Shown here one piece after another: positions 1-64,000 of a stretch of DNA of 64,000 nt. The stretch is from assembly GCF_002210295.1 (NCBI RefSeq), contig NZ_MWQH01000006.1:124001-188000 (forward strand), in the 5' to 3' direction. How positions within the stretch are numbered: the stretch's first letter is position 1; every line of letters starts with the position of its first letter. The DNA comes from Fibrobacter sp. UWB5. Lineage in GTDB: Bacteria; Fibrobacterota; Fibrobacteria; Fibrobacterales; Fibrobacteraceae. The position numbers and the translations under genes were made by a program. The notes beneath the pieces are model-generated. The model saw only the letters and a list, made by a program, of their open reading frames with translations, made no database searches and was not told the origin of the DNA.

Positions 1-956
1 TCGCAGAAGTCGTAAGCGTACTTACCGCGAGTGAAGCTCGGGCAGCTTGCCGGTTCCACAGCGAGAATATCGTAGTCGGCTTCGCCACGGAGCTTTTCAC
101 CGATGAACGGGCTCACGAGACCACCGAGGTTAGAACCACCGCCAGCGCAACCGATGATGAGGTCGGCCTTCACGCCGAGCTTGTCGAGAGCTGCCTTCGT
201 TTCGAGACCGATCACGGACTGGTGGAGGAGCACCTGGTTCAGCACGGAACCAAGAACGTAGCGGTAACCCGGCTGCTTCACGGCGGCTTCCACGGCTTCA
301 GAAATGGCGCAGCCGAGGCTGCCCGTGGTGCCCGGGAATTCGGCGTTGATCTTCTTACCGATTTCGGTGGTCATGGAAGGCGACGGGGTGACGCTTGCAC
401 CGTAGGTGCGCATGACTTCGCGGCGGAACGGCTTCTGTTCGTAAGAAACCTTCACCATGTAAACCTGGCAGTCCAGTCCGAAGAAGGCACTGGACATCGA
501 AAGGGCGGTGCCCCACTGGCCTGCACCCGTTTCAGTCGTCACGCCCTTGAGGCCCTGCTTCTTGGCGTAGTAGGCCTGAGCGATGGCGGAATTGAGCTTG
601 TGAGAACCCGAGGTGTTGTTGCCTTCGAACTTGTAGTAGATGTGGGCCGGAGTGCCGAGAGCCTGTTCGAGGAAGTAAGCGCGAACGAGCGGAGACGGAC
701 GGTACATCTTGTAGAACGTGCGGATGTCTTCCGGAATTTCGATGTACGGAGTATCGTTATCGAGTTCCTGCTTGATGAGTTCGTCGCAGAAAACCGGCTG
801 AAGGTCTTCGAAGGTCACCGGCTTGCCGGTACCCGGGTTCAGGAGAGGAGCGGGCTTCTTCTTCATGTCGGCACGGACGTTGTACCATGCCTTCGGGAGT
901 TCATCTTCTTTAAGGTAAGTCTTGACCTGACCTTCGATTTTGAGCGAGTTTCTCAT
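1..956 (-). CDS. trpB2: TrpB2-type tryptophan synthase beta-like enzyme (3' part missing)
   Basis: This is a PLP-dependent enzyme of the TrpB-like family, which condenses indole with serine to make tryptophan in the cytoplasm. Translating the minus strand from the ATG at 956 gives MRNSLKIEGQ and then an open frame to the window edge, so the C-terminal part is missing. The motif RPSPLVRA and the PLP lysine motif GSHKLNSA (TrpB2 type, against GAHKINN in TrpB1) are visible, followed by ETGAGQWG and the phosphate-binding glycine run GCAGGGSN. TrpB2 enzymes often lack a TrpA partner, and none is seen here. A weak AAGGAA ribosome site precedes the ATG. The family call is firm; its exact role as salvage or main synthase is inferred. 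Confidence 0.9.
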   Translation of the reverse strand, partial: MRNSLKIEGQVKTYLKEDELPKAWYNVRADMKKKPAPLLNPGTGKPVTFEDLQPVFCDELIKQELDNDTPYIEIPEDIRTFYKMYRPSPLVRAYFLEQALGTPAHIYYKFEGNNTSGSHKLNSAIAQAYYAKKQGLKGVTTETGAGQWGTALSMSSAFFGLDCQVYMVKVSYEQKPFRREVMRTYGASVTPSPSMTTEIGKKINAEFPGTTGSLGCAISEAVEAAVKQPGYRYVLGSVLNQVLLHQSVIGLETKAALDKLGVKADLIIGCAGGGSNLGGLVSPFIGEKLRGEADYDILAVEPASCPSFTRGKYAYDFC

Positions 957-1009
957 ATATGTTCCTTTTTTGCGGTCCGCCAGGGGCGCAACCAAAATTT
1001 TGCCCTAAC

Positions 1010-1037
1010 AATATAAAAAAAAACGAATGTAGCCCAA
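1010..1037 (-). promoter_or_regulatory. Promoter for the TrpB2 gene
   Basis: On the minus strand TTGGGC (1037-1032) is followed by 16 bases and TATATT (1015-1010). This fits the TATATT -10 box seen before several genes in this window. The leader to the ATG at 956 would be about 45 bases. Confidence 0.45.
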
Positions 1038-1074
1038 TGAGGTTGTTCTCGCCAAGTAGTTTAATTTGGAATAG

Positions 1075-1102
1075 TTGACAGATAAAATTTTTTTAGTAAA
1101 TT
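1075..1102 (+). promoter_or_regulatory. Possible promoter of the 1109-1460 locus
   Basis: A perfect TTGACA (1075-1080) is followed 16 bases later by TAAATT (1097-1102), a weak -10. It points into a short open frame and a hairpin region that ends in a terminator, so this stretch could be its own transcription unit. Confidence 0.4.
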
Positions 1103-1108
1103 CAAAGT

Positions 1109-1285
1109 ATGGCTATCAATCATAACCTATTTACTGGGCAGACGGAACTAGCAGGGGAGGTCCGCGTGTCGCATGCTGGCGAGGGCGCAAAAACGCTCCC
1201 GGTCCACAGCGGTAAGAAATTCATTAGACTCCGCCCGCATTCCCGTAAACCTAAAGCACAAAATAAACAGACCAAAGAAGTTTGA
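1109..1285 (+). CDS. Possible small protein, 58 aa, unknown
   Basis: An open frame starts MAINHNLFTGQTELAGE and ends in TGA at 1283-1285. The product would be basic at its C-terminal end (KKFIRLRPHSRKPK), with no signal peptide or membrane segment. I do not recognise the family. In favour: it starts just after a TTGACA promoter and has mixed, coding-like codon use. Against: there is no clear Shine-Dalgarno sequence, and its end runs into the first of two repeated hairpins. It may be a small protein, a leader peptide or chance. Confidence 0.3.
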   Translation: MAINHNLFTGQTELAGEVRVSHAGEGAKTLPVHSGKKFIRLRPHSRKPKAQNKQTKEV

Positions 1286-1417
1286 GAACTCCAAAAGGTT
1301 AGTCAGTCTTTGGTCTTCCTTCGCTTTGATAACAGTTTAATACCTGTTACCAAAGCTCGGCATAATAAACAGACCAAAGAAGTATGAGAACTCCAAAAGA
1401 GTTTGCCAGTCTTTGGT
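1262..1417 (+). repeat. Tandem direct repeat, two hairpin-forming copies
   Basis: Bases 1262-1297 and 1364-1399 are 36-base copies with a single mismatch (1282 against 1384). Both are followed by CAGTCTTTGGT (1304-1314 and 1407-1417). Within each copy ACCAAAGA pairs with TCTTTGGT; in copy 1 the stem is a perfect 10 bp (1269-1278 with 1307-1316). Between the copies lies a third hairpin, CTTTGATAACAG (1324-1335) with CTGTTACCAAAG (1344-1355), which reuses the CCAAAG element. Confidence 0.85.
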
Positions 1418-1433
1418 TAACATCGTTTAAAAA

Positions 1434-1460
1434 GCACCTCGGTTCTCCGGGGTGTTTTTC
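1434..1460 (+). terminator. Rho-independent terminator
   Basis: The stem GCACCTCGG (1434-1442) pairs with CCGGGGTGT (1447-1455) around a TTCT loop, followed by a T run. It ends the + strand unit at 1109-1460. Confidence 0.75.
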
Positions 1461-1490
1461 TTTACAAATTATGAAAAGACGCGAGAATGC

Positions 1491-2036
1491 CTATTCTAGC
1501 AACAGTTCCTGCGGGATTGCGCCTTCGATAACGAGGAGCCTTCGCTTGAGATCGAGCCCCAGGGCGTAGCCGACAAGGCTTCCGCCCTTGCCCACCACGC
1601 GATGGCAGGGAAGGATAATCTGTAATGGGTTCGCGCGGAGGGCGGCGCCCACGGCACGTGTGGCGCGGGGCTCTCCAACCGCTTCGGCCACCTGCTGGTA
1701 GGTGCGAGTTTCTCCGTAAGGAATCTGGGTGATGGCATCCCAGACTTTCATCTGGAAATCGGTGCCGTACACCTTGAGCGGGAGCGAAAATTCCTGAAGC
1801 TTTCCGGCCAGGTACAGATTCAATTGCTGTACGGCCTTGCGGTAGGCGCGGGCCACCGTCGACGATAAAGTCTGAACCACATCCGGCTCGGCATAGGCGC
1901 AGGCTTGAACCGAACTTGGAACGCCTTCGCCCGTATAGCGCAGGCTGCACAACTTGGATTTTTCGAACACGAATGTCCACTGCCCCCACAAATTGCGGTG
2001 CGCAATCGTCGTGAATCTTGAATCCGAGAAGTTCAT
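1491..2036 (-). CDS. ogt: Methylated-DNA--protein-cysteine methyltransferase
   Basis: This is a suicide DNA repair protein that moves the alkyl group from O6-methylguanine (or O4-methylthymine) onto its own cysteine. The product is 181 aa, normal for Ogt/MGMT. The active-site motif PCHRVVGK has the acceptor Cys144, and the preceding helix-turn-helix region reads IPYGETRTYQQVAEAVGEPRATRAVG. The N-terminal half is the usual poorly conserved domain. The ATG at 2036 is the natural start. It stands alone, converging with the 1109-1460 unit and divergent from the Mur ligase gene. Confidence 0.93.
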   Translation of the reverse strand: MNFSDSRFTTIAHRNLWGQWTFVFEKSKLCSLRYTGEGVPSSVQACAYAEPDVVQTLSSTVARAYRKAVQQLNLYLAGKLQEFSLPLKVYGTDFQMKVWDAITQIPYGETRTYQQVAEAVGEPRATRAVGAALRANPLQIILPCHRVVGKGGSLVGYALGLDLKRRLLVIEGAIPQELLLE

Positions 2037-2096
2037 GGTATGAATATAAAAAGGTGTTCAGTTTCAGGCAACAAGTTTTTGTAGGAAGTAGGCAGT

Positions 2097-2190
2097 AGAC
2101 AGTAGGCAGTGGTTAGTAAGAACTTAGAACTCAGACTAATTACGAAAAAAAGCCTATTTCTTTATACTCTAAGCTCTAAGTTCTAAGTTC
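2097..2190. repeat. Simple intergenic repeat with inverted arms
   Basis: Units of the form AGTAGGCAGTAGACAGTAGGC (read as about 7-base steps) are followed by AGAACTTAGAACT near 2118-2131. Its complement AGTTCTAAGTTCT lies near 2175-2190, so the leader of the next gene can fold back. Similar GTAGGCAGTAGA text recurs at 53919 and 63361. Confidence 0.6.
2140..2168 (+). promoter_or_regulatory. Promoter of the Mur ligase gene
   Basis: TTACGA (2140-2145), a 17-base spacer and TATACT (2163-2168) precede the ATG at 2211. The leader of about 35 bases contains the AAGTTCT repeats and no clear Shine-Dalgarno site. Confidence 0.45.
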
Positions 2191-2210
2191 TGTTTTCTAA
2201 CTTTCCTAGC

Positions 2211-3626
2211 ATGGAATCTTACTTTTTTATCGGTGTTGCGGGCGTAGGCATGAGTGCCATTGCCCAGTATCTTGTTGGCAAGGGTGTAGCAATTAGCGGT
2301 TCAGACCGCCAGTTTGGAGCGGCAGAAAAGCCCCTCGTAATGAATCAGCTTGAAGAATGCGGCGTCAAGTGCTTTCCGCAGGACGGCTCCGGTGTTGTAG
2401 AAGGCCTGAATGCAGTGGTAGTAAGTACCGCTATCGAAGACACGAATCCGGACCTCAAGCGTGCCAAGGAACTCGGAATCCCGGTGATGCACCGCAGCGA
2501 AATGCTGGCTAAGATTTCTAAAGAAGCGAAGACTATCGCCGTTTCGGGCACCAGCGGAAAGTCCACCGTGACCGCTATGATTTATCACATTCTGCAATAC
2601 GCGGGCCTCCAGCCCTCCGTAATGACGGGTGCTGGCCTCGTGAATTTGCAGAAGGAAGGCAAAATCGGTAATGCCGTTTCGGGCAAGGGCGAATGGCTCG
2701 TGGTCGAAGCAGACGAAAGCGACGGAACGCTCGTGCGCTACGAACCCGAAATAGGCCTCATTCTGAATGTGGACAAGGACCACAAGGAAATGAGCGAACT
2801 CCAGGAAATTTTCCTCAAGTTCAGCCACAACATTTTGGACAACGGCAAGATTCTGATCGTGAACGACGCGCACCCGCTGGCCAAGAAGTTCAGTGCCGGC
2901 CGTGAATTCGACTTTGGCTTTGAAAATTACGTGGGCGTACAGGGCACGGACTTCAAGTCTGTCGGAACCTCGATTCAGTTCCGTGTGCGCCACCAGGCAG
3001 AACTCGTGAAGTTCGTTGTGCCGCTCCCGGGCAAGCACAATATGGAAAACGCCTTGGCCGCAACGGCTGCCGCACTCCGCGCAGGCGTAACGCTGCATAC
3101 CTGCGCCGACGCCCTTGCGACATTCCCGGGCGTGTTCCGCCGCCATCAGATTCTCGGAACCTTCAACGGCGTGACTCTCGTGGACGACTTTGCCCACAAT
3201 CCGGCGAAAATTGCTGCCAGCATCAAGAGTGCCCAGGACTTTACCGAAGGCCGCGTCATCGCCTGGTTCCAGCCTCACGGCTTTGGCCCCACGCGATTCC
3301 TGCGTAACGACCTTGTCGAATTCATCTCGAAGACGCTTCGCCCGAAGGACTTTGACGACGACCGCGACAACGACGTCATCTTCTTCAGCCAGATTTACTA
3401 CGCCGGCGGCACCGTCACCCGCGACATCAGCGCCGGTGACCTTGCCGATGACCTCCTGCTCAAAGGCTGCGAAGCCATCTACATCGAAGACCGCGACAAA
3501 TGCGCCGAGAAGATGGTTGAAGTCGCCCAGCCCGGTGATACCATCCTTCTGATGGGTGCCCGCGATCCGAGCCTCCAAGCCTTCGCTCAGCACGTGCAAC
3601 AATTGCTCGAAGACGAAACGATGTAA
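2211..3626 (+). CDS. Mur ligase family protein, MurC/Mpl-like
   Basis: This 471-aa cytoplasmic ATP-dependent ligase is of the MurC/Mpl type, which joins UDP-MurNAc to L-Ala or to a recycled tripeptide. The N-terminal Rossmann motif is GVAGVGMSAIA (residues 8-18), the ATP loop is GTSGKST (113-119), and VVEADESDGT, DDFAHNP and a C-terminal GARDPSL follow in the expected order. Canonical MurC has GTHGKTTT and DDYGHHP. The departures, together with the isolated position outside a division/cell-wall cluster, favour a peptidoglycan-recycling Mpl role over the essential MurC. I cannot separate the two by eye, so no symbol is given. Confidence 0.8.
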   Translation: MESYFFIGVAGVGMSAIAQYLVGKGVAISGSDRQFGAAEKPLVMNQLEECGVKCFPQDGSGVVEGLNAVVVSTAIEDTNPDLKRAKELGIPVMHRSEMLAKISKEAKTIAVSGTSGKSTVTAMIYHILQYAGLQPSVMTGAGLVNLQKEGKIGNAVSGKGEWLVVEADESDGTLVRYEPEIGLILNVDKDHKEMSELQEIFLKFSHNILDNGKILIVNDAHPLAKKFSAGREFDFGFENYVGVQGTDFKSVGTSIQFRVRHQAELVKFVVPLPGKHNMENALAATAAALRAGVTLHTCADALATFPGVFRRHQILGTFNGVTLVDDFAHNPAKIAASIKSAQDFTEGRVIAWFQPHGFGPTRFLRNDLVEFISKTLRPKDFDDDRDNDVIFFSQIYYAGGTVTRDISAGDLADDLLLKGCEAIYIEDRDKCAEKMVEVAQPGDTILLMGARDPSLQAFAQHVQQLLEDETM

Positions 3627-3630
3627 AAGA

Positions 3631-3657
3631 AAAAGCCCTCATTTCGAGGGCTTTTCT
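3631..3657. terminator. Bidirectional terminator
   Basis: AAGCCCTC (3633-3640) pairs with GAGGGCTT (3646-3653), with A and T runs on both sides. It serves the Mur ligase gene and the converging aguA. Confidence 0.85.
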
Positions 3658-3682
3658 TATAGTCTGTATTTTAGGCTTCGCC

Positions 3683-4708
3683 TTAAAGACTTTCGTGCTT
3701 GCTCATGCAATGCAGGCTGCCGCCTTCTTCAATCACAGTGCGGCAATCCAGCCCGATAACCTTGCGGTCCGGGTACACGCTTTCAAAGTAAGCCTTCGCC
3801 TTCGCGTCGTTCGGCGACTTGTATTTCGGGAAAATCAGCGCGCCATTCACATAAATAAAATTCATGTAGCTGGCAGGCAGAATCTGACCATCGTCAAGCT
3901 TGCGCTGCGGCGGAAGCGGTAACGTGTCGACCTTGGCCTTCTTGCCGTAATGGCTCTTGAGCCAGGTTTCGATCAAGTACTTCGCTTCGGTCAGAATAAT
4001 ATTGTTCGGAGAGCGCTTATCGGTCGCTTCGCACATCACGATGCGGTCCTTGGCCACAAAGCGGGCCACGTTGTCGATATGGCCGTCCGTATGGTCACCG
4101 TGCAAGCCGTGGGGGAGCACCAGCATGTCGCGCAAGCCAAACGCCTTGCAAAGGGCCTTGACTACATTCTTGATGTTCTTCACATCATTGCGGTTCTTGC
4201 CCGTCAGGCAATCCAGCGTGGTAATGCCAAGACCGTCACCGTTGACTTCGATGGCTCCGCCTTCAAAAATGTAGGGAACACTCGTGCCCTTCTTGTATTC
4301 GAAAATATCGGCAATGCGTGCAGGAATCTGGTTGTCGTTTTTCCAAGGCGGAAATTTTGCACCCCAGGCGTTAAAGACCGTTTCCGAAACAATCGTTTCT
4401 TTCCCCTTTTTCAAGAAGAACGGACCGTAATCGCGAATCCAGATATCGTCTGTCTTAATGGTAAAGAAACTAGCTGGGAAGGGGCGGTCGGCAACGGCAA
4501 TCTTTTCCGGCGTCGTCAGAAAATCCTTTTTAGGAACCAGTACGTTTACGGGCTGGAATTCGCTAATCGTGCGAATTAAATCGATATAGAACTTGCGGAT
4601 CATTTCTCCGCGTTCGCCGTACCAGTTCTTTTTATTGTGCGGAAAAGCGAGCCATGTGGCAGCTTGATCTTCCCATTCAGCGGGGTAGCGAATAATTGCT
4701 TTTGCCAT
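3683..4708 (-). CDS. aguA: Agmatine deiminase
   Basis: It hydrolyses agmatine to N-carbamoylputrescine and ammonia, step one of the arginine-decarboxylase route to putrescine. It is 341 aa, in the family range, with no signal peptide. The peptidyl-arginine-deiminase fold motifs are in order: WIRDYGP (90-96, Asp93), IFEGGAIEVNGDG, GLHGDHTDGHIDN, and the nucleophile near the end, GGSLHCMSKH (Cys334). It lies 15 bases after aguB in the same direction, so the pair is surely co-transcribed. The order aguB-aguA with both enzymes adjacent supports polyamine synthesis from arginine rather than ornithine. Confidence 0.95.
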   Translation of the reverse strand: MAKAIIRYPAEWEDQAATWLAFPHNKKNWYGERGEMIRKFYIDLIRTISEFQPVNVLVPKKDFLTTPEKIAVADRPFPASFFTIKTDDIWIRDYGPFFLKKGKETIVSETVFNAWGAKFPPWKNDNQIPARIADIFEYKKGTSVPYIFEGGAIEVNGDGLGITTLDCLTGKNRNDVKNIKNVVKALCKAFGLRDMLVLPHGLHGDHTDGHIDNVARFVAKDRIVMCEATDKRSPNNIILTEAKYLIETWLKSHYGKKAKVDTLPLPPQRKLDDGQILPASYMNFIYVNGALIFPKYKSPNDAKAKAYFESVYPDRKVIGLDCRTVIEEGGSLHCMSKHESL

Positions 4709-4723
4709 AAAAATATCTCTTGT

Positions 4724-5590
4724 CTATTTGTCGCACCAAATCTTGAGAATGTCCCCGTAAAGGTCTACGCGGCGGTCTCTAAAGTGCGGCCACCAGCGGC
4801 GATTTTCCTCGGTTTCGGCGAGGTCAATCTCGACAATGCTTGCGCCCAAGAAATCGGTATCGCACTTGTGGATCAAGTAGCCATCGGGTGCGGCCACAAA
4901 AGAAGTTCCCCAGAAGGTGAGTTCGCCTTCGGTACCGATGCGGTTTGCCGAAAGCACGAAGGTGCGGTTCGCAATCGCATGTCCACGCATCACCGTGACC
5001 CAGCTGTCCTGCTGGCGCGGATAGATTTCGGCCGGTTCGGACTTCATCCAACCGATGGCAGTGGGGTAGATGAGAATGTCGGCACCCTTCAGGCTCATAA
5101 TGCGAGCGGCTTCGGGGAACCATTGGTCCCAGCAAATCAGCACGCCGAGCGTACCGGCGCTCGTCTTGATCGGTTCAAAACCCGTGTCGCCCGGAATAAA
5201 GTAGTATTTCTCGTAAAAGGCCGGATCGTCGGGAATGTGGCTCTTGCGGTAAAGACCGGCAATACTTCCGTCGCGTTCAAAAACGAAGGCGCTGTTGTGA
5301 TAAATGCCGCGTGCGCGTTTTTCGAAGAACGGGAAAACGATAACGGCGTTAATCTCTTTGGCAATGCCTTGCCACTGCTTGACAATGGGGCTATCCTTTT
5401 CGATGGCCATGTCAAAAAAGTCGGCATTTTCCTCGAACGGGAAATACGGCGTATGGAACATTTCGGGGAGAACGACCAAGTCGATTCCCTTGCCCTTGAG
5501 CGCAAGCGCCTGTTCCACGTACCATTGGTTATTGGTTTCGGTGTTGCCCGTCCACTTGCCCTGCAGTGTTGCTGTCTTGATTTTGTTCAT
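4724..5590 (-). CDS. aguB: N-carbamoylputrescine amidase
   Basis: It is a nitrilase-superfamily enzyme converting N-carbamoylputrescine to putrescine, CO2 and ammonia, finishing the reaction begun by aguA. The 288-aa product carries the catalytic triad of the superfamily: Glu43 in LPEMF, Lys116 in YRKSHIPDDP and Cys153 in LICWDQWFPE. The PAFYEKYYF and WGTSF regions also match this branch. It is the first gene of the aguB-aguA pair. The adjacency of the two enzymes makes the specific substrate call strong. Confidence 0.94.
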   Translation of the reverse strand: MNKIKTATLQGKWTGNTETNNQWYVEQALALKGKGIDLVVLPEMFHTPYFPFEENADFFDMAIEKDSPIVKQWQGIAKEINAVIVFPFFEKRARGIYHNSAFVFERDGSIAGLYRKSHIPDDPAFYEKYYFIPGDTGFEPIKTSAGTLGVLICWDQWFPEAARIMSLKGADILIYPTAIGWMKSEPAEIYPRQQDSWVTVMRGHAIANRTFVLSANRIGTEGELTFWGTSFVAAPDGYLIHKCDTDFLGASIVEIDLAETEENRRWWPHFRDRRVDLYGDILKIWCDK

Positions 5591-5692
5591 GGTCCAAATT
5601 TAGATTATTATTGTTCAACTTTAAGAACCAATAGTCTTCACTATTGATAGAACTCGCGTTAAGAATCGGGTCGTTTTCCGGATCGATCATAA

Positions 5693-7234
5693 CTACCTCA
5701 ATGTGTCGCGTACAAAGCCGTCTTCGGGCGGTTCGCTAAAGACTTCGAAGGTTCCCGAGCCAATCACGGCGCCGTTCTTGTAGGCGATTTCTACACGGTA
5801 TTTGCCGGCAGGAACATTCTTTTTACGGGTAAAGGTCCTAAAGCCCGATTCGCGGCCGCCGTTAATCATCATGCGGCCCGAAGAAATACGGTCGGTCAAC
5901 GAATATTTGCCGGTTTTCGGGTCCTGGTAATACCACAGGTATTCCAGTTCGGCCTTGAGTTTTGCCGGCGCATAGACCGAGGTCAAGAAGTACACTTCGC
6001 TGCTGTCGACGCGGTGTACACTCGGAATCTTGAGGCCAACCATCTGCAGCAGGCTCGGATCGTCCACATCGCAACTGTAACTTGCCTTGTCAAAGTTCTG
6101 GCAAGCGAGCTTTTGCTTGAGCACCAGCGGTACAGGCGGCACCCAGTTCATAATGTAGGCTACAATCAAGAAAATGCTGATGAGAGCCGGGGCGACCAAA
6201 ATCGATTTTTTGCGGTGCGAAATCTTCCAAATAAATAGGCATAGCCCAAACGAAAGTACGGTGCTGATCAGGAACCAGATGAATCCGATTCGGTGAACAA
6301 GGTGCGGAATCGCAAAGTTCATGAACATCGTGCCCAGCAAACAGAAGAACGCCAAGCTTACGCCGAAGCTTTCGTACTTCTTTTGCAGGAATTCGTTACC
6401 GACAAGCAAAATGGCAAGCAAAATCACGAGCAAGAACGAGGCGAGAGAACCGCTGCTCTTAAAGTAGCAGACCACTAGGGCGCTGAACAAGCCTCCAAAG
6501 AAGAATTGCACGGCCCATGTAAAGCGCTGTTTCCAGGTTTCGCTCCATTCGCGGTCCAAGAAACGGTGGCGCACAACGATTGCGTTTTCAGGAATTGCCG
6601 TTGATTCATAGCCCACATTCTTGGCAAACTTGGTGGCAGCACCCTTTGCCTTGACTGCGGCGTCTTTCGCTTCGATGGCGGCACGGCTTGCCGCTTCCTT
6701 GGCTTTTGCAGATGCAAGGGCGGCGGCCTTGGCTGTCGCTTCTTTTGCTTCAAGGGCGGCGCGGTTAGCGGCTTCCTTGGCGCGGGCGGGCGTTTTTTCT
6801 GCGATGAATGCGGCGGCCCTTCTAAAACGAGATTCTTCCGTCTTTATTTCGGGATCGGCTATAGATTCCTCGACGGCGTTCAGAACAGGCTTTTCGGCCG
6901 TTGGTTCAACTTGCTTTGCCGATTTTTGGACGGGAGCCGTTTGCGGAACGGCTGTTTTTGCTACAGCGGGCTTCGCTTGCGCCTTGGCAAGCGCCTGCAA
7001 GCGTTCCTTAGTCCAGCCTTCGGGGTGTTCCAACTGGGCCGAAAGCAAAATCACCAAAATAAGCGCACCCGTGTAGTAGGCGAGCAAAATCAAAATATCG
7101 GTGCCGTAAACCATCTGGCCGAGCGTAATGGAATCCCACGCAAAGCCGCCCAAAAAAGCTATAGCCGGAAAGAATTTCTCTAATTTTTGAACAGCGGGCT
7201 TTTCCCGCAATTTTTCAACGAATTGCATGGTCAT
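5693..7234 (-). CDS. DUF2914 membrane protein with Ala/Lys-rich helical insert
   Basis: This 513-aa inner-membrane protein has two hydrophobic segments near residues 20-70. A long Ala/Lys/Glu-rich stretch follows at about 75-215, built from repeats like AKEAANRAALEAKEATAKAA. More membrane spans lie at about 235-370, then a C-terminal DUF2914-like beta domain (WYYQDPKTGKY, RISSGRMMINGGRESGFRTF). DUF2914 proteins have no settled function. The helical insert resembles 11-residue group 3 LEA repeats and predicts a long amphipathic or coiled-coil helix. It is transcribed away from the secreted repeat protein at 7342. The role is unknown. Confidence 0.7.
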   Translation of the reverse strand: MTMQFVEKLREKPAVQKLEKFFPAIAFLGGFAWDSITLGQMVYGTDILILLAYYTGALILVILLSAQLEHPEGWTKERLQALAKAQAKPAVAKTAVPQTAPVQKSAKQVEPTAEKPVLNAVEESIADPEIKTEESRFRRAAAFIAEKTPARAKEAANRAALEAKEATAKAAALASAKAKEAASRAAIEAKDAAVKAKGAATKFAKNVGYESTAIPENAIVVRHRFLDREWSETWKQRFTWAVQFFFGGLFSALVVCYFKSSGSLASFLLVILLAILLVGNEFLQKKYESFGVSLAFFCLLGTMFMNFAIPHLVHRIGFIWFLISTVLSFGLCLFIWKISHRKKSILVAPALISIFLIVAYIMNWVPPVPLVLKQKLACQNFDKASYSCDVDDPSLLQMVGLKIPSVHRVDSSEVYFLTSVYAPAKLKAELEYLWYYQDPKTGKYSLTDRISSGRMMINGGRESGFRTFTRKKNVPAGKYRVEIAYKNGAVIGSGTFEVFSEPPEDGFVRDTLR

Positions 7235-7341
7235 AAAATAAAAAAATTTACTGCCAACGGGCTAATCTTAACCGAGACACTGGCAGCCATGTCAAAAAGT
7301 TTGTATTTTTTAGTAAAAATGGAATTATGAAGGAGGAAATC

Positions 7342-9390
7342 ATGAAAAAACTGATTTCATTGGCAATAGCCTTGTTCTTTGCAACAGCAGCTCTTGCAGA
7401 AGAGTTAGAAGTTTCTACAATAATCACACAAGAAGTCGTTTCGGGCCAACTCGAACAGACTGTGACTGTGGGCGATGAAATTACACCGACAAAAATTTCA
7501 TACACAAATGTCAAAAGTGTGCGAGAAACACCAGTTTTCTCGGATTTGGGCTTGTCTGCAACTTGCGATAACGATTCAAAAAACAAAACAACTCTTTGTA
7601 CGGTTGCTGGAAAAATTAAACGGAATCTTAAACCCGAAACAATCAAGTCCTACATTTTAGTAGAAGATGAATATGGCAAAGTTGCCATTACGTATTTTAC
7701 ATTCAATTTAAAAGCAAGGCCGACAACTCTCAAAGTCATCAAGGGCGAAACCACTCAGTCTGTCAAGGCGGGCGAATCCATTTCGGAAATTGAAATTGAA
7801 TATTCCGGCATTAAATCGTTCATTTTTGGCAGTTCGCCCTCTGGAGTTAAGTATGACAGGGATAATGAAAACCAGATTATTAAAATTAGCGGTAAGGTAG
7901 ACGCAAACACTGCCTCTGGCGAGTATAAGTATATTGTTCGTGGCATAAAGCAAGACAACGAAAAAGATACGCTTAAAGTCGAAATTACGTTCAATGTCAC
8001 AGGCGCACCAGTTTCCGTAAGTGTCGCAGAAAACGCGACTCAGAAAGTGACCGCCGGCGAAGCGATCAAACCGATCTTGTTCTCGTTTACGGGTGCAAAT
8101 AATTACCAGCTCACAAAGATTCCGGCGGGAAAATTTTCTGCTTCGGCAGACGGCGAAAAGATGATCATCACGGTCTCGGGCAATATTGACGAAAATGCGA
8201 AAGACGGGACCTACACCATCGAGCTGGAAGTCACGGATGGCAAAGAAACTGCCAAAGCCCAGGCAACCGTTGAAGTGACTCACAAGGTCTTTGAGACAAA
8301 GATTGAAGTCAGTGAAAATGCGACCCAGACGGTAACCGCAGGCGATTCAATCGAACCGATCGTTTTCAAAGTTGAACATATGACGGAACTTGTTGAATTG
8401 ACTGGATTCCCGGGGGGCTATGAAGTCTATCCCGAAAACAATACGGTGTACGTTGTCGGTAAAATCAAAGAAGACGCCAAGGGTTCCTATACGGTTAAGG
8501 TTGCAATCAAGGGTGCCGACAACAGTGCGACAGCAGAAGCAACAATCAATGTGCTTCCGGTGACAATGAAGTTCGATCTTGTCGAAGGTAGCGCCAATCA
8601 AACGGTTGTTGCCGGCCAGGACATTGTTCCGATGGTTTACAAATATGAGCATTTGAAATCCGTGAAGGGTTCTGGATTCCCCGCTGATTTGCAAGTGGAA
8701 CAAATTGCGGAAAAGAGTCAGGTCAAGATTTATGGTACTGTGAATGCTGAATCGGCCGCCAAGGAATACGTTTATACGTTGGAACTGACGGATATCTATT
8801 CTGAAAAGACGACCATAACTGGCAAAATCAATGTTGTTAAGGCTTCGAGCAGTTCTTCTGAGGCAACTTCTTCTAGTTCCGAAAAGATCGATTCTTCTAG
8901 CAGCAAGGAAACCTCCTCCAGCAGCGAAACGACTAAGCCCACAAGCTCCAGCTCCGATAAGGCAGTTTCTTCTAGCAGCAAGGAAACCTCCTCCAGCAGC
9001 GAAACAACGAAGCCTACAAGCTCCAGCTCTGAAAAGTCCACCTCCAAGAGCTCTAGCTCCGAAAAGGCCAAGAGTTCTAGCTCGACAGACGAAAGCAGCT
9101 CCTCCAGCAAGAAGGGGAAATCTTCCAGCAGCGAAAAGTCTTCAATTGTCGCTACTGTCAAGCCGACTTTCGAATTCGGTTATGCCAACAACGAACTGGT
9201 CGTCGTGCTGCCGAAGCCCGCTATGCTCCGCGTACAGGTGTTCGACATGATGGGCCACTTGGTAGAATCTTTCGCCGAGACGGTGGCTTCTTCCAAGAGC
9301 ATCAACCTCGCTCACCTGGCCAAGGGTAACTATGTGGTGCGCATGGAAAGTGCCCGCTATGCCCGAAATGCGAAGATTTTTGTAAAATAG
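7342..9390 (+). CDS. Secreted repeat protein with Ser-rich linker and C-terminal sorting-type domain
   Basis: This exported 682-aa protein has unknown function. I chose the ATG at 7342 because AAGGAGG sits just upstream and the N-terminus becomes a clean signal peptide (MKKLISLAIALFFATAALA). About five copies of a 90-95-aa beta domain follow, each starting near a phrase like ATQKVTAGEAIKPI or ANQTVVAGQDIVPM. Then comes a Ser/Lys/Thr linker of about 110 aa that is itself an internal duplication. The last 75 residues (VQVFDMMGHLVESF ... GNYVVRM) look like the C-terminal domains of type IX secretion cargo. Adhesion to the surface or to substrate is a guess. Confidence 0.75.
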   Translation: MKKLISLAIALFFATAALAEELEVSTIITQEVVSGQLEQTVTVGDEITPTKISYTNVKSVRETPVFSDLGLSATCDNDSKNKTTLCTVAGKIKRNLKPETIKSYILVEDEYGKVAITYFTFNLKARPTTLKVIKGETTQSVKAGESISEIEIEYSGIKSFIFGSSPSGVKYDRDNENQIIKISGKVDANTASGEYKYIVRGIKQDNEKDTLKVEITFNVTGAPVSVSVAENATQKVTAGEAIKPILFSFTGANNYQLTKIPAGKFSASADGEKMIITVSGNIDENAKDGTYTIELEVTDGKETAKAQATVEVTHKVFETKIEVSENATQTVTAGDSIEPIVFKVEHMTELVELTGFPGGYEVYPENNTVYVVGKIKEDAKGSYTVKVAIKGADNSATAEATINVLPVTMKFDLVEGSANQTVVAGQDIVPMVYKYEHLKSVKGSGFPADLQVEQIAEKSQVKIYGTVNAESAAKEYVYTLELTDIYSEKTTITGKINVVKASSSSSEATSSSSEKIDSSSSKETSSSSETTKPTSSSSDKAVSSSSKETSSSSETTKPTSSSSEKSTSKSSSSEKAKSSSSTDESSSSSKKGKSSSSEKSSIVATVKPTFEFGYANNELVVVLPKPAMLRVQVFDMMGHLVESFAETVASSKSINLAHLAKGNYVVRMESARYARNAKIFVK

Positions 9391-9411
9391 TCTCTTAAAT
9401 TCATCTAAAAA

Positions 9412-9440
9412 ATGAGGCCCTTCGGGGTCTTATTTTTTTT
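9412..9440 (+). terminator. Rho-independent terminator
   Basis: TGAGGCCC pairs with GGGTCTTA around TTCG, with two G-T pairs, followed by eight Ts. It separates the two large secreted-protein genes. The GTG at 9441 lies right at its end and is therefore an unlikely start. Confidence 0.8.
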
Positions 9441-9485
9441 GTGCAGAAAAAAAAGAATAAGATAATTCTAAATTCAGCGGTGAGT

Positions 9486-12400
9486 ATGAGAAAATTGTTA
9501 CTAACTAAAGTCATCTTTGTCCTTTTGCTGTTGAGCAGCACAACTTCGTTGGCTGAGGAATACAAATACAAGTTTGACGTTTTACAATCTTGTGGTGGTG
9601 ATATTTATTCAGAAAACGGGTATGTGCGTTCTGAATTTACCTGTTATTCTGAATCTGCCACAGATCCTGTTCATTCAGACAAATCCTGTACGGCAATGGA
9701 GTCGAATAAATCCGAGACGTCTTTGAAATCCTATACAATGGGGCATCATAAGTTTACCGGCTGGACAGTCGTGTCCGGGGATTGTTCTTTTACAGATGCG
9801 AGTAAGGAGTTGACAACTTTGAAACTCAAGGGGGAGGGATGTGTAGTCAAGGTAAATAGGGTGTTTACGAACATTACACTACAAGCTGGTACAGGAGGTT
9901 CTGTTATTGGAGAAGAAGACTTAGAAAAGGATTGCGAGTTTGGAGGCTATCGCGAAAGCGACAACGGAGTAAGAGGTCACGGAAGAGCAGGATATTACTC
10001 CTATGGTGATAGTTATCTTTATTATGGATATTATGTTAAAATCACTGCAACTCCCGACAAATCTTACAGATTCGTAAATTGGACCGTTACATCGGGTGGT
10101 GAAAAATGTTCAATTGAAGATAAAAATTCAAAAAGTACATCCATATCCGTACCGTATGAAAACCATTGCACTGTCAAGGCCAATTTCGTAAAGATAGGTG
10201 TATTGACCATTGGCAGTACTACTGGTGGCTCTATTTCACCCTCTTCCTCAAAAACTGTTGATGTCGGTTCTAAAGTTAACATTTCTGCAACACCCGATAA
10301 TTCTTATAGATTCGAAAATTGGACCTTCTCATCGGGTAGTGGAAACTGTTCAATAGCAGATAAAAATTCAAAAAAAACAACCATAACAGTTAATGGCGAT
10401 TGCAAAATCAAGGCCAATTTCGTAAAGACCGCGGTATTGACCATTGGCACTGCCACTGGCGGCTCAATTTCACCCTCTTCCCCCAAAACAGTCGATGCGG
10501 GTACAAAGGTGAAAATCACGGCTACTCCCGACAATACCCATGTCTTTGTCACGTGGAGCAAGGCTACCAATTGCCCCATCGATGATAGAAGTGCAGCAAC
10601 CACCTATGTGACGGTTAACGATGATTGCACCATTAGGCCTTCCTATTACAAGTTCTACGAGCTCACGATTACTGCGGGGACTGGCGGAACAACTACCGAA
10701 ACGACCAAGAGAACGTATTCGGGCGGTTCGGCTGAGGTCAGTGTTACGGCAAAACCCAATAGCGGTTACCGTTTCGACAAGTGGGTCAAGGTATCAGGCG
10801 GTAGTGCATGTTCTGTTATTGATGAAACTTCCGCAACCACGAATGTTCACGTTCGTGAAACCTGTAAGATAAGGGCCGATTTTGTTCGTACTTACGAACT
10901 GAAACTTGTCGCGGGGACCGGCGGGTCAACGAACTTTACGTCTAAAACCGTGGATACCGGTTCAAAGGTTGACATTTCGGCGTCCATTTCTCAATATGGC
11001 TACCGTTTCGACAAATGGACGTCCTCTAGTACCAGCTGTACTGTTGCAGATCCGACCGACTCTTATACGAAGGTGACTGTCAAAGGCAACTGTACCGTAA
11101 CGGCAAGCTTTGTGGAAAGAAACACCTTCTCTATTGCAGCGAACATAGCAGAAGCCGGAAGTACTTCTCCGTATGGTTACCTAGCTGTCGACAAGGGCTC
11201 TTCAAAAGCGATTACAGCCACACCCAGCTCTGGCTATCGTTTTGACGAGTGGACTACTGATAATGCATCTTGCGTCATAGCCGATATAGCCAGCACATCG
11301 ACTTCTTTAAAGGTATCTGGCAATTGTAACATAACGGCAAATTTCGTCAAGACACAAGAATTGACTGTATCCACTAGTACGGGAGGGAGCGTATCTTCAG
11401 CAGGAACAAAAACTGTAGATTACGGCTCTGACAACACTATAACCGCCACACCTGATTCCAGCTACCGCTTCGACAAGTGGACTACTGATAATGCGTCTTG
11501 CGTCATCGCCGACACTACCAGCGATTCAACTACTGTAAGTGTTTCTGCTGATTGCAATATAACGGCAAATTTCGTCAAGATCCAGTATATAGATGTATCC
11601 GCCGGCACAGGAGGCACCACCTCTCCGTCAACATATATGCCAATCGATTCGGGGGCAACTCTTCAAATAACGGCTACACCTGATTCCAGCTACCGCTTTG
11701 ACCAGTGGACCTCTGACAATGAGTCTTGCGTCATAGCCGACACTGCCAGCAATTCTACCTCTGTAAAGGTGTCTGATGATTGCAGCGTGAAAGCAACATT
11801 TGTAAAAACATACACCTTCTCTGTTCGTGCAAATATAGACGCTGGCGGAACAGTTTCTCCGGATGAGGACCAAACTGTCGACAAAGGCTCCCGTAATTCG
11901 ATTTCTGCCACACCCAATTCTGGCTATCGCTTCGACAAATGGACATCTGACAATGCGTCTTGCGTTATATCCAAAACAACCAAAACGTCGACTTCTGTAA
12001 AGGTATCTGATAATTGTAATGTTACCGCAAATTTCGTTAAGACCCATAACGTGACAATTGCTGGCGGTACGGGCGGCCACGTTAAATCTCCTGGAAGCAG
12101 AACTGTAGACATAGACACAAAAGTTAGCCTTAGCGCCGTTGAAGATACAGGCTATGTCTTTGACAAGTGGGTTTCGACTTCGAAAAAATGTATTGTTGCA
12201 GACCCTGCATCATTGTCAACTACTGTAAAAGTCGGTGACGACTGCTCCGTGACGGCGAACTTTGTCAAAGTGGAATACGTGTTCCTTGAAGAGGACTTTG
12301 TCAGGGATATCGATTCCGTAGAAACGACGGAAGTGGATTTTGCCTTCAGCCTGAATACGGTAAGCCCCACTTACAGCAAGATAGACACCATCACGGTGGC

Positions 12401-13655
12401 TCTGTTTACGGACCTGGGGGATACCTTATGGGTGCCCGCCATCGAGACGGACGTTCATTCGGGCGAGTTCGAGGGCCGAGGCTCCTTCAGGTTTGTGACT
12501 AGCACCGAAGACCAGAAGGACGATGTGCTGGATGCCGCAATGGATTTGGATGCCGACGCCAACCGTGCGGTCATCCGTATGCAGATAGGCAAGGACAACT
12601 CTGCCTTGGATAGCCGAGATTCCATCGTGGTGTTCTATGAGTTCATTCCTGCGGTTTCTGCAGAAATCCAGGACCAGGATCTGGATGGCCGCGCCGACTT
12701 TGTGCGCGTGCATTTCGCAAAGTCCATTCTCCATGAACAGCTAAAGATTGATACATTGTTCTGGGGAGAATCCGAAGATGATGGTCGCGAAGTGGCCAGC
12801 CGGGACATGGAGATCTCCGAAGATGGCGATTTGATCTATGCAGCACTAGAAAGCCCCTTTGAATACGGTGTTACCGCCGTGGATTCTACGGGCAAAAAAT
12901 TTGTCAAGATTTCCAGGAATACGTCTTCTGCAATCCAGAAGGTAACTCTATCCGACAAGGTTGGCCCCGTGCCCGTGCGTGCGGAAAAACACCCCGGCGT
13001 AATAAGGGACAAGGATTACCTGAATGGAAAGGCGGATATCCCGCCGGATACACTGGTGGTGACCTTGTCTGAACCCGTAAAAATTCCAGGCGGAGCCAAA
13101 GCATTCGACAAAAAACGCAGTGCTTGGAGCAATATGTTCCAGTATGCAGAATCCTGCGACAACGGCAAGATGCATCCAGTTTCCCTCGAACAAAGTCCAA
13201 AGCTGGACAAGTCCGGTAAGGTCTGGACCATGGTGATTCCGCACCAAGTCAATATCCACGTGGGGCATTGCCTCATGACGAATCCTGAAGCCCCCTTCCA
13301 GGATGCAGCTGGCAATGCACCGGCCATTGGCGGAGTCTCTATAGAAGGCGACGATGGCGATATCTATATCTATACCTTCAAGGGCGCTCCTGCAGTAGCC
13401 CGTGGCAGCAAGTCTGCCGTCAAGGTGGAAGCTAGGCTGAGTTACAAGGCTAAAGTGACCATTTTTAGTAATCTCGGGAACGTTGTTGCGCAGTTCAACA
13501 GAAAAAATGAAGAAGGCCTTAGCTTCATTGAATGGGATCAGCGAACCATGGACAACCGCCTAGCCGGAACAGGTGTTTACATCTGGAAAATCCAGTTCAA
13601 GTTCGCGGATGGTCACAAGGAGACCCGGTCCATCCGTACGGGTATCAAACGCTAG
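9486..13655 (+). CDS. Large secreted protein with eleven Cys-paired InlB-B-like repeats
   Basis: This exported 1389-aa protein starts at the ATG at 9486, giving MRKLLLTKVIFVLLLLSSTTSLAEE. An upstream GTG at 9441 is rejected because it abuts a terminator. From about residue 55 to 930 it holds eleven repeats of roughly 75-80 aa of the kind ITATPDSSYRFDKWTSDNA ... DCNITANFVK, resembling divergent InlB B-repeats. Each repeat keeps two cysteines about 20-25 residues apart, unusual for the family. The last third has no such repeats and ends in a FlgD-like Ig domain (VTIFSNLGNVV ... GTGVYIWKIQF). Its stop is three bases from that of the converging gene. An adhesin-like role is inferred only. Confidence 0.78.
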   Translation: MRKLLLTKVIFVLLLLSSTTSLAEEYKYKFDVLQSCGGDIYSENGYVRSEFTCYSESATDPVHSDKSCTAMESNKSETSLKSYTMGHHKFTGWTVVSGDCSFTDASKELTTLKLKGEGCVVKVNRVFTNITLQAGTGGSVIGEEDLEKDCEFGGYRESDNGVRGHGRAGYYSYGDSYLYYGYYVKITATPDKSYRFVNWTVTSGGEKCSIEDKNSKSTSISVPYENHCTVKANFVKIGVLTIGSTTGGSISPSSSKTVDVGSKVNISATPDNSYRFENWTFSSGSGNCSIADKNSKKTTITVNGDCKIKANFVKTAVLTIGTATGGSISPSSPKTVDAGTKVKITATPDNTHVFVTWSKATNCPIDDRSAATTYVTVNDDCTIRPSYYKFYELTITAGTGGTTTETTKRTYSGGSAEVSVTAKPNSGYRFDKWVKVSGGSACSVIDETSATTNVHVRETCKIRADFVRTYELKLVAGTGGSTNFTSKTVDTGSKVDISASISQYGYRFDKWTSSSTSCTVADPTDSYTKVTVKGNCTVTASFVERNTFSIAANIAEAGSTSPYGYLAVDKGSSKAITATPSSGYRFDEWTTDNASCVIADIASTSTSLKVSGNCNITANFVKTQELTVSTSTGGSVSSAGTKTVDYGSDNTITATPDSSYRFDKWTTDNASCVIADTTSDSTTVSVSADCNITANFVKIQYIDVSAGTGGTTSPSTYMPIDSGATLQITATPDSSYRFDQWTSDNESCVIADTASNSTSVKVSDDCSVKATFVKTYTFSVRANIDAGGTVSPDEDQTVDKGSRNSISATPNSGYRFDKWTSDNASCVISKTTKTSTSVKVSDNCNVTANFVKTHNVTIAGGTGGHVKSPGSRTVDIDTKVSLSAVEDTGYVFDKWVSTSKKCIVADPASLSTTVKVGDDCSVTANFVKVEYVFLEEDFVRDIDSVETTEVDFAFSLNTVSPTYSKIDTITVALFTDLGDTLWVPAIETDVHSGEFEGRGSFRFVTSTEDQKDDVLDAAMDLDADANRAVIRMQIGKDNSALDSRDSIVVFYEFIPAVSAEIQDQDLDGRADFVRVHFAKSILHEQLKIDTLFWGESEDDGREVASRDMEISEDGDLIYAALESPFEYGVTAVDSTGKKFVKISRNTSSAIQKVTLSDKVGPVPVRAEKHPGVIRDKDYLNGKADIPPDTLVVTLSEPVKIPGGAKAFDKKRSAWSNMFQYAESCDNGKMHPVSLEQSPKLDKSGKVWTMVIPHQVNIHVGHCLMTNPEAPFQDAAGNAPAIGGVSIEGDDGDIYIYTFKGAPAVARGSKSAVKVEARLSYKAKVTIFSNLGNVVAQFNRKNEEGLSFIEWDQRTMDNRLAGTGVYIWKIQFKFADGHKETRSIRTGIKR
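10030..12275 (+). repeat. Tandem coding repeats, about 230 bases each
   Basis: Ten well-conserved units (after one degenerate unit) recur in frame in the 9486-13655 gene. The middle units, about 11,200-12,050, are the most alike at DNA level, sharing ATAACGGCAAATTTCGTCAA and GATAATGCGTCTTGCGT-like text. That suggests recent expansion or recombination there. Confidence 0.8.
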
Positions 13656-13658
13656 TAA

Positions 13659-14288
13659 CTATTCTTCGTCTTCAGGAGTCGTGCCCTCGTTGGGCACGTA
13701 GTTATGCTTGTGTGTGATTTCGAAGCTCCAGTAGCATGAAGCACCAAATCTGCCCGAAGAGAATCTATAAGACAAGTCTTTCTTTTCGAAACTTTTCTCG
13801 AGGCTTGTAAAGGTGTAGCTAAATTCAAGACCTACGCCTGGGGCATAATGGAATCCGACGCCCGCATCGACCATGAAATTTTTTGGCTTTTCCCACCAGG
13901 CACTAGCGGTAGTTGCCGGCAAGAGCCAGCCTGCGCGCAGCGTCCCGTAGGGTGCGATATCTTTAAAGCTTTTCGTAGATCTCAGGGAAAGCGCCCCCCA
14001 TATGGGAATAGTGCTTGGCGTCAGTTTCAGTTTGTCTTTCCTCTGAGCATTCATAAAGCCGATTCCGCCACCGAAGTAGAATGGAGAAGATTCCTTTTCG
14101 GCTAAAAATTCTGCGCCAACTTCGCCTGTAAAACCGGTGCTATACTCTGTTTTGGAATTGCCCCCGTCAAGGACCCTCGAAACGTTTACGTCTGCGGGAA
14201 GAAATCCGCGTAGAAACGGGTGAATTTCAGAGGAGTTTGCATTTACCAAGAATAAAGCACAAGTTAACAGGGTAGCGCGAATTTTCAT
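13659..14288 (-). CDS. Small outer-membrane beta-barrel-like protein, unknown
   Basis: This 209-aa exported protein has a signal peptide (MKIRATLLTCALFLVNANSS) and alternating strands rich in Gly and aromatic residues (FYFGGGIGFM, APYGTLRAGWLLP, MVDAGVGFHYAPGVGLEFSYTF, FGASCYWSF). This fits a short outer-membrane barrel of the OmpW/OmpA-like size class. The tail is acidic (EGTTPEDEE). It converges with the large repeat protein, with only three bases between the stops. No specific family is recognised. Confidence 0.6.
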   Translation of the reverse strand: MKIRATLLTCALFLVNANSSEIHPFLRGFLPADVNVSRVLDGGNSKTEYSTGFTGEVGAEFLAEKESSPFYFGGGIGFMNAQRKDKLKLTPSTIPIWGALSLRSTKSFKDIAPYGTLRAGWLLPATTASAWWEKPKNFMVDAGVGFHYAPGVGLEFSYTFTSLEKSFEKKDLSYRFSSGRFGASCYWSFEITHKHNYVPNEGTTPEDEE

Positions 14289-14393
14289 GCTCGCGAATAT
14301 AGAAAACTTGAGTATTCTTCAGTTTGGCTGCCCAACGAAATTAATTAATTGTAAAAATATGCATTTTTGCTTGCTTGAACCCGAAAATACCAC

Positions 14394-14422
14394 TTGCTTT
14401 TTTGTGCAGTTATACTTATATT
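14394..14422 (+). promoter_or_regulatory. Promoter of the radical SAM/DUF4130 pair
   Basis: TTGCTT (14394-14399), a 17-base spacer and TATATT (14417-14422) give a start point near 14430 and a leader of about 30 bases before the ATG at 14459. Confidence 0.6.
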
Positions 14423-14458
14423 TAGTGAACAAAGGTGCAACTAAACAAAAAGGCATTT

Positions 14459-15709
14459 ATGGACATACGCGAAAAGTTGAATATCCTTTCGGCCGCGGCC
14501 AAGTACGACGTGTCGTGTTCTTCGAGCGGGTCCAAGCGGCAAGCGCCCCAGGGTGGACTCGGGAGCGCCTGTAGCGCGGGTATTTGCCATACCTGGTCTT
14601 CTGACGGGCGCTGTATTTCGCTTTTGAAGGTGCTCATGAGCAATGCCTGCAAGTATGATTGCGCCTATTGCATTAACCGCCGTAGCAACGATATTCCGCG
14701 AGCTACATTCACGTCCAAGGAACTCATCAACCTGACGTTGGAATTCTACCGCCGCAACTATATCGAGGGGCTTTTCTTGAGTTCGGCGGTGGTGGGCAGC
14801 CCTGACCGCACCATGGAAATGCTGATTCAAGTGGCCAAGGAACTGCGCACCGTCCATAAATTCGGCGGATACATTCACCTGAAGGCGATTCCCGGAGCCA
14901 GCCGCGAACTTCTGTACCAAGCTGGGCTTTATGCCGACCGCAGCAGTGTGAATATCGAGATTCCGACCGACAGGGCGCTACAATACCTCGCTCCCGAAAA
15001 GAATCATGCCTCGATTCTCGCCCCCATGAATTTTTTAGCCGAACGCAAGCTGGAATACAAGACGGACCATTCCCGCTATTCGCCAAAGTTCTTGCCGGCT
15101 GGTCAAAGCACGCAGATGATTGTGGGGGCGGCAGGGGAGTCGGACTTGCAAATCCTGACCCTTTCGAATAGATTCTACAAGCAGCAGCAAATGAAGCGCG
15201 TGTATTTTTCGGGCTATGTACCGCTCAACGCCGACAAGCGCCTGCCTGCACTAACGACCAAGCCGCCCCTGGTTCGCGAACACAGGCTTTATCAGGCCGA
15301 CTGGCTCATGCGTTTTTACAAGTTCGGCTTTGATGAAGTGGTCGACCCGGCGCACCCGAATCTAGACTTGGATCTCGACCCAAAGGCTGCTTGGGCATTG
15401 CGCCACCCTGAATTTTTCCCCATCGACATTCAAACCGCCGACTACGAAATGCTCTTGCGCGTGCCAGGTATTGGCGTGAAATCGGCCCAATTGATCGCTT
15501 CGGGTCGCCGGTTCTCTAAAATCCGACTGGAGCACCTGAAAAAGATGGGAGTCGTGCTCAAGCGGGCGCAGTACTTTATTTACCATCCGGATACTCCCGC
15601 CTGTTTGCGCAGGCTTTACCCTGAAATGGTCCGACCTTTGCTGCTCCCCAAGCCCCAGCCCTTGCAGCTAGATTTGTTCTCTAATCAACCTTTAGCTTTG
15701 CCGGCGTAA
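14459..15709 (+). CDS. Radical SAM protein of the putative DNA modification/repair family (TIGR03916)
   Basis: This 416-aa cytoplasmic iron-sulfur enzyme uses S-adenosylmethionine radical chemistry; its substrate is unproven but probably DNA. The cluster motif is CKYDCAYC (CxxxCxxC). A helix-hairpin-helix DNA-binding element, VPGIGVKSAQLIASGRR, lies near the C-terminus. The start MDIREKLNILSAAAKYDVSC (ATG 14459) matches the family; a GTG 24 bases upstream is less likely. The next gene, four bases on, is the DUF4130 partner with which this family is regularly paired. The pairing implies DNA damage repair or base modification, but the reaction is unknown. Confidence 0.88.
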   Translation: MDIREKLNILSAAAKYDVSCSSSGSKRQAPQGGLGSACSAGICHTWSSDGRCISLLKVLMSNACKYDCAYCINRRSNDIPRATFTSKELINLTLEFYRRNYIEGLFLSSAVVGSPDRTMEMLIQVAKELRTVHKFGGYIHLKAIPGASRELLYQAGLYADRSSVNIEIPTDRALQYLAPEKNHASILAPMNFLAERKLEYKTDHSRYSPKFLPAGQSTQMIVGAAGESDLQILTLSNRFYKQQQMKRVYFSGYVPLNADKRLPALTTKPPLVREHRLYQADWLMRFYKFGFDEVVDPAHPNLDLDLDPKAAWALRHPEFFPIDIQTADYEMLLRVPGIGVKSAQLIASGRRFSKIRLEHLKKMGVVLKRAQYFIYHPDTPACLRRLYPEMVRPLLLPKPQPLQLDLFSNQPLALPA

Positions 15710-15713
15710 AATC

Positions 15714-16469
15714 ATGCTTTCTATCTCTTACGATTCAACATTTGACGGATTCTTGAGCGTGGTCTTCGAGATTTACCGCCAGCACTTGGAGGTGGGTGAG
15801 ATTCATGGAGACCGCAGCACGACTCCTTGCAACCTGTTTATGCAGCCTTTCCGCATCGAAACGTCCGAAGATGAGGCGGCCCGGCTCAAACGGGCTATTG
15901 AAAATTATGCCAGCGCCGATATTTTGGATCTTTTGCATGTGGCGTTCCGCTCCGAGGAAGAGGGAATCGAGATGAAGATTCTAGCCTATCTTCGCAAGGT
16001 TTTTGACGGCAAGGACCCGAAATACGCCAAGAACCCGACCTCCGATGAAATGCTTCCGCTGTTCTTGACCGCCCGCGCTGTACGCCACGAGGCGGGGGGC
16101 ATGCTCGGGCTCGTACGCTTCAGCAAGACCTCTGACGGCACGTATTTCGCCGAAATCGAGCCCAAATATGACATTCTGGACCTGATTGTGGGGCACTTTC
16201 GCGGGCGATTTGCCAACGAAAAGTGGGCAATATACGATTCCAAGCGCGGTTTCGGCGTGTATTATGCGGGGCACCAGCTTGCCGAAATCACCATTCCGAA
16301 CCTGGATGCGGTCACCAAGGCCACTCCGCCCGACGAAATGGTCCGACTTTGGCAAGATTACTACAAGTCAATCGCTATCAAGGAGCGTGAAAACCCGAAA
16401 CTCCTGAAGCGCTGTCTGCCAGTGTACTACTGGAAACACCTGCCCGAAAGACAATTTTCCCGTTGTTGA
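15714..16469 (+). CDS. DUF4130 probable DNA metabolism protein (TIGR03915)
   Basis: This 251-aa protein is the partner of the radical SAM enzyme four bases upstream. It opens with YDSTFDGFLSVVFEIYR, typical of the family. The DUF4130 core includes VRHEAGGMLGLVRFSKTSDG and FRGRFANEKWAIYDSKRGFGVYY, followed by a basic end. DUF4130 is also found fused to UdgX-type uracil-DNA glycosylases, which supports a role at damaged or modified DNA. Its catalytic function is not known. Translation is likely coupled to the upstream gene. Confidence 0.87.
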   Translation: MLSISYDSTFDGFLSVVFEIYRQHLEVGEIHGDRSTTPCNLFMQPFRIETSEDEAARLKRAIENYASADILDLLHVAFRSEEEGIEMKILAYLRKVFDGKDPKYAKNPTSDEMLPLFLTARAVRHEAGGMLGLVRFSKTSDGTYFAEIEPKYDILDLIVGHFRGRFANEKWAIYDSKRGFGVYYAGHQLAEITIPNLDAVTKATPPDEMVRLWQDYYKSIAIKERENPKLLKRCLPVYYWKHLPERQFSRC

Positions 16470-16567
16470 AACCCTTCCAACCATTTTTGGTGTGATTTTC
16501 AAAAAAATCACTCCCATTTCGGCAAATAATTGTATTTTTCTTTTGGAAAAATGGAGAATTTGAAGCT

Positions 16568-18190
16568 ATGAATATGGTTTCGGCTAAACCGGGATTTTTT
16601 GTACAGGATCGCTTTTTATACAGTAAGGACAACGAAAAGGTTATTCTTCGCGGAATCAACCACATGTTTATTTGGACAGACCGCGAAGGAAAAACCATTC
16701 CCGAAATCGCCAAGACGGGTGCCAACTGCGTCAGAATCGTTTGGAACACCCGCGGCCGCGTAAGCGACCTTGACAACATCATTGCACAGTGCATTAGCAA
16801 CGGAATGATTCCCATTCCCGAAATTCACGATACGACGGGTAACTGGGAACGCTTGAGCGATGCCGTCGATTTCTGGCTCCGCGAAGAAACGGTGCAGATG
16901 ATTTCGAATCACCAGCAGTACTTGATTTTGAATATCGGTAACGAACCGGGCGCAGAATCCAAGTCCGCAGACGAATTCTTCACCGTCTATAATTCCATTG
17001 TCACCAGGATGCGCGCCGCCAACATCCGCATTCCGCTGATGATTGACGCCGACCAGTGGGGCCAAAGCGAAAAGAACCTGCTCAAAGTGGGCCCCAAGCT
17101 CTTGCAAGCCGACCCGGAACACAACCTTTTGTTCTCGCTGCACATGTGGTGGCCCTCGGAACGTCACGATCCGAAAGCTACGGGCTACGCTACCGTTCAA
17201 GACCGAATCCGCGGCGTGCTCGAAGCCTCCGTCGAAAAGAATTTGCCGCTGATCGTAGGCGAATTCGCTCCTGTTGCCGCTGGCGATGTCAAGGAAATCC
17301 CGTATAAGTTCATTATGGCCGAAGCCGAACGCCTGAGCATCGGCTGGCTCGCCTGGAGCTGGGGTCCGGGTAACTTTGACAGCCCCGAAATGGATATGAC
17401 AGTCCACAGCTCATTCAATACCCTGGTGGGCTGGGGCAAGGAAGTCTGCGTCGATAACCCAAACGGCATCCAGAACACGAGCGTCATTCCGACATTCATT
17501 CAAGAAAAGAATTTTGATACAGGCTCCCAGGCAATCGATGCAAATCTGATTCAAAACGGCGATTTTTCTGCCGACGAACCGCTAACCAACTGGCAAGTGG
17601 ACTTCTGGGGCGGCAAGGCCGACGTCAAGGTCACGAACGGCGTTGTCCGTTTTGACATCAAGAAGGCAGGCAAGGAATCCTGGAACCTGCAGTTCAAGCA
17701 GAAACTTTCGCTCCGCGAAGGTATCACCTACATTTTCAGCATGCGCGCCAAGGCTGACAAGCCCCGCACCCTGAATGTGAATATCAAGCGAGATTCCGAA
17801 GAATATACGCCCTACGCCAACGGCCGTATCCTGGACTTGAGTACCAGCTGGCAGAGCTTTAGCTGGAAGTTTACCATGAAAGAAGATACGGACCCCGATG
17901 CCTTGTTGATTTACGATATGGGCGGGGTACCGATTTCTTGGGAACTCAGCGATATTTCGCTTGTGCAGGCCCGCAGCGTAGAAGACCGCCTCAACCGAAC
18001 CTTCCAGCGCAATGTGCAGAAGAATTCGGGCTATTTTAACGCCCCGAATGGCCCTTGGGAATTGCATTTGTATTCCACCAAGGGTGAGCTTCTGGAGGTG
18101 CTCGACAAGGGGCGTGGTGGCGAAGGCATGCGCCAGTACCCCAAAATCGAACGCAGCGGAATCATGGTGGTGAAGGACTTGTCCAAGTAA
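16568..18190 (+). CDS. GH5 beta-mannanase-like glycoside hydrolase with C-terminal carbohydrate-binding domain, no signal peptide
   Basis: This 540-aa glycosidase resembles the GH5 subfamily 8 mannanases: it opens PGFFVQDRFLYSKDNEKVIL, followed by RGINHMFIW and IAKTGANCVRIVW. Catalytic residues are intact: acid/base Glu126 in NIGNEPG and nucleophile Glu232 in IVGEFAP. A beta-sandwich carbohydrate-binding module follows at about 315-465 (NLIQNGDFSADEPLTNWQVDFWG), then a short tail like the C-terminal domains of other Fibrobacter hydrolases. The catalytic domain starts by residue 8, so there is no room for a signal peptide. Reading back in frame from the ATG gives no start codon and no leader. 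Location is therefore uncertain. Mannan is the likeliest substrate. Confidence 0.82.
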   Translation: MNMVSAKPGFFVQDRFLYSKDNEKVILRGINHMFIWTDREGKTIPEIAKTGANCVRIVWNTRGRVSDLDNIIAQCISNGMIPIPEIHDTTGNWERLSDAVDFWLREETVQMISNHQQYLILNIGNEPGAESKSADEFFTVYNSIVTRMRAANIRIPLMIDADQWGQSEKNLLKVGPKLLQADPEHNLLFSLHMWWPSERHDPKATGYATVQDRIRGVLEASVEKNLPLIVGEFAPVAAGDVKEIPYKFIMAEAERLSIGWLAWSWGPGNFDSPEMDMTVHSSFNTLVGWGKEVCVDNPNGIQNTSVIPTFIQEKNFDTGSQAIDANLIQNGDFSADEPLTNWQVDFWGGKADVKVTNGVVRFDIKKAGKESWNLQFKQKLSLREGITYIFSMRAKADKPRTLNVNIKRDSEEYTPYANGRILDLSTSWQSFSWKFTMKEDTDPDALLIYDMGGVPISWELSDISLVQARSVEDRLNRTFQRNVQKNSGYFNAPNGPWELHLYSTKGELLEVLDKGRGGEGMRQYPKIERSGIMVVKDLSK

Positions 18191-18251
18191 CCTTCACACC
18201 CGTGAATATTCCAAGTTGAAATAAAAAAAGTCTAATATTTTTTACAAATAA

Positions 18252-18284
18252 AGCACTTTTTCTTTGAAAAAGTGCTATTATAAT
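18252..18284 (+). promoter_or_regulatory. Hairpin followed by a TATAAT box before the GGDEF pair
   Basis: An 11-bp stem AGCACTTTTTC/GAAAAAGTGCT (18252-18262 with 18266-18276) is followed directly by TATAAT (18279-18284). The hairpin can end the GH5 transcript, although its T run is poor. The TATAAT would be the -10 for the GGDEF gene; no good -35 is seen. Confidence 0.4.
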
Positions 18285-18335
18285 ACATTAAGAAGGATGA
18301 TGTCACAGACATAATACACATGGAGGGCTGTTAAT

Positions 18336-19748
18336 ATGGATCTACAGGAATATGTCGATCAGTTCGATTCGATGACCTGTATCATGTCTGTTGAAAAAAA
18401 ATCAGACGGGTCTTACGGGAAAATACGAATCGAAGTGGGAAATCCTGCATATGTTGCTTCTTTTGACAAAGCAAACGCCCCCATAGCCATGAAAGACGAG
18501 AATGGATTTGTTCCCGGATGCGAATACACGACCTATCTCCCGAAGGATTTAAACTTTGAACATTTTGTTGTAGCCAGCGCAGTCAACAAAAAACCAATGC
18601 ACGCCTACATTCATCCGGACCGTTTTCCAGTCTGGTTCAATATTTTCAGCCTGCCACTGAATATCGACGATCCAGACAAGTATTACTGTACTTACACCCA
18701 AGAACTGTCGAGCGAAGCAAATACCGAGCAGATGACCAATTTGTCGGCCAAGACAACTTCGCAAGTCTTGCAGACCTGCATCAAGCTTCGTAGTTCTACG
18801 AATTTCCTGAAAACGATGGATGAAATCATCCATGATATTCGCATCGCTTGCGAAGCAAGCTATTGCTGTGTCATGCTTACTGATTTTAAAGAAAGGACCT
18901 GCAGTCTTTTAAGCGAAGATATTGCGGTAGGCGTGCCTCAGCATTCCCTCAAGAGTTTTTTGGACGACTCCTTTATTGAATATGCCCAAACCTGGCTTAA
19001 AACCATTGACGGAAGCAATTGTCTAGTCATTCAAGACAAAAACGACATGAACGAAGTCAAGCTGCGCAATCCCAATTGGTACAGGTCGTTAAAAAGCGCC
19101 GAAGTGGAAAGCATTGTTCTGTTCCCGCTTCAGTACAATGGCGAGACGGTCGGATTCATTTGGGCGACCAACTTCGACACCAAGGATACCGACCGCATTA
19201 AAGAAACTCTTGAACTTACGACATTCTTCATAGCCTCAGAAATTGCCAACTATCAACTTCTACAGCGCCTTGAAATGCTGAGTTCGACAGACTTGTTGAC
19301 GGGAGTCATGAACCGTAACGCTATGAACAACCGAGTTCTCCGTATGGTTACCGGTCGCGAGCGCAAGCCTGAATCGATTGGCATTGTCTTTGCCGACTTG
19401 AACGGGCTTAAACCTGTTAACGACAAGGAAGGCCACAACGCAGGAGACTGCCTGCTGAAAGAAGCCGCCTTGATTCTCAAGTTGACGTTCGAAGGGTGTG
19501 AAATTTACCGAGCCGGTGGCGACGAGTTCGTGATTATCGCCTTGGACAAACCTAGAAAAGAGATTGAATCGCTCGTCGAAAAAATCCGGAAGGACTCGGC
19601 GGACCCCCAAAATGTCAGCTTTGCGGTAGGATTTTACTATGATGACAAGGGTGGTGACATCCGTGTTGCAATGCGCGAAGCCGACGCCCTTATGTACGAA
19701 GACAAAAAACAATACTACGACCGATTCCCTGAATTAAGACGAAAATGA
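18336..19748 (+). CDS. GAF-GGDEF diguanylate cyclase, first of a tandem pair
   Basis: This 470-aa cytoplasmic protein is predicted to make cyclic di-GMP from two GTP. About 150 N-terminal residues form a sensor-like domain, a GAF-like domain spans about 160-305, and the GGDEF domain covers about 310-465. The active motif AGGDEF (GGDEF at 394-398) and substrate motif FADLNGLKPVNDKEGHNAGD are intact. The inhibitory-site position reads FEGC instead of RxxD, so product inhibition should be absent. There is no membrane segment. Its stop overlaps the ATG of the next gene by four bases (ATGA), so translation is coupled to a full-length paralogue. Confidence 0.88.
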   Translation: MDLQEYVDQFDSMTCIMSVEKKSDGSYGKIRIEVGNPAYVASFDKANAPIAMKDENGFVPGCEYTTYLPKDLNFEHFVVASAVNKKPMHAYIHPDRFPVWFNIFSLPLNIDDPDKYYCTYTQELSSEANTEQMTNLSAKTTSQVLQTCIKLRSSTNFLKTMDEIIHDIRIACEASYCCVMLTDFKERTCSLLSEDIAVGVPQHSLKSFLDDSFIEYAQTWLKTIDGSNCLVIQDKNDMNEVKLRNPNWYRSLKSAEVESIVLFPLQYNGETVGFIWATNFDTKDTDRIKETLELTTFFIASEIANYQLLQRLEMLSSTDLLTGVMNRNAMNNRVLRMVTGRERKPESIGIVFADLNGLKPVNDKEGHNAGDCLLKEAALILKLTFEGCEIYRAGGDEFVIIALDKPRKEIESLVEKIRKDSADPQNVSFAVGFYYDDKGGDIRVAMREADALMYEDKKQYYDRFPELRRK

Positions 19749-21151
19749 AAAAAGAAGAATTGCAAAAATTCGTTGAATCTTTTCCGACGATGACGAGTAT
19801 TCTATCGGTAGAAAAGCGTACCGATGGAAGTATCGGGACTATCCGCATCGAAGCGGGTAACCAGATCTATATCAAATCCATGGAAAAAAAAGACGAGGAC
19901 GGCAATTCCGTATTCACCCAGACTTTTGTTCCGGGCTCCAATTATGAACGGTACATGGAAAAGGAACTGAACTTCGAGAAGTTCGTTTACCAGAGCGCCA
20001 TTCTGCATAAACCGGTTCACGCTTACATTCGCCCGGAGCGCTTTAATTTTTGCATTAATCAGTTCTTAATGCCCGTCGATGTCGAAGACGACGAAAAGGG
20101 CTATTGCGTCTTTACCCTTGAAATCCAGCCCGAAGAAGACCTCGACACTTCGACAAGGCTTTCTTCTGAAATCTCGCAGAACGTCCTCAAGGCATGCATC
20201 AAGCTGCGCGGTTCAAAGGATTTCAGGAAAACCATGGACGAGGTGATTGAAGATGTACGCAAGATCTGCGATGCAAAATCCTGCAGCGTGTTGCAGACCG
20301 ATTTCAAGGAACGAACCTGCTCCATTTTGACTTGTGCCCGAAGGCAAGACATGCCTCCGCTGGATCTTGATAGGGTATTCAACAACGAATATATCTATAT
20401 CGCGGAATCCTGGATAGAAACACTTAAAGGCAGCAACTGCCTGATTATCCAGAACGAAGCGGACATGGAAATCATTCGCCAGAGAAACCCGAACTGGCAT
20501 AAAACAATGATGTCTGCCGGTGTCGAAAGCCTGGTTTTGCTGCCGTTGATGCACAACAACGAATTTGTCGGATTCATTTGGGTGACCAATTTCGACACCT
20601 CCAAGGTCTTACGCATTAAAGAAACCCTTGAACTGGTTACCTTCTTTATTGCCTCCGAAGTGGCCAGCTACAAACTGGTGCAGCGCCTTAGATTCTTGAG
20701 CAACGAAGACTTGTTGACCGGCGTGAACAACCGTAACGCCATGAACAACAGGGTGCTTCAATTTGTAAGCGGCGAAGTCCATTACAGGACTGTTTCCGTG
20801 ATTTTCGCCGACTTGAACGGACTAAAGCCCATTAACGACAACGAAGGCCATAATGCCGGCGACGCCCTCTTGAAGAGCGCCGCAGAGATCTTGAAGCAGA
20901 CCTTCTCGGATTGTGAAATCTACCGTGCAGGTGGCGACGAATTTGTCGTCGTGGCAATCGATGTTCCCAAGGAAAGCCTTGAAGCTAGAGTCGAAACGCT
21001 CCGCAAAAAATCCAAGGTCAAGGGCAACGTGAGTTTCGCTATCGGGTTCTACCACGACGAAAACGGGGGAGACGTCCGTAAGGCGATGCGCGAAGCCGAT
21101 GCCCTCATGTACGAAGACAAGAAAGAGAACTACGCCCACAGTCGTGGGTAA
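19745..21151 (+). CDS. GAF-GGDEF diguanylate cyclase, second of a tandem pair
   Basis: This 468-aa paralogue aligns end to end with the preceding gene (same N-terminal domain, GAF-like domain and GGDEF), evidence of a local duplication. The catalytic motif AGGDEF (GGDEF at 396-400) and IFADLNGLKPINDNEGHNAGD are intact. The inhibitory-site position reads FSDC, so again no RxxD. The N-terminal domains differ most, which suggests different signals feeding the same output. It overlaps the upstream gene by four bases and is followed by a strong terminator. Both domain calls are firm; the signals sensed are unknown. Confidence 0.88.
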   Translation: MKKEELQKFVESFPTMTSILSVEKRTDGSIGTIRIEAGNQIYIKSMEKKDEDGNSVFTQTFVPGSNYERYMEKELNFEKFVYQSAILHKPVHAYIRPERFNFCINQFLMPVDVEDDEKGYCVFTLEIQPEEDLDTSTRLSSEISQNVLKACIKLRGSKDFRKTMDEVIEDVRKICDAKSCSVLQTDFKERTCSILTCARRQDMPPLDLDRVFNNEYIYIAESWIETLKGSNCLIIQNEADMEIIRQRNPNWHKTMMSAGVESLVLLPLMHNNEFVGFIWVTNFDTSKVLRIKETLELVTFFIASEVASYKLVQRLRFLSNEDLLTGVNNRNAMNNRVLQFVSGEVHYRTVSVIFADLNGLKPINDNEGHNAGDALLKSAAEILKQTFSDCEIYRAGGDEFVVVAIDVPKESLEARVETLRKKSKVKGNVSFAIGFYHDENGGDVRKAMREADALMYEDKKENYAHSRG

Positions 21152-21163
21152 AAGCCCCGATTC

Positions 21164-21330
21164 ATGATACAAGTTTTAGCCCTCGGATGATCTCCGAGGG
21201 CCTTTTTTTGCGTTATTTTATGACTTTTATCAATGGATTTTGCATGTTTGTATCATGAAAAATCTTTAAATCCGATACAAAAACGCCGGTTTATGTAGTT
21301 TTTAAAAGAATTTTTAACTTTTTGTATCAT
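21164..21330 (+). promoter_or_regulatory. Cluster of TTGTATCAT motifs before the TIGR02147 gene
   Basis: TTGTATCAT occurs at 21248-21256 and 21322-21330, its complement ATGATACAA at 21164-21172, and GATACAA (complement of TTGTATC) at 21274-21280. The last copy ends six bases before the -35 box at 21337. These may be operator sites for a regulator, possibly the TIGR02147 protein itself; that link is inferred. Confidence 0.45.
21179..21210 (+). terminator. Rho-independent terminator after the GGDEF pair
   Basis: GCCCTCGGA (21179-21187) pairs with TCCGAGGGC (21193-21201), followed by seven Ts. Confidence 0.9.
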
Positions 21331-21336
21331 AGTCTA

Positions 21337-21365
21337 TTGACTTTGTTAAGAAAAGATTATATATT
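21337..21365 (+). promoter_or_regulatory. Strong promoter, leaderless configuration
   Basis: TTGACT (21337-21342), exactly 17 bases, then TATATT (21360-21365). The start point would fall at about 21372, next to the A of the ATG at 21373, so the message should have little or no leader. No Shine-Dalgarno sequence is present. Confidence 0.7.
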
Positions 21366-21372
21366 AAGAAGC

Positions 21373-22212
21373 ATGAAACCTGTGATGGAATACACAAGCT
21401 ACCGCGTCTATATTCGCGACTATTATGCCGAGCGTAAGGAACGCTCCGGTTTTACATGGCGCGACTTTGCAAAGGCCGCAGGCTATTCCTCACCTGTGTT
21501 TTTGAAGCTTGTTTGCGACAGTAAGGCAAACTTGAGCGAAGCGGGTATCGAACGCGTCGCCTCTGCCATGGGACTTGTCGGTGTCGAACTGCAGTATTTC
21601 AGACACTTGGTCGCCCTCAATCAAGAAAAATCCTCTGCCGCAAAGAAAAAGATTTTTTCCGAAATGCGCGCTATTGCCAACGAGAATTCTTTTGTGCTCG
21701 TGGGCGAAGAGCAATACGACTATTACGGAAGCTGGCTGAATCCGGTGCTTCGCGAAATGGCCCCGCGCCTGGATGGCGCAACACCCGCCCAGATGGCGGG
21801 GGAGCTCGTCTTTGAAAGCGATGCCGCCCACGTCAAGAGTTCCTTGAAGTTGCTCGAAAAAAACGGATTCCTCAATAAAGACGAGCAGGGCCATTACAGC
21901 CAGACCAATCGCTCCATAACTACAGGCAACCTCGATGTCGCCTCGTTCGCTATCCGTGAAATGCACCGTCAAATGGGCGAGCTCGGCGTTCAAAGCCTTG
22001 ACCAGGTTCCGGTCAAAGAACGTGACATCTCCGGCCTTACCATTGGCATTTCCGAAACCGCCTACGAAAAGATTACTAAAGAAATTGCCGAATTCCGTCG
22101 TCGCATCAGCTCGATCGTGATGGAAGATTCTGGCGAAGAACGCGTTTACAGACTGAACGTGCAGTTGTTCCCCCTCACCAATACCTTGCCCGAGGAGGAG
22201 CACCATGACTAG
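21373..22212 (+). CDS. TIGR02147 family protein, probable regulator
   Basis: This 279-aa protein belongs to the Fibrobacter paralogous family TIGR02147 (DUF4423). It begins MKPVMEYTSYRVYIRDYYAE and then has FTWRDFAKAAGYSSPVFLKL, a helix-turn-helix-like element. Winged-helix-type text follows in the middle (ESDAAHVKSSLKLLEKNGF). The family is thought to act in transcription control but its targets are unknown. The ATG at 21373 is chosen over an upstream TTG because it sits exactly downstream of a TTGACT/TATATT promoter. Its last eight bases overlap the following lipoprotein gene, so the regulator and lipoprotein are translated together. The role is inferred from family and context. Confidence 0.82.
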   Translation: MKPVMEYTSYRVYIRDYYAERKERSGFTWRDFAKAAGYSSPVFLKLVCDSKANLSEAGIERVASAMGLVGVELQYFRHLVALNQEKSSAAKKKIFSEMRAIANENSFVLVGEEQYDYYGSWLNPVLREMAPRLDGATPAQMAGELVFESDAAHVKSSLKLLEKNGFLNKDEQGHYSQTNRSITTGNLDVASFAIREMHRQMGELGVQSLDQVPVKERDISGLTIGISETAYEKITKEIAEFRRRISSIVMEDSGEERVYRLNVQLFPLTNTLPEEEHHD

Positions 22213-23566
22213 GCATTATAAAATAAGTCTTGGCCATTGGGCTGTTGCTTCTTTCGCATTCACGCTATCTGCATGCGGAGTTTTTTGGGCTGGTGGCGTA
22301 GACGAGCAACAGAATACGGTAGCAGGTGTTGCGGACGAAATCGAAACCGAAAATAGTGCCAACATCAAACCGAATACCGATCCCAAAAATTGCTACACAA
22401 GAAATGATACCACCTATTGCATCCACGTTGCCGATGCAAATCTTCCTATTGGTGATACGCTTGTTCAATCGGTGGATTCTGTTCATCTCGATCCGGTAAA
22501 CGTTGACCGACATGACTCAGCCCTTACTCCGACCCCTATTGTCGATGTTACTCCTGTTAAATCCTCCTATTCCATCAAGGGTTACGTAGCAACAGACAAA
22601 GGAACCACCAAATCTATCGAAGTTGCTTTAAAAGATAGCACGTTCGTCGTACAGGGTAATTCAGACGGTTCGTTTGAATTGGCAATTCCTGAAGGAACCC
22701 GTTCGTTCATCGTAAAATCCGTGACCACAAACGGATACGTTTCTGAATCCAATTACTATTTGGTATATGGTTCAGGCATTAATGTCGTGGGTCCTGTTCC
22801 GACAAGCGTAGCAGACGATGTTGACGCCGAAGATCTTGAAGCTCCGCCCGTTCAGACTGTCGAAATGCCGCCCGTAAGCGGTATGACGCCTGGTCCGGGC
22901 CCGGTTTTTGATCCACCGGACACCTCCGCGACAACAATTCCTCCGCAGGATACGACGGACAACAATTCCGATGCAGTCATCCTTTTGCCGAACGATCCTG
23001 ATTACGGTCTCGTATATCACTGGAGCGAATCTAACATGCCGGCAAACGAAAGCGTCGTAAACGATTCTCTCGTCTTTGCTGAAGGTCTTGAAGAACTCAC
23101 TTTCGAAATCACCTTTAAGGTAACGTCCTTCCCTGAAACTCTCAGGTTTAGCAAGAACGTTTTCGGTAAGAAGGGCTTGTTCAACCTCGCCATTACAAAA
23201 TCGTCATGCCATGTCCAGGAACCCGCTTTCGCTTTCTTTATCGGGAACGGATTCGATTTCACCTCTTGCCATGACAAGGCTGTCGTATCTTCGGCAACGA
23301 TTGAAGTCGGTAAAGAAATCACCGTGACCGGCGTTTGGGACGGTAAGCACGTGATGCTCTACAAGGACGGCTTCCTGATTGCCGAACAGATTCTTACCAA
23401 GATTGCAGACATCAACTACATTACTGCCGACAACATTTTTGAAACGCCGTTCATATTCGGCGATAAGGACTTGGATATCTCTATTATAGATGCGCGATTG
23501 GGGAACAAAGCGATCAGTTCTGCCGACGTCTTGTACCGGCACTATCTAAAAGGAGGCGCACAATGA
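22205..23566 (+). CDS. LamG-like lipoprotein in the TIGR02147 operon
   Basis: This 453-aa predicted lipoprotein has lipobox FTLSAC near residue 24, followed by an acidic low-complexity stretch. A small beta domain (SYSIKGYVATDKGTTKSIEVALKDS) resembles carboxypeptidase regulatory-like folds. A Pro/Thr-rich linker at about 215-260 leads into a C-terminal concanavalin/LamG-like domain (FEITFKVTSFPE, ITVTGVWDGKHVMLYKDG). GAGGAGG lies before the ATG, inside the upstream gene. It sits between a TIGR02147 protein and a PAS protein with overlaps on both sides. A surface carbohydrate- or ligand-sensing role is possible but unproven. Confidence 0.7.
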   Translation: MTRHYKISLGHWAVASFAFTLSACGVFWAGGVDEQQNTVAGVADEIETENSANIKPNTDPKNCYTRNDTTYCIHVADANLPIGDTLVQSVDSVHLDPVNVDRHDSALTPTPIVDVTPVKSSYSIKGYVATDKGTTKSIEVALKDSTFVVQGNSDGSFELAIPEGTRSFIVKSVTTNGYVSESNYYLVYGSGINVVGPVPTSVADDVDAEDLEAPPVQTVEMPPVSGMTPGPGPVFDPPDTSATTIPPQDTTDNNSDAVILLPNDPDYGLVYHWSESNMPANESVVNDSLVFAEGLEELTFEITFKVTSFPETLRFSKNVFGKKGLFNLAITKSSCHVQEPAFAFFIGNGFDFTSCHDKAVVSSATIEVGKEITVTGVWDGKHVMLYKDGFLIAEQILTKIADINYITADNIFETPFIFGDKDLDISIIDARLGNKAISSADVLYRHYLKGGAQ

Positions 23567-24054
23567 TGACAGAGAACTCTATCGAATTGGCCTACTTTGA
23601 GGTCAACCAACACGGCCGCCTTTTGAGCGGAAACAGGCGCTTTTGCCGTATGTTCGGTTTTGAGCCTTCGGAACTGCAGTGGCATTACGTTACCGACCTG
23701 TACCGCCATGCAAGCGACTGGAACGCATTCCGCAATGACACCGTGAATGCCAGCTTCAACATGCGTATGCGCAATCGTCGCGGACGCAGTTTCGACTGCT
23801 GCATCACTCGTGAAATCATCCAGAATGCAGACGGCGAAATCGTATTCCGTAATACGGTACACAAGGTGGGCGAGGCTCGCGGCACTACTACCTCGACCAC
23901 TCCGCTTTCCATGGTATTTCTCACGAAGTGCGCTGATTGCGGCGCGCAGATCCGCGTGACATCCGTTGCCGAAACAAGGCTTCGCATGTTGTGCAATCAA
24001 TGCGCTGCAAAGGCATTCCCGGAGACGTACTATACGAAGAGTGCCCAAATGTAA
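23563..24054 (+). CDS. PAS domain protein with C-terminal zinc ribbon
   Basis: This 163-aa soluble protein has a PAS fold at about residues 5-105 (LAYFEVNQHGRLLSGNRRFC, RGRSFDCCITREIIQNADGE), followed by a four-cysteine zinc-ribbon-like end (KCADCGAQ ... MLCNQCAAK). There is no histidine kinase, GGDEF or other output domain, so output is probably through protein contact or nucleic-acid binding by the ribbon. The ATG at 23563 overlaps the stop of the lipoprotein gene; an ATG at 23566 is equally possible. It is the last gene of the three-gene overlapping operon and is followed by a long structured 3' region. Confidence 0.75.
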   Translation: MMTENSIELAYFEVNQHGRLLSGNRRFCRMFGFEPSELQWHYVTDLYRHASDWNAFRNDTVNASFNMRMRNRRGRSFDCCITREIIQNADGEIVFRNTVHKVGEARGTTTSTTPLSMVFLTKCADCGAQIRVTSVAETRLRMLCNQCAAKAFPETYYTKSAQM

Positions 24055-24292
24055 GCCGAAGTTGCCAGGTGTAAACTGGCAATGAAGGCGAAGAAACTGA
24101 GCTGATTGGGAGTTCAGTAAGACCGAAAAAAGGCTTCGGGAGTAAGCCAAAAGCCAGAGTGCGGCATTCGTGAGCCTAAGCGGCTCAGAATAAACGAGCC
24201 GCGAAGGCGAGAGCGAGGCGATGTCACATTCTTGTTAGTGCGATAGAGCCGAGCGGTCATTAAAGGAGAACGAGCAGGGAAGGAGAAAAAAG
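24055..24292 (+). ncRNA. Long structured 3' region or small RNA
   Basis: Between the PAS gene and its terminator lie 238 purine-rich bases without an open frame but with several hairpins. They are TTGCCAG/CTGGCAA (24062-24068 with 24076-24082), GGCTT/AAGCC (24132-24148) and GCGGCTC/GAGCCGC (24180-24186 with 24196-24202). I see no match to tmRNA, RNase P or 6S. It may be a stable 3' UTR, a released small RNA or decayed repeat sequence. Confidence 0.35.
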
Positions 24293-24323
24293 GCGACCTC
24301 TAAGATTTAGAGGTCGCTTTTTT
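24293..24323 (+). terminator. Strong rho-independent terminator
   Basis: A perfect 11-bp stem GCGACCTCTAA (24293-24303) with TTAGAGGTCGC (24307-24317), then six Ts. It ends the TIGR02147 operon. Confidence 0.92.
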
Positions 24324-24370
24324 CAACAAGGATTCGTTTTTTTAACGAAAAGTTTTGACGTTTGCTTGGA

Positions 24371-24691
24371 TTATGCGCCGAAAGCATCGTCTGCGGCAGC
24401 AGAAACCTGCGCCACGTTTTCAGAAGTCATTTCAGGTTCAGCAGCAACGGCAACAGCTTCGTTATCGGACTGTTCACCCGCCTTCTTTTCGGAAATGGAA
24501 AGCTTGCCTTCCTTGAACTTGTACATAGCGATGGTGGTCGGCTTCTTGGTAAGGGTGATATAACCCTGAGTAGCCTGCTTGTTCACAAAGCGGGCTTCCT
24601 GGGCCATCATGACCACTGCGCGGAAAACGGAGCCTTGACATTGTTCGTTTGCGTAAATGTCATCAAGATAGACTCTCTGTTCTTCAGCCAT
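24371..24691 (-). CDS. rpoZ: Probable divergent RNA polymerase omega subunit
   Basis: This 106-aa cytoplasmic protein has an N-terminal half that can be laid on RpoZ: DDIYANEQCQGSVFRAVVMMAQEARFVNKQ matches the helix with the usual NRF..V..AARRARQ pattern. KPTTIAMYKFKEGKL matches the conserved K.TVIAL.EI.EG.. strand-helix. The C-terminal 35 residues are acidic and Ala-rich, as in many omega proteins. The canonical Asn-Arg-Phe is replaced, so the call is tentative. No gmk neighbour is present; the gene stands next to tRNA-Ser. If wrong, it is a small protein of unknown function. Confidence 0.55.
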   Translation of the reverse strand: MAEEQRVYLDDIYANEQCQGSVFRAVVMMAQEARFVNKQATQGYITLTKKPTTIAMYKFKEGKLSISEKKAGEQSDNEAVAVAAEPEMTSENVAQVSAAADDAFGA

Positions 24692-24715
24692 CTAGGTACC
24701 TCTGAAAATGTTTAG

Positions 24716-24800
24716 AAGAGGGAGAGGGATTCGAACCCTCGTTACCGTGAGGTAAACACGCTTTCCAAGCGTGCGCCTTCAACCACTCGGCCATCCCTCC
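24716..24800 (-). tRNA. tRNA-Ser (anticodon GGA)
   Basis: Reading the minus strand, the acceptor GGAGGGA, then TGGCCGAGTGG for the D arm, and an anticodon stem-loop with TTGGAAA (anticodon GGA) are present. A long variable arm typical of serine and GAGGG/CCCTC around TTCGAAT for the T arm complete it. CCA is not encoded. The acceptor pairs G1 with U72 and the discriminator base reads U, both unusual for serine tRNA. Confidence 0.93.
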
Positions 24801-24905
24801 AGGATGTGCGCCAAATATACCATTTTATTTTTCGTTTGTCAACCATTTTTGCCGTTTTTTTGCAATTTTTTGCAAAAAAAGCAAAAAATAATGACAACAT
24901 ACACC

Positions 24906-26597
24906 CTACGATCTGTTCAGTTCGTCCCACACGACCTGCATAAGCGGTTCAATGGTCTTCGCGGTGAAGTCAAACTTGATGTTTGCGGCGGCAAAAAGCT
25001 CCGGTAACGGGCGGCTGTCGCCCAAACTTTCGGCCTTGAACAGGTCATCGATGGCCTTTTTCGGGTCTTTTTTGAAGTTTGCCCACACCTGGAGCGCCCC
25101 GAGCTGGGCAATTCCGTATTCGATGTAGTAGAACGGGCATTCGAACAGGTGCAACTGCTTTTGCCAAAGGTTGTTGCGCACGGCTTCGAATCCGGAGTAG
25201 TCCACGCCCGCATCGTAGCGGTCCATGATCCCCTTCCAGATCTGTTCGCGGTCCTTGGCCGTATGGTTCGGACGGCTGTAAAGCTCATGCTGGAAACTGT
25301 CGATGCTTGCCACCCACGGGAACAGCCAAATCACGTCTTCCAGTTCGCCCTCGATACTCCTGCGGATTGCCTCGGAATCGTTGCCGTAGAAGGGCTTGAG
25401 GTTGCTCATGCCGATAAGTTCCATGCTCATGCTGGCGACTTCGGCGAATTCCGAAGGCACGTCGCGGTAAGCGAGAATCGGCTGGTTTGCGAGCGCATAC
25501 TGGTGGAATGAATGGCCCGATTCATGCAATAGCGTGTAAATGTCGCGGTCGGTTTCGGCCGAATTCATGAAAATGAAGGGGAGGCGGCTTTCGTCAAAGC
25601 CAATCTGGTAGCCGCCAGGAGCCTTGCCGAGCCTGCTATCCGGATCGATCAGCTTCTTGGCCTGCATTTCGCGGGCCCACTTGCCGGCCTGCGGGTGAAT
25701 TGATTCAAAAATCTGGTCCACCTTCTCGATGAGTTCATCGCCGTTTTGATACGGTTTGAGGGGCGGGCGTGAAAGCGGATCCACGCTCAAATCCCACGGA
25801 CGGAGCGTCTTGAGCCCCATCTTTTCGGCGCGCTTCTTGTAGATTTCCTTGAGGAGCGGGAGCACCAGCTTTTCGACACTTTCATGGAAAGCCTTGCAGT
25901 CAGCAGGGGAGTAGTCGAAACGGCGCTTGGCCAAGAAAATATAGTCGATAAAGTTCTTGCAACCCGCATTTTTTGCGATTTTGTTGCGAATTTGGAACAA
26001 CTTATCAAAAGAAGCGTCCAGAGCATCTTTATCTTTAAGGCGACGGTCCCACATGGTGCGGAATGCACTTTCACGCAAGTTGCGATCCGTTTTTTCCAGG
26101 TAGGCGCTCAATTGCTGCATGGTCTTGACGCCACCGTCAAATTCCACGCTCATGCCGCCGGTAATCTTCTGGTAGGCCTGAACCGCCATGGTTTCTTCCG
26201 TTTCAAGCGGAATATTGGCGGGGGAGAACAGATCCAAAGACACCTGCACGCTCTTGAACCATACGCCAAATTCGCCTTTCAGCTGGTCCTTGGCAGGGTG
26301 AGCCATCAATTTCTTGTTCAACTTGTCGTCAAATTCGCTCATCACGGGGTCAATATTTCCGACAAAGTCTTCGTACGCCTTGGCGGCGGCTTCATCCTGC
26401 GTATTGACAGTCATGGCCACGTAACGGCGGCTAGAAACTTCGGCCAAAACAGAACCCAGTTCGCTCCACTTTAAAATCCAGGTGCGCAAGGCATCGGGGG
26501 AGTTCGGGATATTTTCATCGAGAAGAGTCTTGAAAAGGCGAGTAACGTCTTCTACGCTATCTACATTTAAATTTTCAGGTACAAATTTTCTATTCAT
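24906..26597 (-). CDS. pepF: Oligoendopeptidase F, M3 metallopeptidase
   Basis: This 563-aa cytoplasmic zinc peptidase cleaves short peptides. The zinc motif is intact: TLLHESGHSFH (HExxH) followed by the downstream glutamate region DVPSEFAEVASMSMEL. The overall layout (long helical N-terminal domain, catalytic domain, FECPFYYIEYGIAQLGALQVW near the end) matches PepF/M3 peptidases of this size. The ATG at 26597 (MNRKFVPENLN) is preferred to a TTG nine bases upstream. It follows the lipoprotein gene at 26614 after a short gap and may share its transcript. Peptide recycling is the likely role. Confidence 0.92.
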   Translation of the reverse strand: MNRKFVPENLNVDSVEDVTRLFKTLLDENIPNSPDALRTWILKWSELGSVLAEVSSRRYVAMTVNTQDEAAAKAYEDFVGNIDPVMSEFDDKLNKKLMAHPAKDQLKGEFGVWFKSVQVSLDLFSPANIPLETEETMAVQAYQKITGGMSVEFDGGVKTMQQLSAYLEKTDRNLRESAFRTMWDRRLKDKDALDASFDKLFQIRNKIAKNAGCKNFIDYIFLAKRRFDYSPADCKAFHESVEKLVLPLLKEIYKKRAEKMGLKTLRPWDLSVDPLSRPPLKPYQNGDELIEKVDQIFESIHPQAGKWAREMQAKKLIDPDSRLGKAPGGYQIGFDESRLPFIFMNSAETDRDIYTLLHESGHSFHQYALANQPILAYRDVPSEFAEVASMSMELIGMSNLKPFYGNDSEAIRRSIEGELEDVIWLFPWVASIDSFQHELYSRPNHTAKDREQIWKGIMDRYDAGVDYSGFEAVRNNLWQKQLHLFECPFYYIEYGIAQLGALQVWANFKKDPKKAIDDLFKAESLGDSRPLPELFAAANIKFDFTAKTIEPLMQVVWDELNRS

Positions 26598-26613
26598 AAA
26601 CACCAATTTTTAT

Positions 26614-27261
26614 TTAAAAACCAATTGCTCCGACCCAGTCGCTTACAATGTTGTCCAAAACCGAGGTGCGGGCCCTGTCGGCAAGCGCCTGCTTTTCATC
26701 TTGGCTGATTTTGCGATCCTGGTCAAATTCGAGCGTAAAAGCTTCATCCCCTGCCTCAAGCGAGACGTCCATACGGCCCACGATATGGACCACATTCACG
26801 TCCATAAGCCTGAAAATTCGGCGGTCAATGGGCATTTCCGTCACAAGAATCACCTTGTTGTCGCCAGGAATGAGTTTAACCGTGTCCCGGAGCGCCACGG
26901 GAAGCTCCATCAGGGAATCCAGCACCAGGTTCGCCATCAGGCCGCGAATCCAGAGCGTATCCTTGCCCGTATTCTTGGCGTTCAGGCCAACGGTCAAATG
27001 AGCCTTGCCGATCTCCTTTTCGAGGATTCCTCGGGCGAAATCCTGCACCAGGGCAACCACGTGCGGGTTTGGCAAAAGGCCCTTCTTCAGGTCGTCCGTT
27101 TTCGGGAAAAGATCCTTGTTGATGCTCGCAGAATCCAACGAGAGCGTTTCAAATTCAAGCTTAGTCTTGGAGAGGATATCTGCCGCCGACAGTTTCTTGG
27201 TCACTGCACAGCCCGTAAAAAGCAGTGCAAGACAGATAAATGTTAAAAGAATTCTTTGCAT
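26614..27261 (-). CDS. Lipoprotein, possibly LEA-2/WHy-like fold
   Basis: This 215-aa predicted lipoprotein has signal MQRILLTFICLALLFTGC with the lipid-modified Cys at 18. The middle part (LTVGLNAKNTGKDTLWIRGL ... LVLDSLMELPVALRDT ... LIPGDNKVILVTEMPI) resembles the beta-sandwich of LEA14/WHy domains, in which a non-polar strand set follows an N-x-N-like turn. That match is tentative. It precedes pepF in the same direction. No function can be assigned. Confidence 0.6.
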   Translation of the reverse strand: MQRILLTFICLALLFTGCAVTKKLSAADILSKTKLEFETLSLDSASINKDLFPKTDDLKKGLLPNPHVVALVQDFARGILEKEIGKAHLTVGLNAKNTGKDTLWIRGLMANLVLDSLMELPVALRDTVKLIPGDNKVILVTEMPIDRRIFRLMDVNVVHIVGRMDVSLEAGDEAFTLEFDQDRKISQDEKQALADRARTSVLDNIVSDWVGAIGF

Positions 27262-27444
27262 GGATTATTGTAAACTGAGTTCAAGTACAATATAATAAAA
27301 TGGATTTGACGCAAAGCTCCAATAAGGCTGTAAAGCAGAAATCTTGTGATTTTCCTCAGTCATTTTCCCCGCCCCGTTATTGCCGATAATGCGGATTATG
27401 TAAACTAAATAATCACGAAGAGAATCACACTTTTTTTCACTTTT

Positions 27445-27473
27445 TTGCGATTTTCGTGAAATTTGAGTATATT
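27445..27473 (+). promoter_or_regulatory. Promoter of the 27513-30608 lipoprotein cluster
   Basis: TTGCGA (27445-27450), a 17-base spacer and TATATT (27468-27473) give a start near 27480. GAGGAGG (27493-27499) lies 13 bases before the ATG at 27513. The rest of 27262-27444 holds no gene that I can see. Confidence 0.6.
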
Positions 27474-27512
27474 TTCAACATACAAGTTATTCGAGGAGGA
27501 CAAATCTGTTTT

Positions 27513-28181
27513 ATGCGCGCGCTATTATTTATAGCTTTATTGTTTCTTGTTTTGACAGGATGTACGAACCCGACGCAAAAGTACCATCCGTTTGACAAGC
27601 CCGAGTATAGCAAGGGCGAAATTGTCAAGTACGAAGATGCCAAAATCAACACCAGATACAGAAGTGATTTTGCCTACGAAATCAAGACTCCCGGCAGCGA
27701 AGACAGCGTAAAGTTCTATACCGCTAATCATTTCTGTTACGATCCCCAAAACAGGAATATCGTTGTTCCGCTCAAAGACCGTAATGGTTTTGAGATGACT
27801 TCCCCCGCGGATGGCCTTTTTATTGCCATCCCTAGGGATAGCGTTACCCTATGCAAAAACGGCGTCAGGAACAACTCTGATTTTGCAAGAAACCATGCAC
27901 TTCACGGATTCACCTATGGTGCTATTGTTGGAGGCGCTTTCATGGGTTTAGGAGCGCTCGCTATGGCTCCGATTTTCCTGTTCTATTCTGAAGGGGCCGC
28001 CAATGTCGGATTATTAATAGCCGGCATGGTCGGCATTGGTGCTGGAGCCGGAGGACTTATCGGCACGACGGCCGATTTGGCAGTAAACGGGAAAGCGGTC
28101 GAAGAATTTCAAGAAAGTTGTTCGGCTTATTTCACCGAAGAAGAACTTGAAAAATACCTCAACGATAATCTTTGCTACTAG
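27513..28181 (+). CDS. Lipoprotein with a glycine-rich membrane segment, unknown
   Basis: This 222-aa protein starts at the ATG at 27513 (MRALLFIALLFLVLTGCTNP), the start that gives a proper lipobox with Cys17. A longer frame upstream without a leader is rejected. A Gly/Ala-rich hydrophobic stretch at about 130-190 (YGAIVGGAFMGLGALAMAPI, GMVGIGAGAGGLIGTTAD) looks like one or two glycine-zipper membrane segments. It ends with an acidic helix. It is the first gene of a four-gene envelope cluster read in one direction. No family is recognised. Confidence 0.62.
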   Translation: MRALLFIALLFLVLTGCTNPTQKYHPFDKPEYSKGEIVKYEDAKINTRYRSDFAYEIKTPGSEDSVKFYTANHFCYDPQNRNIVVPLKDRNGFEMTSPADGLFIAIPRDSVTLCKNGVRNNSDFARNHALHGFTYGAIVGGAFMGLGALAMAPIFLFYSEGAANVGLLIAGMVGIGAGAGGLIGTTADLAVNGKAVEEFQESCSAYFTEEELEKYLNDNLCY

Positions 28182-28190
28182 GAGAATTAT

Positions 28191-29159
28191 ATGAAACACA
28201 TTACACTTGGCGTTCTCCTTTTTGCAACCACATTCGTATTCGCACAAGAAAATTCCGAACAGCCGCAGCTTGAAGATTCTTCTACCGAAGAGGCCGTATC
28301 TACTGATTCCTCTGTTACAGAATCCTCAGCTACCGATGATTCTGCACTGGCACAAACCGCTACTCTAGAAACCGCATCGGAGCAATCCCCCGCTGACGAA
28401 GCATTACCTGAACGTACTCTAGAAGGTTACCGCATTATCCGAATCCAAAAAACGGAAACTAAGGCTTTCAAGGATAGCGTTAAACGCGCTGAAAGACAAA
28501 TCGAAGAAGACAAAAAGCCCACGATTCCCTTCCGTTTTGAAGTCGGTCTATTGGCCTCTATTGGTGCAAAAGAGCTATTCGGCAGTGACCGATACGCCTA
28601 TTACGATCGTGATAGAACAAGCAAGGAAATTGAACCGGTTACATTATTCCATGGTTATCCTGTCAACGTGGGTCTAATTGCTACAATTCCCTTGAACGAA
28701 GCTACCGTCGCCATTAAAGTCGGAGCCCTCTTTGAATACACAAATCTCATTCATAACGAAGACTTTTTCCTGAAAACAAACGATTCCGACGAAAGTCCTT
28801 GGTTTGAAGAAAAAAAACGTGAGCCGGAACATGGAAATATCTCCCAGATGCGCGTGAGTTTTCCCCTGCTGTTTGCGCTAAAGGGACGAACTACCCCGGC
28901 GATGTTTGAAGTCGGTTCCAAAATATCCATTCCGATTCAAGATAAATACAAATCCGTTGATTTTGTTGACCATAACATAAGACCTGCTGTCGATGCAGCG
29001 CTTCTCATCGGAGGGTCATTCATCATCAATAAGTATTTCACATTAATGACTCATATTGAAGCTCAGTGGAGCGAAATTTACGATGATGAACTGTTTGTCG
29101 GTGTTTCGGACATCAGTCTTTTAGGCATCCACGTCGGGTTAGTATTCACACCGTTCTAA
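28191..29159 (+). CDS. Outer-membrane beta-barrel protein with acidic Ser/Thr-rich N-terminal region
   Basis: This 322-aa exported protein has signal MKHITLGVLLFATTFVFAQ, a 60-residue acidic Ser/Thr/Glu region and a short Lys-rich helix (TKAFKDSVKRAERQIEEDKK). An outer-membrane barrel of about 220 residues follows (FEVGLLASIGAKELF, VNVGLIATIPLNEATVAIKV, MRVSFPLLFALKG, AALLIGGSFIINKYF), ending in LGIHVGLVFTPF with the terminal Phe typical of barrels. It lies ten bases after the upstream lipoprotein gene. The acidic region may span the periplasm. Function unknown. Confidence 0.68.
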   Translation: MKHITLGVLLFATTFVFAQENSEQPQLEDSSTEEAVSTDSSVTESSATDDSALAQTATLETASEQSPADEALPERTLEGYRIIRIQKTETKAFKDSVKRAERQIEEDKKPTIPFRFEVGLLASIGAKELFGSDRYAYYDRDRTSKEIEPVTLFHGYPVNVGLIATIPLNEATVAIKVGALFEYTNLIHNEDFFLKTNDSDESPWFEEKKREPEHGNISQMRVSFPLLFALKGRTTPAMFEVGSKISIPIQDKYKSVDFVDHNIRPAVDAALLIGGSFIINKYFTLMTHIEAQWSEIYDDELFVGVSDISLLGIHVGLVFTPF

Positions 29160-29178
29160 GCGTTAAAGTTTTTTGTTC

Positions 29179-29817
29179 ATGAAAAGATTGCACCCTATTC
29201 TATTTGCACCTCTGTGTGCCTCCCTTGCCTTATTGTGTGCTTGCGGCGACATTGTTGATATATCTTCTGAAGAAAGCTACAGTCAAAAATGCAGTAGCAG
29301 CGCTGATTTTGATGGATTCCAGAAAGATTTCGGTGGCTACAAAGAGGGCAAAAGTATCCCTTACAAGCATTCGGACGGATACCTGTTTTCGCTCACGGTA
29401 ACCAGCAGGACAAAGGAATTTGATTCCGCCTGTCAAAAGCATATGAACACCGTGCTGGAATCCCCCTACCCCATCTATTATATTTCAGTTTCTGCGACAG
29501 CACCCACCTTTTACTACAGTGAACTGGACCAGCTGCGTAACGACGCCGTCGTGGTCAAAGTCGGGCAATACACTTTTGCACTCCAGAATCCCAAAGGCCT
29601 CGATTCTACCAAAGTCAGCACCATGGAAATCAATGGGGTCAAATACACGGATGTCGCCGTCAGCAACGGTCGCAAATACAAGCAGCCCTACACAAGTGTA
29701 AACCAATACTCAACCGAAGAATCTGATGCAAAGCTGTATTACCAGACCAAAAAAGGCATTCTGAAAATCGAATTGGAAGACGGCAGCTCTATTGCCATCA
29801 ACGAGGGGGATAAATAA
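29179..29817 (+). CDS. Lipoprotein, unknown
   Basis: This 212-aa predicted lipoprotein (MKRLHPILFAPLCASLALLC, then ACGD) has its lipobox Cys near residue 22. The start is the ATG at 29179 rather than the TTG at 29173. The mature part is mixed alpha/beta with Ser and Tyr-rich segments (YKHSDGYLFSLTVTSRTKEF, YYISVSATAPTFYYSE). I do not recognise it. Its TAA overlaps the next ATG by one base, so the two lipoproteins are translationally coupled. Confidence 0.58.
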   Translation: MKRLHPILFAPLCASLALLCACGDIVDISSEESYSQKCSSSADFDGFQKDFGGYKEGKSIPYKHSDGYLFSLTVTSRTKEFDSACQKHMNTVLESPYPIYYISVSATAPTFYYSELDQLRNDAVVVKVGQYTFALQNPKGLDSTKVSTMEINGVKYTDVAVSNGRKYKQPYTSVNQYSTEESDAKLYYQTKKGILKIELEDGSSIAINEGDK

Positions 29818-30608
29818 TGAAAAAAGCGTTCTTCCTTGTATTGAGCGGGATGCTCTTTTGGGCTTGCAGCAATGGTGACGATTCGTCTGAACGTGGTATC
29901 CCCCACGACTTGCAGGTCATCCTAGACGGCGAAAAAGGATTCAGCCCCGATACCGTTATATACCTCGCCGACTCCGTCAAGTTTATCGATATGCTGACCC
30001 AATCGGCTGACTTTGACTTAAGCGGTCATCCGGGATTGGACTATATTGTCAAGGGGATGACTTCTGGCATCGATATCCAATTGCAGGTGCTCCCAGGGAA
30101 TGACGAAATCATTGTCAGTTGCTACCAGAGTTACGAAAAAAGAGTCGTTTTCAGCGAGCCGAAGCTTCCGGCAGAACAGGACGGTTTCTCCCTGAAGATG
30201 TTGGATTCCGTCAAAGCCGGCGATTCCGTGTTTTATGATGTCTTGAAATTCGATGCAACCGACGCCACCAACAACCCGTGCAATATTTCCGCTTTCTATT
30301 ACGGGATTCACGATGGTTTAGTAAAAGTCGTAAGCAAGAACGAAGTCGAGATGAACCGTGTGCCAGCCAAGGCCTATGAAGATGCTATGGACCGCAGGGA
30401 AAAAGAACGCGCCCTGGCAGATTCCATTGCTCAGGCAGTCGCCGATTCCATTATCCAAGCGAATACGCCAGTTGAGAAAGACGGCTCCGACGATTCATCC
30501 ATCGAGATTCCACAAGAAATCCTGGACCTAGCCGATTCCGTTTCAAACTGCATCAAGAAGGCCTATTCTTCCGGGTCGCTTTCGGCGATAAAAAATTGCA
30601 AGATTTAG
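29817..30608 (+). CDS. Lipoprotein, unknown
   Basis: This 263-aa predicted lipoprotein is the last gene of the 27513-30608 cluster. Signal and lipobox are MKKAFFLVLSGMLFWACSN (Cys17). The body includes YIVKGMTSGIDIQLQVLPG and a helical, charged stretch (YEDAMDRREKERALADSIAQ AVADS, read as one helix), then a Cys-containing end (VSNCIKKAYSSGSLSAIKNC). No family match comes to mind. The start overlaps the stop of the preceding gene by one base. Confidence 0.58.
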   Translation: MKKAFFLVLSGMLFWACSNGDDSSERGIPHDLQVILDGEKGFSPDTVIYLADSVKFIDMLTQSADFDLSGHPGLDYIVKGMTSGIDIQLQVLPGNDEIIVSCYQSYEKRVVFSEPKLPAEQDGFSLKMLDSVKAGDSVFYDVLKFDATDATNNPCNISAFYYGIHDGLVKVVSKNEVEMNRVPAKAYEDAMDRREKERALADSIAQAVADSIIQANTPVEKDGSDDSSIEIPQEILDLADSVSNCIKKAYSSGSLSAIKNCKI

Positions 30609-30619
30609 ATTAAATGGCC

Positions 30620-31399
30620 TTACTGAAGGCCATAAACGCTGTCTTCAAACTTGAAATACGTGAAATCTTGTAAGGTATCGGGAACAACGATCCGGAACCT
30701 GCTGCTATAGCATTGGCATTCCTTTGTCGAGCGGATTTCCGCAAGATTCACGGACAACGTGTCTCCCAAAAGTTCATAGGATAAATCCGCATCAACTTCG
30801 CATAGTTCTCTTTTCAAGAATTCTATTTTGGCGGGCCCGTTACTAGCTTTAATCAACTTGGCCGTTTTACTACTATCCGGACTCATTTTTGCAACGTCTG
30901 GTATCGACAGACATTCCTCAAACGTAATGGACGGAACATCCTGATTCACCTCGGCCGCCTTGATGGAATCCAAGTTGACTCGAACGGGCTGCACGCAAGT
31001 GACGGTCATAATCGATGGCGGAGGGCACACGCCTTCCGCTAACTTATGAACTCTCTCCGTACCGTTTTCGATGTAGATTGTATCTACGCAACAGGCTGCG
31101 GGATTATAGTTGCCCCCATCAAGCCAAGAACTACTCAACGGCGGCAAGAAGACACTTGACGAAGACGGTTCCTGTGATTCGCTTGATTGCGGCTGCGTTT
31201 CACTTGACTGCGGAATGGCGTCAGCACTTGATGCAGGAATTTCGCTTGAGGCCGGAACAACATCTTCTTTTGAAGAAGATGAAATATCCGGCGTTGCGAT
31301 AGTAGCCGATGGTGCGCTAGAATTGTCGTCAGAGCAAGCCGAAAAGAGAGCTGCAAGCCCAAACAAAACCCCAATTGCAGGCAACACTTTGTTTTTCAT
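30620..31399 (-). CDS. Cys-rich lipoprotein with Ser-rich linker, unknown
   Basis: This 259-aa predicted lipoprotein starts at the ATG at 31399, with GAGGAGGGGG just upstream and signal MKNKVLPAIGVLFGLAALFS before AC. Longer starts upstream would hide the signal. A Ser/Pro/Gln linker of about 60 residues (SSSSKEDVVPASSEIPASSA type) leads into a domain with several cysteines (NPAACCVDTIYIENG, GVCPPPSIMTVTCVQP, CQCYSSRFRI). It shares style with the lipoprotein at 44497-45456 (paired Cys, CxC near the end). It converges with the 29817 gene. Confidence 0.6.
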   Translation of the reverse strand: MKNKVLPAIGVLFGLAALFSACSDDNSSAPSATIATPDISSSSKEDVVPASSEIPASSADAIPQSSETQPQSSESQEPSSSSVFLPPLSSSWLDGGNYNPAACCVDTIYIENGTERVHKLAEGVCPPPSIMTVTCVQPVRVNLDSIKAAEVNQDVPSITFEECLSIPDVAKMSPDSSKTAKLIKASNGPAKIEFLKRELCEVDADLSYELLGDTLSVNLAEIRSTKECQCYSSRFRIVVPDTLQDFTYFKFEDSVYGLQ

Positions 31400-31482
31400 A
31401 ATCCCCCTCCTCAATGGGAATACCCCTAATATATAATTTTCTAAGGCATCCATCAAAAAAATGCTTAACGGACGCGATGAAA

Positions 31483-33759
31483 TTATCTTGCAATGCGGAT
31501 GCTCTGGATTTTGCCGGAGGTACGGTTGCGTAGGATGTACACGCCAGAGTTCTTCACTTCGTTGGAAGTCTTGAGGATTTCCTTGGCGGCATCGAAACCG
31601 TAGGCCGAAAGTCTGCCCAGGCGTACTCCATGCAAATCAAGGACGTCGTAATTCTGGAGCGTATTTTGCTCTAAGTGGAGCTTGCCGCCGATATTCCCGT
31701 TATTTTTATCGCTAATGGCAATCGTCTGTTCAAAAGCAGCTGAATCCAACGAATCCAGCGGATGTCTAGGAAAGCCTTTGTCGTACCACATGTTCTTGGC
31801 GTCGTAGAAGTGTTCGTTGAAATATTCCTTGAGCCAGGTCATTGCAGGGCGGTCTACCCCATCCTTGATAAGTCCGGGATTCGATTCATCTGCCCATACA
31901 CTGGCTCCGACTTCGTAAAGGTAGCCCCAAAGGTTTACACCTGCAATGTATTCCGATTCCATAAAGAGCGGGATATGTTCGGAATAGCATGCTTTTTGGA
32001 GGCTGTCGTTATTCGTACCGACGCTATATTCAGTGATAAACAACGGAAGCTTTATTTTGTCGTAGATTTCCTGAATGCCGTTTTGAATGCGTTCGGAGCT
32101 AAAACATTGCGCTTCCGGGCCGGATCCTTGGACGAGTGTGGCGAAAATGATTTGGTACGCATCGACGGGTGCGCCCTGCTCCTGGATTTTTTTGATAACT
32201 TCGGCGCCTTGATTGTTTTTCCAGCCGTAATCATCGTAGTCGTTCAAAGTTAGGATTGCTTTGGGCCAGCGCTTGCGAGCCATCTTGAACGCCGTGGCTA
32301 TGAATTTGTAGTCATCATTGTCGCCACCGAGAGCTTCGATGATTTTATTGCCGCTCCCGAATCCAGAATGATAATGACCATAGCTGTCGCGGGAACCTCC
32401 GTTTACCACCTCGATCATGTAAGGTGCGGGGTAACGCATGGCAGCTTTGTCGAACCAGTTTTCAACGGCTTTCTTGGTTTCGTCTATATCAAGGTTGTAG
32501 AGCCAGCTGGGGGTATGGGTTCCCCAAAGCAAGCTACGGAAATTGAAATTTACTTTGTTTTTTTGCGCCCAATAGTAGATGCGGTCGCAGCCAGACCAGT
32601 CGTACTCGCCACGCACTTTTTCAATGACGGCCCAAGAGCACGCATTTTCAGGCGAAACCTGGTTCCAGTAGGTTTGAAAATCCTCGGGGATTTCTTGCTT
32701 GTCGGCAATCATGTTCCCGAAGAACTTGGTCGCTCCATCGGCAAGGCCACGGCCGTAACGGGCGTTCGGATTCTTGAAATATTCCTTGAGCCAGGTCAAT
32801 GCCGGGCGTTCCACACCGTCTTTGATAAGGCCGGAGTTGCCTTCTGTAAGCCATGTCTTGCCATAAACGTAGCCCCAAAGGGTAATGCCCTTCACATATT
32901 CTGTTTCCATCAACAAGGGAATATGTTCTTGGTAGCATTCCTTTTGGAAATCGTCATTGTTGGTTCCGACATCGTATTGGGTGATGTATATCGGGAGGCC
33001 GGTTTGCTCATGGGCTTCATGAAGAACGCGCTTGAGTGTCGTAGAACGGAGGCATTGATAACCAGAGCCTTGTAGTGTTGTTTCGTGGAACTGCATTCCG
33101 TAAGCATCGACGGGAGCGCCCTGGGCCTTGATTTTCTTAATTAGGTCAATCCCTTCGTTCTTTTGCCACATGATTGTGTTGTAGTCGTTATAAATCAGGA
33201 TCGCCTCAGGCCAACGCTCACGGGCCATTTTGAAAGCGGTTACCACAAATTTGTAGTCGCCATCGTCGCCGCCGAGAGCCTCAACCAGTTTGGAAGAGGT
33301 AAAACTGGAGTGGTAGTTTTTGCCCGATTTGACCGCCTCATTGACCACTTCAATCATGTCGAGGTCGGGGTAATGTTCTTTAACCGCATCAATCCAATCA
33401 GTCCAAGCCTTTTTTGTTTCGTCAATATCGAGTTTGATCAACCACTGCGGGTTTTGCGAACCCCACAAAAGTGTATGGAACGTGAAATATGCGTTGTTTG
33501 TTTTTGCCCAGTTGTAGCCGAGGTCGCAACCCGACCAGTCGTACTTGCCGCGTTCTTTTTCGACATGGCCCCAGTTGCATTCATATTCGACGGTAATTTG
33601 GTTCCAGTAAGTTCCAAAGTCGTCAGGGATTTCGCCAAAGGTAGTGGTGTTGCCTAAAAATTTGGCCGCTCCATCGGCAAGGCCTACATCAGCAAAAGAA
33701 AATGTCGATGCAGCAAGGGTTAATGCCAATGTCTTAAAGATTTTTGATATTCCACTCAT
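31483..33759 (-). CDS. Tandem GH10 xylanase-like protein with reciprocal loss of catalytic glutamates
   Basis: This 758-aa exported protein has signal MSGISKIFKTLALTLAASTF then SFA, two GH10-type domains (about 26-330 and 338-665) and a sorting-type C-terminal tail. GH10 needs an acid/base Glu in VVNEA and a nucleophile Glu in ITE.D. Domain 1 keeps Glu141 (VVNEAV) but has Gln261 (YITQYDV). Domain 2 has Gly454 (VVNGGS) but keeps Glu577 (FITEYSV). Both have LLWG where xylanases usually have VWH. Domain 2 has also lost the Q-x-H of the strand-6 motif (YQIIFAT for YGMQFHE). NDY and the late Trp/RPA.TWLKEY motifs remain. Neither domain should work as a normal retaining xylanase; xylan binding is the likeliest surviving role. 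Confidence 0.85.
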   Translation of the reverse strand: MSGISKIFKTLALTLAASTFSFADVGLADGAAKFLGNTTTFGEIPDDFGTYWNQITVEYECNWGHVEKERGKYDWSGCDLGYNWAKTNNAYFTFHTLLWGSQNPQWLIKLDIDETKKAWTDWIDAVKEHYPDLDMIEVVNEAVKSGKNYHSSFTSSKLVEALGGDDGDYKFVVTAFKMARERWPEAILIYNDYNTIMWQKNEGIDLIKKIKAQGAPVDAYGMQFHETTLQGSGYQCLRSTTLKRVLHEAHEQTGLPIYITQYDVGTNNDDFQKECYQEHIPLLMETEYVKGITLWGYVYGKTWLTEGNSGLIKDGVERPALTWLKEYFKNPNARYGRGLADGATKFFGNMIADKQEIPEDFQTYWNQVSPENACSWAVIEKVRGEYDWSGCDRIYYWAQKNKVNFNFRSLLWGTHTPSWLYNLDIDETKKAVENWFDKAAMRYPAPYMIEVVNGGSRDSYGHYHSGFGSGNKIIEALGGDNDDYKFIATAFKMARKRWPKAILTLNDYDDYGWKNNQGAEVIKKIQEQGAPVDAYQIIFATLVQGSGPEAQCFSSERIQNGIQEIYDKIKLPLFITEYSVGTNNDSLQKACYSEHIPLFMESEYIAGVNLWGYLYEVGASVWADESNPGLIKDGVDRPAMTWLKEYFNEHFYDAKNMWYDKGFPRHPLDSLDSAAFEQTIAISDKNNGNIGGKLHLEQNTLQNYDVLDLHGVRLGRLSAYGFDAAKEILKTSNEVKNSGVYILRNRTSGKIQSIRIAR

Positions 33760-33935
33760 TGCGACCCCGGATTTATTTAGGTTACAGCACGCAATAATAA
33801 AACTACCTATAATACGGAGAAAAGCATCAAATTAAAAGATTGTTTCATGGACAAACTATCAACGTAGACACTTACTGCTTCAAAAGGCGTTTTTTGCATA
33901 TTTTTCCATAAATTTGTAAAAAAATAAGGATAGGC

Positions 33936-33965
33936 TTGACAAAACCAGCTAAAATAGTATATATT
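33936..33965 (+). promoter_or_regulatory. Promoter of ruvA
   Basis: A perfect TTGACA (33936-33941) is followed by TATATA after 16 bases or TATATT after 18 (33960-33965). The ATG of ruvA is at 34019. The remainder of 33760-34018 shows no gene. Confidence 0.65.
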
Positions 33966-34018
33966 TGTGCAGTGAACAGATGTTTATGATTTAAAGCGGT
34001 TTTGAGGCATTGTAAGCA

Positions 34019-34627
34019 ATGATTGAACGAATTCGCGGAATTTTGATTGAAAAGTCTCCCACTTTTGTGGTTGTAGACGTGAACGGCGTGGGTTACGGCG
34101 TGAATATTTCGGCCTATACGGCGGGCAAACTGCCCGAGGTAGAAAGCGAGGTGACGCTCTACACGAACCTGGTGGTGCGCGAAGACTCCATGACGCTGTT
34201 CGGTTTTGCCGATAAGACCGAGAAAGACACCTTTATCATGCTGCTCGAAGTGAACGGTGTAGGGCCGAAACTTGCCCAACGCATTTTGAGCGGAAGCTCC
34301 CCCGCCGACCTTTTGAACATGATTGCCAGCGACAACAAGAGCGCCCTCGGCAAGATCAAGGGGCTTGGCAAAAAAACTTGCGAACAGATGGTGCTTTCGC
34401 TAAAGGATAAAGCTGGGGCCATGCTGCAGGCCTTGGGTGATGTGGAAGGCTCTGGCATTACAGGTATGGGCGCTCTCACAGGCCCGAAGATGGAGGCTGT
34501 TCTTGCCTTACATACGCTGGGCGTCAAAGATCCGGCTGCAGAAAAGGCCGTGATGAAGGCTGCTGAAATCTTGGGTGATTCGGCAGATGCCGCGACACTT
34601 ATCCCCGAGGCTCTCAAATATCTTTAA
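34019..34627 (+). CDS. ruvA: Holliday junction branch migration protein RuvA
   Basis: This is the junction-binding subunit of the RuvAB branch-migration complex that processes recombination intermediates. It is 202 aa, the usual length. It opens MIERIRGILIEKSPTFVVVD (OB-fold domain), has the two helix-hairpin-helix units (LLEVNGVGPKLAQRILSG and LGKIKGLGKKTCEQMVLSL) and ends in the flexible C-terminal domain that contacts RuvB (DSADAATLIPEALKYL). It is followed after 36 bases by ruvB. ruvC is not in the window. Confidence 0.97.
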   Translation: MIERIRGILIEKSPTFVVVDVNGVGYGVNISAYTAGKLPEVESEVTLYTNLVVREDSMTLFGFADKTEKDTFIMLLEVNGVGPKLAQRILSGSSPADLLNMIASDNKSALGKIKGLGKKTCEQMVLSLKDKAGAMLQALGDVEGSGITGMGALTGPKMEAVLALHTLGVKDPAAEKAVMKAAEILGDSADAATLIPEALKYL

Positions 34628-34628
34628 G

Positions 34629-34663
34629 GAGATGCCCGGTCTCGCCGGGCATGACAATCGAAA
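34629..34663. repeat. REP-like palindrome between ruvA and ruvB
   Basis: GGAGATGCCCGG, then TCTCG, then CCGGGCATGACAATCG: the arms ATGCCCGG/CCGGGCAT form a perfect 8-bp stem. The same flanks occur at 48331-48371 (opposite strand) and 49813-49849. The GGAG of the element lies too far from the ruvB ATG at 34664 to be its ribosome site. Confidence 0.75.
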
Positions 34664-35707
34664 ATGGACGATCAGCGGATTATTTCGCCCGAAAAAAGGG
34701 CCGGCGACGAAAGCGATGTAGAGCGTTCCCTGAGACCGCCTACTCTTGAAGAATTTACAGGCCAGAAGAACATTAAAGAGAGCCTTTCGATTGCGATTGA
34801 AGCCGCGAGACATCGCGGCGATTCGCTGGATCATTGCCTTTTTTGCGGGCCTCCGGGTCTTGGCAAGACGACTTTAGCCGGAATTATCGCCAAGGAAATG
34901 GGTGTGAATATCCATATTACGAGCGGTCCTGTTCTTGAAAAGGCGAGCGACCTTGCGGGGCTTTTGACAAGCCTGCAAGAGAACGACATCCTGTTTATTG
35001 ACGAAATTCACCGTCTGAACCGTGTGGTGGAAGAATACCTCTACCCCGCTATGGAAGATTTTAGGCTCGATATCATGCTGGATTCCGGGCCGGCGGCCCG
35101 CAGCGTGAACTTGCCGCTCAAGCATTTTACGCTGGTAGGCGCGACGACTCGCAGTGGCCTTTTGACCAGCCCGCTACGCGACCGATTCGGTTTGCAGTAC
35201 CGCCTGGAGCTTTATGACGAAGACGATATCAAGAGCATCTTAATGCGCAGCGCGAAGATTTTGAATGTGGGGCTTGAAGAAGATGCCGCCAGACTTTTGA
35301 GCGGCCGTTGCCGTGGAACGCCCCGAATTGCAAACCGCGTGTTGAGGCGTTGCCGAGACGTGGCGCAGGTCCGCGGAACAGGCGTTATCGACTTGATGTC
35401 GGCCAGCAAGACGCTTGAAATGCTTGGAATCGACGGCGAAGGCCTGGACCATATGGACCGCAAAATTCTCTCGATGATCATGGACAAGTTCGGCGGTGGC
35501 CCCGTGGGGCTGGGCACCATCGGGGCAGCGCTCGGCGAGGAGCCGGACACCCTCGAAGAAGTCTACGAGCCGTACCTGATCCGCAAGGGGCTCCTCGCGA
35601 GAACGCCGCGTGGCCGTACCGCCACGCGCACCGCCTACGAGATGCTTCACCGCAGCATTCCGAAAGCACTTGCCGAAGCCAGTGCGCAAGAATCGCTGAA
35701 TTTGTAA
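34664..35707 (+). CDS. ruvB: Holliday junction branch migration helicase RuvB
   Basis: This is the AAA+ motor of the RuvAB complex, 347 aa. Visible motifs are the N-terminal [12 protein letters not shown], Walker [10 protein letters not shown], Walker [10 protein letters not shown], the arginine-finger/sensor region [18 protein letters not shown], and the C-terminal winged helix ([20 protein letters not shown]). It follows ruvA in the same direction; the palindromic repeat fills the gap between them and could tune the ratio of the two proteins. Confidence 0.97.
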
Positions 35708-36024
35708 TTTTTGAGTACCTAAAAACTTCATAAACAAACCATTGTATGGGAACTTTTGTCCACATAGTAGTTATGGACGTGCTCCCAAGTCGATATGTTT
35801 TTCTGCAGAATAGTTATGCAACGAATCAATAGCGTCATAATCGACCTATTAATGTGTTTTTTATGTAAATCGATTTTTTCATTCCTTAAATAAAATGCAT
35901 TTACTTACAAACAACATGTTTTATGTAATTTATTGTAAAAAAAACATAGAAATGAACATTTGTACCAATTTATAATTTGCAAATGTAGTATATTTATCAA
36001 ACCATATACTAGAAGGAGATTAAA
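35708..36024. other. AT-rich intergenic stretch
   Basis: No gene or strong terminator is evident. The sequence is much richer in A and T than its surroundings from about 35,860 on. It repeats TTTTATGTAA-like text and has a TATATT near 35,989 that could be the -10 for the next gene. ATACTAGAAGGAGAT just before 36025 supplies a good ribosome site. Confidence 0.5.
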
Positions 36025-37172
36025 ATGAAAAAAAAGTATTGTATTTCATCGCAATTACGCTCTGCGCCTGCGGTAATTCAGAATTAGAGAACAATGTTGT
36101 CCAAGATTCACAACAAGACTTATCTAGTCCTGAACTTGCCTATAACGAAAGTATTGGTGATTCTATCCTCCCTTATTTTGAATTTGACGAACAAGGTAAT
36201 AAAATTCAAATTTTCCAAAACAATAATAACGTTTTAAAAAAAGAAGTAGGAAATAGAAAGTTAGTTTTAGATTCACTTAGCGAATTTCTAGAACTTGAAA
36301 CATATTATGCAAATCGACTTGCCAACGACCCTGACTATAGTCGTACAATCAAAAGACCATTGGATTATGTATGTCCAACCTCATGGCTGGCTATGAGCGA
36401 AGACTATAATACCATCACGCTTGCAAATGGCGATACACTTTTATCTGACAAAATATTATTTAGTAACTGCGAATACACCGGTTTTTCTTGTGATGATTGC
36501 GATGATTCCAGTGACAAAGATCCTTATTTGGATGCTTTGAAGGTACAAAAAAAATCCGTTGAGAACACAGATTTTGATTCTAAAGTCACTGTTGAAATCT
36601 ATCCTTATAAAATGATTGCTTCATCATTTGTAACAAATGTTAAATATGTATATTCATCTGCGGGATCTGAAACTTATTTCCAGAAAAGGCAACGTGTTTG
36701 GAGAGGTCCGTTTAAAGGAATGGTATGGAGATGGGCTGCATTCGATCCTGATCGAAATGGAATAAGAACATATTGTTTCAACAAATGCAAATACGAAGAA
36801 TCTTATGGAGGCCTAATCAGCAGCTTTGAATGTTCTGAAACGAGACACGCAACAGACTTGGACACTTGTTGTGATACCGAAGACATAACGGTAAGATGCA
36901 AACTTTCATTTCCATTCCAAGGAGGAATTCAAGTATCTGTAAACTCTTCTACAGATAATGGAGTCACAATGACTCCAATAAATAAGTTAGAAGACCTAAA
37001 AGAATACACGAACGATCCTAGTGTTAACGTAGTTACCGAATACAACGGCGCTGTTATAGGTATGCACTATGTTCGTCATGGGAACCATGAATTTAGAGCA
37101 AAAACTAGTAAAAACGCTCCTGCAGACCTTATAAAGCATATTAAACAGAAATATACCCTATCTTATAGGTAA
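36025..37172 (+). CDS. Lipoprotein gene with a frameshift in a poly-A tract, unknown
   Basis: The main frame (36039-37172, about 377 aa) lacks a proper start. The ATG at 36025, well placed after AAGGAGAT, is out of frame and stops after 20 codons. An eight-A tract (36028-36035) lies between. With nine As the product would begin MKKKVLYFIAITLCACGNSE, a perfect lipoprotein signal. So the gene is frameshifted by one base, by mutation, phase variation, slippage or sequencing error. The body is Cys-containing (CDDCDDSSDK, CFNKCKYEESYGG, CCDTEDITVRC) and rich in Asn, Lys and Ile, matching the AT-rich DNA. Family unknown. Confidence 0.65.
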
Positions 37173-37178
37173 AACAAT

Positions 37179-37700
37179 ATGAAAAAAATATTTCTATTGC
37201 TAGCCATCTTTGCGGGATTTAGCTTTGCAGAAATTGGAGCATCTCTCGGATTTGGTCCTTACCATGGAATGGTCGGAGTCGAATATTCAATAATAAACCA
37301 GCATCTATCCGCTAATATACACTTGAGTGGCTACGATTCTGATTACGACTTCATGGGAGGAATCGGCCTAACATATAGATTCCAAGGATTGACTGGCCCT
37401 TATATATTTCATTCTTCCGAATGGATAACAGGAGAATTAGAAGGTTTTACCATTCTTAATGCGAATAGCGACAACACGTATCTTGAAGAAAAAAATGTCG
37501 ACATAAATTATTGGCGATTAATATTCGGTTGTGGATATCAACATATGTTTACTAAACATTTTGGGGCATATTTTGAACTAGGCTTTCAATTCTTCGCTGG
37601 TAATGGAAGTTACTATACCAATTTCGATATAGATGACGGATCTCTCAATCGAGATGAAATCATCTTCCCATTCGGCTTTGGTATAGTAGTAGAATTATAA
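37179..37700 (+). CDS. Small outer-membrane beta-barrel-like protein, unknown
   Basis: This 173-aa exported protein has signal MKKIFLLLAIFAGFSFA and eight or so amphipathic strands rich in Gly and Tyr/Phe (IGASLGFGPYHGMVGVEYSI, FMGGIGLTYRFQG, LIFGCGYQHMFTKHFGAYFE). It ends in IIFPFGFGIVVEL. It fits an eight-strand outer-membrane barrel. It begins seven bases after the frameshifted lipoprotein gene and is AT-rich like it. No specific family is recognised. Confidence 0.6.
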   Translation: MKKIFLLLAIFAGFSFAEIGASLGFGPYHGMVGVEYSIINQHLSANIHLSGYDSDYDFMGGIGLTYRFQGLTGPYIFHSSEWITGELEGFTILNANSDNTYLEEKNVDINYWRLIFGCGYQHMFTKHFGAYFELGFQFFAGNGSYYTNFDIDDGSLNRDEIIFPFGFGIVVEL

Positions 37701-37701
37701 C

Positions 37702-37974
37702 ATGAATTACTTCATTTGCTTTATAGTCTTTTTTCTTGTTAGTTGCGCATGTCAGGATCCACGCGGATGCAATGCATCTAATGGAATCGGAAATGCGGCT
37801 AATCGAACTAGATTAGTGCAAGAAGGAAGGGATTATCAGACATATCAAAATACAAAAATGCCTCTTCCCCCTAGCAATTCTGACAACAAACAAAACAAAA
37901 TGCCTCAGCTACAAATTAACCATGAGATAGACAGCCTCGTAATAAATGATAGACTTGATTTAAATAACTTATAG
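37702..37974 (+). CDS. Small lipoprotein, unknown
   Basis: This 90-aa product has signal MNYFICFIVFFLVSC with a lipobox-like VSC, then a short Asn/Gln/Lys-rich body without recognisable domains. It begins two bases after the barrel gene and ends the AT-rich three-gene cluster. Whether it is functional cannot be told by eye; codon use is consistent with its two neighbours. Confidence 0.5.
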   Translation: MNYFICFIVFFLVSCACQDPRGCNASNGIGNAANRTRLVQEGRDYQTYQNTKMPLPPSNSDNKQNKMPQLQINHEIDSLVINDRLDLNNL

Positions 37975-38138
37975 AAATCAAGGGAAATAGTCAGACACTT
38001 AAGCTCCGGCTGTTTTACCGTCTTTTTTTTCTGAGTAGAGAGCGAAGCAAATAAAGCGAAAGACATTTATCGTGGTGAAGATTGTTTTTTTCCTATTTCG
38101 GAACAATTCTATCGATACACTTATTTCATTTTGACATC

Positions 38139-38168
38139 TGCAGGCGTTGTAACGTCTGCATTTTCTTT
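38139..38168 (+). terminator. Probable terminator upstream of the lichenase gene
   Basis: TGCAG (38139-38143) pairs with CTGCA (38156-38160), with CGTT/AACG inside and TTTTCTTT after it. Bases 37975-38212 otherwise contain no gene. Confidence 0.5.
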
Positions 38169-38212
38169 ATAAATTCATTATTGGTGATGAGGATGTGTTA
38201 ATTGGAGGCATG

Positions 38213-39259
38213 ATGCATCTTAAAACGACTCTTTCCGTTCTCGCAATCGCGGCGGTAGCAACCATGGCACAAAACAAAGCATATTCTGGCGCAGAACTCT
38301 ACACTCTGAAAGAAGTTGAATATGGCAAGTTTGAAGCCCGTATGAAGATGGCTGCAGCATCCGGCACCGTCAGTTCCATGTTCCTTTACCAGAACGGTTC
38401 TGAAATTGCAGACGGACGCCCCTGGGTGGAAGTTGATATCGAAGTTTTGGGTAAAAACCCGGGCAGTTTCCAATCTAACATCATTACCGGCAAGGCTGGC
38501 GCACAGAAAACCAGCGAAAAGCATCATGCTGTGAACCCGGCTACCGACCAGGCGTTCCATACCTACGGCCTCGAATGGACTCCTAATTACGTCCGTTGGA
38601 CTGTCGATGGAGTCGAAGTCCGCAAGACCGAAGGCGGCCAGGCAAACGACCTCAAGGGAACGCAGGGCTTGCGCTTTAACCTCTGGTCTTCCGAAAGTGC
38701 TGCTTGGGTCGGCCAGTTTGACGAATCCAAACTTCCGCTTTTCCAGTTCATCAACTGGGTCAAGGTTTACAAGTATACTCCGGGCCAGGGCGAAGGCGGC
38801 AGCGACTTCACTCTCGACTGGACGGACAATTTCGACACATTTGACGGCTCCCGCTGGGGCAAGGGCGACTGGACCTTTGACGGCAACCGCGTCGACCTCA
38901 CCGACAAGAACATTTATTCCAAGGACGGCATGTTGATTCTCGCCCTCACTCGCAAGGGTCAGGAAAGCTTCAACGGCCAGGTTCCGAAAGACGACGAACA
39001 GCAGCCCGTTTCATCGAGCAGCGTTACCCCGAGTTCCTCGAGCGTGGCATCGTCTTCTATCGTAGCATCTTCCTCCAGCGTTACGCCGAGTTCCAGCAGC
39101 CAGTTCGTTCCGCCTATCTCTAGCAGCGAACAGGAAACCGGCATTCTCCAGAACCGCGTCAAGTTCCAGAACAAGGAAGTTCGCGGTACGGTCAACGCCA
39201 AGGGTGCTCGCGTGAACCCGAACAACAAGGCCAACTATCAGGTTGACTTCAATTTCTAA
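38213..39259 (+). CDS. Circularly permuted 1,3-1,4-beta-glucanase (lichenase), GH16
   Basis: This secreted enzyme cuts beta-1,4 bonds next to beta-1,3 bonds in mixed-linkage glucan. The mature part is nearly residue-for-residue the well-studied F. succinogenes beta-glucanase (GAELYTLKEVEYGKFEARMK, SGTVSSMFLYQNGSEIADG), whose GH16 jellyroll is circularly permuted. Catalytic Glu73 and Glu77 are in WVEVDIEVLG. A Ser/Pro linker (about 265-305) and a basic C-terminal tail (KGARVNPNNKANYQVDFNF) follow; linker and tail differ from the known protein. I chose the ATG at 38213 because GGAGG sits four bases upstream; 38210 is possible. The signal is MHLKTTLSVLAIAAVATMAQ. Confidence 0.96.
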   Translation: MHLKTTLSVLAIAAVATMAQNKAYSGAELYTLKEVEYGKFEARMKMAAASGTVSSMFLYQNGSEIADGRPWVEVDIEVLGKNPGSFQSNIITGKAGAQKTSEKHHAVNPATDQAFHTYGLEWTPNYVRWTVDGVEVRKTEGGQANDLKGTQGLRFNLWSSESAAWVGQFDESKLPLFQFINWVKVYKYTPGQGEGGSDFTLDWTDNFDTFDGSRWGKGDWTFDGNRVDLTDKNIYSKDGMLILALTRKGQESFNGQVPKDDEQQPVSSSSVTPSSSSVASSSIVASSSSVTPSSSSQFVPPISSSEQETGILQNRVKFQNKEVRGTVNAKGARVNPNNKANYQVDFNF

Positions 39260-39288
39260 AGCCATTCATCCAACCCCAAACAACCCCG

Positions 39289-39317
39289 ACCTGCGCAGGA
39301 ACCTCCCCTGCGCAGGT
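39289..39317 (+). terminator. Hairpin terminator after the lichenase gene
   Basis: A perfect 11-bp stem ACCTGCGCAGG/CCTGCGCAGGT around a seven-base loop, followed by a moderately T-rich tail (TATTTGTTTAT). Confidence 0.65.
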
Positions 39318-39383
39318 TATTTGTTTATAGAGATGAATAGCCTTGAGCCGCTTGTGGCTCACATTTTTATTAATATTTAAAGC

Positions 39384-40775
39384 ATGAAACAGCGGATTAT
39401 CAAAGCTTTGATCGATATGAACTTGAACGACGGGGACAGGCTGCCTTCCGTACGTTCGATGATCAAGGGGTTCGGGGCTTCGTCTGGCACGGTGCAGGCG
39501 GCGCTTACGGAGTTGGAATCTGCTGGAAAGATTTGCAAAATCCAGGGCAAGGGCTGTTTCTGGGGGACAACCCCGCTCAAGAACAGGGTTCCTTATGTCC
39601 ACGAGACGGTCTCTGAAAAGCTCGCCAAGGCATTCGAGCGAGACTTTGCGCAAGGATTTATCAAGCCGTCGCAACCGCTCCCCCTTTCGAAGGAACTTTC
39701 AGCCCGCTACAACGTTTCGCAGGGCACTCTCCGCAAGTTCCTTGAAGAAAAAGTTGCCCGCGGAATCCTGAAAAAAGAAGGCCGCCAGTACCTCTTTTAC
39801 CGCAAGCAACAAAAGAAAGACGACGCGCCACTCAGCGAACTCATCTTCGTAACGCGCTGTAACAGTTGGGGCGGATTCAGCGCCGAAAGTGAACGCGAAT
39901 TGGACTTCTTGCGACTCGTGTACAAGACCGCAGGTAAGAACCATTACAAACTCACGCTGTTCGGTATCAACGACGCCTCGGGCAAGCTCATTGACCGAAG
40001 CGGCAAACCTTGCAAGCTTTCGGAACACCCGAACGCCGTGGGCGCGATTCTTTCTACACTCCTGGTGCAAAATTTCAGGCCGCTTTTGACGTTTTTTGCC
40101 GATGCGGAATTCCCCGTGGCCGTATGGTGGGAACACCCCATCGATGCAGTCCCCCGCAGCTTTATGCGCAAGGACAACTGGGTATTCTTCAATTCCACCT
40201 TCGGAAAGCAACCCGGTAAAGAAATCGGCCGCTACCTGCTCGGCCTCGGCGTCACAGAAGTCGGCTATTTTTCACCGTATCACAACAGTTCTTGGTCCAA
40301 GGACCGCTTGACCGGCCTCGAAGAATCGGGACTGGTGGTGCACCCCTACGTGGACGCCGAATTCGCTAGCCCCTGGGACTATAAGCAGATTGCCCGCAAG
40401 AAAGTCGAAAAGCTTTCCGTGGAAATCATGGCGCGTACCCTTGAAAAAGAAAAACTCAAGGCGCTTGCCGAGCGTGCTCTCGCCTTCCAGGCGGCAAACG
40501 GCAACAACATGCCGTGGATTTGCGTAAACGACGAAGTCGCCGGCATCTTCATGGAAATGGTCGAAGAAAACAACATGGAAATTCCTGTGCCGAATATCGG
40601 ACCGAATTACATCGCCTTCGACAATTCCATGGAAAGCTACCTGTTGCGCATTCCGTCTTACGACTTCAACACCGACGCGCTCGTGGAGCAGATGTTCTAC
40701 TACATCAGCAGCCCCTCGGCTTTTGACGGCATCAAAAAAATCCACCACATTCTCGGGAACGTGGTGGAAAAATAA
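39384..40775 (+). CDS. GntR-type regulator with two winged helices and a sugar-binding-like domain
   Basis: This 463-aa transcription regulator has, unusually, two GntR-like winged-helix units. The first is at about 1-62 (DGDRLPSVRSMIKGFGASSG, TVQAALTELESAGKI), the second at about 72-145 (KPSQPLPLSKELSARYNVSQ, GTLRKFLEEKVARGIL). A LacI/periplasmic-binding-like effector domain covers about 155-463 (YLLGLGVTEVGYFSPYHNSS, WICVNDEVAGIFMEMV). The ATG at 39384 directly follows an AT-rich -10-like region without a ribosome site. It lies downstream of the lichenase in the same direction but after a hairpin, so it may sense a sugar linked to glucan use; that link is inferred. Confidence 0.8.
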   Translation: MKQRIIKALIDMNLNDGDRLPSVRSMIKGFGASSGTVQAALTELESAGKICKIQGKGCFWGTTPLKNRVPYVHETVSEKLAKAFERDFAQGFIKPSQPLPLSKELSARYNVSQGTLRKFLEEKVARGILKKEGRQYLFYRKQQKKDDAPLSELIFVTRCNSWGGFSAESERELDFLRLVYKTAGKNHYKLTLFGINDASGKLIDRSGKPCKLSEHPNAVGAILSTLLVQNFRPLLTFFADAEFPVAVWWEHPIDAVPRSFMRKDNWVFFNSTFGKQPGKEIGRYLLGLGVTEVGYFSPYHNSSWSKDRLTGLEESGLVVHPYVDAEFASPWDYKQIARKKVEKLSVEIMARTLEKEKLKALAERALAFQAANGNNMPWICVNDEVAGIFMEMVEENNMEIPVPNIGPNYIAFDNSMESYLLRIPSYDFNTDALVEQMFYYISSPSAFDGIKKIHHILGNVVEK

Positions 40776-40789
40776 AGCGTCTTTTTCTC

Positions 40790-43654
40790 TTATTTATCCA
40801 ATTTCTTCAGCAGCGAATCTAGACGGGTCGTCAATTGGATTGCCCCAAGATAACTCAAATGGTCCTCGTTGAACGCCATTTCGTCGGTATAGTCATGATC
40901 CCCCATTTTATTTTCATCCCATAAACGGAAATGAGGGTATTTCTGCTCCAAGTCTTTAATTTCTTCGATCAAAGCCGGGGCTTCGCTTCTACGGATTCCA
41001 TAGCGGCCAAAGGAACCTGTTTCTTTAAAAGCCGGACTTTGCGGGAAAATAATGCCCACGACAAAGATATCCCTTTCTTCGGCTGTTTTCAATATATTTA
41101 CCAAATGCTTTAAACTAGCGTAATAATTCTCCGACAGTTCCCTCATCCACGTGCTATCGTTATCGACAGAGGGGGCTGTTTCCCAATTGCCGGGCGGCTC
41201 GTAATTGTAACCGCGAGGCGCTATAAAGCGTTCCTGATAAGCCTCTAGACCCAAAGATTCTTCTGTCAGTCGTGCCAATTCTTCGGGCACGCTATCTTTC
41301 CAGAAATCATGGTTCTTGTCATAAACAAAGCCGGGGTAATTTGCGTATTCCTGAGAAAAGAAATTGTACGTACCGGTTTCGGAATGGTACCACAAGTCAA
41401 TATCCAAGGAGACAACGATATACTTCAATCTCTTGAAATGCGGCAGCACGTAGTTCGTCAACAGATAATCCGATGTCGCCATCATGTTCGGAACATTGGA
41501 AAGATTCAGCGCAAAGAAAGAGGTATCTAGACCGAGCGGAGCAATCGCATCTAGCGGTCTCGACGAGCCGAAAATGGCGACATTGGCCGTATCCTTGAAT
41601 TTCCACAGGAGTTCCATTTTATAGCGCAGAATAACCGATGCAACACTCCCCTGTGGCGTGAAATAGACGCCGGCGCTATCCACATTAATCGAGGAATCAT
41701 CTGCAACAAGGGGTTCCGAATAAACCCACATATTCGGATGCCAAAGTTCATCGCCTTCGGCAAGTTCCGTAAAACTGCTGTCTTGCAAATCAAGCAATAC
41801 GATTTTGCGGTGAGAGCCGTTCGTATTCACAAGAGTCGCAACAGCAAGATTCAAGTTGCCCGCCCATTCCGTATGGTCAAACGTGTAGCCCGCCGGTGCA
41901 CGGAAAGACTGAATCAATTTCCCTAAAGAATCCGTCACGAAAAGCCGTTCGTGAGTCGCATACCTTCCGCCGGCAAACTTACGCCCCGTAGAACTGCCGA
42001 AATCCAGGAACAGGGTGCGATTGGAGCCATCTTTTGAAAGCGAAACATTGCAGGCCTGTTCGCCATTGTACCAAACTGTATCGTGGTCCGAAACGCGAGC
42101 ACGCAAAAGTCGCGCGCCAGAAACAGCCAATCGGCCATCGGCACTGATTCCACCGTGGAACGCGCCATCGAACAGTTTTTGCGGAATACCGAATTTACCG
42201 TTTGCAAAAATCACTTGCCAAGTCGAAGTCGAGCGGAAGGCTGCTTCGTCTTTATTGTTCCCCGCATGGGTCACATACACAATGGCGGTGTCGCCGGATT
42301 CAAGCACACGCCAGCGCGGAATGGCGGCACTTTCGACATCGAGCTTGATCAGGTTAGAACCCTCTTCGTTCAAATCTCGCACATAAACCGCAGACTTGCC
42401 GTCAAGCCCCTCATACATCGTAGAAAAGGCGACATGGCTGCCATCAGGCGAAATATCGGGGTGGAACACATCGATCGAATCGACGATTTCTACAACAGAC
42501 AAAGTCCCGTTAGAATAATCAATGAAAGCGAGGTTTCCCGTAACATCGTTTCTAAAGGCAAGTTTGGTCTTATATGTATTGGTATGGGCGTATACCGACG
42601 ACGAATTCGCTAGCGGAGTAATCCTGCTCGAAGCGGCGCGGCCTGAACTCCCCATCCATAAGGCATCAGGAATATTACCGAAAACAAGGCGGAACCCGAC
42701 ATAATCACCACGAGTCGAAGAGGTGACCGAATAGACATCGCCGCGGGAATGCACAGAAATAGACGTAGCCTTGTTGCGGAAACTGCCGCCTTTAACGACG
42801 CGCTGCGCAAGCGCTCCCCCATCGGGCGAACCGACATAATTCATCACGAGAGTATCACGGAAATTTCCAAACCAGTCGTTCACCCATTCCAAGGCATTGC
42901 CCATCATGTCACACAATTCATCTTCGTCGGCCATAGAACAAACCGGGTGCAATTTATATTCGGAATTGTCAGCGGTCCAGGCTTTTTTGGCGTTCCAGTT
43001 CGATTTCGCGACAAGCATCCATTCCGCTTCTGTCGGCAAATGGTACGATTCAATCTCGGGATGGTATGCAAAACCCTCTAGATTGACACAGTGCTTTTCG
43101 GAATCAAATGACTTTGCCAAATAAGTATAAGCGGTATCAAGGCCTTCCTTTTTGCTGCGTTCATTGGCAAAAAGAACCGCATCGTAGAAGGTCAAATTCA
43201 CTGCCGGAAGTTTCTCGGAGGTACATTCCAGCGTAAGGCCCGCCGACGATTTCATGAGGGCGTTAAATTCGCTACAGGTGATTTCGTGCCTGGACACATA
43301 AAAATCGTAATTGAACTTCACCTTCATGGCCGGGCGTTCATTCACGCGCGCATCGGGCAAATTCGTGCCCAATTCGACGGTCAAATCGTTCGCATGAATC
43401 AAGATCAATTCGCGCGCCTTAAACAGGCTGTCAATTCGAGCGAGACTGTCTATGCGGGCAAGACTATCCTTCAGCAAGCTGTCTTTAATCAGACTGTCCC
43501 TCATGAGACTATCTTGCAAGAGACTATCACTGGGTTCAGGGATTACGAGCTCAATTTCTTCAGGAGCCTCTTCATCAGAGACTGCCGATTTTGAATTGGT
43601 ACAAGCAATTAGGACTAGCTGTAAAAACAGCAGTAAGAAAAATGTCCTTCTCAT
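40790..43654 (-). CDS. TIGR02171 family lipoprotein: FGE-like, beta-propeller and SGNH-like modules
   Basis: This 954-aa lipoprotein has lipobox LVLIAC (Cys18) and belongs to the large Fibrobacter paralogous family TIGR02171. A 40-residue DSLLKDSLARIDS-type repeat follows the anchor. Next is a formylglycine-generating-enzyme/SUMF1-like domain (about 95-325: FYVSRHEITCSEFNALM, LPTEAEWMLVAKSNW, MGNALEWVNDWFG, VVKGGSFRN). TolB-like propeller repeats follow (DVFHPDISPDGSHVAFS). The C-terminal region of about 250 aa ends in a DHLSYLGA motif like the catalytic Asp-His of SGNH hydrolases. Whether the FGE-like module is active cannot be judged by eye. Surface location is likely. Confidence 0.85.
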   Translation of the reverse strand: MRRTFFLLLFLQLVLIACTNSKSAVSDEEAPEEIELVIPEPSDSLLQDSLMRDSLIKDSLLKDSLARIDSLARIDSLFKARELILIHANDLTVELGTNLPDARVNERPAMKVKFNYDFYVSRHEITCSEFNALMKSSAGLTLECTSEKLPAVNLTFYDAVLFANERSKKEGLDTAYTYLAKSFDSEKHCVNLEGFAYHPEIESYHLPTEAEWMLVAKSNWNAKKAWTADNSEYKLHPVCSMADEDELCDMMGNALEWVNDWFGNFRDTLVMNYVGSPDGGALAQRVVKGGSFRNKATSISVHSRGDVYSVTSSTRGDYVGFRLVFGNIPDALWMGSSGRAASSRITPLANSSSVYAHTNTYKTKLAFRNDVTGNLAFIDYSNGTLSVVEIVDSIDVFHPDISPDGSHVAFSTMYEGLDGKSAVYVRDLNEEGSNLIKLDVESAAIPRWRVLESGDTAIVYVTHAGNNKDEAAFRSTSTWQVIFANGKFGIPQKLFDGAFHGGISADGRLAVSGARLLRARVSDHDTVWYNGEQACNVSLSKDGSNRTLFLDFGSSTGRKFAGGRYATHERLFVTDSLGKLIQSFRAPAGYTFDHTEWAGNLNLAVATLVNTNGSHRKIVLLDLQDSSFTELAEGDELWHPNMWVYSEPLVADDSSINVDSAGVYFTPQGSVASVILRYKMELLWKFKDTANVAIFGSSRPLDAIAPLGLDTSFFALNLSNVPNMMATSDYLLTNYVLPHFKRLKYIVVSLDIDLWYHSETGTYNFFSQEYANYPGFVYDKNHDFWKDSVPEELARLTEESLGLEAYQERFIAPRGYNYEPPGNWETAPSVDNDSTWMRELSENYYASLKHLVNILKTAEERDIFVVGIIFPQSPAFKETGSFGRYGIRRSEAPALIEEIKDLEQKYPHFRLWDENKMGDHDYTDEMAFNEDHLSYLGAIQLTTRLDSLLKKLDK

Positions 43655-43691
43655 AAAGCTCTATACCCCACAAATACTCCCCTTAAATATA

Positions 43692-43724
43692 AAATGACGG
43701 CTTCCGATAAAGAAGCCGTCATTT
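43692..43724 (-). terminator. Terminator of the PurO-like gene
   Basis: A 13-bp perfect stem (43692-43704 with 43712-43724, core AATGACGGCTTC) lies just beyond the stop of the gene at 43736, with A/T-rich flanks. Confidence 0.85.
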
Positions 43725-43735
43725 AAAAATGCGAA

Positions 43736-44470
43736 CTACTTGTTTTTGTTCACGATCAAGGTCTTGGCCTTGAATGTCTTCTTGTCGATCCACTTGACCA
43801 TCAAGGAGACCTTGTTGTCCTTGTTCAGGGCGGCCCAGTACTTCTTGAGCGTGTCTTCGGCGTTGTCAAAAATCGGCATCAGCTTCGGGAAGCCGTTGAA
43901 AGACGGAATCGGGCTGCCGTCGGTTTCGTAAGTGCTGATGAAGTGGCCGAGACCCGGCAGAGCCTTTTCGTATTCAAACGTCATGCGTTCGCAGCCGGCT
44001 TCTTCGCTGTTGTTGCGACTCTTGAGAATGGAGAGCTTGTACACAGCAGGCTGGGCGTTCTTGTAATGGATGCCCGAGATGCGCGGCGTGAAGTTCGGAG
44101 CGTCATCTTCATACTGGCGCGTAGCGAGAGCGCTTTCGAAGGTGCCGCCCAGCTTGATGGCGTTATAAATCGTATCGGTCTGGTCACCGTTGGTGATGAT
44201 CTGCACGTCGGCCGTGTGGCGGGCCGGGTAGTAGATAATCAGGTGCGGGTCGGTGAGCTTGGATTCGTCGAAGGCCTTCGTCTTCATGAAGCCGGTCTTG
44301 GCTTCCATTTCGAAAACGCGGTTACGGCTGTTCACGCTACGGCCCATAATCCAGTAGACCTGCACGTAGGACTTGCCGTCGGCGCTTTCGCCGAGCACAA
44401 TGCCACGACCAGGATACGGGTTATTGGAGAGGGCCTTGAAATTCTGTTTTGCTTCGTCTGTGTATTTCAT
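43736..44470 (-). CDS. IMP cyclohydrolase-like protein (PurO family)
   Basis: This 244-aa cytoplasmic protein belongs to the PurO-type IMP cyclohydrolase family, which closes FAICAR to inosine monophosphate in purine synthesis. The hallmark text is at the N-terminus: NNPYPGRGIVLGESADGKSY followed by YWIMGRSVNSRNRVF. GISGIHY-like text (PRISGIHYKNAQPAVYKLSI) and HFISTYETDGSPIPSF follow. PurO was described in archaea, where it replaces the PurH domain; bacterial homologues occur. Whether this organism also has purH cannot be seen here, so the enzymatic role is probable only. It stands alone with its own terminator. Confidence 0.8.
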   Translation of the reverse strand: MKYTDEAKQNFKALSNNPYPGRGIVLGESADGKSYVQVYWIMGRSVNSRNRVFEMEAKTGFMKTKAFDESKLTDPHLIIYYPARHTADVQIITNGDQTDTIYNAIKLGGTFESALATRQYEDDAPNFTPRISGIHYKNAQPAVYKLSILKSRNNSEEAGCERMTFEYEKALPGLGHFISTYETDGSPIPSFNGFPKLMPIFDNAEDTLKKYWAALNKDNKVSLMVKWIDKKTFKAKTLIVNKNK

Positions 44471-44496
44471 GGCCCGAAATATAGAAAAACTATTAG

Positions 44497-45456
44497 TTAT
44501 TCATATTGCGGAGCAGGGCCGGGAACCACCTCATACACAGTCTCCTTTTGTAGGTAAGGAGTGTGCGCAAAGTACTTGATGTCCGCGTCCCTCGCCTCTA
44601 TATCGAACCAAATGTCGTTAACGCACTTGCACGCAGTTGGAAGCATCGCCGTGACATCGATTCTTAGCGTATCGCCAAAACGCCCCACGTCCATCATCAC
44701 CTTGTCAAACCCGCAATAGCCAGCCATTTTCGGAATCATCAACCGGTATTTGCCGTCCTCGTTATACAGATAGGCCAACGGTGAATCTTCCGTACTCTCT
44801 TTCAGCAAGATCGTTTTCATGGAAAGGTTTTCGTAGCAGCCCTTGAAGAACATCCTTACTTCACGAGATAAATCCTGTTCTTCTGCGGTAGAACCGGCTT
44901 CAGAAACAAGCTGTTCAGCAGAATCCGGCTCAACTTCGTTAGACGGATTTTCAGGCACAACCTTCTGCAAAGGAATGACACGATAACCATCATACTTCGT
45001 GTACTTCACGTTTTCAAAAGTCGAATCGAATTTTACCTCAAACGTCACCTTTCTCGGACAGATACAATCAAGCTGCATTTCGTCGTGCTCAATTTTCGGA
45101 TCGACAAAGAGAGTGTCCCCCTCTGCAACCACATCGACATCCACGATATAGGAACTGCAACCCAAGACAATATTTTCAATGGTAACAAGAGCATATTCTT
45201 CGCTATTGGCGGGGTAAATCATTGATATATTCTTATCCAAATCCGAAGTTCCGTCTTCGACTACAGACAAATTTTCATTCAAATCGGTTGCTTCATTTTC
45301 AGATTCCTGAGCACGAAGACCGTAAACGCATTGTGCACTCAGATTCCTCACCTGATTTTGAGGAATCGAGGATTGAACCGATCCCGTCAAAGACGAATCA
45401 TCCGAGCAAGCAATAAACATAAGCGAGAATGCTGCAGTAGTGAAAATCTTATTCAT
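44497..45456 (-). CDS. Cys-rich lipoprotein, unknown
   Basis: This 319-aa predicted lipoprotein has signal MNKIFTTAAFSLMFIACSDD (Cys17). The mature part has acidic linkers (ENEATDLNENLSVVEDGTSD, EVEPDSAEQLVSEAGSTAEE) and several cysteines, including CIC (HDEMQLDCICPRKVTFEVKF) and CKC (PTACKCVNDIWFDIEARD). These echo the CQC of the lipoprotein at 30620-31399, so the two may be distant paralogues. GAAGGAG lies before the ATG. No known family is recognised. Confidence 0.6.
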   Translation of the reverse strand: MNKIFTTAAFSLMFIACSDDSSLTGSVQSSIPQNQVRNLSAQCVYGLRAQESENEATDLNENLSVVEDGTSDLDKNISMIYPANSEEYALVTIENIVLGCSSYIVDVDVVAEGDTLFVDPKIEHDEMQLDCICPRKVTFEVKFDSTFENVKYTKYDGYRVIPLQKVVPENPSNEVEPDSAEQLVSEAGSTAEEQDLSREVRMFFKGCYENLSMKTILLKESTEDSPLAYLYNEDGKYRLMIPKMAGYCGFDKVMMDVGRFGDTLRIDVTAMLPTACKCVNDIWFDIEARDADIKYFAHTPYLQKETVYEVVPGPAPQYE

Positions 45457-45633
45457 AATCTAGCTCCTTCTGTTTTTCATTTTTTCAAAAAAAATTTGAT
45501 CAAATGAGGTGTAACTTTATACCTATAATATACGCTAGATTTTTTCAAAAATCAATGTTTTTATTATACAAAAATTCGCTTTTTGTATCAAAATCAAAGA
45601 TTTTTGTAGTAAATCATTACATCTTAATCTCTA

Positions 45634-45654
45634 TATTATACACGCTGTATAATA
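45634..45654. promoter_or_regulatory. Perfect inverted repeat, possible operator
   Basis: TATTATACA and TGTATAATA are perfect 9-base arms around CGC. The arms contain TATAAT on both strands, so it could be an operator over overlapping -10 boxes. It lies between the lipoprotein gene at 44497 and the gene ending at 45685. The rest of 45457-45684 is AT-rich without a gene that I trust; it contains two TTTTTGTAT-like phrases. Confidence 0.45.
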
Positions 45655-45660
45655 CAAAGA

Positions 45661-45686
45661 AATTAGGTGCAGAAGCACACCTAATT
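45661..45686 (-). terminator. Hairpin overlapping the stop of the 45685 gene
   Basis: AATTAGGTG (45661-45669) pairs with CACCTAATT (45678-45686). On the minus strand it is followed by TCTTTGTAT. It probably ends the gatB transcript. Confidence 0.6.
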
Positions 45687-45999
45687 AACGTTTCGGGTTG
45701 TAATTGTTCATGAGCACCATGGCGACGGCAACGCAGAGCATCACCACGCTGCCGACAATGACTTGCTGGCGGTGGTTGTATTCGCGCTTGACGTAGCTGG
45801 GATTCTCTTCGTTGAGTTCCTGGAGGGTCGGGCCCTGGTTCAACTTGGTCGAGTCGACGCCGTACGTTTCCGCGATTTCTTCGTCGGTCATGTTCAGCGT
45901 ACTGACGTAAGCGCTGTCGTACTTGTCGAGCTTGTCTGCGGCAAAAGACGCCCCTGCGGACAGGAGCGCTATAACCACAACAAGAACGAACTTTCTCAT
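45685..45999 (-). CDS. Small exported membrane protein, unknown
   Basis: This 104-aa product has signal MRKFVLVVVIALLSAGASFA, a charged middle (DKLDKYDSAYVSTLNMTDEE) and one C-terminal membrane span (QVIVGSVVMLCVAVAMVLMN) with a short basic end. If the signal is cleaved it is a periplasmic domain with a C-terminal anchor. Its ATG overlaps the gatB stop by one base, so it is co-translated with gatB. No family is recognised and no link to amidotransferase function is evident. Confidence 0.6.
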   Translation of the reverse strand: MRKFVLVVVIALLSAGASFAADKLDKYDSAYVSTLNMTDEEIAETYGVDSTKLNQGPTLQELNEENPSYVKREYNHRQQVIVGSVVMLCVAVAMVLMNNYNPKR

Positions 46000-47453
46000 T
46001 ATTCCTTCGCGAGCTTGTCGAGGATCTGGTTCACGAGGCCCGGGTTGGCCTTGCCGCCGGACTTGCGCATGGTCATACCGACCAAGAAGCCCTTCAGAGC
46101 AACCTTGCCCGCCTTGAATTCGGCGAACTGGGCAGCGTTTTCGGCGCAGACGGCACGGACCACTTCTTCGATGGCTCCGGTGTCGGTCACCTGCACGAGG
46201 CCCTTTTCCTTCACGATAGCTTCAGGATCCTTGCCAGTTTCAAACATTTCGGCGAAGACCGTCTTTGCAATCTTACCGTTGATGGTGTTGTCGGCAATCA
46301 GGTTCACGAGCTTGCACAGGTCTTCGGGCTTGATCTTGAGGGCGCTGAGGCCGCCTTCCAGTTCCTTCACCTTGGCGAGGAGTTCAGTAATCACCCAGTT
46401 GGCCAAGACCTTGCCGTTCTTGCAGTTCTTGGCGGCGGTGTCGTACCATTCGCTCACGTCGCGGTCTTCGGTGAGCACCATGGCGTCGTATTCGGAAACA
46501 CCGAAGTCGTCCATGAAGCGCTTGCGGCGGGCATCCGGCAGTTCCGGAAGCGTGCGGCGGATTTCTTCGACAAAGGCCGGGTCGGTCACGAGGCGGACCA
46601 TGTCCGGTTCCGGGAAGTACTTGTAGTCGTGAGCGTCTTCCTTGCTGCGGATGACGATGGTCTTGTCCGCGTTGGGGTCGTAACGCTTGGTGCACTGTTC
46701 CACTTCCTTGCCGGCATCGAGCGTCGATGCCTGGAGGTTCATTTCGCAGTAGAGAGCCTTTTCAAGGTTCGTGAAGCTGTTCAAGTTCTTGATTTCAGCA
46801 CGGATACCGAACGGAGCGTCTTCGCTGGCACGCAGAGAGATGTTGCCGTCGCAGCGCATGTTGCCGTTTTCCATGTTGGCGTTGGAAACGCGGGTGTATT
46901 CGAGAGTCTGCTTGATCTTCTTGAGGACCAGCACGGCTTCTTCGGGGCTACGGATATCCGGTTCGGTCACGATTTCGCAGAGCGGAGTGCCGCAGCGGTT
47001 CGCGTCGAAATGGGAATCGGTGGGGCTCATGTCGTGGATGAGCTTACCGGCATCTTCTTCCATGTGAATACGGGTAATGCCCACGCGCTTCTTGGTGCCG
47101 TCTTCCTTCACGATTTCGAGCCAGCCGTTCTTGCAAATCGGGTGGTCGTACACCGGAAGTCCGCCCGTCTGGGTAATCTGGTAGCCCTTCGGAAGGTCCG
47201 GGTAGAAGTAGTTCTTGCGGGTCCACATGGCGTTCAGGTCGATTTCGCAGTTCAGGGCAAGGCCCAGGCGAATCGCGTATTCCACCGCCTTCTTGTTCGG
47301 CACGGGCATGGCACCCGGCATACCGAGGCAAACGGGACAAACGTGCTTGTTCGGGGTCGTATTCACTTCGATTTCGCAGCCGCAGAACATCTTGGTTTTA
47401 GTCGCGAGCTGACAATGGATTTCAAGACCGATAACAGGACAATAATTGGACAT
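45999..47453 (-). CDS. gatB: Asp-tRNA(Asn)/Glu-tRNA(Gln) amidotransferase subunit B
   Basis: This is the tRNA-binding and transamidation subunit of GatCAB, which corrects Glu-tRNA(Gln) and/or Asp-tRNA(Asn). It is 484 aa, standard length. It begins YCPVIGLEIHCQLATKTKMF, has the zinc cysteines CGC and CPVC, the signature TRKNYFYPDLPKGYQITQ, EEDAGKLIHD, RCGTPLCEIVTEPD and NLNSFTNLEKAL, and ends in the YqeY-like tail domain (ALKGFLVGMTMRKSGGKANP). gatA and gatC are not in this window. A small membrane-protein gene overlaps its stop. Confidence 0.97.
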   Translation of the reverse strand: MSNYCPVIGLEIHCQLATKTKMFCGCEIEVNTTPNKHVCPVCLGMPGAMPVPNKKAVEYAIRLGLALNCEIDLNAMWTRKNYFYPDLPKGYQITQTGGLPVYDHPICKNGWLEIVKEDGTKKRVGITRIHMEEDAGKLIHDMSPTDSHFDANRCGTPLCEIVTEPDIRSPEEAVLVLKKIKQTLEYTRVSNANMENGNMRCDGNISLRASEDAPFGIRAEIKNLNSFTNLEKALYCEMNLQASTLDAGKEVEQCTKRYDPNADKTIVIRSKEDAHDYKYFPEPDMVRLVTDPAFVEEIRRTLPELPDARRKRFMDDFGVSEYDAMVLTEDRDVSEWYDTAAKNCKNGKVLANWVITELLAKVKELEGGLSALKIKPEDLCKLVNLIADNTINGKIAKTVFAEMFETGKDPEAIVKEKGLVQVTDTGAIEEVVRAVCAENAAQFAEFKAGKVALKGFLVGMTMRKSGGKANPGLVNQILDKLAKE

Positions 47454-47544
47454 AAAAACTCCGTATTATTTTACGGCATACAAAATAGAAAAAAGACAGG
47501 CTAAACAGCAGGAATTTTGAGTTTTTAGCCCTTAAAATCAGCTA

Positions 47545-47572
47545 TTGCAATTTCCTATGTTTTTACTATTTT
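47545..47572 (+). promoter_or_regulatory. Promoter of the YciO-type gene, leaderless configuration
   Basis: TTGCAA (47545-47550), 16 bases, TATTTT (47567-47572), then only six bases to the ATG at 47579. Transcription should start at or next to the A of the ATG; no ribosome site is present. Confidence 0.55.
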
Positions 47573-47578
47573 ATCGCC

Positions 47579-48172
47579 ATGCGTTTTGAAGTTCACCCTG
47601 TAAATCCGCAAGCGAGAATCGTGAAGCTTGCCGCTGCCGCCCTCGAAGACGACGGTCTTGTTCTCTACCCCACTGAATCTGGTTACGCGATTGGCTGCAA
47701 CGCCGAATCGCCCAAGGCAATCCACAAGCTTTATGCCCTCAAGAAGCCGATGAAGAAATTCTTCATGGCGCTCATCATCCCGGACATCCGTAAGGCCACC
47801 GATTACGCCCGCGTTGACAACTTTGCATTCAACATCATGAAGCCGCGCGTGCCTGGGCCGTACACCTTTATTTTGCCCGCTGACCCGCACATCGCCCGCC
47901 GCCTGGACGTCAAGCGCCCCGAAATTGGCGTGAGAATGCCGACGCACCCGTTCTTCAAGGAACTTTTCCAACATTTCGACAAGCCGATTCTGAGCACGGC
48001 CGCCAAGCTCACCGAAGAAGACATGTACGAGCCGGATGACATCTGGAAGACCTTCGAGCATTCCGTCGACATGATGGTCGACTGCGGCCCCATCGAAATC
48101 AATCCGACCAACATCATCAGTTTGATTGGGGATCAAGTCGAAGTCATCCGTGGCGATTTGCTGGATCCGTAA
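47579..48172 (+). CDS. Sua5/YciO/YrdC family protein, YciO type
   Basis: This 197-aa cytoplasmic protein has the YrdC fold. Relatives TsaC/Sua5 make threonylcarbamoyl-AMP for the t6A37 tRNA modification; YciO proteins are close but their role is less clear. Visible motifs are ARIVKLAAAALEDDGLVLYP, TESGYAIGCNAESPKAIHKL and the Lys-rich KKPMKKFFMALI, where Sua5 has KxRP. PGPYTFILPAD and EIGVRMPTHPFFKEL follow. The domain is full length without the Sua5 extension. Leaderless start inferred from promoter position. Calling it the t6A enzyme would need proof that no other Sua5/TsaC exists. Confidence 0.85.
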   Translation: MRFEVHPVNPQARIVKLAAAALEDDGLVLYPTESGYAIGCNAESPKAIHKLYALKKPMKKFFMALIIPDIRKATDYARVDNFAFNIMKPRVPGPYTFILPADPHIARRLDVKRPEIGVRMPTHPFFKELFQHFDKPILSTAAKLTEEDMYEPDDIWKTFEHSVDMMVDCGPIEINPTNIISLIGDQVEVIRGDLLDP

Positions 48173-48173
48173 A

Positions 48174-48251
48174 AAAGGGGGAAGCCTCCCCCTGGTTCGC
48201 ACTTCGTTGCTCTCCACCCTCTCGCCTAGGGGCTTAGCCCCTAAAACCCCA
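48174..48251. repeat. Interspersed repeat, copy 1
   Basis: About 78 bases, from AAAGGGGGAAGCCTCCCCCT through CGCACTTCGTTGCTC to TAGGGGCTTAGCCCCTA and AAACCCC. It contains two hairpins (GGGGG/CCCCC and TAGGGG/CCCCTA). A roughly 90% identical copy lies at 63438-63514. Confidence 0.8.
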
Positions 48252-48269
48252 AAAGCCACACGGATTAGA

Positions 48270-48290
48270 AATGCCTAACGGCATTTTTTT
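48270..48290 (+). terminator. Terminator after the YciO-type gene
   Basis: AATGCC pairs with GGCATT around TAAC, followed by five more Ts. A second TAAC-loop hairpin, GATTTTGC/GCAAAATC, follows near 48305-48324. Confidence 0.75.
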
Positions 48291-48330
48291 CGTCACACGA
48301 ATTCGATTTTGCTAACGCAAAATCTGTTTT

Positions 48331-48371
48331 CGATTGTCTTGCCGGGCTTGACCCGGCATCTCCTTTGATGC
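48331..48371 (-). repeat. REP-like palindrome, minus orientation
   Basis: TGCCGGG (48340-48346) pairs with CCCGGCA (48352-48358). Its flanks read, on the minus strand, GCATCAAAGGAGATGCCGGG, matching the copy at 49813-49849 and the ruvA-ruvB copy. Confidence 0.75.
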
Positions 48372-48564
48372 GTGCTAAAAAAGTCCTCACCAATTGAAAA
48401 TGCCCACGGCTCCAGAAAGTAAACGAAACTTGGCAACTTGTTGCCTTAGTTGAGTTATGCTCTATGAGTATAAGCTCGCCTCGCTCACATGGATTCGGCC
48501 TTCGGCCTCTAATGTTCGCTCGCCGACGTACTTTCCTCCGCTATCCTCAGCAGTTACTCTTATT

Positions 48565-48655
48565 CTGTCTTCCCGGCGAAGGCCGGGCGGACAGCACTTA
48601 GCACTTTTAGTGCTTAGTGCGCATGGCCACCAAGGTGGGATCTCCTTTCCCTGCC
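48565..48655. repeat. Degenerate REP-like element and hairpins
   Basis: CTGTC-TT-CCCGGC-GAAG-GCCGGG-CG-GACAG (48565-48594) is an extended palindrome related to the REP-like family. It is followed by GCACTTAGCACT/AGTGCTTAGTGC (near 48595-48621) and GGGATCTCCTTT. Bases 48372-48564 hold further short hairpins (for example GGCAAC/GTTGCC at 48432) and no gene. Confidence 0.55.
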
Positions 48656-48666
48656 GGAAAAAAGGA

Positions 48667-49707
48667 TTAGTAATCCTTTACGCAACGAATGCTATAAGGG
48701 ATATGTTTTCCAATATGATCATCATCCCCAAGCCAAACACTTTGCTCAGTAATGGTGACCGCGAATGTTCCAATTTTACTAGATTCCTTAGGCAGCAAAA
48801 AATAAGCCTGCATCACGCTAACGTCATAAGCCTTCATCTTAAACAAAACAGACATTCCAGATGAATTAGCCCCGATCTTTTTCAATTTCCAATTTGATTT
48901 TGAAGCAAGATCTAGCCCTGCACTCGACGTATAGGTTCTCCATTCATAACCATTCATAATATGCCATCCATCCGGACAAATCCCCTGATGGATTTGCTCA
49001 TCACCTTCTAAAGACTCTTTCCAAAACAGCGTATCATATTTTGCAGGCAAAGCCATCGCTTCGCTCCAAGTATACTGACCTCCCCACCCATTATCGCAGA
49101 ACCACTCGTCATTCAGTTCACAATGTTTTTCTACCTTCGAATCATCAAGCATTCGCTTACTAGAATCAATCATCACACCATAGTTCAAGTTCTGAGCAAA
49201 AACTTCTATTTTATCTGCAGAACCATACGATTCAGACAAAACAACTGTTTTATACACTTGATGATCTCGAGGATCTTCGAATTCACTATAAACAGGTTCA
49301 TAATCCGAAGCAAACAAGCTATCCATATTGGGGTAAACTTTTTCCTTAGGTTTGTAAACGATGGAATCAGTCTCCCAAAAGCCTTCTTCACAATGAGCAT
49401 ATACAGTACGATTCTCCTGATACAACGTGTCTAAAGAACCTTCATCACAGTATTTCAAAACAAATTCGCTACTACTCGACTCAACCACCGACGAGCTACT
49501 ATTCTTGCCGCTTACGGAGCTAGAAGAGTTCTTTTCTGTTACAGAAGAACTAAAATTTTTCAAATCTTTCTGAGAAGACGAGGACGCGTTGTCGCTAATG
49601 CTACTCGACGAGATTTCTCCGATTGGATCGGGAGCAGAGCTACTTGATTCATCGCCGCAGGCAACGAACAAAACAGCAGAAAGCAACAACGCAACAAAAT
49701 ATTTCAC
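48667..49707 (-). CDS. FISUMP (TIGR02145) lipoprotein with Ser-rich linker
   Basis: This 346-aa predicted lipoprotein has signal MKYFVALLLSAVLFVACGDE (Cys17). A Ser-rich linker (about 20-80) leads into the Fibrobacter succinogenes major paralogous domain. Diagnostic text includes EVFAQNLNYGVMIDSSKRML, the Cys pair CELNDEWFCDNGWGGQYTWS, GICPDGWHIMNGYEWRTYTS and the C-terminal IPYSIRCVKDY. The domain is a C-type-lectin/FGE-like fold that is highly amplified in this genus, of unknown ligand. It is a monocistronic gene flanked by REP-like repeats on both sides, and a second FISUMP gene lies at the right edge of the window. Confidence 0.92.
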   Translation of the reverse strand: MKYFVALLLSAVLFVACGDESSSSAPDPIGEISSSSISDNASSSSQKDLKNFSSSVTEKNSSSSVSGKNSSSSVVESSSSEFVLKYCDEGSLDTLYQENRTVYAHCEEGFWETDSIVYKPKEKVYPNMDSLFASDYEPVYSEFEDPRDHQVYKTVVLSESYGSADKIEVFAQNLNYGVMIDSSKRMLDDSKVEKHCELNDEWFCDNGWGGQYTWSEAMALPAKYDTLFWKESLEGDEQIHQGICPDGWHIMNGYEWRTYTSSAGLDLASKSNWKLKKIGANSSGMSVLFKMKAYDVSVMQAYFLLPKESSKIGTFAVTITEQSVWLGDDDHIGKHIPYSIRCVKDY

Positions 49708-49753
49708 AGAAGACCTCCAGTAACCACAATCGTTTTTGCCAAATTTAAATTAT

Positions 49754-49779
49754 AAAAAAGGAATCACGTTAGTGATTCC
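49754..49779 (-). terminator. Terminator of the lipid A operon
   Basis: On the minus strand GGAATCAC pairs with GTGATTCC around TAAC, followed by six Ts. It lies about 90 bases past the fabZ stop. Confidence 0.85.
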
Positions 49780-49812
49780 CAATCAGCGTGACAATAAAGC
49801 AATCCTTAGCAG

Positions 49813-49849
49813 GCATCAAAGGAGATCCCGGCTTACGCCGGGAAGACAG
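49813..49849. repeat. REP-like palindrome, plus orientation
   Basis: GCATCAAAGGAGATCCCGGC, TTAC-centred, then GCCGGGAAGACAG: arms TCCCGGC/GCCGGGA. It is the best-preserved member of the family, within the 3' region of the lipid A operon. Confidence 0.75.
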
Positions 49850-49865
49850 AGAGGGCATTAAATAA

Positions 49866-50357
49866 TTACACCATAGCGGCGCTGAAGTCGGCCTTGGTGC
49901 AGAGGGTTTCCTTGCCTTCGGCATCAACGGTCAGGAGTTCGCCACTGTACTTGTAAATGCCGTGGCGAGCCATGATGAGCTTGGCCTTCAGAACGATTTC
50001 AGCCTTCGGAATCACCGGAGCGCGGAAACGGCAGTTTTCGACCCCCATGAATGCCGGGCGCTTGCCGGTAGTTTCGGCTTCGCGACCGATCATGGTGAGG
50101 AGCGTGGCAGCCTGGGCCATGGATTCAATCTGAATCACGCCGGGGAGCACCGGATTGCCCGGGAAATGTCCCTTGAGGAATCCTTCTTCGCCGGTCAAAT
50201 GCCACTTGGCAACGATTTCCATGTTTTCAGCATCGAGACTCAAGATTTCATCGACAAAGGCGAACGGGGCCTTCTGCGGAAGAACGCTGTGGACGACTTC
50301 GGCATCGTAGAGGATTCCATCGACGTTAGACTTGGGTAAAGATTCCAGCATTGACAT
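49866..50357 (-). CDS. fabZ: 3-hydroxyacyl-ACP dehydratase FabZ
   Basis: It dehydrates beta-hydroxyacyl-ACP in fatty acid elongation and competes with LpxC/LpxD for the same acyl donor pool. It has 163 aa with a hot-dog fold. LPQKAPFAFVDEILSL and the catalytic motif GHFPGNPVLPGVIQIESMAQ (His and Glu present) are clear. The ATG at 50357 (MSMLESL) is preferred to a longer start that would run well inside lpxC. It still overlaps the lpxC end by 32 bases, so translation is coupled. In Bacteroidetes these two enzymes are fused into one protein; here they remain separate. Confidence 0.93.
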   Translation of the reverse strand: MSMLESLPKSNVDGILYDAEVVHSVLPQKAPFAFVDEILSLDAENMEIVAKWHLTGEEGFLKGHFPGNPVLPGVIQIESMAQAATLLTMIGREAETTGKRPAFMGVENCRFRAPVIPKAEIVLKAKLIMARHGIYKYSGELLTVDAEGKETLCTKADFSAAMV

Positions 50358-51252
50358 AAGGAATGATTTTCTCCATGATTTGGTGGTGGGACACATGCCC
50401 TCCGTTGGTGATTTCGATTCTGACCCTCGGAAGGGCCGGACAGATAAAACTCAGGTCTCCAATCAAATCTAGTATTTTATGCATCGCAGGTTCGTTTGCG
50501 ATGCGGAATTTTGGCGAACAGGCGCTGTTTTGAGCCGCGCAATCCCCCGCTGCGAGCAGGAGTCCGCAAGATTCATCGACACCGGCAAGGAGCCCTGCCG
50601 CACGGGCGCGCTCCAGTTCCACCTGATGGATGAAGGTGCGCGCCATGAAAATTTGGTACAAGTTTTCGGGCGAATAAATGGAGACGGAGGCCGCCGACTT
50701 CAGGTCGTAACCGTCGCGGGAGGTATTGCGGTCGAGCACATACTCGACTTCGAAGGTTTCCGCCGGCGTAATGCGGACATGGCCGTAGACTGCGGTATCG
50801 CTACCCAAGTCCCACTCGGCATGCACAGGAGCATCGAAAAAGACCAGCTCTTCGGGCGCTCCGCAGAATTTTCGCATTTCGCAGAAGAACGGAATCGCAG
50901 AACCGTCCATCATCGGGACTTCGGGCTTTGTAGCATCAGAGAGTCGCACGTTAAAGCGCCGGTGCGGCCACATCAGGAACACGGGTGCCAAATGCTCCGG
51001 CGAAAGCAACTGCAGCGAAGATTCCCCCGCCGCAGAATCCGCCGAGTCCTTCAACCTATAACCGGCGGTACGTTTCGCAAAAAATTCAAGTTCTTCAAAA
51101 CAATGACACGCATCGCTGCGGTAAAAAAGCTTCTCGCCCACATACCAAGCTACAAAAGGAACCTTCTGCGGATCCTTTTCCAATGGCTCGACAGAAACAG
51201 AAGTCGAACCAAAGCTTAAGCTGGGGGATGTAAAATTCAAAATGCCACTCAT
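50326..51252 (-). CDS. lpxC: UDP-3-O-acyl-N-acetylglucosamine deacetylase LpxC
   Basis: It is the committed zinc-dependent deacetylase of lipid A synthesis. The 308-aa product is recognisable though divergent. The first zinc His lies in PEHLAPVF, followed by EVPMMDGSAIPF. The second zinc His and Asp are in HKILDLIGDL, and the third motif His is in GGHVSHHQIMEKI. FIHQVELERARAAGLLAG matches the insert between them. It sits between lpxD and fabZ on one strand, the expected pathway grouping. The N-terminal 60 residues are poorly conserved. Confidence 0.92.
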   Translation of the reverse strand: MSGILNFTSPSLSFGSTSVSVEPLEKDPQKVPFVAWYVGEKLFYRSDACHCFEELEFFAKRTAGYRLKDSADSAAGESSLQLLSPEHLAPVFLMWPHRRFNVRLSDATKPEVPMMDGSAIPFFCEMRKFCGAPEELVFFDAPVHAEWDLGSDTAVYGHVRITPAETFEVEYVLDRNTSRDGYDLKSAASVSIYSPENLYQIFMARTFIHQVELERARAAGLLAGVDESCGLLLAAGDCAAQNSACSPKFRIANEPAMHKILDLIGDLSFICPALPRVRIEITNGGHVSHHQIMEKIIPYVNAGIFTQV

Positions 51253-51280
51253 CTCGAGCTACAAAATAGCAAACTGCGAG

Positions 51281-52348
51281 CTACTTCAGGTTCTTCTTCG
51301 CCATGACGCGGAGCTCGACCATTTGACGACGCCAGATGTCGATATCAATCGCCGGGAACCCAGCGACCGTCTTGCCCGCAGGCACGCTCTTAGTCACGCC
51401 CGCTTTCGCAGTCACAATCGCATTCTTGCCGACGGTCAAGTGCCCCGCCGCCTTTGCGCCGCCTGCGAACTGCACGCCGTCTTCGAGAATCGTCGTGCCG
51501 CCGAGAGCTGTTTGCGAGGCCATGTAAATATTGTTTCCGAGAACGCAGTTGTGCGCGATTTGCACCATGGAATCTAGATGGCAGTTGTCACCGATGGTCG
51601 TCGGAGAAATGAATCCAGCCGCCACAACCGTGTTCGCGCCAAAGCTACAGCGGTTCCCGATGCGCACTCCTGCAAAGTGCGGCACCATGCGGCGCTCGCC
51701 TTCGTGCTCGTAGAATCCGAAGCCGCGGCTACCGACCACGACGCCTGCCTGAAAAATGCAACCCTCGCCCACGATGACATTCGGGTAAATGGTCACGTTC
51801 GATTCAAGGCGGCAGCCTCGCCCGATGCTTGCACCGCGCATTACGACGCAGCCAGGCCCGACAAAGCAACCTTCTTCGACAAAGCCTTCCACAACTGCCG
51901 TCGGGTGAATCCAGGGGCCGTTTTCGCCATAGCCCACGCCCATGTAGTCGCGGTCAAAATGCACGCCCGATTCCATGTTGTCATTAAAGCCATTGCCCTC
52001 GAAACGTTCCAGGAACTTGACCATGGCATGGTAAGGTTCAGCCACGGCGACAATATTCTTGGCATTCGGGAAAATCTCGGTAAACGAAACCTCGCCCGAT
52101 TGCGCCGCAGCAGAAGGCACAAACAAGAGGCCGGCAGCCGTCTTTTTCAAATCATCGTTCGAAGGACCGTTCGCATGCGTCACGCTCTCGACGCGACCCA
52201 CCCAGAAACTCACATCGTTTTCTCGAGCCTGCGTAAGCGCTGCAAAGCCCGTCAAAGTAACCTCTGGCGACTCGCGCAAGACGTTACATTCCATCGATTC
52301 TGTATTGCGTAAAAATTCAAGGACTTCGGCACAGCGAACGGAGAACAT
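51281..52348 (-). CDS. lpxD: UDP-3-O-(3-hydroxyacyl)glucosamine N-acyltransferase LpxD
   Basis: It adds the second acyl chain to the UDP-glucosamine lipid A precursor. The product is 355 aa with an N-terminal uridine-binding domain (LTGFAALTQARENDVSFWVG). A left-handed beta-helix of hexapeptide repeats follows (WIHPTAVVEGFVEEGCFVGP, IYPNVIVGEGCIFQAGVVVG). The acyl-binding/catalytic region is VQIAHNCVLGNNIYMASQTA and the C-terminal helix is IWRRQMVELRVMAKK. Its start overlaps the stop of the lipid kinase gene by one base (TAATG), and lpxC follows after 28 bases. Confidence 0.95.
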   Translation of the reverse strand: MFSVRCAEVLEFLRNTESMECNVLRESPEVTLTGFAALTQARENDVSFWVGRVESVTHANGPSNDDLKKTAAGLLFVPSAAAQSGEVSFTEIFPNAKNIVAVAEPYHAMVKFLERFEGNGFNDNMESGVHFDRDYMGVGYGENGPWIHPTAVVEGFVEEGCFVGPGCVVMRGASIGRGCRLESNVTIYPNVIVGEGCIFQAGVVVGSRGFGFYEHEGERRMVPHFAGVRIGNRCSFGANTVVAAGFISPTTIGDNCHLDSMVQIAHNCVLGNNIYMASQTALGGTTILEDGVQFAGGAKAAGHLTVGKNAIVTAKAGVTKSVPAGKTVAGFPAIDIDIWRRQMVELRVMAKKNLK

Positions 52349-53313
52349 TATTCCCCCAGCGCCATAATCTGCACCTTGCAGGCAAAGTCAATGTCTACAT
52401 GGCCACCAAGTTTACCGCTCAGGTCTTCGCCATCGAGCTGCAAGAATTCGTCTTCGGCAAATTCCAGCTTAAGGGACTTGGCCTTGCGGGTCTTGATAAA
52501 ATACTTCTTGACTAGATTCCCGATGACAGGCAAGTTCCCGACCGCAATGGCCAGCAAGAACCTGAACATGTTCGGCACGCATACGATTTCGAGCAGGCCG
52601 TCTGCCATATCGGACTTGTAGAAGGGATTCGTACCGCTAGCAAAACTTGGGATATTGCCCACAATCACGGTGCGGTGGCCGTCCAGAATTTTTTGCCAGC
52701 TGCGGCCCTCGGCATCAACAAACGAAAGCTTACCCTTTTTAAGCTGGTAAGAGCGGTCCGCAAAGAAACTCTTCACGTAATGCAGTTTGTTCACCAGCAC
52801 GGAATTCGAATTGAATTCGCCGTTGGCGCGGGCGCGGTTAAAATCGTGAGCGATTCGGGCATCGATACCGCCCGAAAAATAGTTTGCAAAGGCAAGTTTT
52901 CCGTTCACCTTCCAGATATCGAAGGGACGCGCCTTGGCCTGCAAAAGCCTACGCACCAGGAACAGAAGGCCCTTGTCCACATAGGGCTTATAAAGATTCA
53001 AAACGCGGGCAAGATCGTTACCCGTTCCAAGGGGAATCAAGCCGATTTTGACGGATTTTGCGTATTCCGAAGAAACCAAGACCGAAAGGACGGAAGACAC
53101 GGTGCCATCGCCACCGACGGCCACCAGTTTTTCTGTATTGGCAAGAGCATCCCTGATCTGATTGTCTAACCCATCGATATTGGTAAATTCGGCCTTCCAT
53201 TGGTCTTCCGTATAATTCAAAGAAGACATAATTTCGGGCAAATACTGGTGAATCACCTTGCCCTGGCCGCCGCCACTAATCGGATTAATGAGAAAGACAA
53301 ACTTATACATCAC
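52348..53313 (-). CDS. Diacylglycerol kinase family lipid kinase
   Basis: This 321-aa enzyme of the DagK/YegS type phosphorylates diacylglycerol or a related lipid at the inner membrane surface. The opening FVFLINPISGGGQGKVI, the nucleotide motif KLVAVGGDGTVSSVLSVL and IGLIPLGTGNDLARVL are classic, and the C-terminal beta domain ends in FLQLDGEDL. It has no signal peptide. It overlaps lpxD by one base and so is part of the lipid A operon, perhaps recycling diacylglycerol released in envelope synthesis; that role is inferred. Confidence 0.9.
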   Translation of the reverse strand: MMYKFVFLINPISGGGQGKVIHQYLPEIMSSLNYTEDQWKAEFTNIDGLDNQIRDALANTEKLVAVGGDGTVSSVLSVLVSSEYAKSVKIGLIPLGTGNDLARVLNLYKPYVDKGLLFLVRRLLQAKARPFDIWKVNGKLAFANYFSGGIDARIAHDFNRARANGEFNSNSVLVNKLHYVKSFFADRSYQLKKGKLSFVDAEGRSWQKILDGHRTVIVGNIPSFASGTNPFYKSDMADGLLEIVCVPNMFRFLLAIAVGNLPVIGNLVKKYFIKTRKAKSLKLEFAEDEFLQLDGEDLSGKLGGHVDIDFACKVQIMALGE

Positions 53314-53375
53314 AGCTAAAATATAATTATATAGGAAATCAAGTCTAAAGCAAAGTTTTTTGTAGCAAAAAAGCG

Positions 53376-53888
53376 TTAAGAGTTTCTCAACTCTTCTTTA
53401 ATCACCAAATAATGCTCCGCATTTTCGTGGAATTTGCGGATTTCGTCTTCGGTCAGTTCGCGCACCACATGGGCCGGAGCGCCCACTATCAGGCTACGTT
53501 CCGGGAATTCCTTATTTTGCGTCACCACGGCACCGGCAGCCACCACGCTATCCGACTTGATATGCACTCCGTCCATGAGGATTGCCCCCATGCCGATCAG
53601 CACGTGGTCGTCCACATCGCAGGCATGCAAAATGGCATTATGCCCCACCGTCACATCGTCACCCACATGGACTCCGACACCGGTCGAAAGGTGGATGGTC
53701 GCATTGTCTTGAATATTGGTACGCTTGCCAATGCGTATTTCGGCAAGGTCGGCACGGATCACCGTATTGTAAAAAACAGACGAATCATCGCCAATTTCTA
53801 CATCGCCAATGACTTTGGCACCTTCCGCAATAAACACGCGTTCGCCGAGAACGGGCTTTTTACCTTTGTATTCAATCAAACTAGCCAT
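53376..53888 (-). CDS. Gamma-class carbonic anhydrase-like protein (YrdA/PaaY family)
   Basis: This 170-aa protein has a left-handed beta-helix. Metal-binding histidines appear in NIQDNATIHLS and VGHNAILHACDV, matching the three-His site of gamma carbonic anhydrases. VFYNTVIRADLAEIRIGKRT and IGMGAILMDGVHI are typical. Many members have not been shown to hydrate CO2, so the activity is only probable. It is the first gene on this strand before the lipid kinase (62-base gap) and may share its transcript. Confidence 0.88.
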   Translation of the reverse strand: MASLIEYKGKKPVLGERVFIAEGAKVIGDVEIGDDSSVFYNTVIRADLAEIRIGKRTNIQDNATIHLSTGVGVHVGDDVTVGHNAILHACDVDDHVLIGMGAILMDGVHIKSDSVVAAGAVVTQNKEFPERSLIVGAPAHVVRELTEDEIRKFHENAEHYLVIKEELRNS

Positions 53889-53913
53889 GTTTATAATTTA
53901 TAAAAAAAATGTA

Positions 53914-53937
53914 AGACGTAGGCAGTAGAAAGTAGAC
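53914..53937. repeat. Short simple repeat
   Basis: GACGTAGGCAGTAGAAAGTAGAC resembles the repeat before the Mur ligase gene (2097) and text at 63361. It lies in the divergent region between the gamma carbonic anhydrase and aldehyde dehydrogenase genes. Confidence 0.45.
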
Positions 53938-53998
53938 CGCGATTAATTGTTTGGTTTAAATCACACCAAATTGTTATATTGCTGCTCAAGGGCTTATT

Positions 53999-55435
53999 AT
54001 GACGAACGAAAAATTAAACACGCTATTTGAAGAACAAGGGAAAAACCGCTGGAAAATCGCACAAACAAGCGTGAAAGAACGCATCGCCAAATTGCTCAAG
54101 CTCCGCAAGGTTATCGAGGCTCGACAGCAGGAATTTTACGATGCCGTGTGGACCGATTTCCACAAGCCGAAAACCGAAGCCTGGCTTACCGAAGTCTACC
54201 CTGCCCTGCAAGAAATTGACCACACCGTAAATCACTTGCCCGACTGGGTCGAAGATAAAGACGGTAGCTGGAGTTTTTTGTTCCCGTTGAATTCAAGCGT
54301 GAGTCACTTTGAGCCCAAGGGCCGCGTGCTGATTATGGCCCCGTGGAATTACCCGTTCTTGCTGTTTATTTCGCCGGTTGTAGCGGCAATTGCTGCGGGC
54401 AATGTGGTGATTGCAAAGCCGAGCCACAAGACACCGCATGTTGCCGAAGTCCTGGAATCGATTATTAAAGAAGTTTTCCCGCAGAACGAAGTCGCTGTAG
54501 TGCAGGGCGCAGGTGCCGAAATTGGCGACCAGCTGCTCGCCCTCCCCTTCGACCATGTGTTCTTTACGGGTAGCCCGAACGTGGGAGCCCATGTGGCAGA
54601 AGAAGCGGCCAAGGTTCATGCCGGAGTCACGCTCGAGCTTGGCGGGAAATCGCCGGTAATCATTCTGGACGATGTCAAAATCAAGGACGCCGCGAAGAAA
54701 CTCGCCTGGGGCAAGTGCCTGAATGCAGGCCAGACCTGCATCGCTCCCGACTACATGCTTTGCCCGCAACGTTTAATGCAACCGCTCGCCGAAGCCGTTG
54801 CAGACAACATAAAGAAGATGTACGGCGAAACCGATGAGGCACGCCGCAACTCCGAAATTTTCGTGCACATCGTAGAAAGTCGAACTGTGGAGCGCCATCA
54901 GGCACTTATCAAAGATGCAATTGCGAATGGTGCGAAGGCCGTTTTGGGCGCGCAATTCAGCCCCGAAGACATCGAAAACCGCTACACGCCCGCGACCGTA
55001 CTCACCGACGTCACGCCCGACATGCGAATCATGGAATCCGAAATTTTCGGACCGATTCTCCCGATTATCGCCTACGATTCATTAGAAGAAGCTATTGCCT
55101 TCGTTCAAGCGCGCCCGAAGCCGCTGGCTCTCTACATTTTCGGAAAGTCCGAAACGAAAATCAACGAAGTGATTGCCCGTACCACCTCGGGTTCCACCTG
55201 CGTGAACCACTGCATTTTGCAAATCGAAAATCTGTCAGTTCCTTTTGGCGGAGTCGGCATGAGCGGCACCGGCAATTATCACGGGATTTACGGTTTCAAG
55301 ACGTTCAGCCACGAGCGCAACGTGATGCGGCAGAGTGCCCTCGACACCATGACATTCCTTTACCCGCCGTACCACAAAGGCAACGAAAAAAGCCTGCGTG
55401 CAAGAATTCAGAATTTGGTCAAGAAAATATTATAA
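53999..55435 (+). CDS. Aldehyde dehydrogenase family protein, class 3-like
   Basis: This 478-aa NAD(P)-dependent oxidoreductase oxidises aldehydes, perhaps fatty or aromatic ones. Motifs are MAPWNYPFLLF, KPSHKTPHVAEVL, FFTGSPNVGAHVAEEAAK, the catalytic Glu in TLELGGKSPV and Cys in NAGQTCIAPDY, and ESEIFGPILPI. The C-terminal hydrophobic/basic end (YPPYHKGNEKSLRARIQNLV) resembles class 3/YwdH-type enzymes that associate with membranes. TATATT near 53,974 may be its -10 box. It is monocistronic. The true substrate is unknown. Confidence 0.92.
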   Translation: MTNEKLNTLFEEQGKNRWKIAQTSVKERIAKLLKLRKVIEARQQEFYDAVWTDFHKPKTEAWLTEVYPALQEIDHTVNHLPDWVEDKDGSWSFLFPLNSSVSHFEPKGRVLIMAPWNYPFLLFISPVVAAIAAGNVVIAKPSHKTPHVAEVLESIIKEVFPQNEVAVVQGAGAEIGDQLLALPFDHVFFTGSPNVGAHVAEEAAKVHAGVTLELGGKSPVIILDDVKIKDAAKKLAWGKCLNAGQTCIAPDYMLCPQRLMQPLAEAVADNIKKMYGETDEARRNSEIFVHIVESRTVERHQALIKDAIANGAKAVLGAQFSPEDIENRYTPATVLTDVTPDMRIMESEIFGPILPIIAYDSLEEAIAFVQARPKPLALYIFGKSETKINEVIARTTSGSTCVNHCILQIENLSVPFGGVGMSGTGNYHGIYGFKTFSHERNVMRQSALDTMTFLYPPYHKGNEKSLRARIQNLVKKIL

Positions 55436-55503
55436 TGTGTGATGTGTAATGTGAAATGTATGATGAATCATTTCACATTCCTCATTCCACATTTCACATT
55501 AAG
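55436..55503. repeat. Inverted simple repeat between convergent genes
   Basis: Units TGATGTGTAATGTGAAATG are followed by the complement CATTTCACATTCCTCATTCC and CATTTCACATT; AATGTGAAATG pairs with CATTTCACATT. The same AATGTGcAATGTGAgATGA style recurs near 63,383. It lies between converging stops and may act as a terminator. Confidence 0.7.
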
Positions 55504-55509
55504 CACGGT

Positions 55510-55941
55510 CTAGTGCCCGACGTACAGGCGCTTCATTTCATCGGAGATGGCCATGGGGCGACCGCGTTTCATGTCAACGAGCACCCATTGGGTTTCCGAT
55601 TCAAAAATCACCTTGCCGTCAGAAACGCGTTCAAAGCGGCATTTGCGTAAGCTGGCGACTTTACCATAGGCAGCGACCCACGTGGTTCCGCGGATTTCGT
55701 CACCGAGGAAAGCCTGATTCTTGTATTCCACGTGCTGCACATGAATCATCCAACCTGCACCCAGGTCACGCATCAGGGCCGTACCGCCCACGGAATCGGA
55801 ATGGGCAATCGCGATATCCTGGATCCACTTGACCGACCACACGTTGTTGAAATGGTGGTTGTCGTCAATCATTTCAGGCGTTACCTTGAACACCTGCGTA
55901 AACTGCATCGGGTCAACCGTTTCTTCCATCGCAATAGCCAT
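55510..55941 (-). CDS. Acyl-CoA thioesterase, hot-dog fold
   Basis: This 143-aa cytoplasmic thioesterase is of the 4-hydroxybenzoyl-CoA/YbgC type. The hot-dog signature is visible: VTPEMIDDNHHFNNVWSVKW (with the usual D..H.NN), a central VEYKNQAFLGDEIRGTTWVA and FESETQWVLVDMKRGRPMAI at the end. It lies six bases after the pyridoxal kinase gene, so the two are co-transcribed, though no shared pathway is obvious. The acyl substrate cannot be told from sequence. Confidence 0.88.
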   Translation of the reverse strand: MAIAMEETVDPMQFTQVFKVTPEMIDDNHHFNNVWSVKWIQDIAIAHSDSVGGTALMRDLGAGWMIHVQHVEYKNQAFLGDEIRGTTWVAAYGKVASLRKCRFERVSDGKVIFESETQWVLVDMKRGRPMAISDEMKRLYVGH

Positions 55942-55947
55942 AAAAAC

Positions 55948-56781
55948 CTACTCGTCTGCCAAATTTTTAATCAAGCTCGGGAGCGCAAGTTCAAACTTGA
56001 CTCCATACCAGTGAGACTTGTCTTCGTACGTCTTTTCGATACATTCCAACACAAAATCAGCCGCAATTCGGGCCGCATCGACCATGGAACGGCCGCGGAG
56101 CATGGCGCCCACAAATGCCGAAGCATAGCAGTCACCCGTGCCGTTAAAGCCCTTAGTAATCTTCTTGTGTTCGTAGTAATTGAAATCCTTGCCGTCGTAG
56201 AGCATGACGCCCGTGTAACCCGCGCGGAAACCGACACCAGTCAGCACCACCGACTTGGTACCCAATTCACAGAGCTTTTTGCAGAGCATTTCGACCGTTT
56301 CGCGGTCAATATTTTCGCTGTACTCCGTATCGGTGAGCATGCAAGCTTCGGTCATGTTCGGGAGCAATACATCGGCATGGGCGCACAAATCCTTCATGGC
56401 ATCGACAAATTCCATGTTAAAGCCGGGGTAAAGCGCCCCGTTGTCGGCCATGGCAGGGTCTACCACCCGAATCGCACCATCGACACCGTTGGTGTCCATA
56501 ATGTGCTGAACCATGTTGATTTGCTCAATAGAACCCAGATAACCGGTATAGAAAGCATCGAAGCGGATATCAGCCACGCGCCAGTGTTCGCTAATCGGCA
56601 ACATTTCCTTAGTCAGGTCCTGGAATGTCCAGCCCGTAAAGCCGCCCGTATGGGTCGAAAGAATCGCCGACGGCAACACCGCCGTCTCTACACCGCACGC
56701 AGAAATAATCGGCAGTGCCACCGTGAGGGAGCACTGTCCAAAGCACGAAATATCTTGAATCGTAAGGACTCGCCTGTACAT
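55948..56781 (-). CDS. pdxY: Pyridoxal/pyridoxamine kinase
   Basis: This 277-aa ribokinase-fold enzyme phosphorylates pyridoxal or pyridoxamine to make the PLP cofactor by salvage. MYRRVLTIQDISCFGQCSLT is the family start, so the ATG at 56781 is chosen over a TTG upstream. HTGGFTGWTF, YTGYLGS, VVDPAMADNGALY, LLPNMTEACMLT and FNGTGDCYASAFVGAMLRG (anion hole GTGD) follow in order. It is the first gene of a pair with the thioesterase. PdxY and PdxK are not easily separated by eye. Confidence 0.9.
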   Translation of the reverse strand: MYRRVLTIQDISCFGQCSLTVALPIISACGVETAVLPSAILSTHTGGFTGWTFQDLTKEMLPISEHWRVADIRFDAFYTGYLGSIEQINMVQHIMDTNGVDGAIRVVDPAMADNGALYPGFNMEFVDAMKDLCAHADVLLPNMTEACMLTDTEYSENIDRETVEMLCKKLCELGTKSVVLTGVGFRAGYTGVMLYDGKDFNYYEHKKITKGFNGTGDCYASAFVGAMLRGRSMVDAARIAADFVLECIEKTYEDKSHWYGVKFELALPSLIKNLADE

Positions 56782-56868
56782 GCCCCAAATATAGAATTGC
56801 AAAGCCCCATTTTTTTTGATTAAGTTATATTTACGACATTACAACTAGGTGTTTTACAGGAGTATGAT

Positions 56869-59085
56869 ATGGAATGGAATGACTTCACGAGCTTGACTTC
56901 GGAAGACATGCGTGCCATTTGGGATTTTAACACAAAGGATCCTTTTTCCATCTTGGGTTTGCATCCGCTGAATACGGACCGCGGCGTGAAGACGGTGATT
57001 CGCGCTTACCAGCCGCAGGCTAGCTTTATTCGCGGAGAATCTTGCGACGGCGAGTTCGAGTTCGACTTCATGAAGCTTGGCAACACGGGATTTTTCGAAG
57101 CCATTCTCGACAAGGAATACGAACCGTTCTTCTATAACTTGATTATTAAGCAGGATGACGGCAACGAATACACGCTGACCGACCCGTATGCATTCCTCCC
57201 TGTACTTAGCGATTTTGACCGCCACTTGATTTCGAGCGGCACGCACTATGAACTTTACCGCAAACTGGGCGCAAACCTTGTAGAACACCAGGGCTTTAAA
57301 GGCGTGCACTTTGCCGTTTGGGCTCCGAACGCCCACGCGGTCTCCGTGGTCGGCAGCTTTAACAGCTGGGACGGCCGCCGCCACCAGATGCGCATGCTCG
57401 GCAGCACCGGCATTTGGGAAATCTTTATTCCGAACATTGGCGAAGGCGAACTCTACCGCTTCGAAATTCACGGTGCCGACGGCAATCTGCACGTGAAGGT
57501 AGACCCGCTCGCCAAGCTCAGCGAAGTCCGCCCGGCAACCGCCTCCATTACCACGCACCTCGACGGCTACGAATGGGGCGACGACCTTTACATGACCACG
57601 CATTGGGCAACCAAGGTCTTCGGTTCGCCGATGAACATTTACGAAGTCCACGCCGGTTCCTGGCGTCGCGATCCCGCAAATCCGGACCGTTTCTTGAACT
57701 GGGACGAACTTGCCGAGACCTTGATTCCGTACCTCAAGGAAATGGGTTACACCCACGTGGAATTCTTGCCGCTGGCCGAGCACCCGCTCGATGAATCTTG
57801 GGGCTACCAGGTGACCGGTTACTACTCCCCCACGAGCCGCTACGGCACGCCAGACCAGTTCAGACATTTTGTGGACCTTTGCCACCAGAACGAAATCGGC
57901 GTGATTGTGGACTGGGTTCCGGCTCACTTCCCCAAAGACGCCCACGCTCTCGGACGTTTCGACGGCACCGCCTGTTACGAACATGCCGACCCGCGCCAGG
58001 GCGAACACCCGCACTGGGGTACCTACATCTTTAACCTAGGCCGCAACGAAGTCAAGAACTTCTTGATTGCAAACGCCATGTACTGGCTCAAGGAATTCCA
58101 CTGCGACGGCCTGCGCGTTGACGCCGTGGCATCGATGCTTTACCTCGACTACGGCAAGGGACCCGGCCAGTGGGTGCCGAACAAGGACGGCGGCAACATC
58201 AACTACGATACGCTGGAATTCCTGAAGCACCTGAACAGCATCATGGGCCGCCTCACGCCGCATGCGATTTTGATTGCCGAAGAATCCACTAGCTTCCCCT
58301 CCATCACGCGTCCGCCTGAACAGGGCGGCCTCGGCTTCCACTACAAGTGGAACATGGGCTGGATGAACGACTTCCTCAGCTACATTCAGCACGAACCGAT
58401 TCACCGTAAGTACCACCACAACCAGCTGACCTTCAGCATGGTGTATGCCTACAGCGAAAACTTCATCCAGGTGTTCAGCCATGACGAAGTGGTTCACGGC
58501 AAGGGTTCTATGCTCGGCAAGATGCCGGGCGACAACTGGCAGAAGTTTGCAAACCTCCGCCTCACCTACGCATTCCAGTATGCGCACCCGGGCAAGAAAC
58601 TCAACTTCATGGGCAACGATTTCGGTCAGTTCCGCGAATGGAACGAGAAGCGCTCCCTCGACTGGCACTTGATCAGCTGGGATAGCCACGGCAAGCTCCT
58701 GCAGATGATGAAGGTTCTGAACCACCTGTACAAGGAAAACGCCCCGTTCTGGGAAATCGACCACTACTACACAGGCTTTGAATGGATCTGGTGCGACGAC
58801 GCCGACAATTCCATCGTAAGCTTTGTGCGTAAAGACGACCACGGAAACCAGATTCTGTGCGTGTTCAACTTCACGCCGGTGGTCCGCAACGACTACCGCT
58901 TGGGCGCTCCGACTCGCGGCAAGTGGAAGGAAATCTTCAACACGGACGCTAGCATGTTCGGCGGCTCCAACGTGGGTAACTTCGGCGAAGTCTGGACACA
59001 GGACATTCCGTGGCAGAATCGCCAGTGGAGCCTGAACATCAAGCTCCCGCCGCTGGCCGCTGTTTACTTCCGCCTGGAACGATAA
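56869..59085 (+). CDS. glgB: 1,4-alpha-glucan branching enzyme
   Basis: It makes the alpha-1,6 branches of glycogen, the storage polymer of Fibrobacter. It is 738 aa with two N-terminal beta domains, including a CBM48 (FKGVHFAVWAPNAHAVSVVG), and a GH13 barrel. Motifs are DWVPAHFPKD, GLRVDAVASMLYLDY (nucleophile Asp), ILIAEESTSFP (acid/base Glu) and FSHDEVVHGKGSM, followed by a C-terminal beta domain. ACAGGAG precedes the ATG and a TATATT box lies near 56,827. It is monocistronic with a strong terminator; no other glg gene is in the window. Confidence 0.97.
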   Translation: MEWNDFTSLTSEDMRAIWDFNTKDPFSILGLHPLNTDRGVKTVIRAYQPQASFIRGESCDGEFEFDFMKLGNTGFFEAILDKEYEPFFYNLIIKQDDGNEYTLTDPYAFLPVLSDFDRHLISSGTHYELYRKLGANLVEHQGFKGVHFAVWAPNAHAVSVVGSFNSWDGRRHQMRMLGSTGIWEIFIPNIGEGELYRFEIHGADGNLHVKVDPLAKLSEVRPATASITTHLDGYEWGDDLYMTTHWATKVFGSPMNIYEVHAGSWRRDPANPDRFLNWDELAETLIPYLKEMGYTHVEFLPLAEHPLDESWGYQVTGYYSPTSRYGTPDQFRHFVDLCHQNEIGVIVDWVPAHFPKDAHALGRFDGTACYEHADPRQGEHPHWGTYIFNLGRNEVKNFLIANAMYWLKEFHCDGLRVDAVASMLYLDYGKGPGQWVPNKDGGNINYDTLEFLKHLNSIMGRLTPHAILIAEESTSFPSITRPPEQGGLGFHYKWNMGWMNDFLSYIQHEPIHRKYHHNQLTFSMVYAYSENFIQVFSHDEVVHGKGSMLGKMPGDNWQKFANLRLTYAFQYAHPGKKLNFMGNDFGQFREWNEKRSLDWHLISWDSHGKLLQMMKVLNHLYKENAPFWEIDHYYTGFEWIWCDDADNSIVSFVRKDDHGNQILCVFNFTPVVRNDYRLGAPTRGKWKEIFNTDASMFGGSNVGNFGEVWTQDIPWQNRQWSLNIKLPPLAAVYFRLER

Positions 59086-59102
59086 CTCAACAAAATATCT
59101 AA

Positions 59103-59135
59103 AAAAAGCCGCGGGCAAATGCCTGCGGCTTTTCG
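59103..59135 (+). terminator. Terminator after glgB
   Basis: AGCCGCGGGC (59107-59116) pairs with GCCTGCGGCT (59121-59130), followed by TTTT. Confidence 0.88.
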
Positions 59136-59176
59136 TTTATACAGCCGGCTTCATTAATCGGATATATTTGCCGAAT

Positions 59177-59208
59177 ATAAAAGAACGCCCCGGCAGAGCC
59201 GAGGCGTT
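59177..59208 (-). terminator. Terminator of the GH51 gene
   Basis: On the minus strand AACGCCTCGGC pairs with GCCGGGGCGTT around TCT, with CTTTTAT after it. A second palindrome, ATTCCGGC/GCCGGAAT (59222-59243), lies between it and the stop codon. Confidence 0.75.
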
Positions 59209-59251
59209 TCTTCAAAGAATGATTCCGGCGGTTAAGCCGGAATGATATTCC

Positions 59252-62200
59252 TTATTCCACCGTGATGAGGGTGACGGTGCGCTTGCCGACCTTGACCGGC
59301 TTGCTGATGTCAACACCCTTCTTGGCCTTCTTGGACGGATCGTTTGCCCAGCCTTCCTTCAGCTTTTCGGTGCTGCGGTCGAGAGTCTGGACAGTGGCCT
59401 TGCCCTTGAAGCCCGGAATGTTCAGCTTGAGTTCGTAGTCGCTGTACGGGCTCTTGTTGATCACGAGGAGGCTCTTCTTCTTGCCGTTTTCGGTGTAGTA
59501 GGTCGTGATGAGCGATTCCTTGTCACCGGAGATTTCGGTCTTGAGGAGCTTGCCGCGGAGAGCGTCAGAAGCCATCTGGAATGCCCAGTAGCTCGGACGC
59601 GGGCAGTTCATGCATTCTTCTGCAGAACGGGTCAGGTAACCGTAGTCACCGCCTTCCGGAGTGATATCGTTGTGGATATCCCAGTATTGTGCATTGTCCA
59701 CATTTTCAGTGGCGAGCATAGCGAGGTAGTCAGCAACGAACAGACCGTTTTCGAGAGAGATGGTCTGCGGACCCGGGTTGAAGTCCACGGAGTTCCATTC
59801 GGTGAGCCAGAGTTCGATCTTCTTGTCCTTCTTGAAGTGGCTGGTCCACTTGTCTACAACCTTATGGAGACGGCCGTAGATAGGAACGAGGTCCTGCGGA
59901 GCAGAGAGGAGTGCGAAGTCGTTTTCTTCACCGAAGTGCTGCGGATAGTGGTGAACAATGAGACCGTCGGCAATGTCGCCGGTTTCCTTGAGCACGTTGT
60001 CGTTCCACTGGCCATCGAGCACGCCGAGGACTGCGACCTTAATGGTCGGGTCAACCTTCTTCATGGCTTCGATGAACTTACGGGCGCGCTTACCATAAAT
60101 GGTACCGCCGTCCTTACCATACTTTTCATAGTACGGGTGCCAGTTACCATAGACTTCGTTACCGATTTCCCAGTAAACGATGCCGGCCTTCTTGTCGATG
60201 TTGGTGTGCTTCACCCAAGCAGCGGCTTCCTGTTCGGTACCGGAACCGAAGTTCACGGTGAACATGGCGTTAGAACCGGTCTTCTTCAACCAAGCGAGGA
60301 ATTCGTCGGTATCGACCATCCAGTCGTGGTTGTCGAGGATTTCCTTCCAGTGGTCGTCATCGGCACGGAGACCACCCGGATAACGGATGATGCCGTGGTT
60401 GATGCGCTTGGCGTATTCAGCAGTCTGAACCTTGAACTTCGGATTGTCGAGCATGTCGCCATCCCAAAGTGCAGCGTTGATACCGAAGAGGCCGCCCGAG
60501 ATGTTCGGGTTGATCACGTCGCCGGTACCCTTAACTTCAACCTTCACGAGAGCCGGGCGAGCAGCAGCCTTGACTTCCTTCTGGTTGGTGAGCTTAATGT
60601 TGTCGATTTCGAAGCTACCGTTAGAACCTTCTCCACCCGGTTTGAAGTCGAGAGAAACGACGTTCTTGAGGTCGAACACGCCGTTTTCCTTAGCGTTAGG
60701 CGGCTGGTAGTACGGGAACTTGGAGAACGTGCGGAACGGCACGATCACCGTGGTGCGACCGCGAGGTACACCGGTGTTGGAAACGAAGAGTTCGTTGCCA
60801 GCGTCACCGATCTGAACCGTGATGGACTGCCATGCACGTTCGGAGTAGACGTCGAACATGATGCCCCAGTGGTTCGTCCAGTCGCGCTGCTTAGCGTCGT
60901 GAGCGGCACCATTCTTGGTAAAGTCAAGAACGAAGTCCACCCAGTCGGACATTTCGAAGTGCTTGATGTAGAGGCTGTTGCCGTCGAGCTTGGAGGTCTT
61001 GTGCGGCATTTCGATTTCGGCCTTGGACTTCGGACCGAAAGACGGTTCCCAGTTGTCCTTGGCGAACTTGCCTTCGAAGTCAGAAATCACGACATCCGGA
61101 GCCTTGGACTTCCAGTTATCCCACTTGATATCCGGGTCAACCCAGTCGATATTTTCGGTGAAGGTAATCTGGTCGACGAAGATGGTCACAGGAGCCGGCT
61201 TGCCCGGTTCGCCCTGGTTTTCACCCTTGCCCACAGAGAAGCGGACTTCCTGAATCTTGTTCCACTGCACGTCCTTAGCAACTTCGGCCTGCTTGTTAGC
61301 GTCCCAAGCCTTACCCTTGTCGCCGAACTTCTTCAGAGGAATCTTGACGAGCTTCCAGTCCTTGCTGACCTTGGAGCCTTCGATCCAGTCGTTCAGGCTG
61401 ATCTTGGTCTGGCTCTTGATGTCGTTACCCTGGTTGTCGAGGATACCCACGTAGACCTTTTCGCCACCGAGCTTACCCTTGATCCAGAAGTAGAGACCAC
61501 CCTTGTTGCGAACCTTGGAGAGGTCAATGTACTTGCCTTCGCCAAGAGAGTAGGTCACGCCAGACCAGTCGTTGTTATCGATGTACAGGGCGAGCACGTT
61601 CGGGTTGCCCTGAGTCTTGGAGTCAGCTTCGCGCTGGGCAGAGAGACCACCGTAGCTGTAGCTGAAGCCCTTGAGCTGGTTATCGTAGAACGTACCGTTC
61701 TTGACAGGCTTAGCCTTGCCGTCGAGCTTTTCGGGGTTCTTCGGGCCGTCAATGACGTCGTTGTTTTCATCCCAGTAGACAACCTTCTTCTTCGGAGCGG
61801 CCTTCTTGTTGCCCTTCACGATTTCGATGTTGTCGACCCAGATTTCGAAATCAGATGCGCCGCTCTTGTCGATAGAGAAGCGGATTTCTGCAATCTTGTC
61901 CCAGTCAATGCGAGCCGGGAATTCAGACTTACGGGTGTTGTCCCAATAGAGACCACGGTCCGGGAAGTCCACGAGAGGAATGGAAACCTTCTTCCAATCC
62001 GTCGTCACAGCACCGCCCTGGATGTACTTGTTCATCGGGAGAACGACCTGGGTCTTCTTGCCGTCAGAAACTTCTTCATCCAAAAGGCCGACCTTAACGG
62101 CTTCGCCACCCTTCTTACCCTTGATCATGAATTCGAGCTTGGAGTCGAGCATGAACTTGTTGAGGTCGAAGGTTTCGTTGTACAAGCAAACAGAAGCGCC

Positions 62201-62440
62201 CGAATATTCGCTCGGGTCGAGCTTGATGTTCAAGGCAGCCTTAGACTTGTAGCCGCCGTCTTTAGTGATGGTGATACCTTTGCTCTTGCCGCCGTAAGCG
62301 TAGTCAAAGCCCCCCGGACGATACTGTTCGTCGAAGAACTTGTAAGGAACTACACGCGGTGCTTTCGGCTGAGCCATTGTAGCCGTTACGCCGAAGCCGA
62401 GGAGGGCGACGGTAGCGGCAGTCAATGTTCGCTTCATCAT
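59252..62440 (-). CDS. cel51A: GH51 endoglucanase with three CBM11/CBM30-like modules (Cel51A/EGF-like)
   Basis: This secreted cellulase of 1062 aa matches the size and style of F. succinogenes endoglucanase F. Signal: MMKRTLTAATVALLGFGVTA. Three related beta-sandwich modules of about 180 aa precede the catalytic domain. Each holds a line such as WDKIAEIRFSIDKSG, WNKIQEVRFSVGKG or LKNVVSLDFKPGGEG and a closing NIEI/QITF/NIKL strand. The GH51 barrel from about 660 has acid/base Glu762 in WEIGNE and nucleophile Glu881 in WLTEWNS. A C-terminal beta domain follows. CBM11-type modules bind beta-glucan, so cellulose or mixed-linkage glucan is the likely substrate. A hairpin separates it from the upstream dsbA-like gene. 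Confidence 0.9.
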   Translation of the reverse strand: MMKRTLTAATVALLGFGVTATMAQPKAPRVVPYKFFDEQYRPGGFDYAYGGKSKGITITKDGGYKSKAALNIKLDPSEYSGASVCLYNETFDLNKFMLDSKLEFMIKGKKGGEAVKVGLLDEEVSDGKKTQVVLPMNKYIQGGAVTTDWKKVSIPLVDFPDRGLYWDNTRKSEFPARIDWDKIAEIRFSIDKSGASDFEIWVDNIEIVKGNKKAAPKKKVVYWDENNDVIDGPKNPEKLDGKAKPVKNGTFYDNQLKGFSYSYGGLSAQREADSKTQGNPNVLALYIDNNDWSGVTYSLGEGKYIDLSKVRNKGGLYFWIKGKLGGEKVYVGILDNQGNDIKSQTKISLNDWIEGSKVSKDWKLVKIPLKKFGDKGKAWDANKQAEVAKDVQWNKIQEVRFSVGKGENQGEPGKPAPVTIFVDQITFTENIDWVDPDIKWDNWKSKAPDVVISDFEGKFAKDNWEPSFGPKSKAEIEMPHKTSKLDGNSLYIKHFEMSDWVDFVLDFTKNGAAHDAKQRDWTNHWGIMFDVYSERAWQSITVQIGDAGNELFVSNTGVPRGRTTVIVPFRTFSKFPYYQPPNAKENGVFDLKNVVSLDFKPGGEGSNGSFEIDNIKLTNQKEVKAAARPALVKVEVKGTGDVINPNISGGLFGINAALWDGDMLDNPKFKVQTAEYAKRINHGIIRYPGGLRADDDHWKEILDNHDWMVDTDEFLAWLKKTGSNAMFTVNFGSGTEQEAAAWVKHTNIDKKAGIVYWEIGNEVYGNWHPYYEKYGKDGGTIYGKRARKFIEAMKKVDPTIKVAVLGVLDGQWNDNVLKETGDIADGLIVHHYPQHFGEENDFALLSAPQDLVPIYGRLHKVVDKWTSHFKKDKKIELWLTEWNSVDFNPGPQTISLENGLFVADYLAMLATENVDNAQYWDIHNDITPEGGDYGYLTRSAEECMNCPRPSYWAFQMASDALRGKLLKTEISGDKESLITTYYTENGKKKSLLVINKSPYSDYELKLNIPGFKGKATVQTLDRSTEKLKEGWANDPSKKAKKGVDISKPVKVGKRTVTLITVE

Positions 62441-62510
62441 ATGATCGTGTCCTTTTGGTTGTGTTTTAGTTTGATTTTGAAATTAAAATTTTCGCGTTCA
62501 AAAAGGGAGC

Positions 62511-62529
62511 ACGCGACGCGAAGTCGCGT
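62511..62529 (-). terminator. Hairpin terminator between the DsbA-like and GH51 genes
   Basis: ACGCGAC (62511-62517) pairs with GTCGCGT (62523-62529); on the minus strand GCTCCCTTTTTG follows. Some read-through into the GH51 gene is possible. Confidence 0.65.
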
Positions 62530-62553
62530 TTACAGATTGAACCGCTTAAAAGA

Positions 62554-63288
62554 TTACTTGGCTTCCTTGAGGAGCTTTTCAACCAGTTCGGGGCTGAAAC
62601 GGTCCTGACGCTTGCCGTTGATGTAGAAGTTCGGAGTACCCTGCACGCCGACTTCGGTACCGAGCTGGAAGTCCTTGTCGATACGGGCGTTCATGGCAGA
62701 GTCGAGCACCATGTCCTTCTTGAACTGATCCACGTTCAAACCGATCTGCTTTGCAACTTCCACATAGATGGAGTCGCCGAGTTCGCGGCTATGCGGAGCG
62801 AGAGCGTAGCGGTATTCCCAGAACTTGCCCTGCTTGTGAGCAGCGATAGAAGAAGCGGCAGCGGCGCGAGCGTTGGAGTGGAAGCTGAGCGGGAAGTGCT
62901 TGTAAACGAACTTGATCTTGTCCGGATACTTTTCGTTGAGTTCCTTCATGACCGGAGCGATGCGGGAGCAGTACGGGCACTGGAATTCGGTAAATTCAAC
63001 AATCGTGAGCTTCGGGTTCTTGGTGTTGCCAAAGACCGGGCTATCTTCGTCGGGAATGTCCCAAACCTTGTTATCCGCTTCCATTTCGGCGCGGGCCTGT
63101 TCCAAGGAAATGCCGCGCTTGTCGAGGGCATACTTGATGATTTCGAATTCTTCCTTGACCTGCTTGAAATCCTTTTCGAGGTTATCAAGCCTGGCCTGCT
63201 GGTTGAACGAACCGCCGGCGGAAGCCTGATTGCAGGCAACGAGACCAGCGAAACATACTGCGAGAGCAACAATGGGGAGACGTTTCAT
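62554..63288 (-). CDS. DsbA-family thiol oxidoreductase lipoprotein
   Basis: This 244-aa envelope protein is expected to form or isomerise disulfide bonds in exported proteins. Signal and lipobox are MKRLPIVALAVCFAGLVACN (Cys19). A helical region at about 30-75 precedes the thioredoxin fold with active site EFTEFQCPYCSRI (Cys104 and Cys107). FVYKHFPLSFHSNARAAA and GVQGTPNFYINGKRQ (cis-Pro loop) complete it. The helical N-terminal extension resembles DsbA/ScsC-type proteins that oligomerise. It lies upstream of the GH51 cellulase in the same direction. The Cys-paired repeat protein at 9486 is a plausible client, by inference. Confidence 0.9.
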   Translation of the reverse strand: MKRLPIVALAVCFAGLVACNQASAGGSFNQQARLDNLEKDFKQVKEEFEIIKYALDKRGISLEQARAEMEADNKVWDIPDEDSPVFGNTKNPKLTIVEFTEFQCPYCSRIAPVMKELNEKYPDKIKFVYKHFPLSFHSNARAAAASSIAAHKQGKFWEYRYALAPHSRELGDSIYVEVAKQIGLNVDQFKKDMVLDSAMNARIDKDFQLGTEVGVQGTPNFYINGKRQDRFSPELVEKLLKEAK

Positions 63289-63356
63289 GTTTTTCCTTTT
63301 GATGTTAAAAAATCCTGGGTAAGCGCAATGCTTACCTGTGTAGAGGAAATATAAAA

Positions 63357-63415
63357 AAAGTAGGGAGTAGGCCGTAATGACGAATGTGCAATGTGAGATG
63401 AAAGATTCAATATTA
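63357..63415. repeat. Simple intergenic repeat
   Basis: AGTAGGGAGTAGGCCGTAATG followed by AATGTGCAATGTGAGATGAAA combines the two simple-repeat styles seen at 2097/53914 and at 55436. It lies upstream of the DsbA-like gene, pointing away from it. Confidence 0.5.
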
Positions 63416-63437
63416 CGAATCTTCCTAGAACAACAAT

Positions 63438-63514
63438 AAAGGGGGAAGTCTCCCCCTGTATCGCACTTCGTTGCTCCCCACCCCCTCGCCTAGGGGGACA
63501 CCCCTAAAACCCCG
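63438..63514. repeat. Interspersed repeat, copy 2
   Basis: AAAGGGGGAAGTCTCCCCCT ... CGCACTTCGTTGCTC ... TAGGGGGACACCCCTA ... AAACCCC matches the copy at 48174-48251 with about ten differences by eye, several in the loops of its two hairpins. The remainder of 63289-63592 holds no gene. Confidence 0.8.
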
Positions 63515-63592
63515 ATGGAAGGAGCCATGAAGCTCCACGAATTTGAAAACTTTTCGTTACAAATTAGTGCGACGGAAGCAAGCGAGTAGAGC

Positions 63593-64000
63593 CTATGGGT
63601 CGTCCTTTAGACAACGAACTGAAAAGGCGTAATTTTTTTCAAAACTGAACAGTTTCGGACTCTTGTAAAAGTAATCCAAGTCCATGTCGTGGGCTTGGAG
63701 GCTATCATACTCAGAGGCACACCAGAAATAGGCATACTGACTATCAATGAAGTGACCATTGTTGTATCTGAAGCCAGCAGGGATTGCAGAAAAGCCCACA
63801 TCATCCGTACCGCTGCCATTAGAATACCAACCTGTTAGCGATTTCAAAATATCGCTAGCCATCGATTGTCCGCCCACCTCAGTAAACAAAGTTTCCCATT
63901 CTGCTTGTGTCGGCAGATGCCAGCCATCGGGGCAAATGCCCTGAACTGTTGTCGGAAGCGTGCATGTCTTGCCGTAACCGCAATCCTGGGGATTATCGGC
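63593..64000 (-). CDS. FISUMP (TIGR02145) protein, 5' part beyond the window
   Basis: The last 135 residues of a Fibrobacter succinogenes major paralogous domain protein run in from the right edge; the visible part starts ADNPQDCGYGKTCTLPTTVQ. GICPDGWHLPTQAEWETLFT, the aromatic FWCASEYDSLQAHDMDLDYF and the ending YAFSVRCLKDDP are diagnostic. Compared with the FISUMP gene at 48667-49707, this copy is closer to the family consensus (HLPTQAEW for HIMNGYEW). The N-terminal signal and linker cannot be seen. Confidence 0.92.
   Translation of the reverse strand, partial: ADNPQDCGYGKTCTLPTTVQGICPDGWHLPTQAEWETLFTEVGGQSMASDILKSLTGWYSNGSGTDDVGFSAIPAGFRYNNGHFIDSQYAYFWCASEYDSLQAHDMDLDYFYKSPKLFSFEKNYAFSVRCLKDDP

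Follow-up and report, generated by a model that had tools for sequence, protein, structure and literature searches.

GalR and lambda CI are autoregulators that combine paired operators with DNA looping. In Clostridium thermocellum, SigI and RsgI form several parallel pairs of a regulator and a surface protein, and these pairs are said to sense different substrates (PMC12203970). For Fibrobacter, passages of the Fibrobacter succinogenes S85 genome paper call the transcriptional control of cellulase genes an unanswered question and mention few regulators near those genes (PMC3079729). The envelope proteome of the same strain includes FSU_2817, FSU_1088, FSU_2134, and FSU_0627, lipoproteins with carboxypeptidase-regulatory-like domains that were reported as lower on cellulose than on glucose (PMC6851124).

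Here, we analyzed 64,000 nucleotides of DNA from Fibrobacter sp. UWB5 (the window) and describe a cassette of three genes: a TIGR02147/DUF4423 regulator (T), a lipoprotein (LIP), and a PAS domain protein (PAS). The cassette resembles SigI/RsgI in belonging to a set of parallel pairs, each made up of one regulator and one putative surface protein. It differs in that T is a predicted HTH-type protein while SigI is a sigma factor, that the partner of T is a lipoprotein while RsgI is a membrane-spanning anti-sigma factor, and that no proteolytic parts are linked to the cassette. Neither T nor LIP had a sigma-factor or anti-sigma match in NCBIfam or Pfam. As with GalR and lambda CI, the regulator's own promoter is accompanied by two sites that match each other and are spaced by a near-integral number of helical turns (70-75 bp); unlike in those systems, both lie upstream of that promoter, and the sister copies carry words of their own.

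Results

The cassette and its promoter region have the following features.

21163..21173, minus strand: operator-like copy CTTGTATCATG, inverted, about -207 from the T start
21247..21257, plus strand: distal candidate operator TTTGTATCATG, about -124, position conserved in orthologues
21274..21283, minus strand: partial inverted copy GATACAAAAA, about -99
21320..21331, plus strand: proximal candidate operator TTTTGTATCATA, about -50, ending 5 nt 5' of the -35 hexamer
21337..21365, plus strand: sigma-70-type promoter TTGACT-17-TATATT, 10 of 12 positions matching
21373..22212, plus strand: T, TIGR02147/DUF4423 regulator (ATG 21373, stop 22210-22212, 279 aa)
22205..23566, plus strand: LIP, lipoprotein gene (ATG 22205, stop 23564-23566, 453 aa)
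23563..24054, plus strand: PAS gene (ATG 23563 or 23566, 163 aa)
24293..24317, minus strand: terminator-like stem-loop after the operon, its T-run listed on the minus strand

Direct reading of the sequence bore out the 8- and 4-base frame overlaps given in the original prediction: T and LIP share 8 nt, LIP and PAS share 4 nt (ATGA), and a GGAGG lies 6 nt 5' of the PAS start. The tail of the span first read (24055-24323) holds no supportable gene; it contains the terminator-like stem and a dispersed repeat. Two GAF-GGDEF genes lie upstream at 18336-21151. We rejected a c-di-GMP link through them: a terminator-like stem separates them from the cassette, and clear homologues adjoin it in only 4 of 27 neighbourhoods, while 2 others contain weak matches at about 27-30% identity. 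A phage or defence origin was likewise rejected, as T and PAS had no PHROGs match and none of the three genes had a PADLOC match.

Are the three genes a unit, as had been proposed? Loss of their association in relatives would speak against this, and we found the opposite. The lipoprotein matches numbered 66 and came from 9 genera; 65 show the order T-LIP-PAS, and the remaining one is cut by a contig end. In a named collection, T lies upstream of PAS at each of the 54 loci with room; a lipoprotein-sized gap separates the two genes at 52 of them, and at the other 2 T directly precedes PAS. When 27 neighbourhoods were compared, T, LIP, and PAS were the only genes recurring in most of them; they had no flanking genes in common. 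This recurrence is more than chance, and the cassette moves as one unit through the Fibrobacter family. It is single-copy, is kept across genera, and is present in the cultured strain Fibrobacter intestinalis ATCC 43854 (L339); 25 of 80 genomes of the genus have no such PAS gene. In three genomes with one TIGR02147 gene, that single copy is the T of the cassette, and PAS is present (L179, L180, L182). LIP is absent from 3 of 30 PAS loci in the genus set (three genomes), where T is followed directly by PAS, and two LIP-less loci of the named set (L301 and L302) keep both operator sites. These loci speak for a link between T and PAS.

T is a full-length TIGR02147 member (278.8 bits, cut-off 50, residues 1-270 of 279) and also matches DUF4423 (116.1 bits, cut-off 30). 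The family is named, yet we found no function for it in the papers searched; a Bdellovibrio DUF4423 protein figures as an entry in the proteome table of one paper. The predicted structure (pLDDT 86, pTM 0.68) comprises an XRE-like HTH (about residues 7-85), a winged helix (about 109-183), and C-terminal helices. Residues 7-90 align with 3pxp_B (Z 8.8, rmsd 3.1, 81 aligned) and residues 109-183 with 2oqg_C (Z 7.7, rmsd 2.7, 72 aligned), both at middling Z, and the fold comparisons are consistently XRE-like and winged-helix. Since Foldseek returned no PDB match for T with E <= 0.001, the HTH assignment rests on these middling Z values (7 to 8.8) and a weak Pfam HTH match (E 0.058). A search for sequence relatives in the PDB gave none convincing for T and none for PAS.

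The regulator had been described as an orphan family. This did not hold: 23 of the 24 TIGR02147 genes in the UWB5 genome directly precede a lipoprotein gene, and the pairing extends across the phylum. Of 136 genomes from the phylum, 129 carry TIGR02147, frequently with dozens of copies each, and in relatives the genes stand in rows, a few kb apart. Gene calls, including those of the pairing survey, were longest ORFs, so overlaps of -56, -62, and -64 in that survey are probably false starts.

LIP carries a pattern-based lipobox, LSA-C24 (FTLSAC24), with similar motifs in orthologues. Cys24 is followed by the tag AGGVDEQQNTVAG, a central beta domain, and a C-terminal LamG-like jelly roll; on inspection of the sequence we noticed no membrane-spanning segment beyond the signal peptide. 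Residues 242-430 of the model align with the NanB lectin domain 4xog (Z 15.2, rmsd 2.5 Å, 159 aligned) and the AbnA domain 5hp6 (Z 14.4, rmsd 2.5 Å, 156 aligned), and we predict a jelly-roll lectin fold. The description of LIP as a LamG-like lipoprotein thus stands for the lipobox and predicted fold, but the Laminin_G_3 score (18.6 bits) is below the gathering cut-off of 27.6. Clostridial neurotoxin binding modules also appeared among the fold matches at about 10% identity; we read them as the common jelly-roll fold only. LIP evolves fast: orthologues are 19-77% identical to the window LIP, while T and PAS are better kept. Among the 24 paired lipoproteins, C-terminal domains match Laminin_G_3 (5), CIA30 (2), CBM_4_9 (1), Pectate_lyase_4 (1), and Fib_succ_major (2). 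As far as the proteome paper describes them, the four S85 lipoproteins resemble these in kind of domain. The paired lipoproteins have in common a tag of the AGGvSEETN type right after the lipidated cysteine. A model of this tag matched the unpaired lipoproteins L215 (strong) and L218 (weaker) in the genome; it was built on 17 paired lipoproteins, so its count of paired matches is not independent.

PAS consists of a single PAS domain and a C-terminal CxxC...CxxC ribbon. It passes the cut-offs of Pfam PAS_9 (31.4 bits, gathering cut-off 27) and S-box (28.1 bits, cut-off 22.9), so the PAS half of the proposed PAS/zinc-ribbon protein was confirmed. The four cysteines are present in the window copy, but an alignment of 36 members from other genera includes several that lack them. 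We conclude that the ribbon is dispensable and not a core part of the cassette. A single PAS gene of this kind exists in the UWB5 genome, against 24 TIGR02147-lipoprotein pairs; hence, PAS cannot be a general input.

Six promoter-like sites were found in the scanned region where 3.5 are expected by chance; in orthologues, similar promoter elements adjoin the operator. The -10 element ends 7 nt before the T ATG, and the mRNA is therefore probably nearly leaderless. In 40 of 51 T promoters, TGTATC stands near both -50 and -124; ten control words of the same letters scored 0. Five further promoters carry TGTATC in a -38/-60 arrangement. The exact 11-mer TTTGTATCATR has 3 occurrences in 3.36 Mb, each of them upstream of a TIGR02147 gene (reversed control, 0). 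The operator is therefore both conserved and rare. With one mismatch the word is found at 37 places versus 17 for the reversed control, which leaves room for wider targets.

AT-rich promoters make same-letter or reversed words a weak control, so swapped-partner and shuffle controls were added. Several sister T promoters have their own, different, matched pair of sites about 72 bp apart, a result reached in 0 of 2000 swapped-partner controls, a test from which we deliberately excluded the five orthologues of the window T, and in 0 of 300 shuffles. Three of 30 loci, which had no start codon, were omitted from this sister-promoter analysis. Only 8 of 24 T promoters of the genome show the spaced pair under the test used, so the paired-site architecture is proved for one subgroup only; an earlier spacing test with a looser filter found at most 3 promoters at any single spacing.

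Discussion

We consider it fairly probable that T serves its own surface-lipoprotein operon as a dedicated autoregulator, PAS being its likely cytoplasmic modulator. T, probably a dimer bearing the predicted XRE-like HTH and winged helix, would recognize TTTTGTATC(A/T)T at two sites in its own promoter, -50 and -124, which lie about seven helical turns apart with the proximal one near the -35 box. Through these sites T would control its operon; activation or looping-dependent switching seems likelier than simple occlusion. The overlapping frames, probably translationally coupled, would yield T, LIP, and PAS. LIP would be the output, an envelope lipoprotein that we infer to face outward and to offer a lectin-like jelly roll to a ligand. 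PAS, a small cytoplasmic protein, would be the input and most likely modulates T. The roughly two dozen sister T-lipoprotein pairs would be parallel modules, several with their own matched operator pair.

Could the unit instead report surface contact with fibre, as had been proposed, with LIP as the sensor? By analogy with SigI/RsgI, surface polysaccharide would signal through LIP and a membrane protein to PAS and T, and from there to distant fibre-degradation genes. The varied carbohydrate-type C-terminal domains of the paired lipoproteins, the fast evolution of LIP (19-77% identity) alongside better kept T and PAS, and the presence of one regulator for each lipoprotein would suit such a role. 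However, inspection revealed no transmembrane link in LIP beyond its signal peptide, the 27 neighbourhoods show no additional recurrent partner gene, and the restriction of the exact operator to T promoters does not suggest a distant regulon. Three genomes moreover retain T and PAS without LIP, loci that agree with LIP being a regulated product no less than with its being a sensor. We regard the sensor role as unlikely.

Perhaps the pairs are a surface repertoire of which few members are expressed at once, T being a local on/off switch without dedicated ligand sensing? The 24 pairs in the UWB5 genome, the rows of TIGR02147 genes a few kb apart in relatives, the fast-evolving lipoproteins, and operators that match within a promoter and differ between promoters would all agree with this. 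The T-LIP-PAS copy, however, is single and kept across genera, and its PAS gene points to sensing and not random switching. We consider the repertoire quite improbable. That a factor other than T reads the -50 and -124 sites, their clustering with T genes reflecting a shared ancestral promoter, strikes us as very improbable. Sister promoters are indeed related by descent, and the case for T at these sites is made from sequence. Yet the two sites match each other within a promoter while differing between promoters, and -50/-124 becomes -38/-60, with the word kept, where T is the only TIGR02147 gene of the genome.

Beyond autoregulation by T, the pairs might constitute, across the Fibrobacterota, an insulated type of regulator-lipoprotein pairing that is new to the literature and a counterpart of SigI/RsgI; we offer this tentatively, as possible though doubtful. 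Every TIGR02147 protein would then be matched with an operator pair and a surface protein of its own. The AGGvSEETN-type tag might serve as a feedback address, letting the regulator read the envelope state of its lipoprotein, or as a sorting signal directing lipoproteins to the surface.

For the TIGR02147/DUF4423 family, this work adds the pairing with tagged lipoproteins, candidate cognate operators, and a PAS partner. Many anonymous TIGR02147 genes in each genome thereby gain a partner and a promoter architecture, along with an operator that can be tested, and become parallel modules open to study one by one.

Conservation of the three-gene unit

Direct reading of the window gave the three overlapping frames claimed in the original prediction, with overlaps of 8 nt (T/LIP) and 4 nt (LIP/PAS):

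21373-22212, plus strand: T, TIGR02147/DUF4423 regulator gene
22205-23566, plus strand: LIP, lipoprotein gene
23563-24054, plus strand: PAS, small PAS-domain gene

In profile searches, T well exceeded the TIGR02147 and DUF4423 cut-offs and the PAS protein passed the PAS cut-offs, while the Pfam Laminin_G_3 match of LIP fell below cut-off. The genome holding the window comprises 3.36 Mb in 17 contigs. The nearest named record found, in a collection from which this genome's own records were possibly excluded, was a metagenome-assembled genome labelled Fibrobacter succinogenes, with a 99% identical PAS protein (L293).

Are the three genes kept together? The gene-neighbourhood survey that the original prediction had proposed found that they are. 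LIP matches occurred in 66/101 family genomes and 9/11 genera; PAS followed at 66/66 places and T preceded at 65/66, the exception (L119) being a contig end. The PAS protein was matched in 55/80 genus genomes, and its profile (E <= 1e-12) in 67/136 phylum genomes, all within Fibrobacteraceae and none outside. The named collection held 57 PAS loci, all from Fibrobacter or relatives; among these were F. intestinalis ATCC 43854 and records named Candidatus Fibrimonadales and Fibrimonadaceae. Three lay at contig ends; T was upstream in all 54 usable loci. In 52 of these the T-PAS gap was 656-1720 nt, and the lipoprotein tag pattern described below matched in 44 of the 52; in 8 it failed or matched something else. 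In the other two (L301, L302) T stood directly before PAS with no lipoprotein between, and the lipoprotein was also missing at 3/30 genus-set PAS loci (L061, L063, L064). The named and unnamed sets partly overlap, so their counts are not independent. Of the genes lying between 12 and 36 kb in the window, only three recurred widely: T (24/27 neighbourhoods), LIP (23/27) and PAS (20/27, by all-against-all comparison). Three genomes have a single TIGR02147 gene, and it sits in the cassette (L179, L180, L182). Alignment of 36 PAS members showed a strongly conserved core with 17 invariant columns; the cysteine ribbon is absent in several genera.

The surroundings hold other features. Two tandem, overlapping GAF-GGDEF genes (18336-19748 and 19745-21151), alike in length and sequence, are apparently a duplication; neighbourhood comparison found clear homologues adjoining the cassette in close relatives only. 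A dispersed intergenic repeat lies 3' of the operon at 24207-24261 (within 24055-24310), a stretch matching 20 other genome places at 74-93% identity over a core of ~50-55 bp. Translation of the open reading frame at 31483-33759 gave a xylanase-like product, presumably resembling GH10, with its catalytic domain seemingly in two tandem copies.

TIGR02147 genes are paired with tagged lipoproteins

TIGR02147 was found in 129/136 phylum genomes (completeness at least 80%), and the window's genome has 24 such genes. The original prediction had regarded them as orphan regulators, a description that did not hold: 23/24 are followed directly, on their own strand, by a gene for a predicted lipoprotein, with its start -64 to +22 nt from the regulator gene (22 flagged by script; number 24, with FWAC, by eye), and at the remaining one a divergent lipoprotein gene starts just upstream. 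A lipoprotein-type gene also followed in 30/30 further loci, one from each of 30 genus genomes. Outside the genus, 30 loci from 16 genomes were sampled, two lacking room; 25 of the 28 usable loci had the downstream gene. One more (L196) had a tagged lipoprotein gene directly upstream, and two (L175, L176) had no partner lipoprotein gene. Among the 25, the partners at L174, L187 and L199 have an arginine as the residue preceding the cysteine (VRC, SRC, HRC), and their lipobox is therefore atypical; they have either a variant lipobox or are non-lipidated. These partners are exported and come from genomes of other families of the phylum. In relatives, TIGR02147 genes also stand in rows ~3 kb apart (G046:C1:1284686-1295885; G003:C1:83261-90638; G077:C1:640509-647310 and 722467-729174), the spacing expected for repeated regulator-lipoprotein pairs.

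Pfam domains of the 24 paired lipoproteins (E <= 0.01)
CarboxypepD_reg: 9/24
CarbopepD_reg_2: 6/24
Laminin_G_3: 5/24
Fib_succ_major: 2/24
CIA30: 2/24
Pectate_lyase_4: 1/24
CBM_4_9: 1/24

What the paired lipoproteins have in common is the N-terminal start: a lipobox cysteine and, a few to ~25 residues on, the tag AGG.SEETN.(V/I)AG. Columns C1, G8, E11 and N14 were invariant among 39 aligned LIP orthologues, and tag variants were seen in pairs throughout the phylum. Of the 18 strong matches that a tag model gave in the genome, one was unpaired; the other 17 are T-paired and had themselves been used to build it. The unpaired one, L215 (G000:C4:93429-93584, minus strand), is a lipoprotein carrying the tag AGGVSAEENTIA; the 3.2 kb examined there contained no TIGR02147 gene, and it is possibly the orphan of a lost pair. 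The predicted model of LIP (mean pLDDT 66.6; weak in the first 95 residues and linker 204-231) has a jelly-roll, lectin-like C-terminal domain resembling the NanB lectin domain (Z 15.2, rmsd 2.5, 159 residues). Judged by sequence, relatives keep a first beta domain that LIP in the window has apparently lost.

A candidate operator at the T promoter

With at most one mismatch, TTTGTATCATG occurs three times in the 64 kb window, all at 21163-21331 just upstream of T, against 1.06 copies expected from shuffles of the window; one more copy upstream of T is partial and inverted. A comparison of 47 distinct regions upstream of cassette T genes showed the word again, at similar positions. In the 51 named-set T promoters with a usable start, TGTATC lay at -56 to -47 in 43, at -131 to -119 in 41 and at both positions in 40; ten same-letter control words gave 0 of the 51 promoters with both. 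Five others, in Fibrimonadales-type records, had TGTATC at ~-38 and ~-60. L301 and L302, which lack the lipoprotein, keep both sites. Exact TTTGTATCATR has three copies in the whole genome, two at T and one at -50 of another TIGR02147 gene (sister 9), versus 0 for its reversed control. The 12-mer TTTTGTATCATR, one mismatch allowed, matched 37 places genome-wide versus 17 for its reversed control.

Sister promoters carry matched pairs whose words differ from T's: TGTATAAT twice (sister 16), TGTGTTAT twice (sister 17) and TGTAGCAC/TGTAGTAT (sister 11). Across the 24 own promoters, four near-identical 9-mer pairs were spaced 70-74 bp apart, against 0 or 1 in each other 5-bp class (300 shuffles: mean 0.20, maximum 2). 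With window-T orthologues removed, 18/33 subfamily promoters had a TGT-TGT pair 68-76 bp apart and 15/33 had none; by this test a pair was also lacking in 16 of the 24 own promoters. In 9/33 at least 5/6 letters after TGT agreed between partners, versus a swapped-partner mean of 0.65 (0/2000 reached 9).

Proposed working and novelty

In its predicted structure, T combines an XRE-like HTH with a winged helix and adds C-terminal helices; a DNA-binding role is therefore reasonable. A good -35 box starts 5 nt after the proximal operator site and the -10 element ends 7 nt upstream of the ATG. Hence the nearly leaderless promoter of T is probably a place where T itself touches RNA polymerase, with help from the distal site ~seven turns off. 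T, LIP and PAS would be made together from the operon. PAS, which has no signal peptide and is kept beside T even without LIP, is the likely input of the module, LIP being the likely output. We infer T binding at the -50 and -124 sites, and likewise the sign of control, PAS-T contact and the lipoprotein ligand.

A literature search, whose coverage stopped short of subscription papers and preprints, found no paper on TIGR02147 or Fsuc_second. For DUF4423, the single paper found lists such a protein in a table of the Bdellovibrio proteome. By title or abstract, nothing on TIGR02147-lipoprotein pairs appeared in the Fibrobacter/Fibrobacteres literature on paralogous families, regulators, lipoproteins or carboxypeptidase-regulatory-like domains. 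Nor was any mention of regulator-lipoprotein pairs seen in passages of the S85 genome paper (PMC3079729) or, by term search, in the S85 expression paper. The nearest idea is SigI/RsgI (PMC12203970), whose molecular parts differ from those described here. We would file the T-lipoprotein pairs as local autoregulators, an already known kind; what would be new is their multiplication here, with private operators and surface partners.
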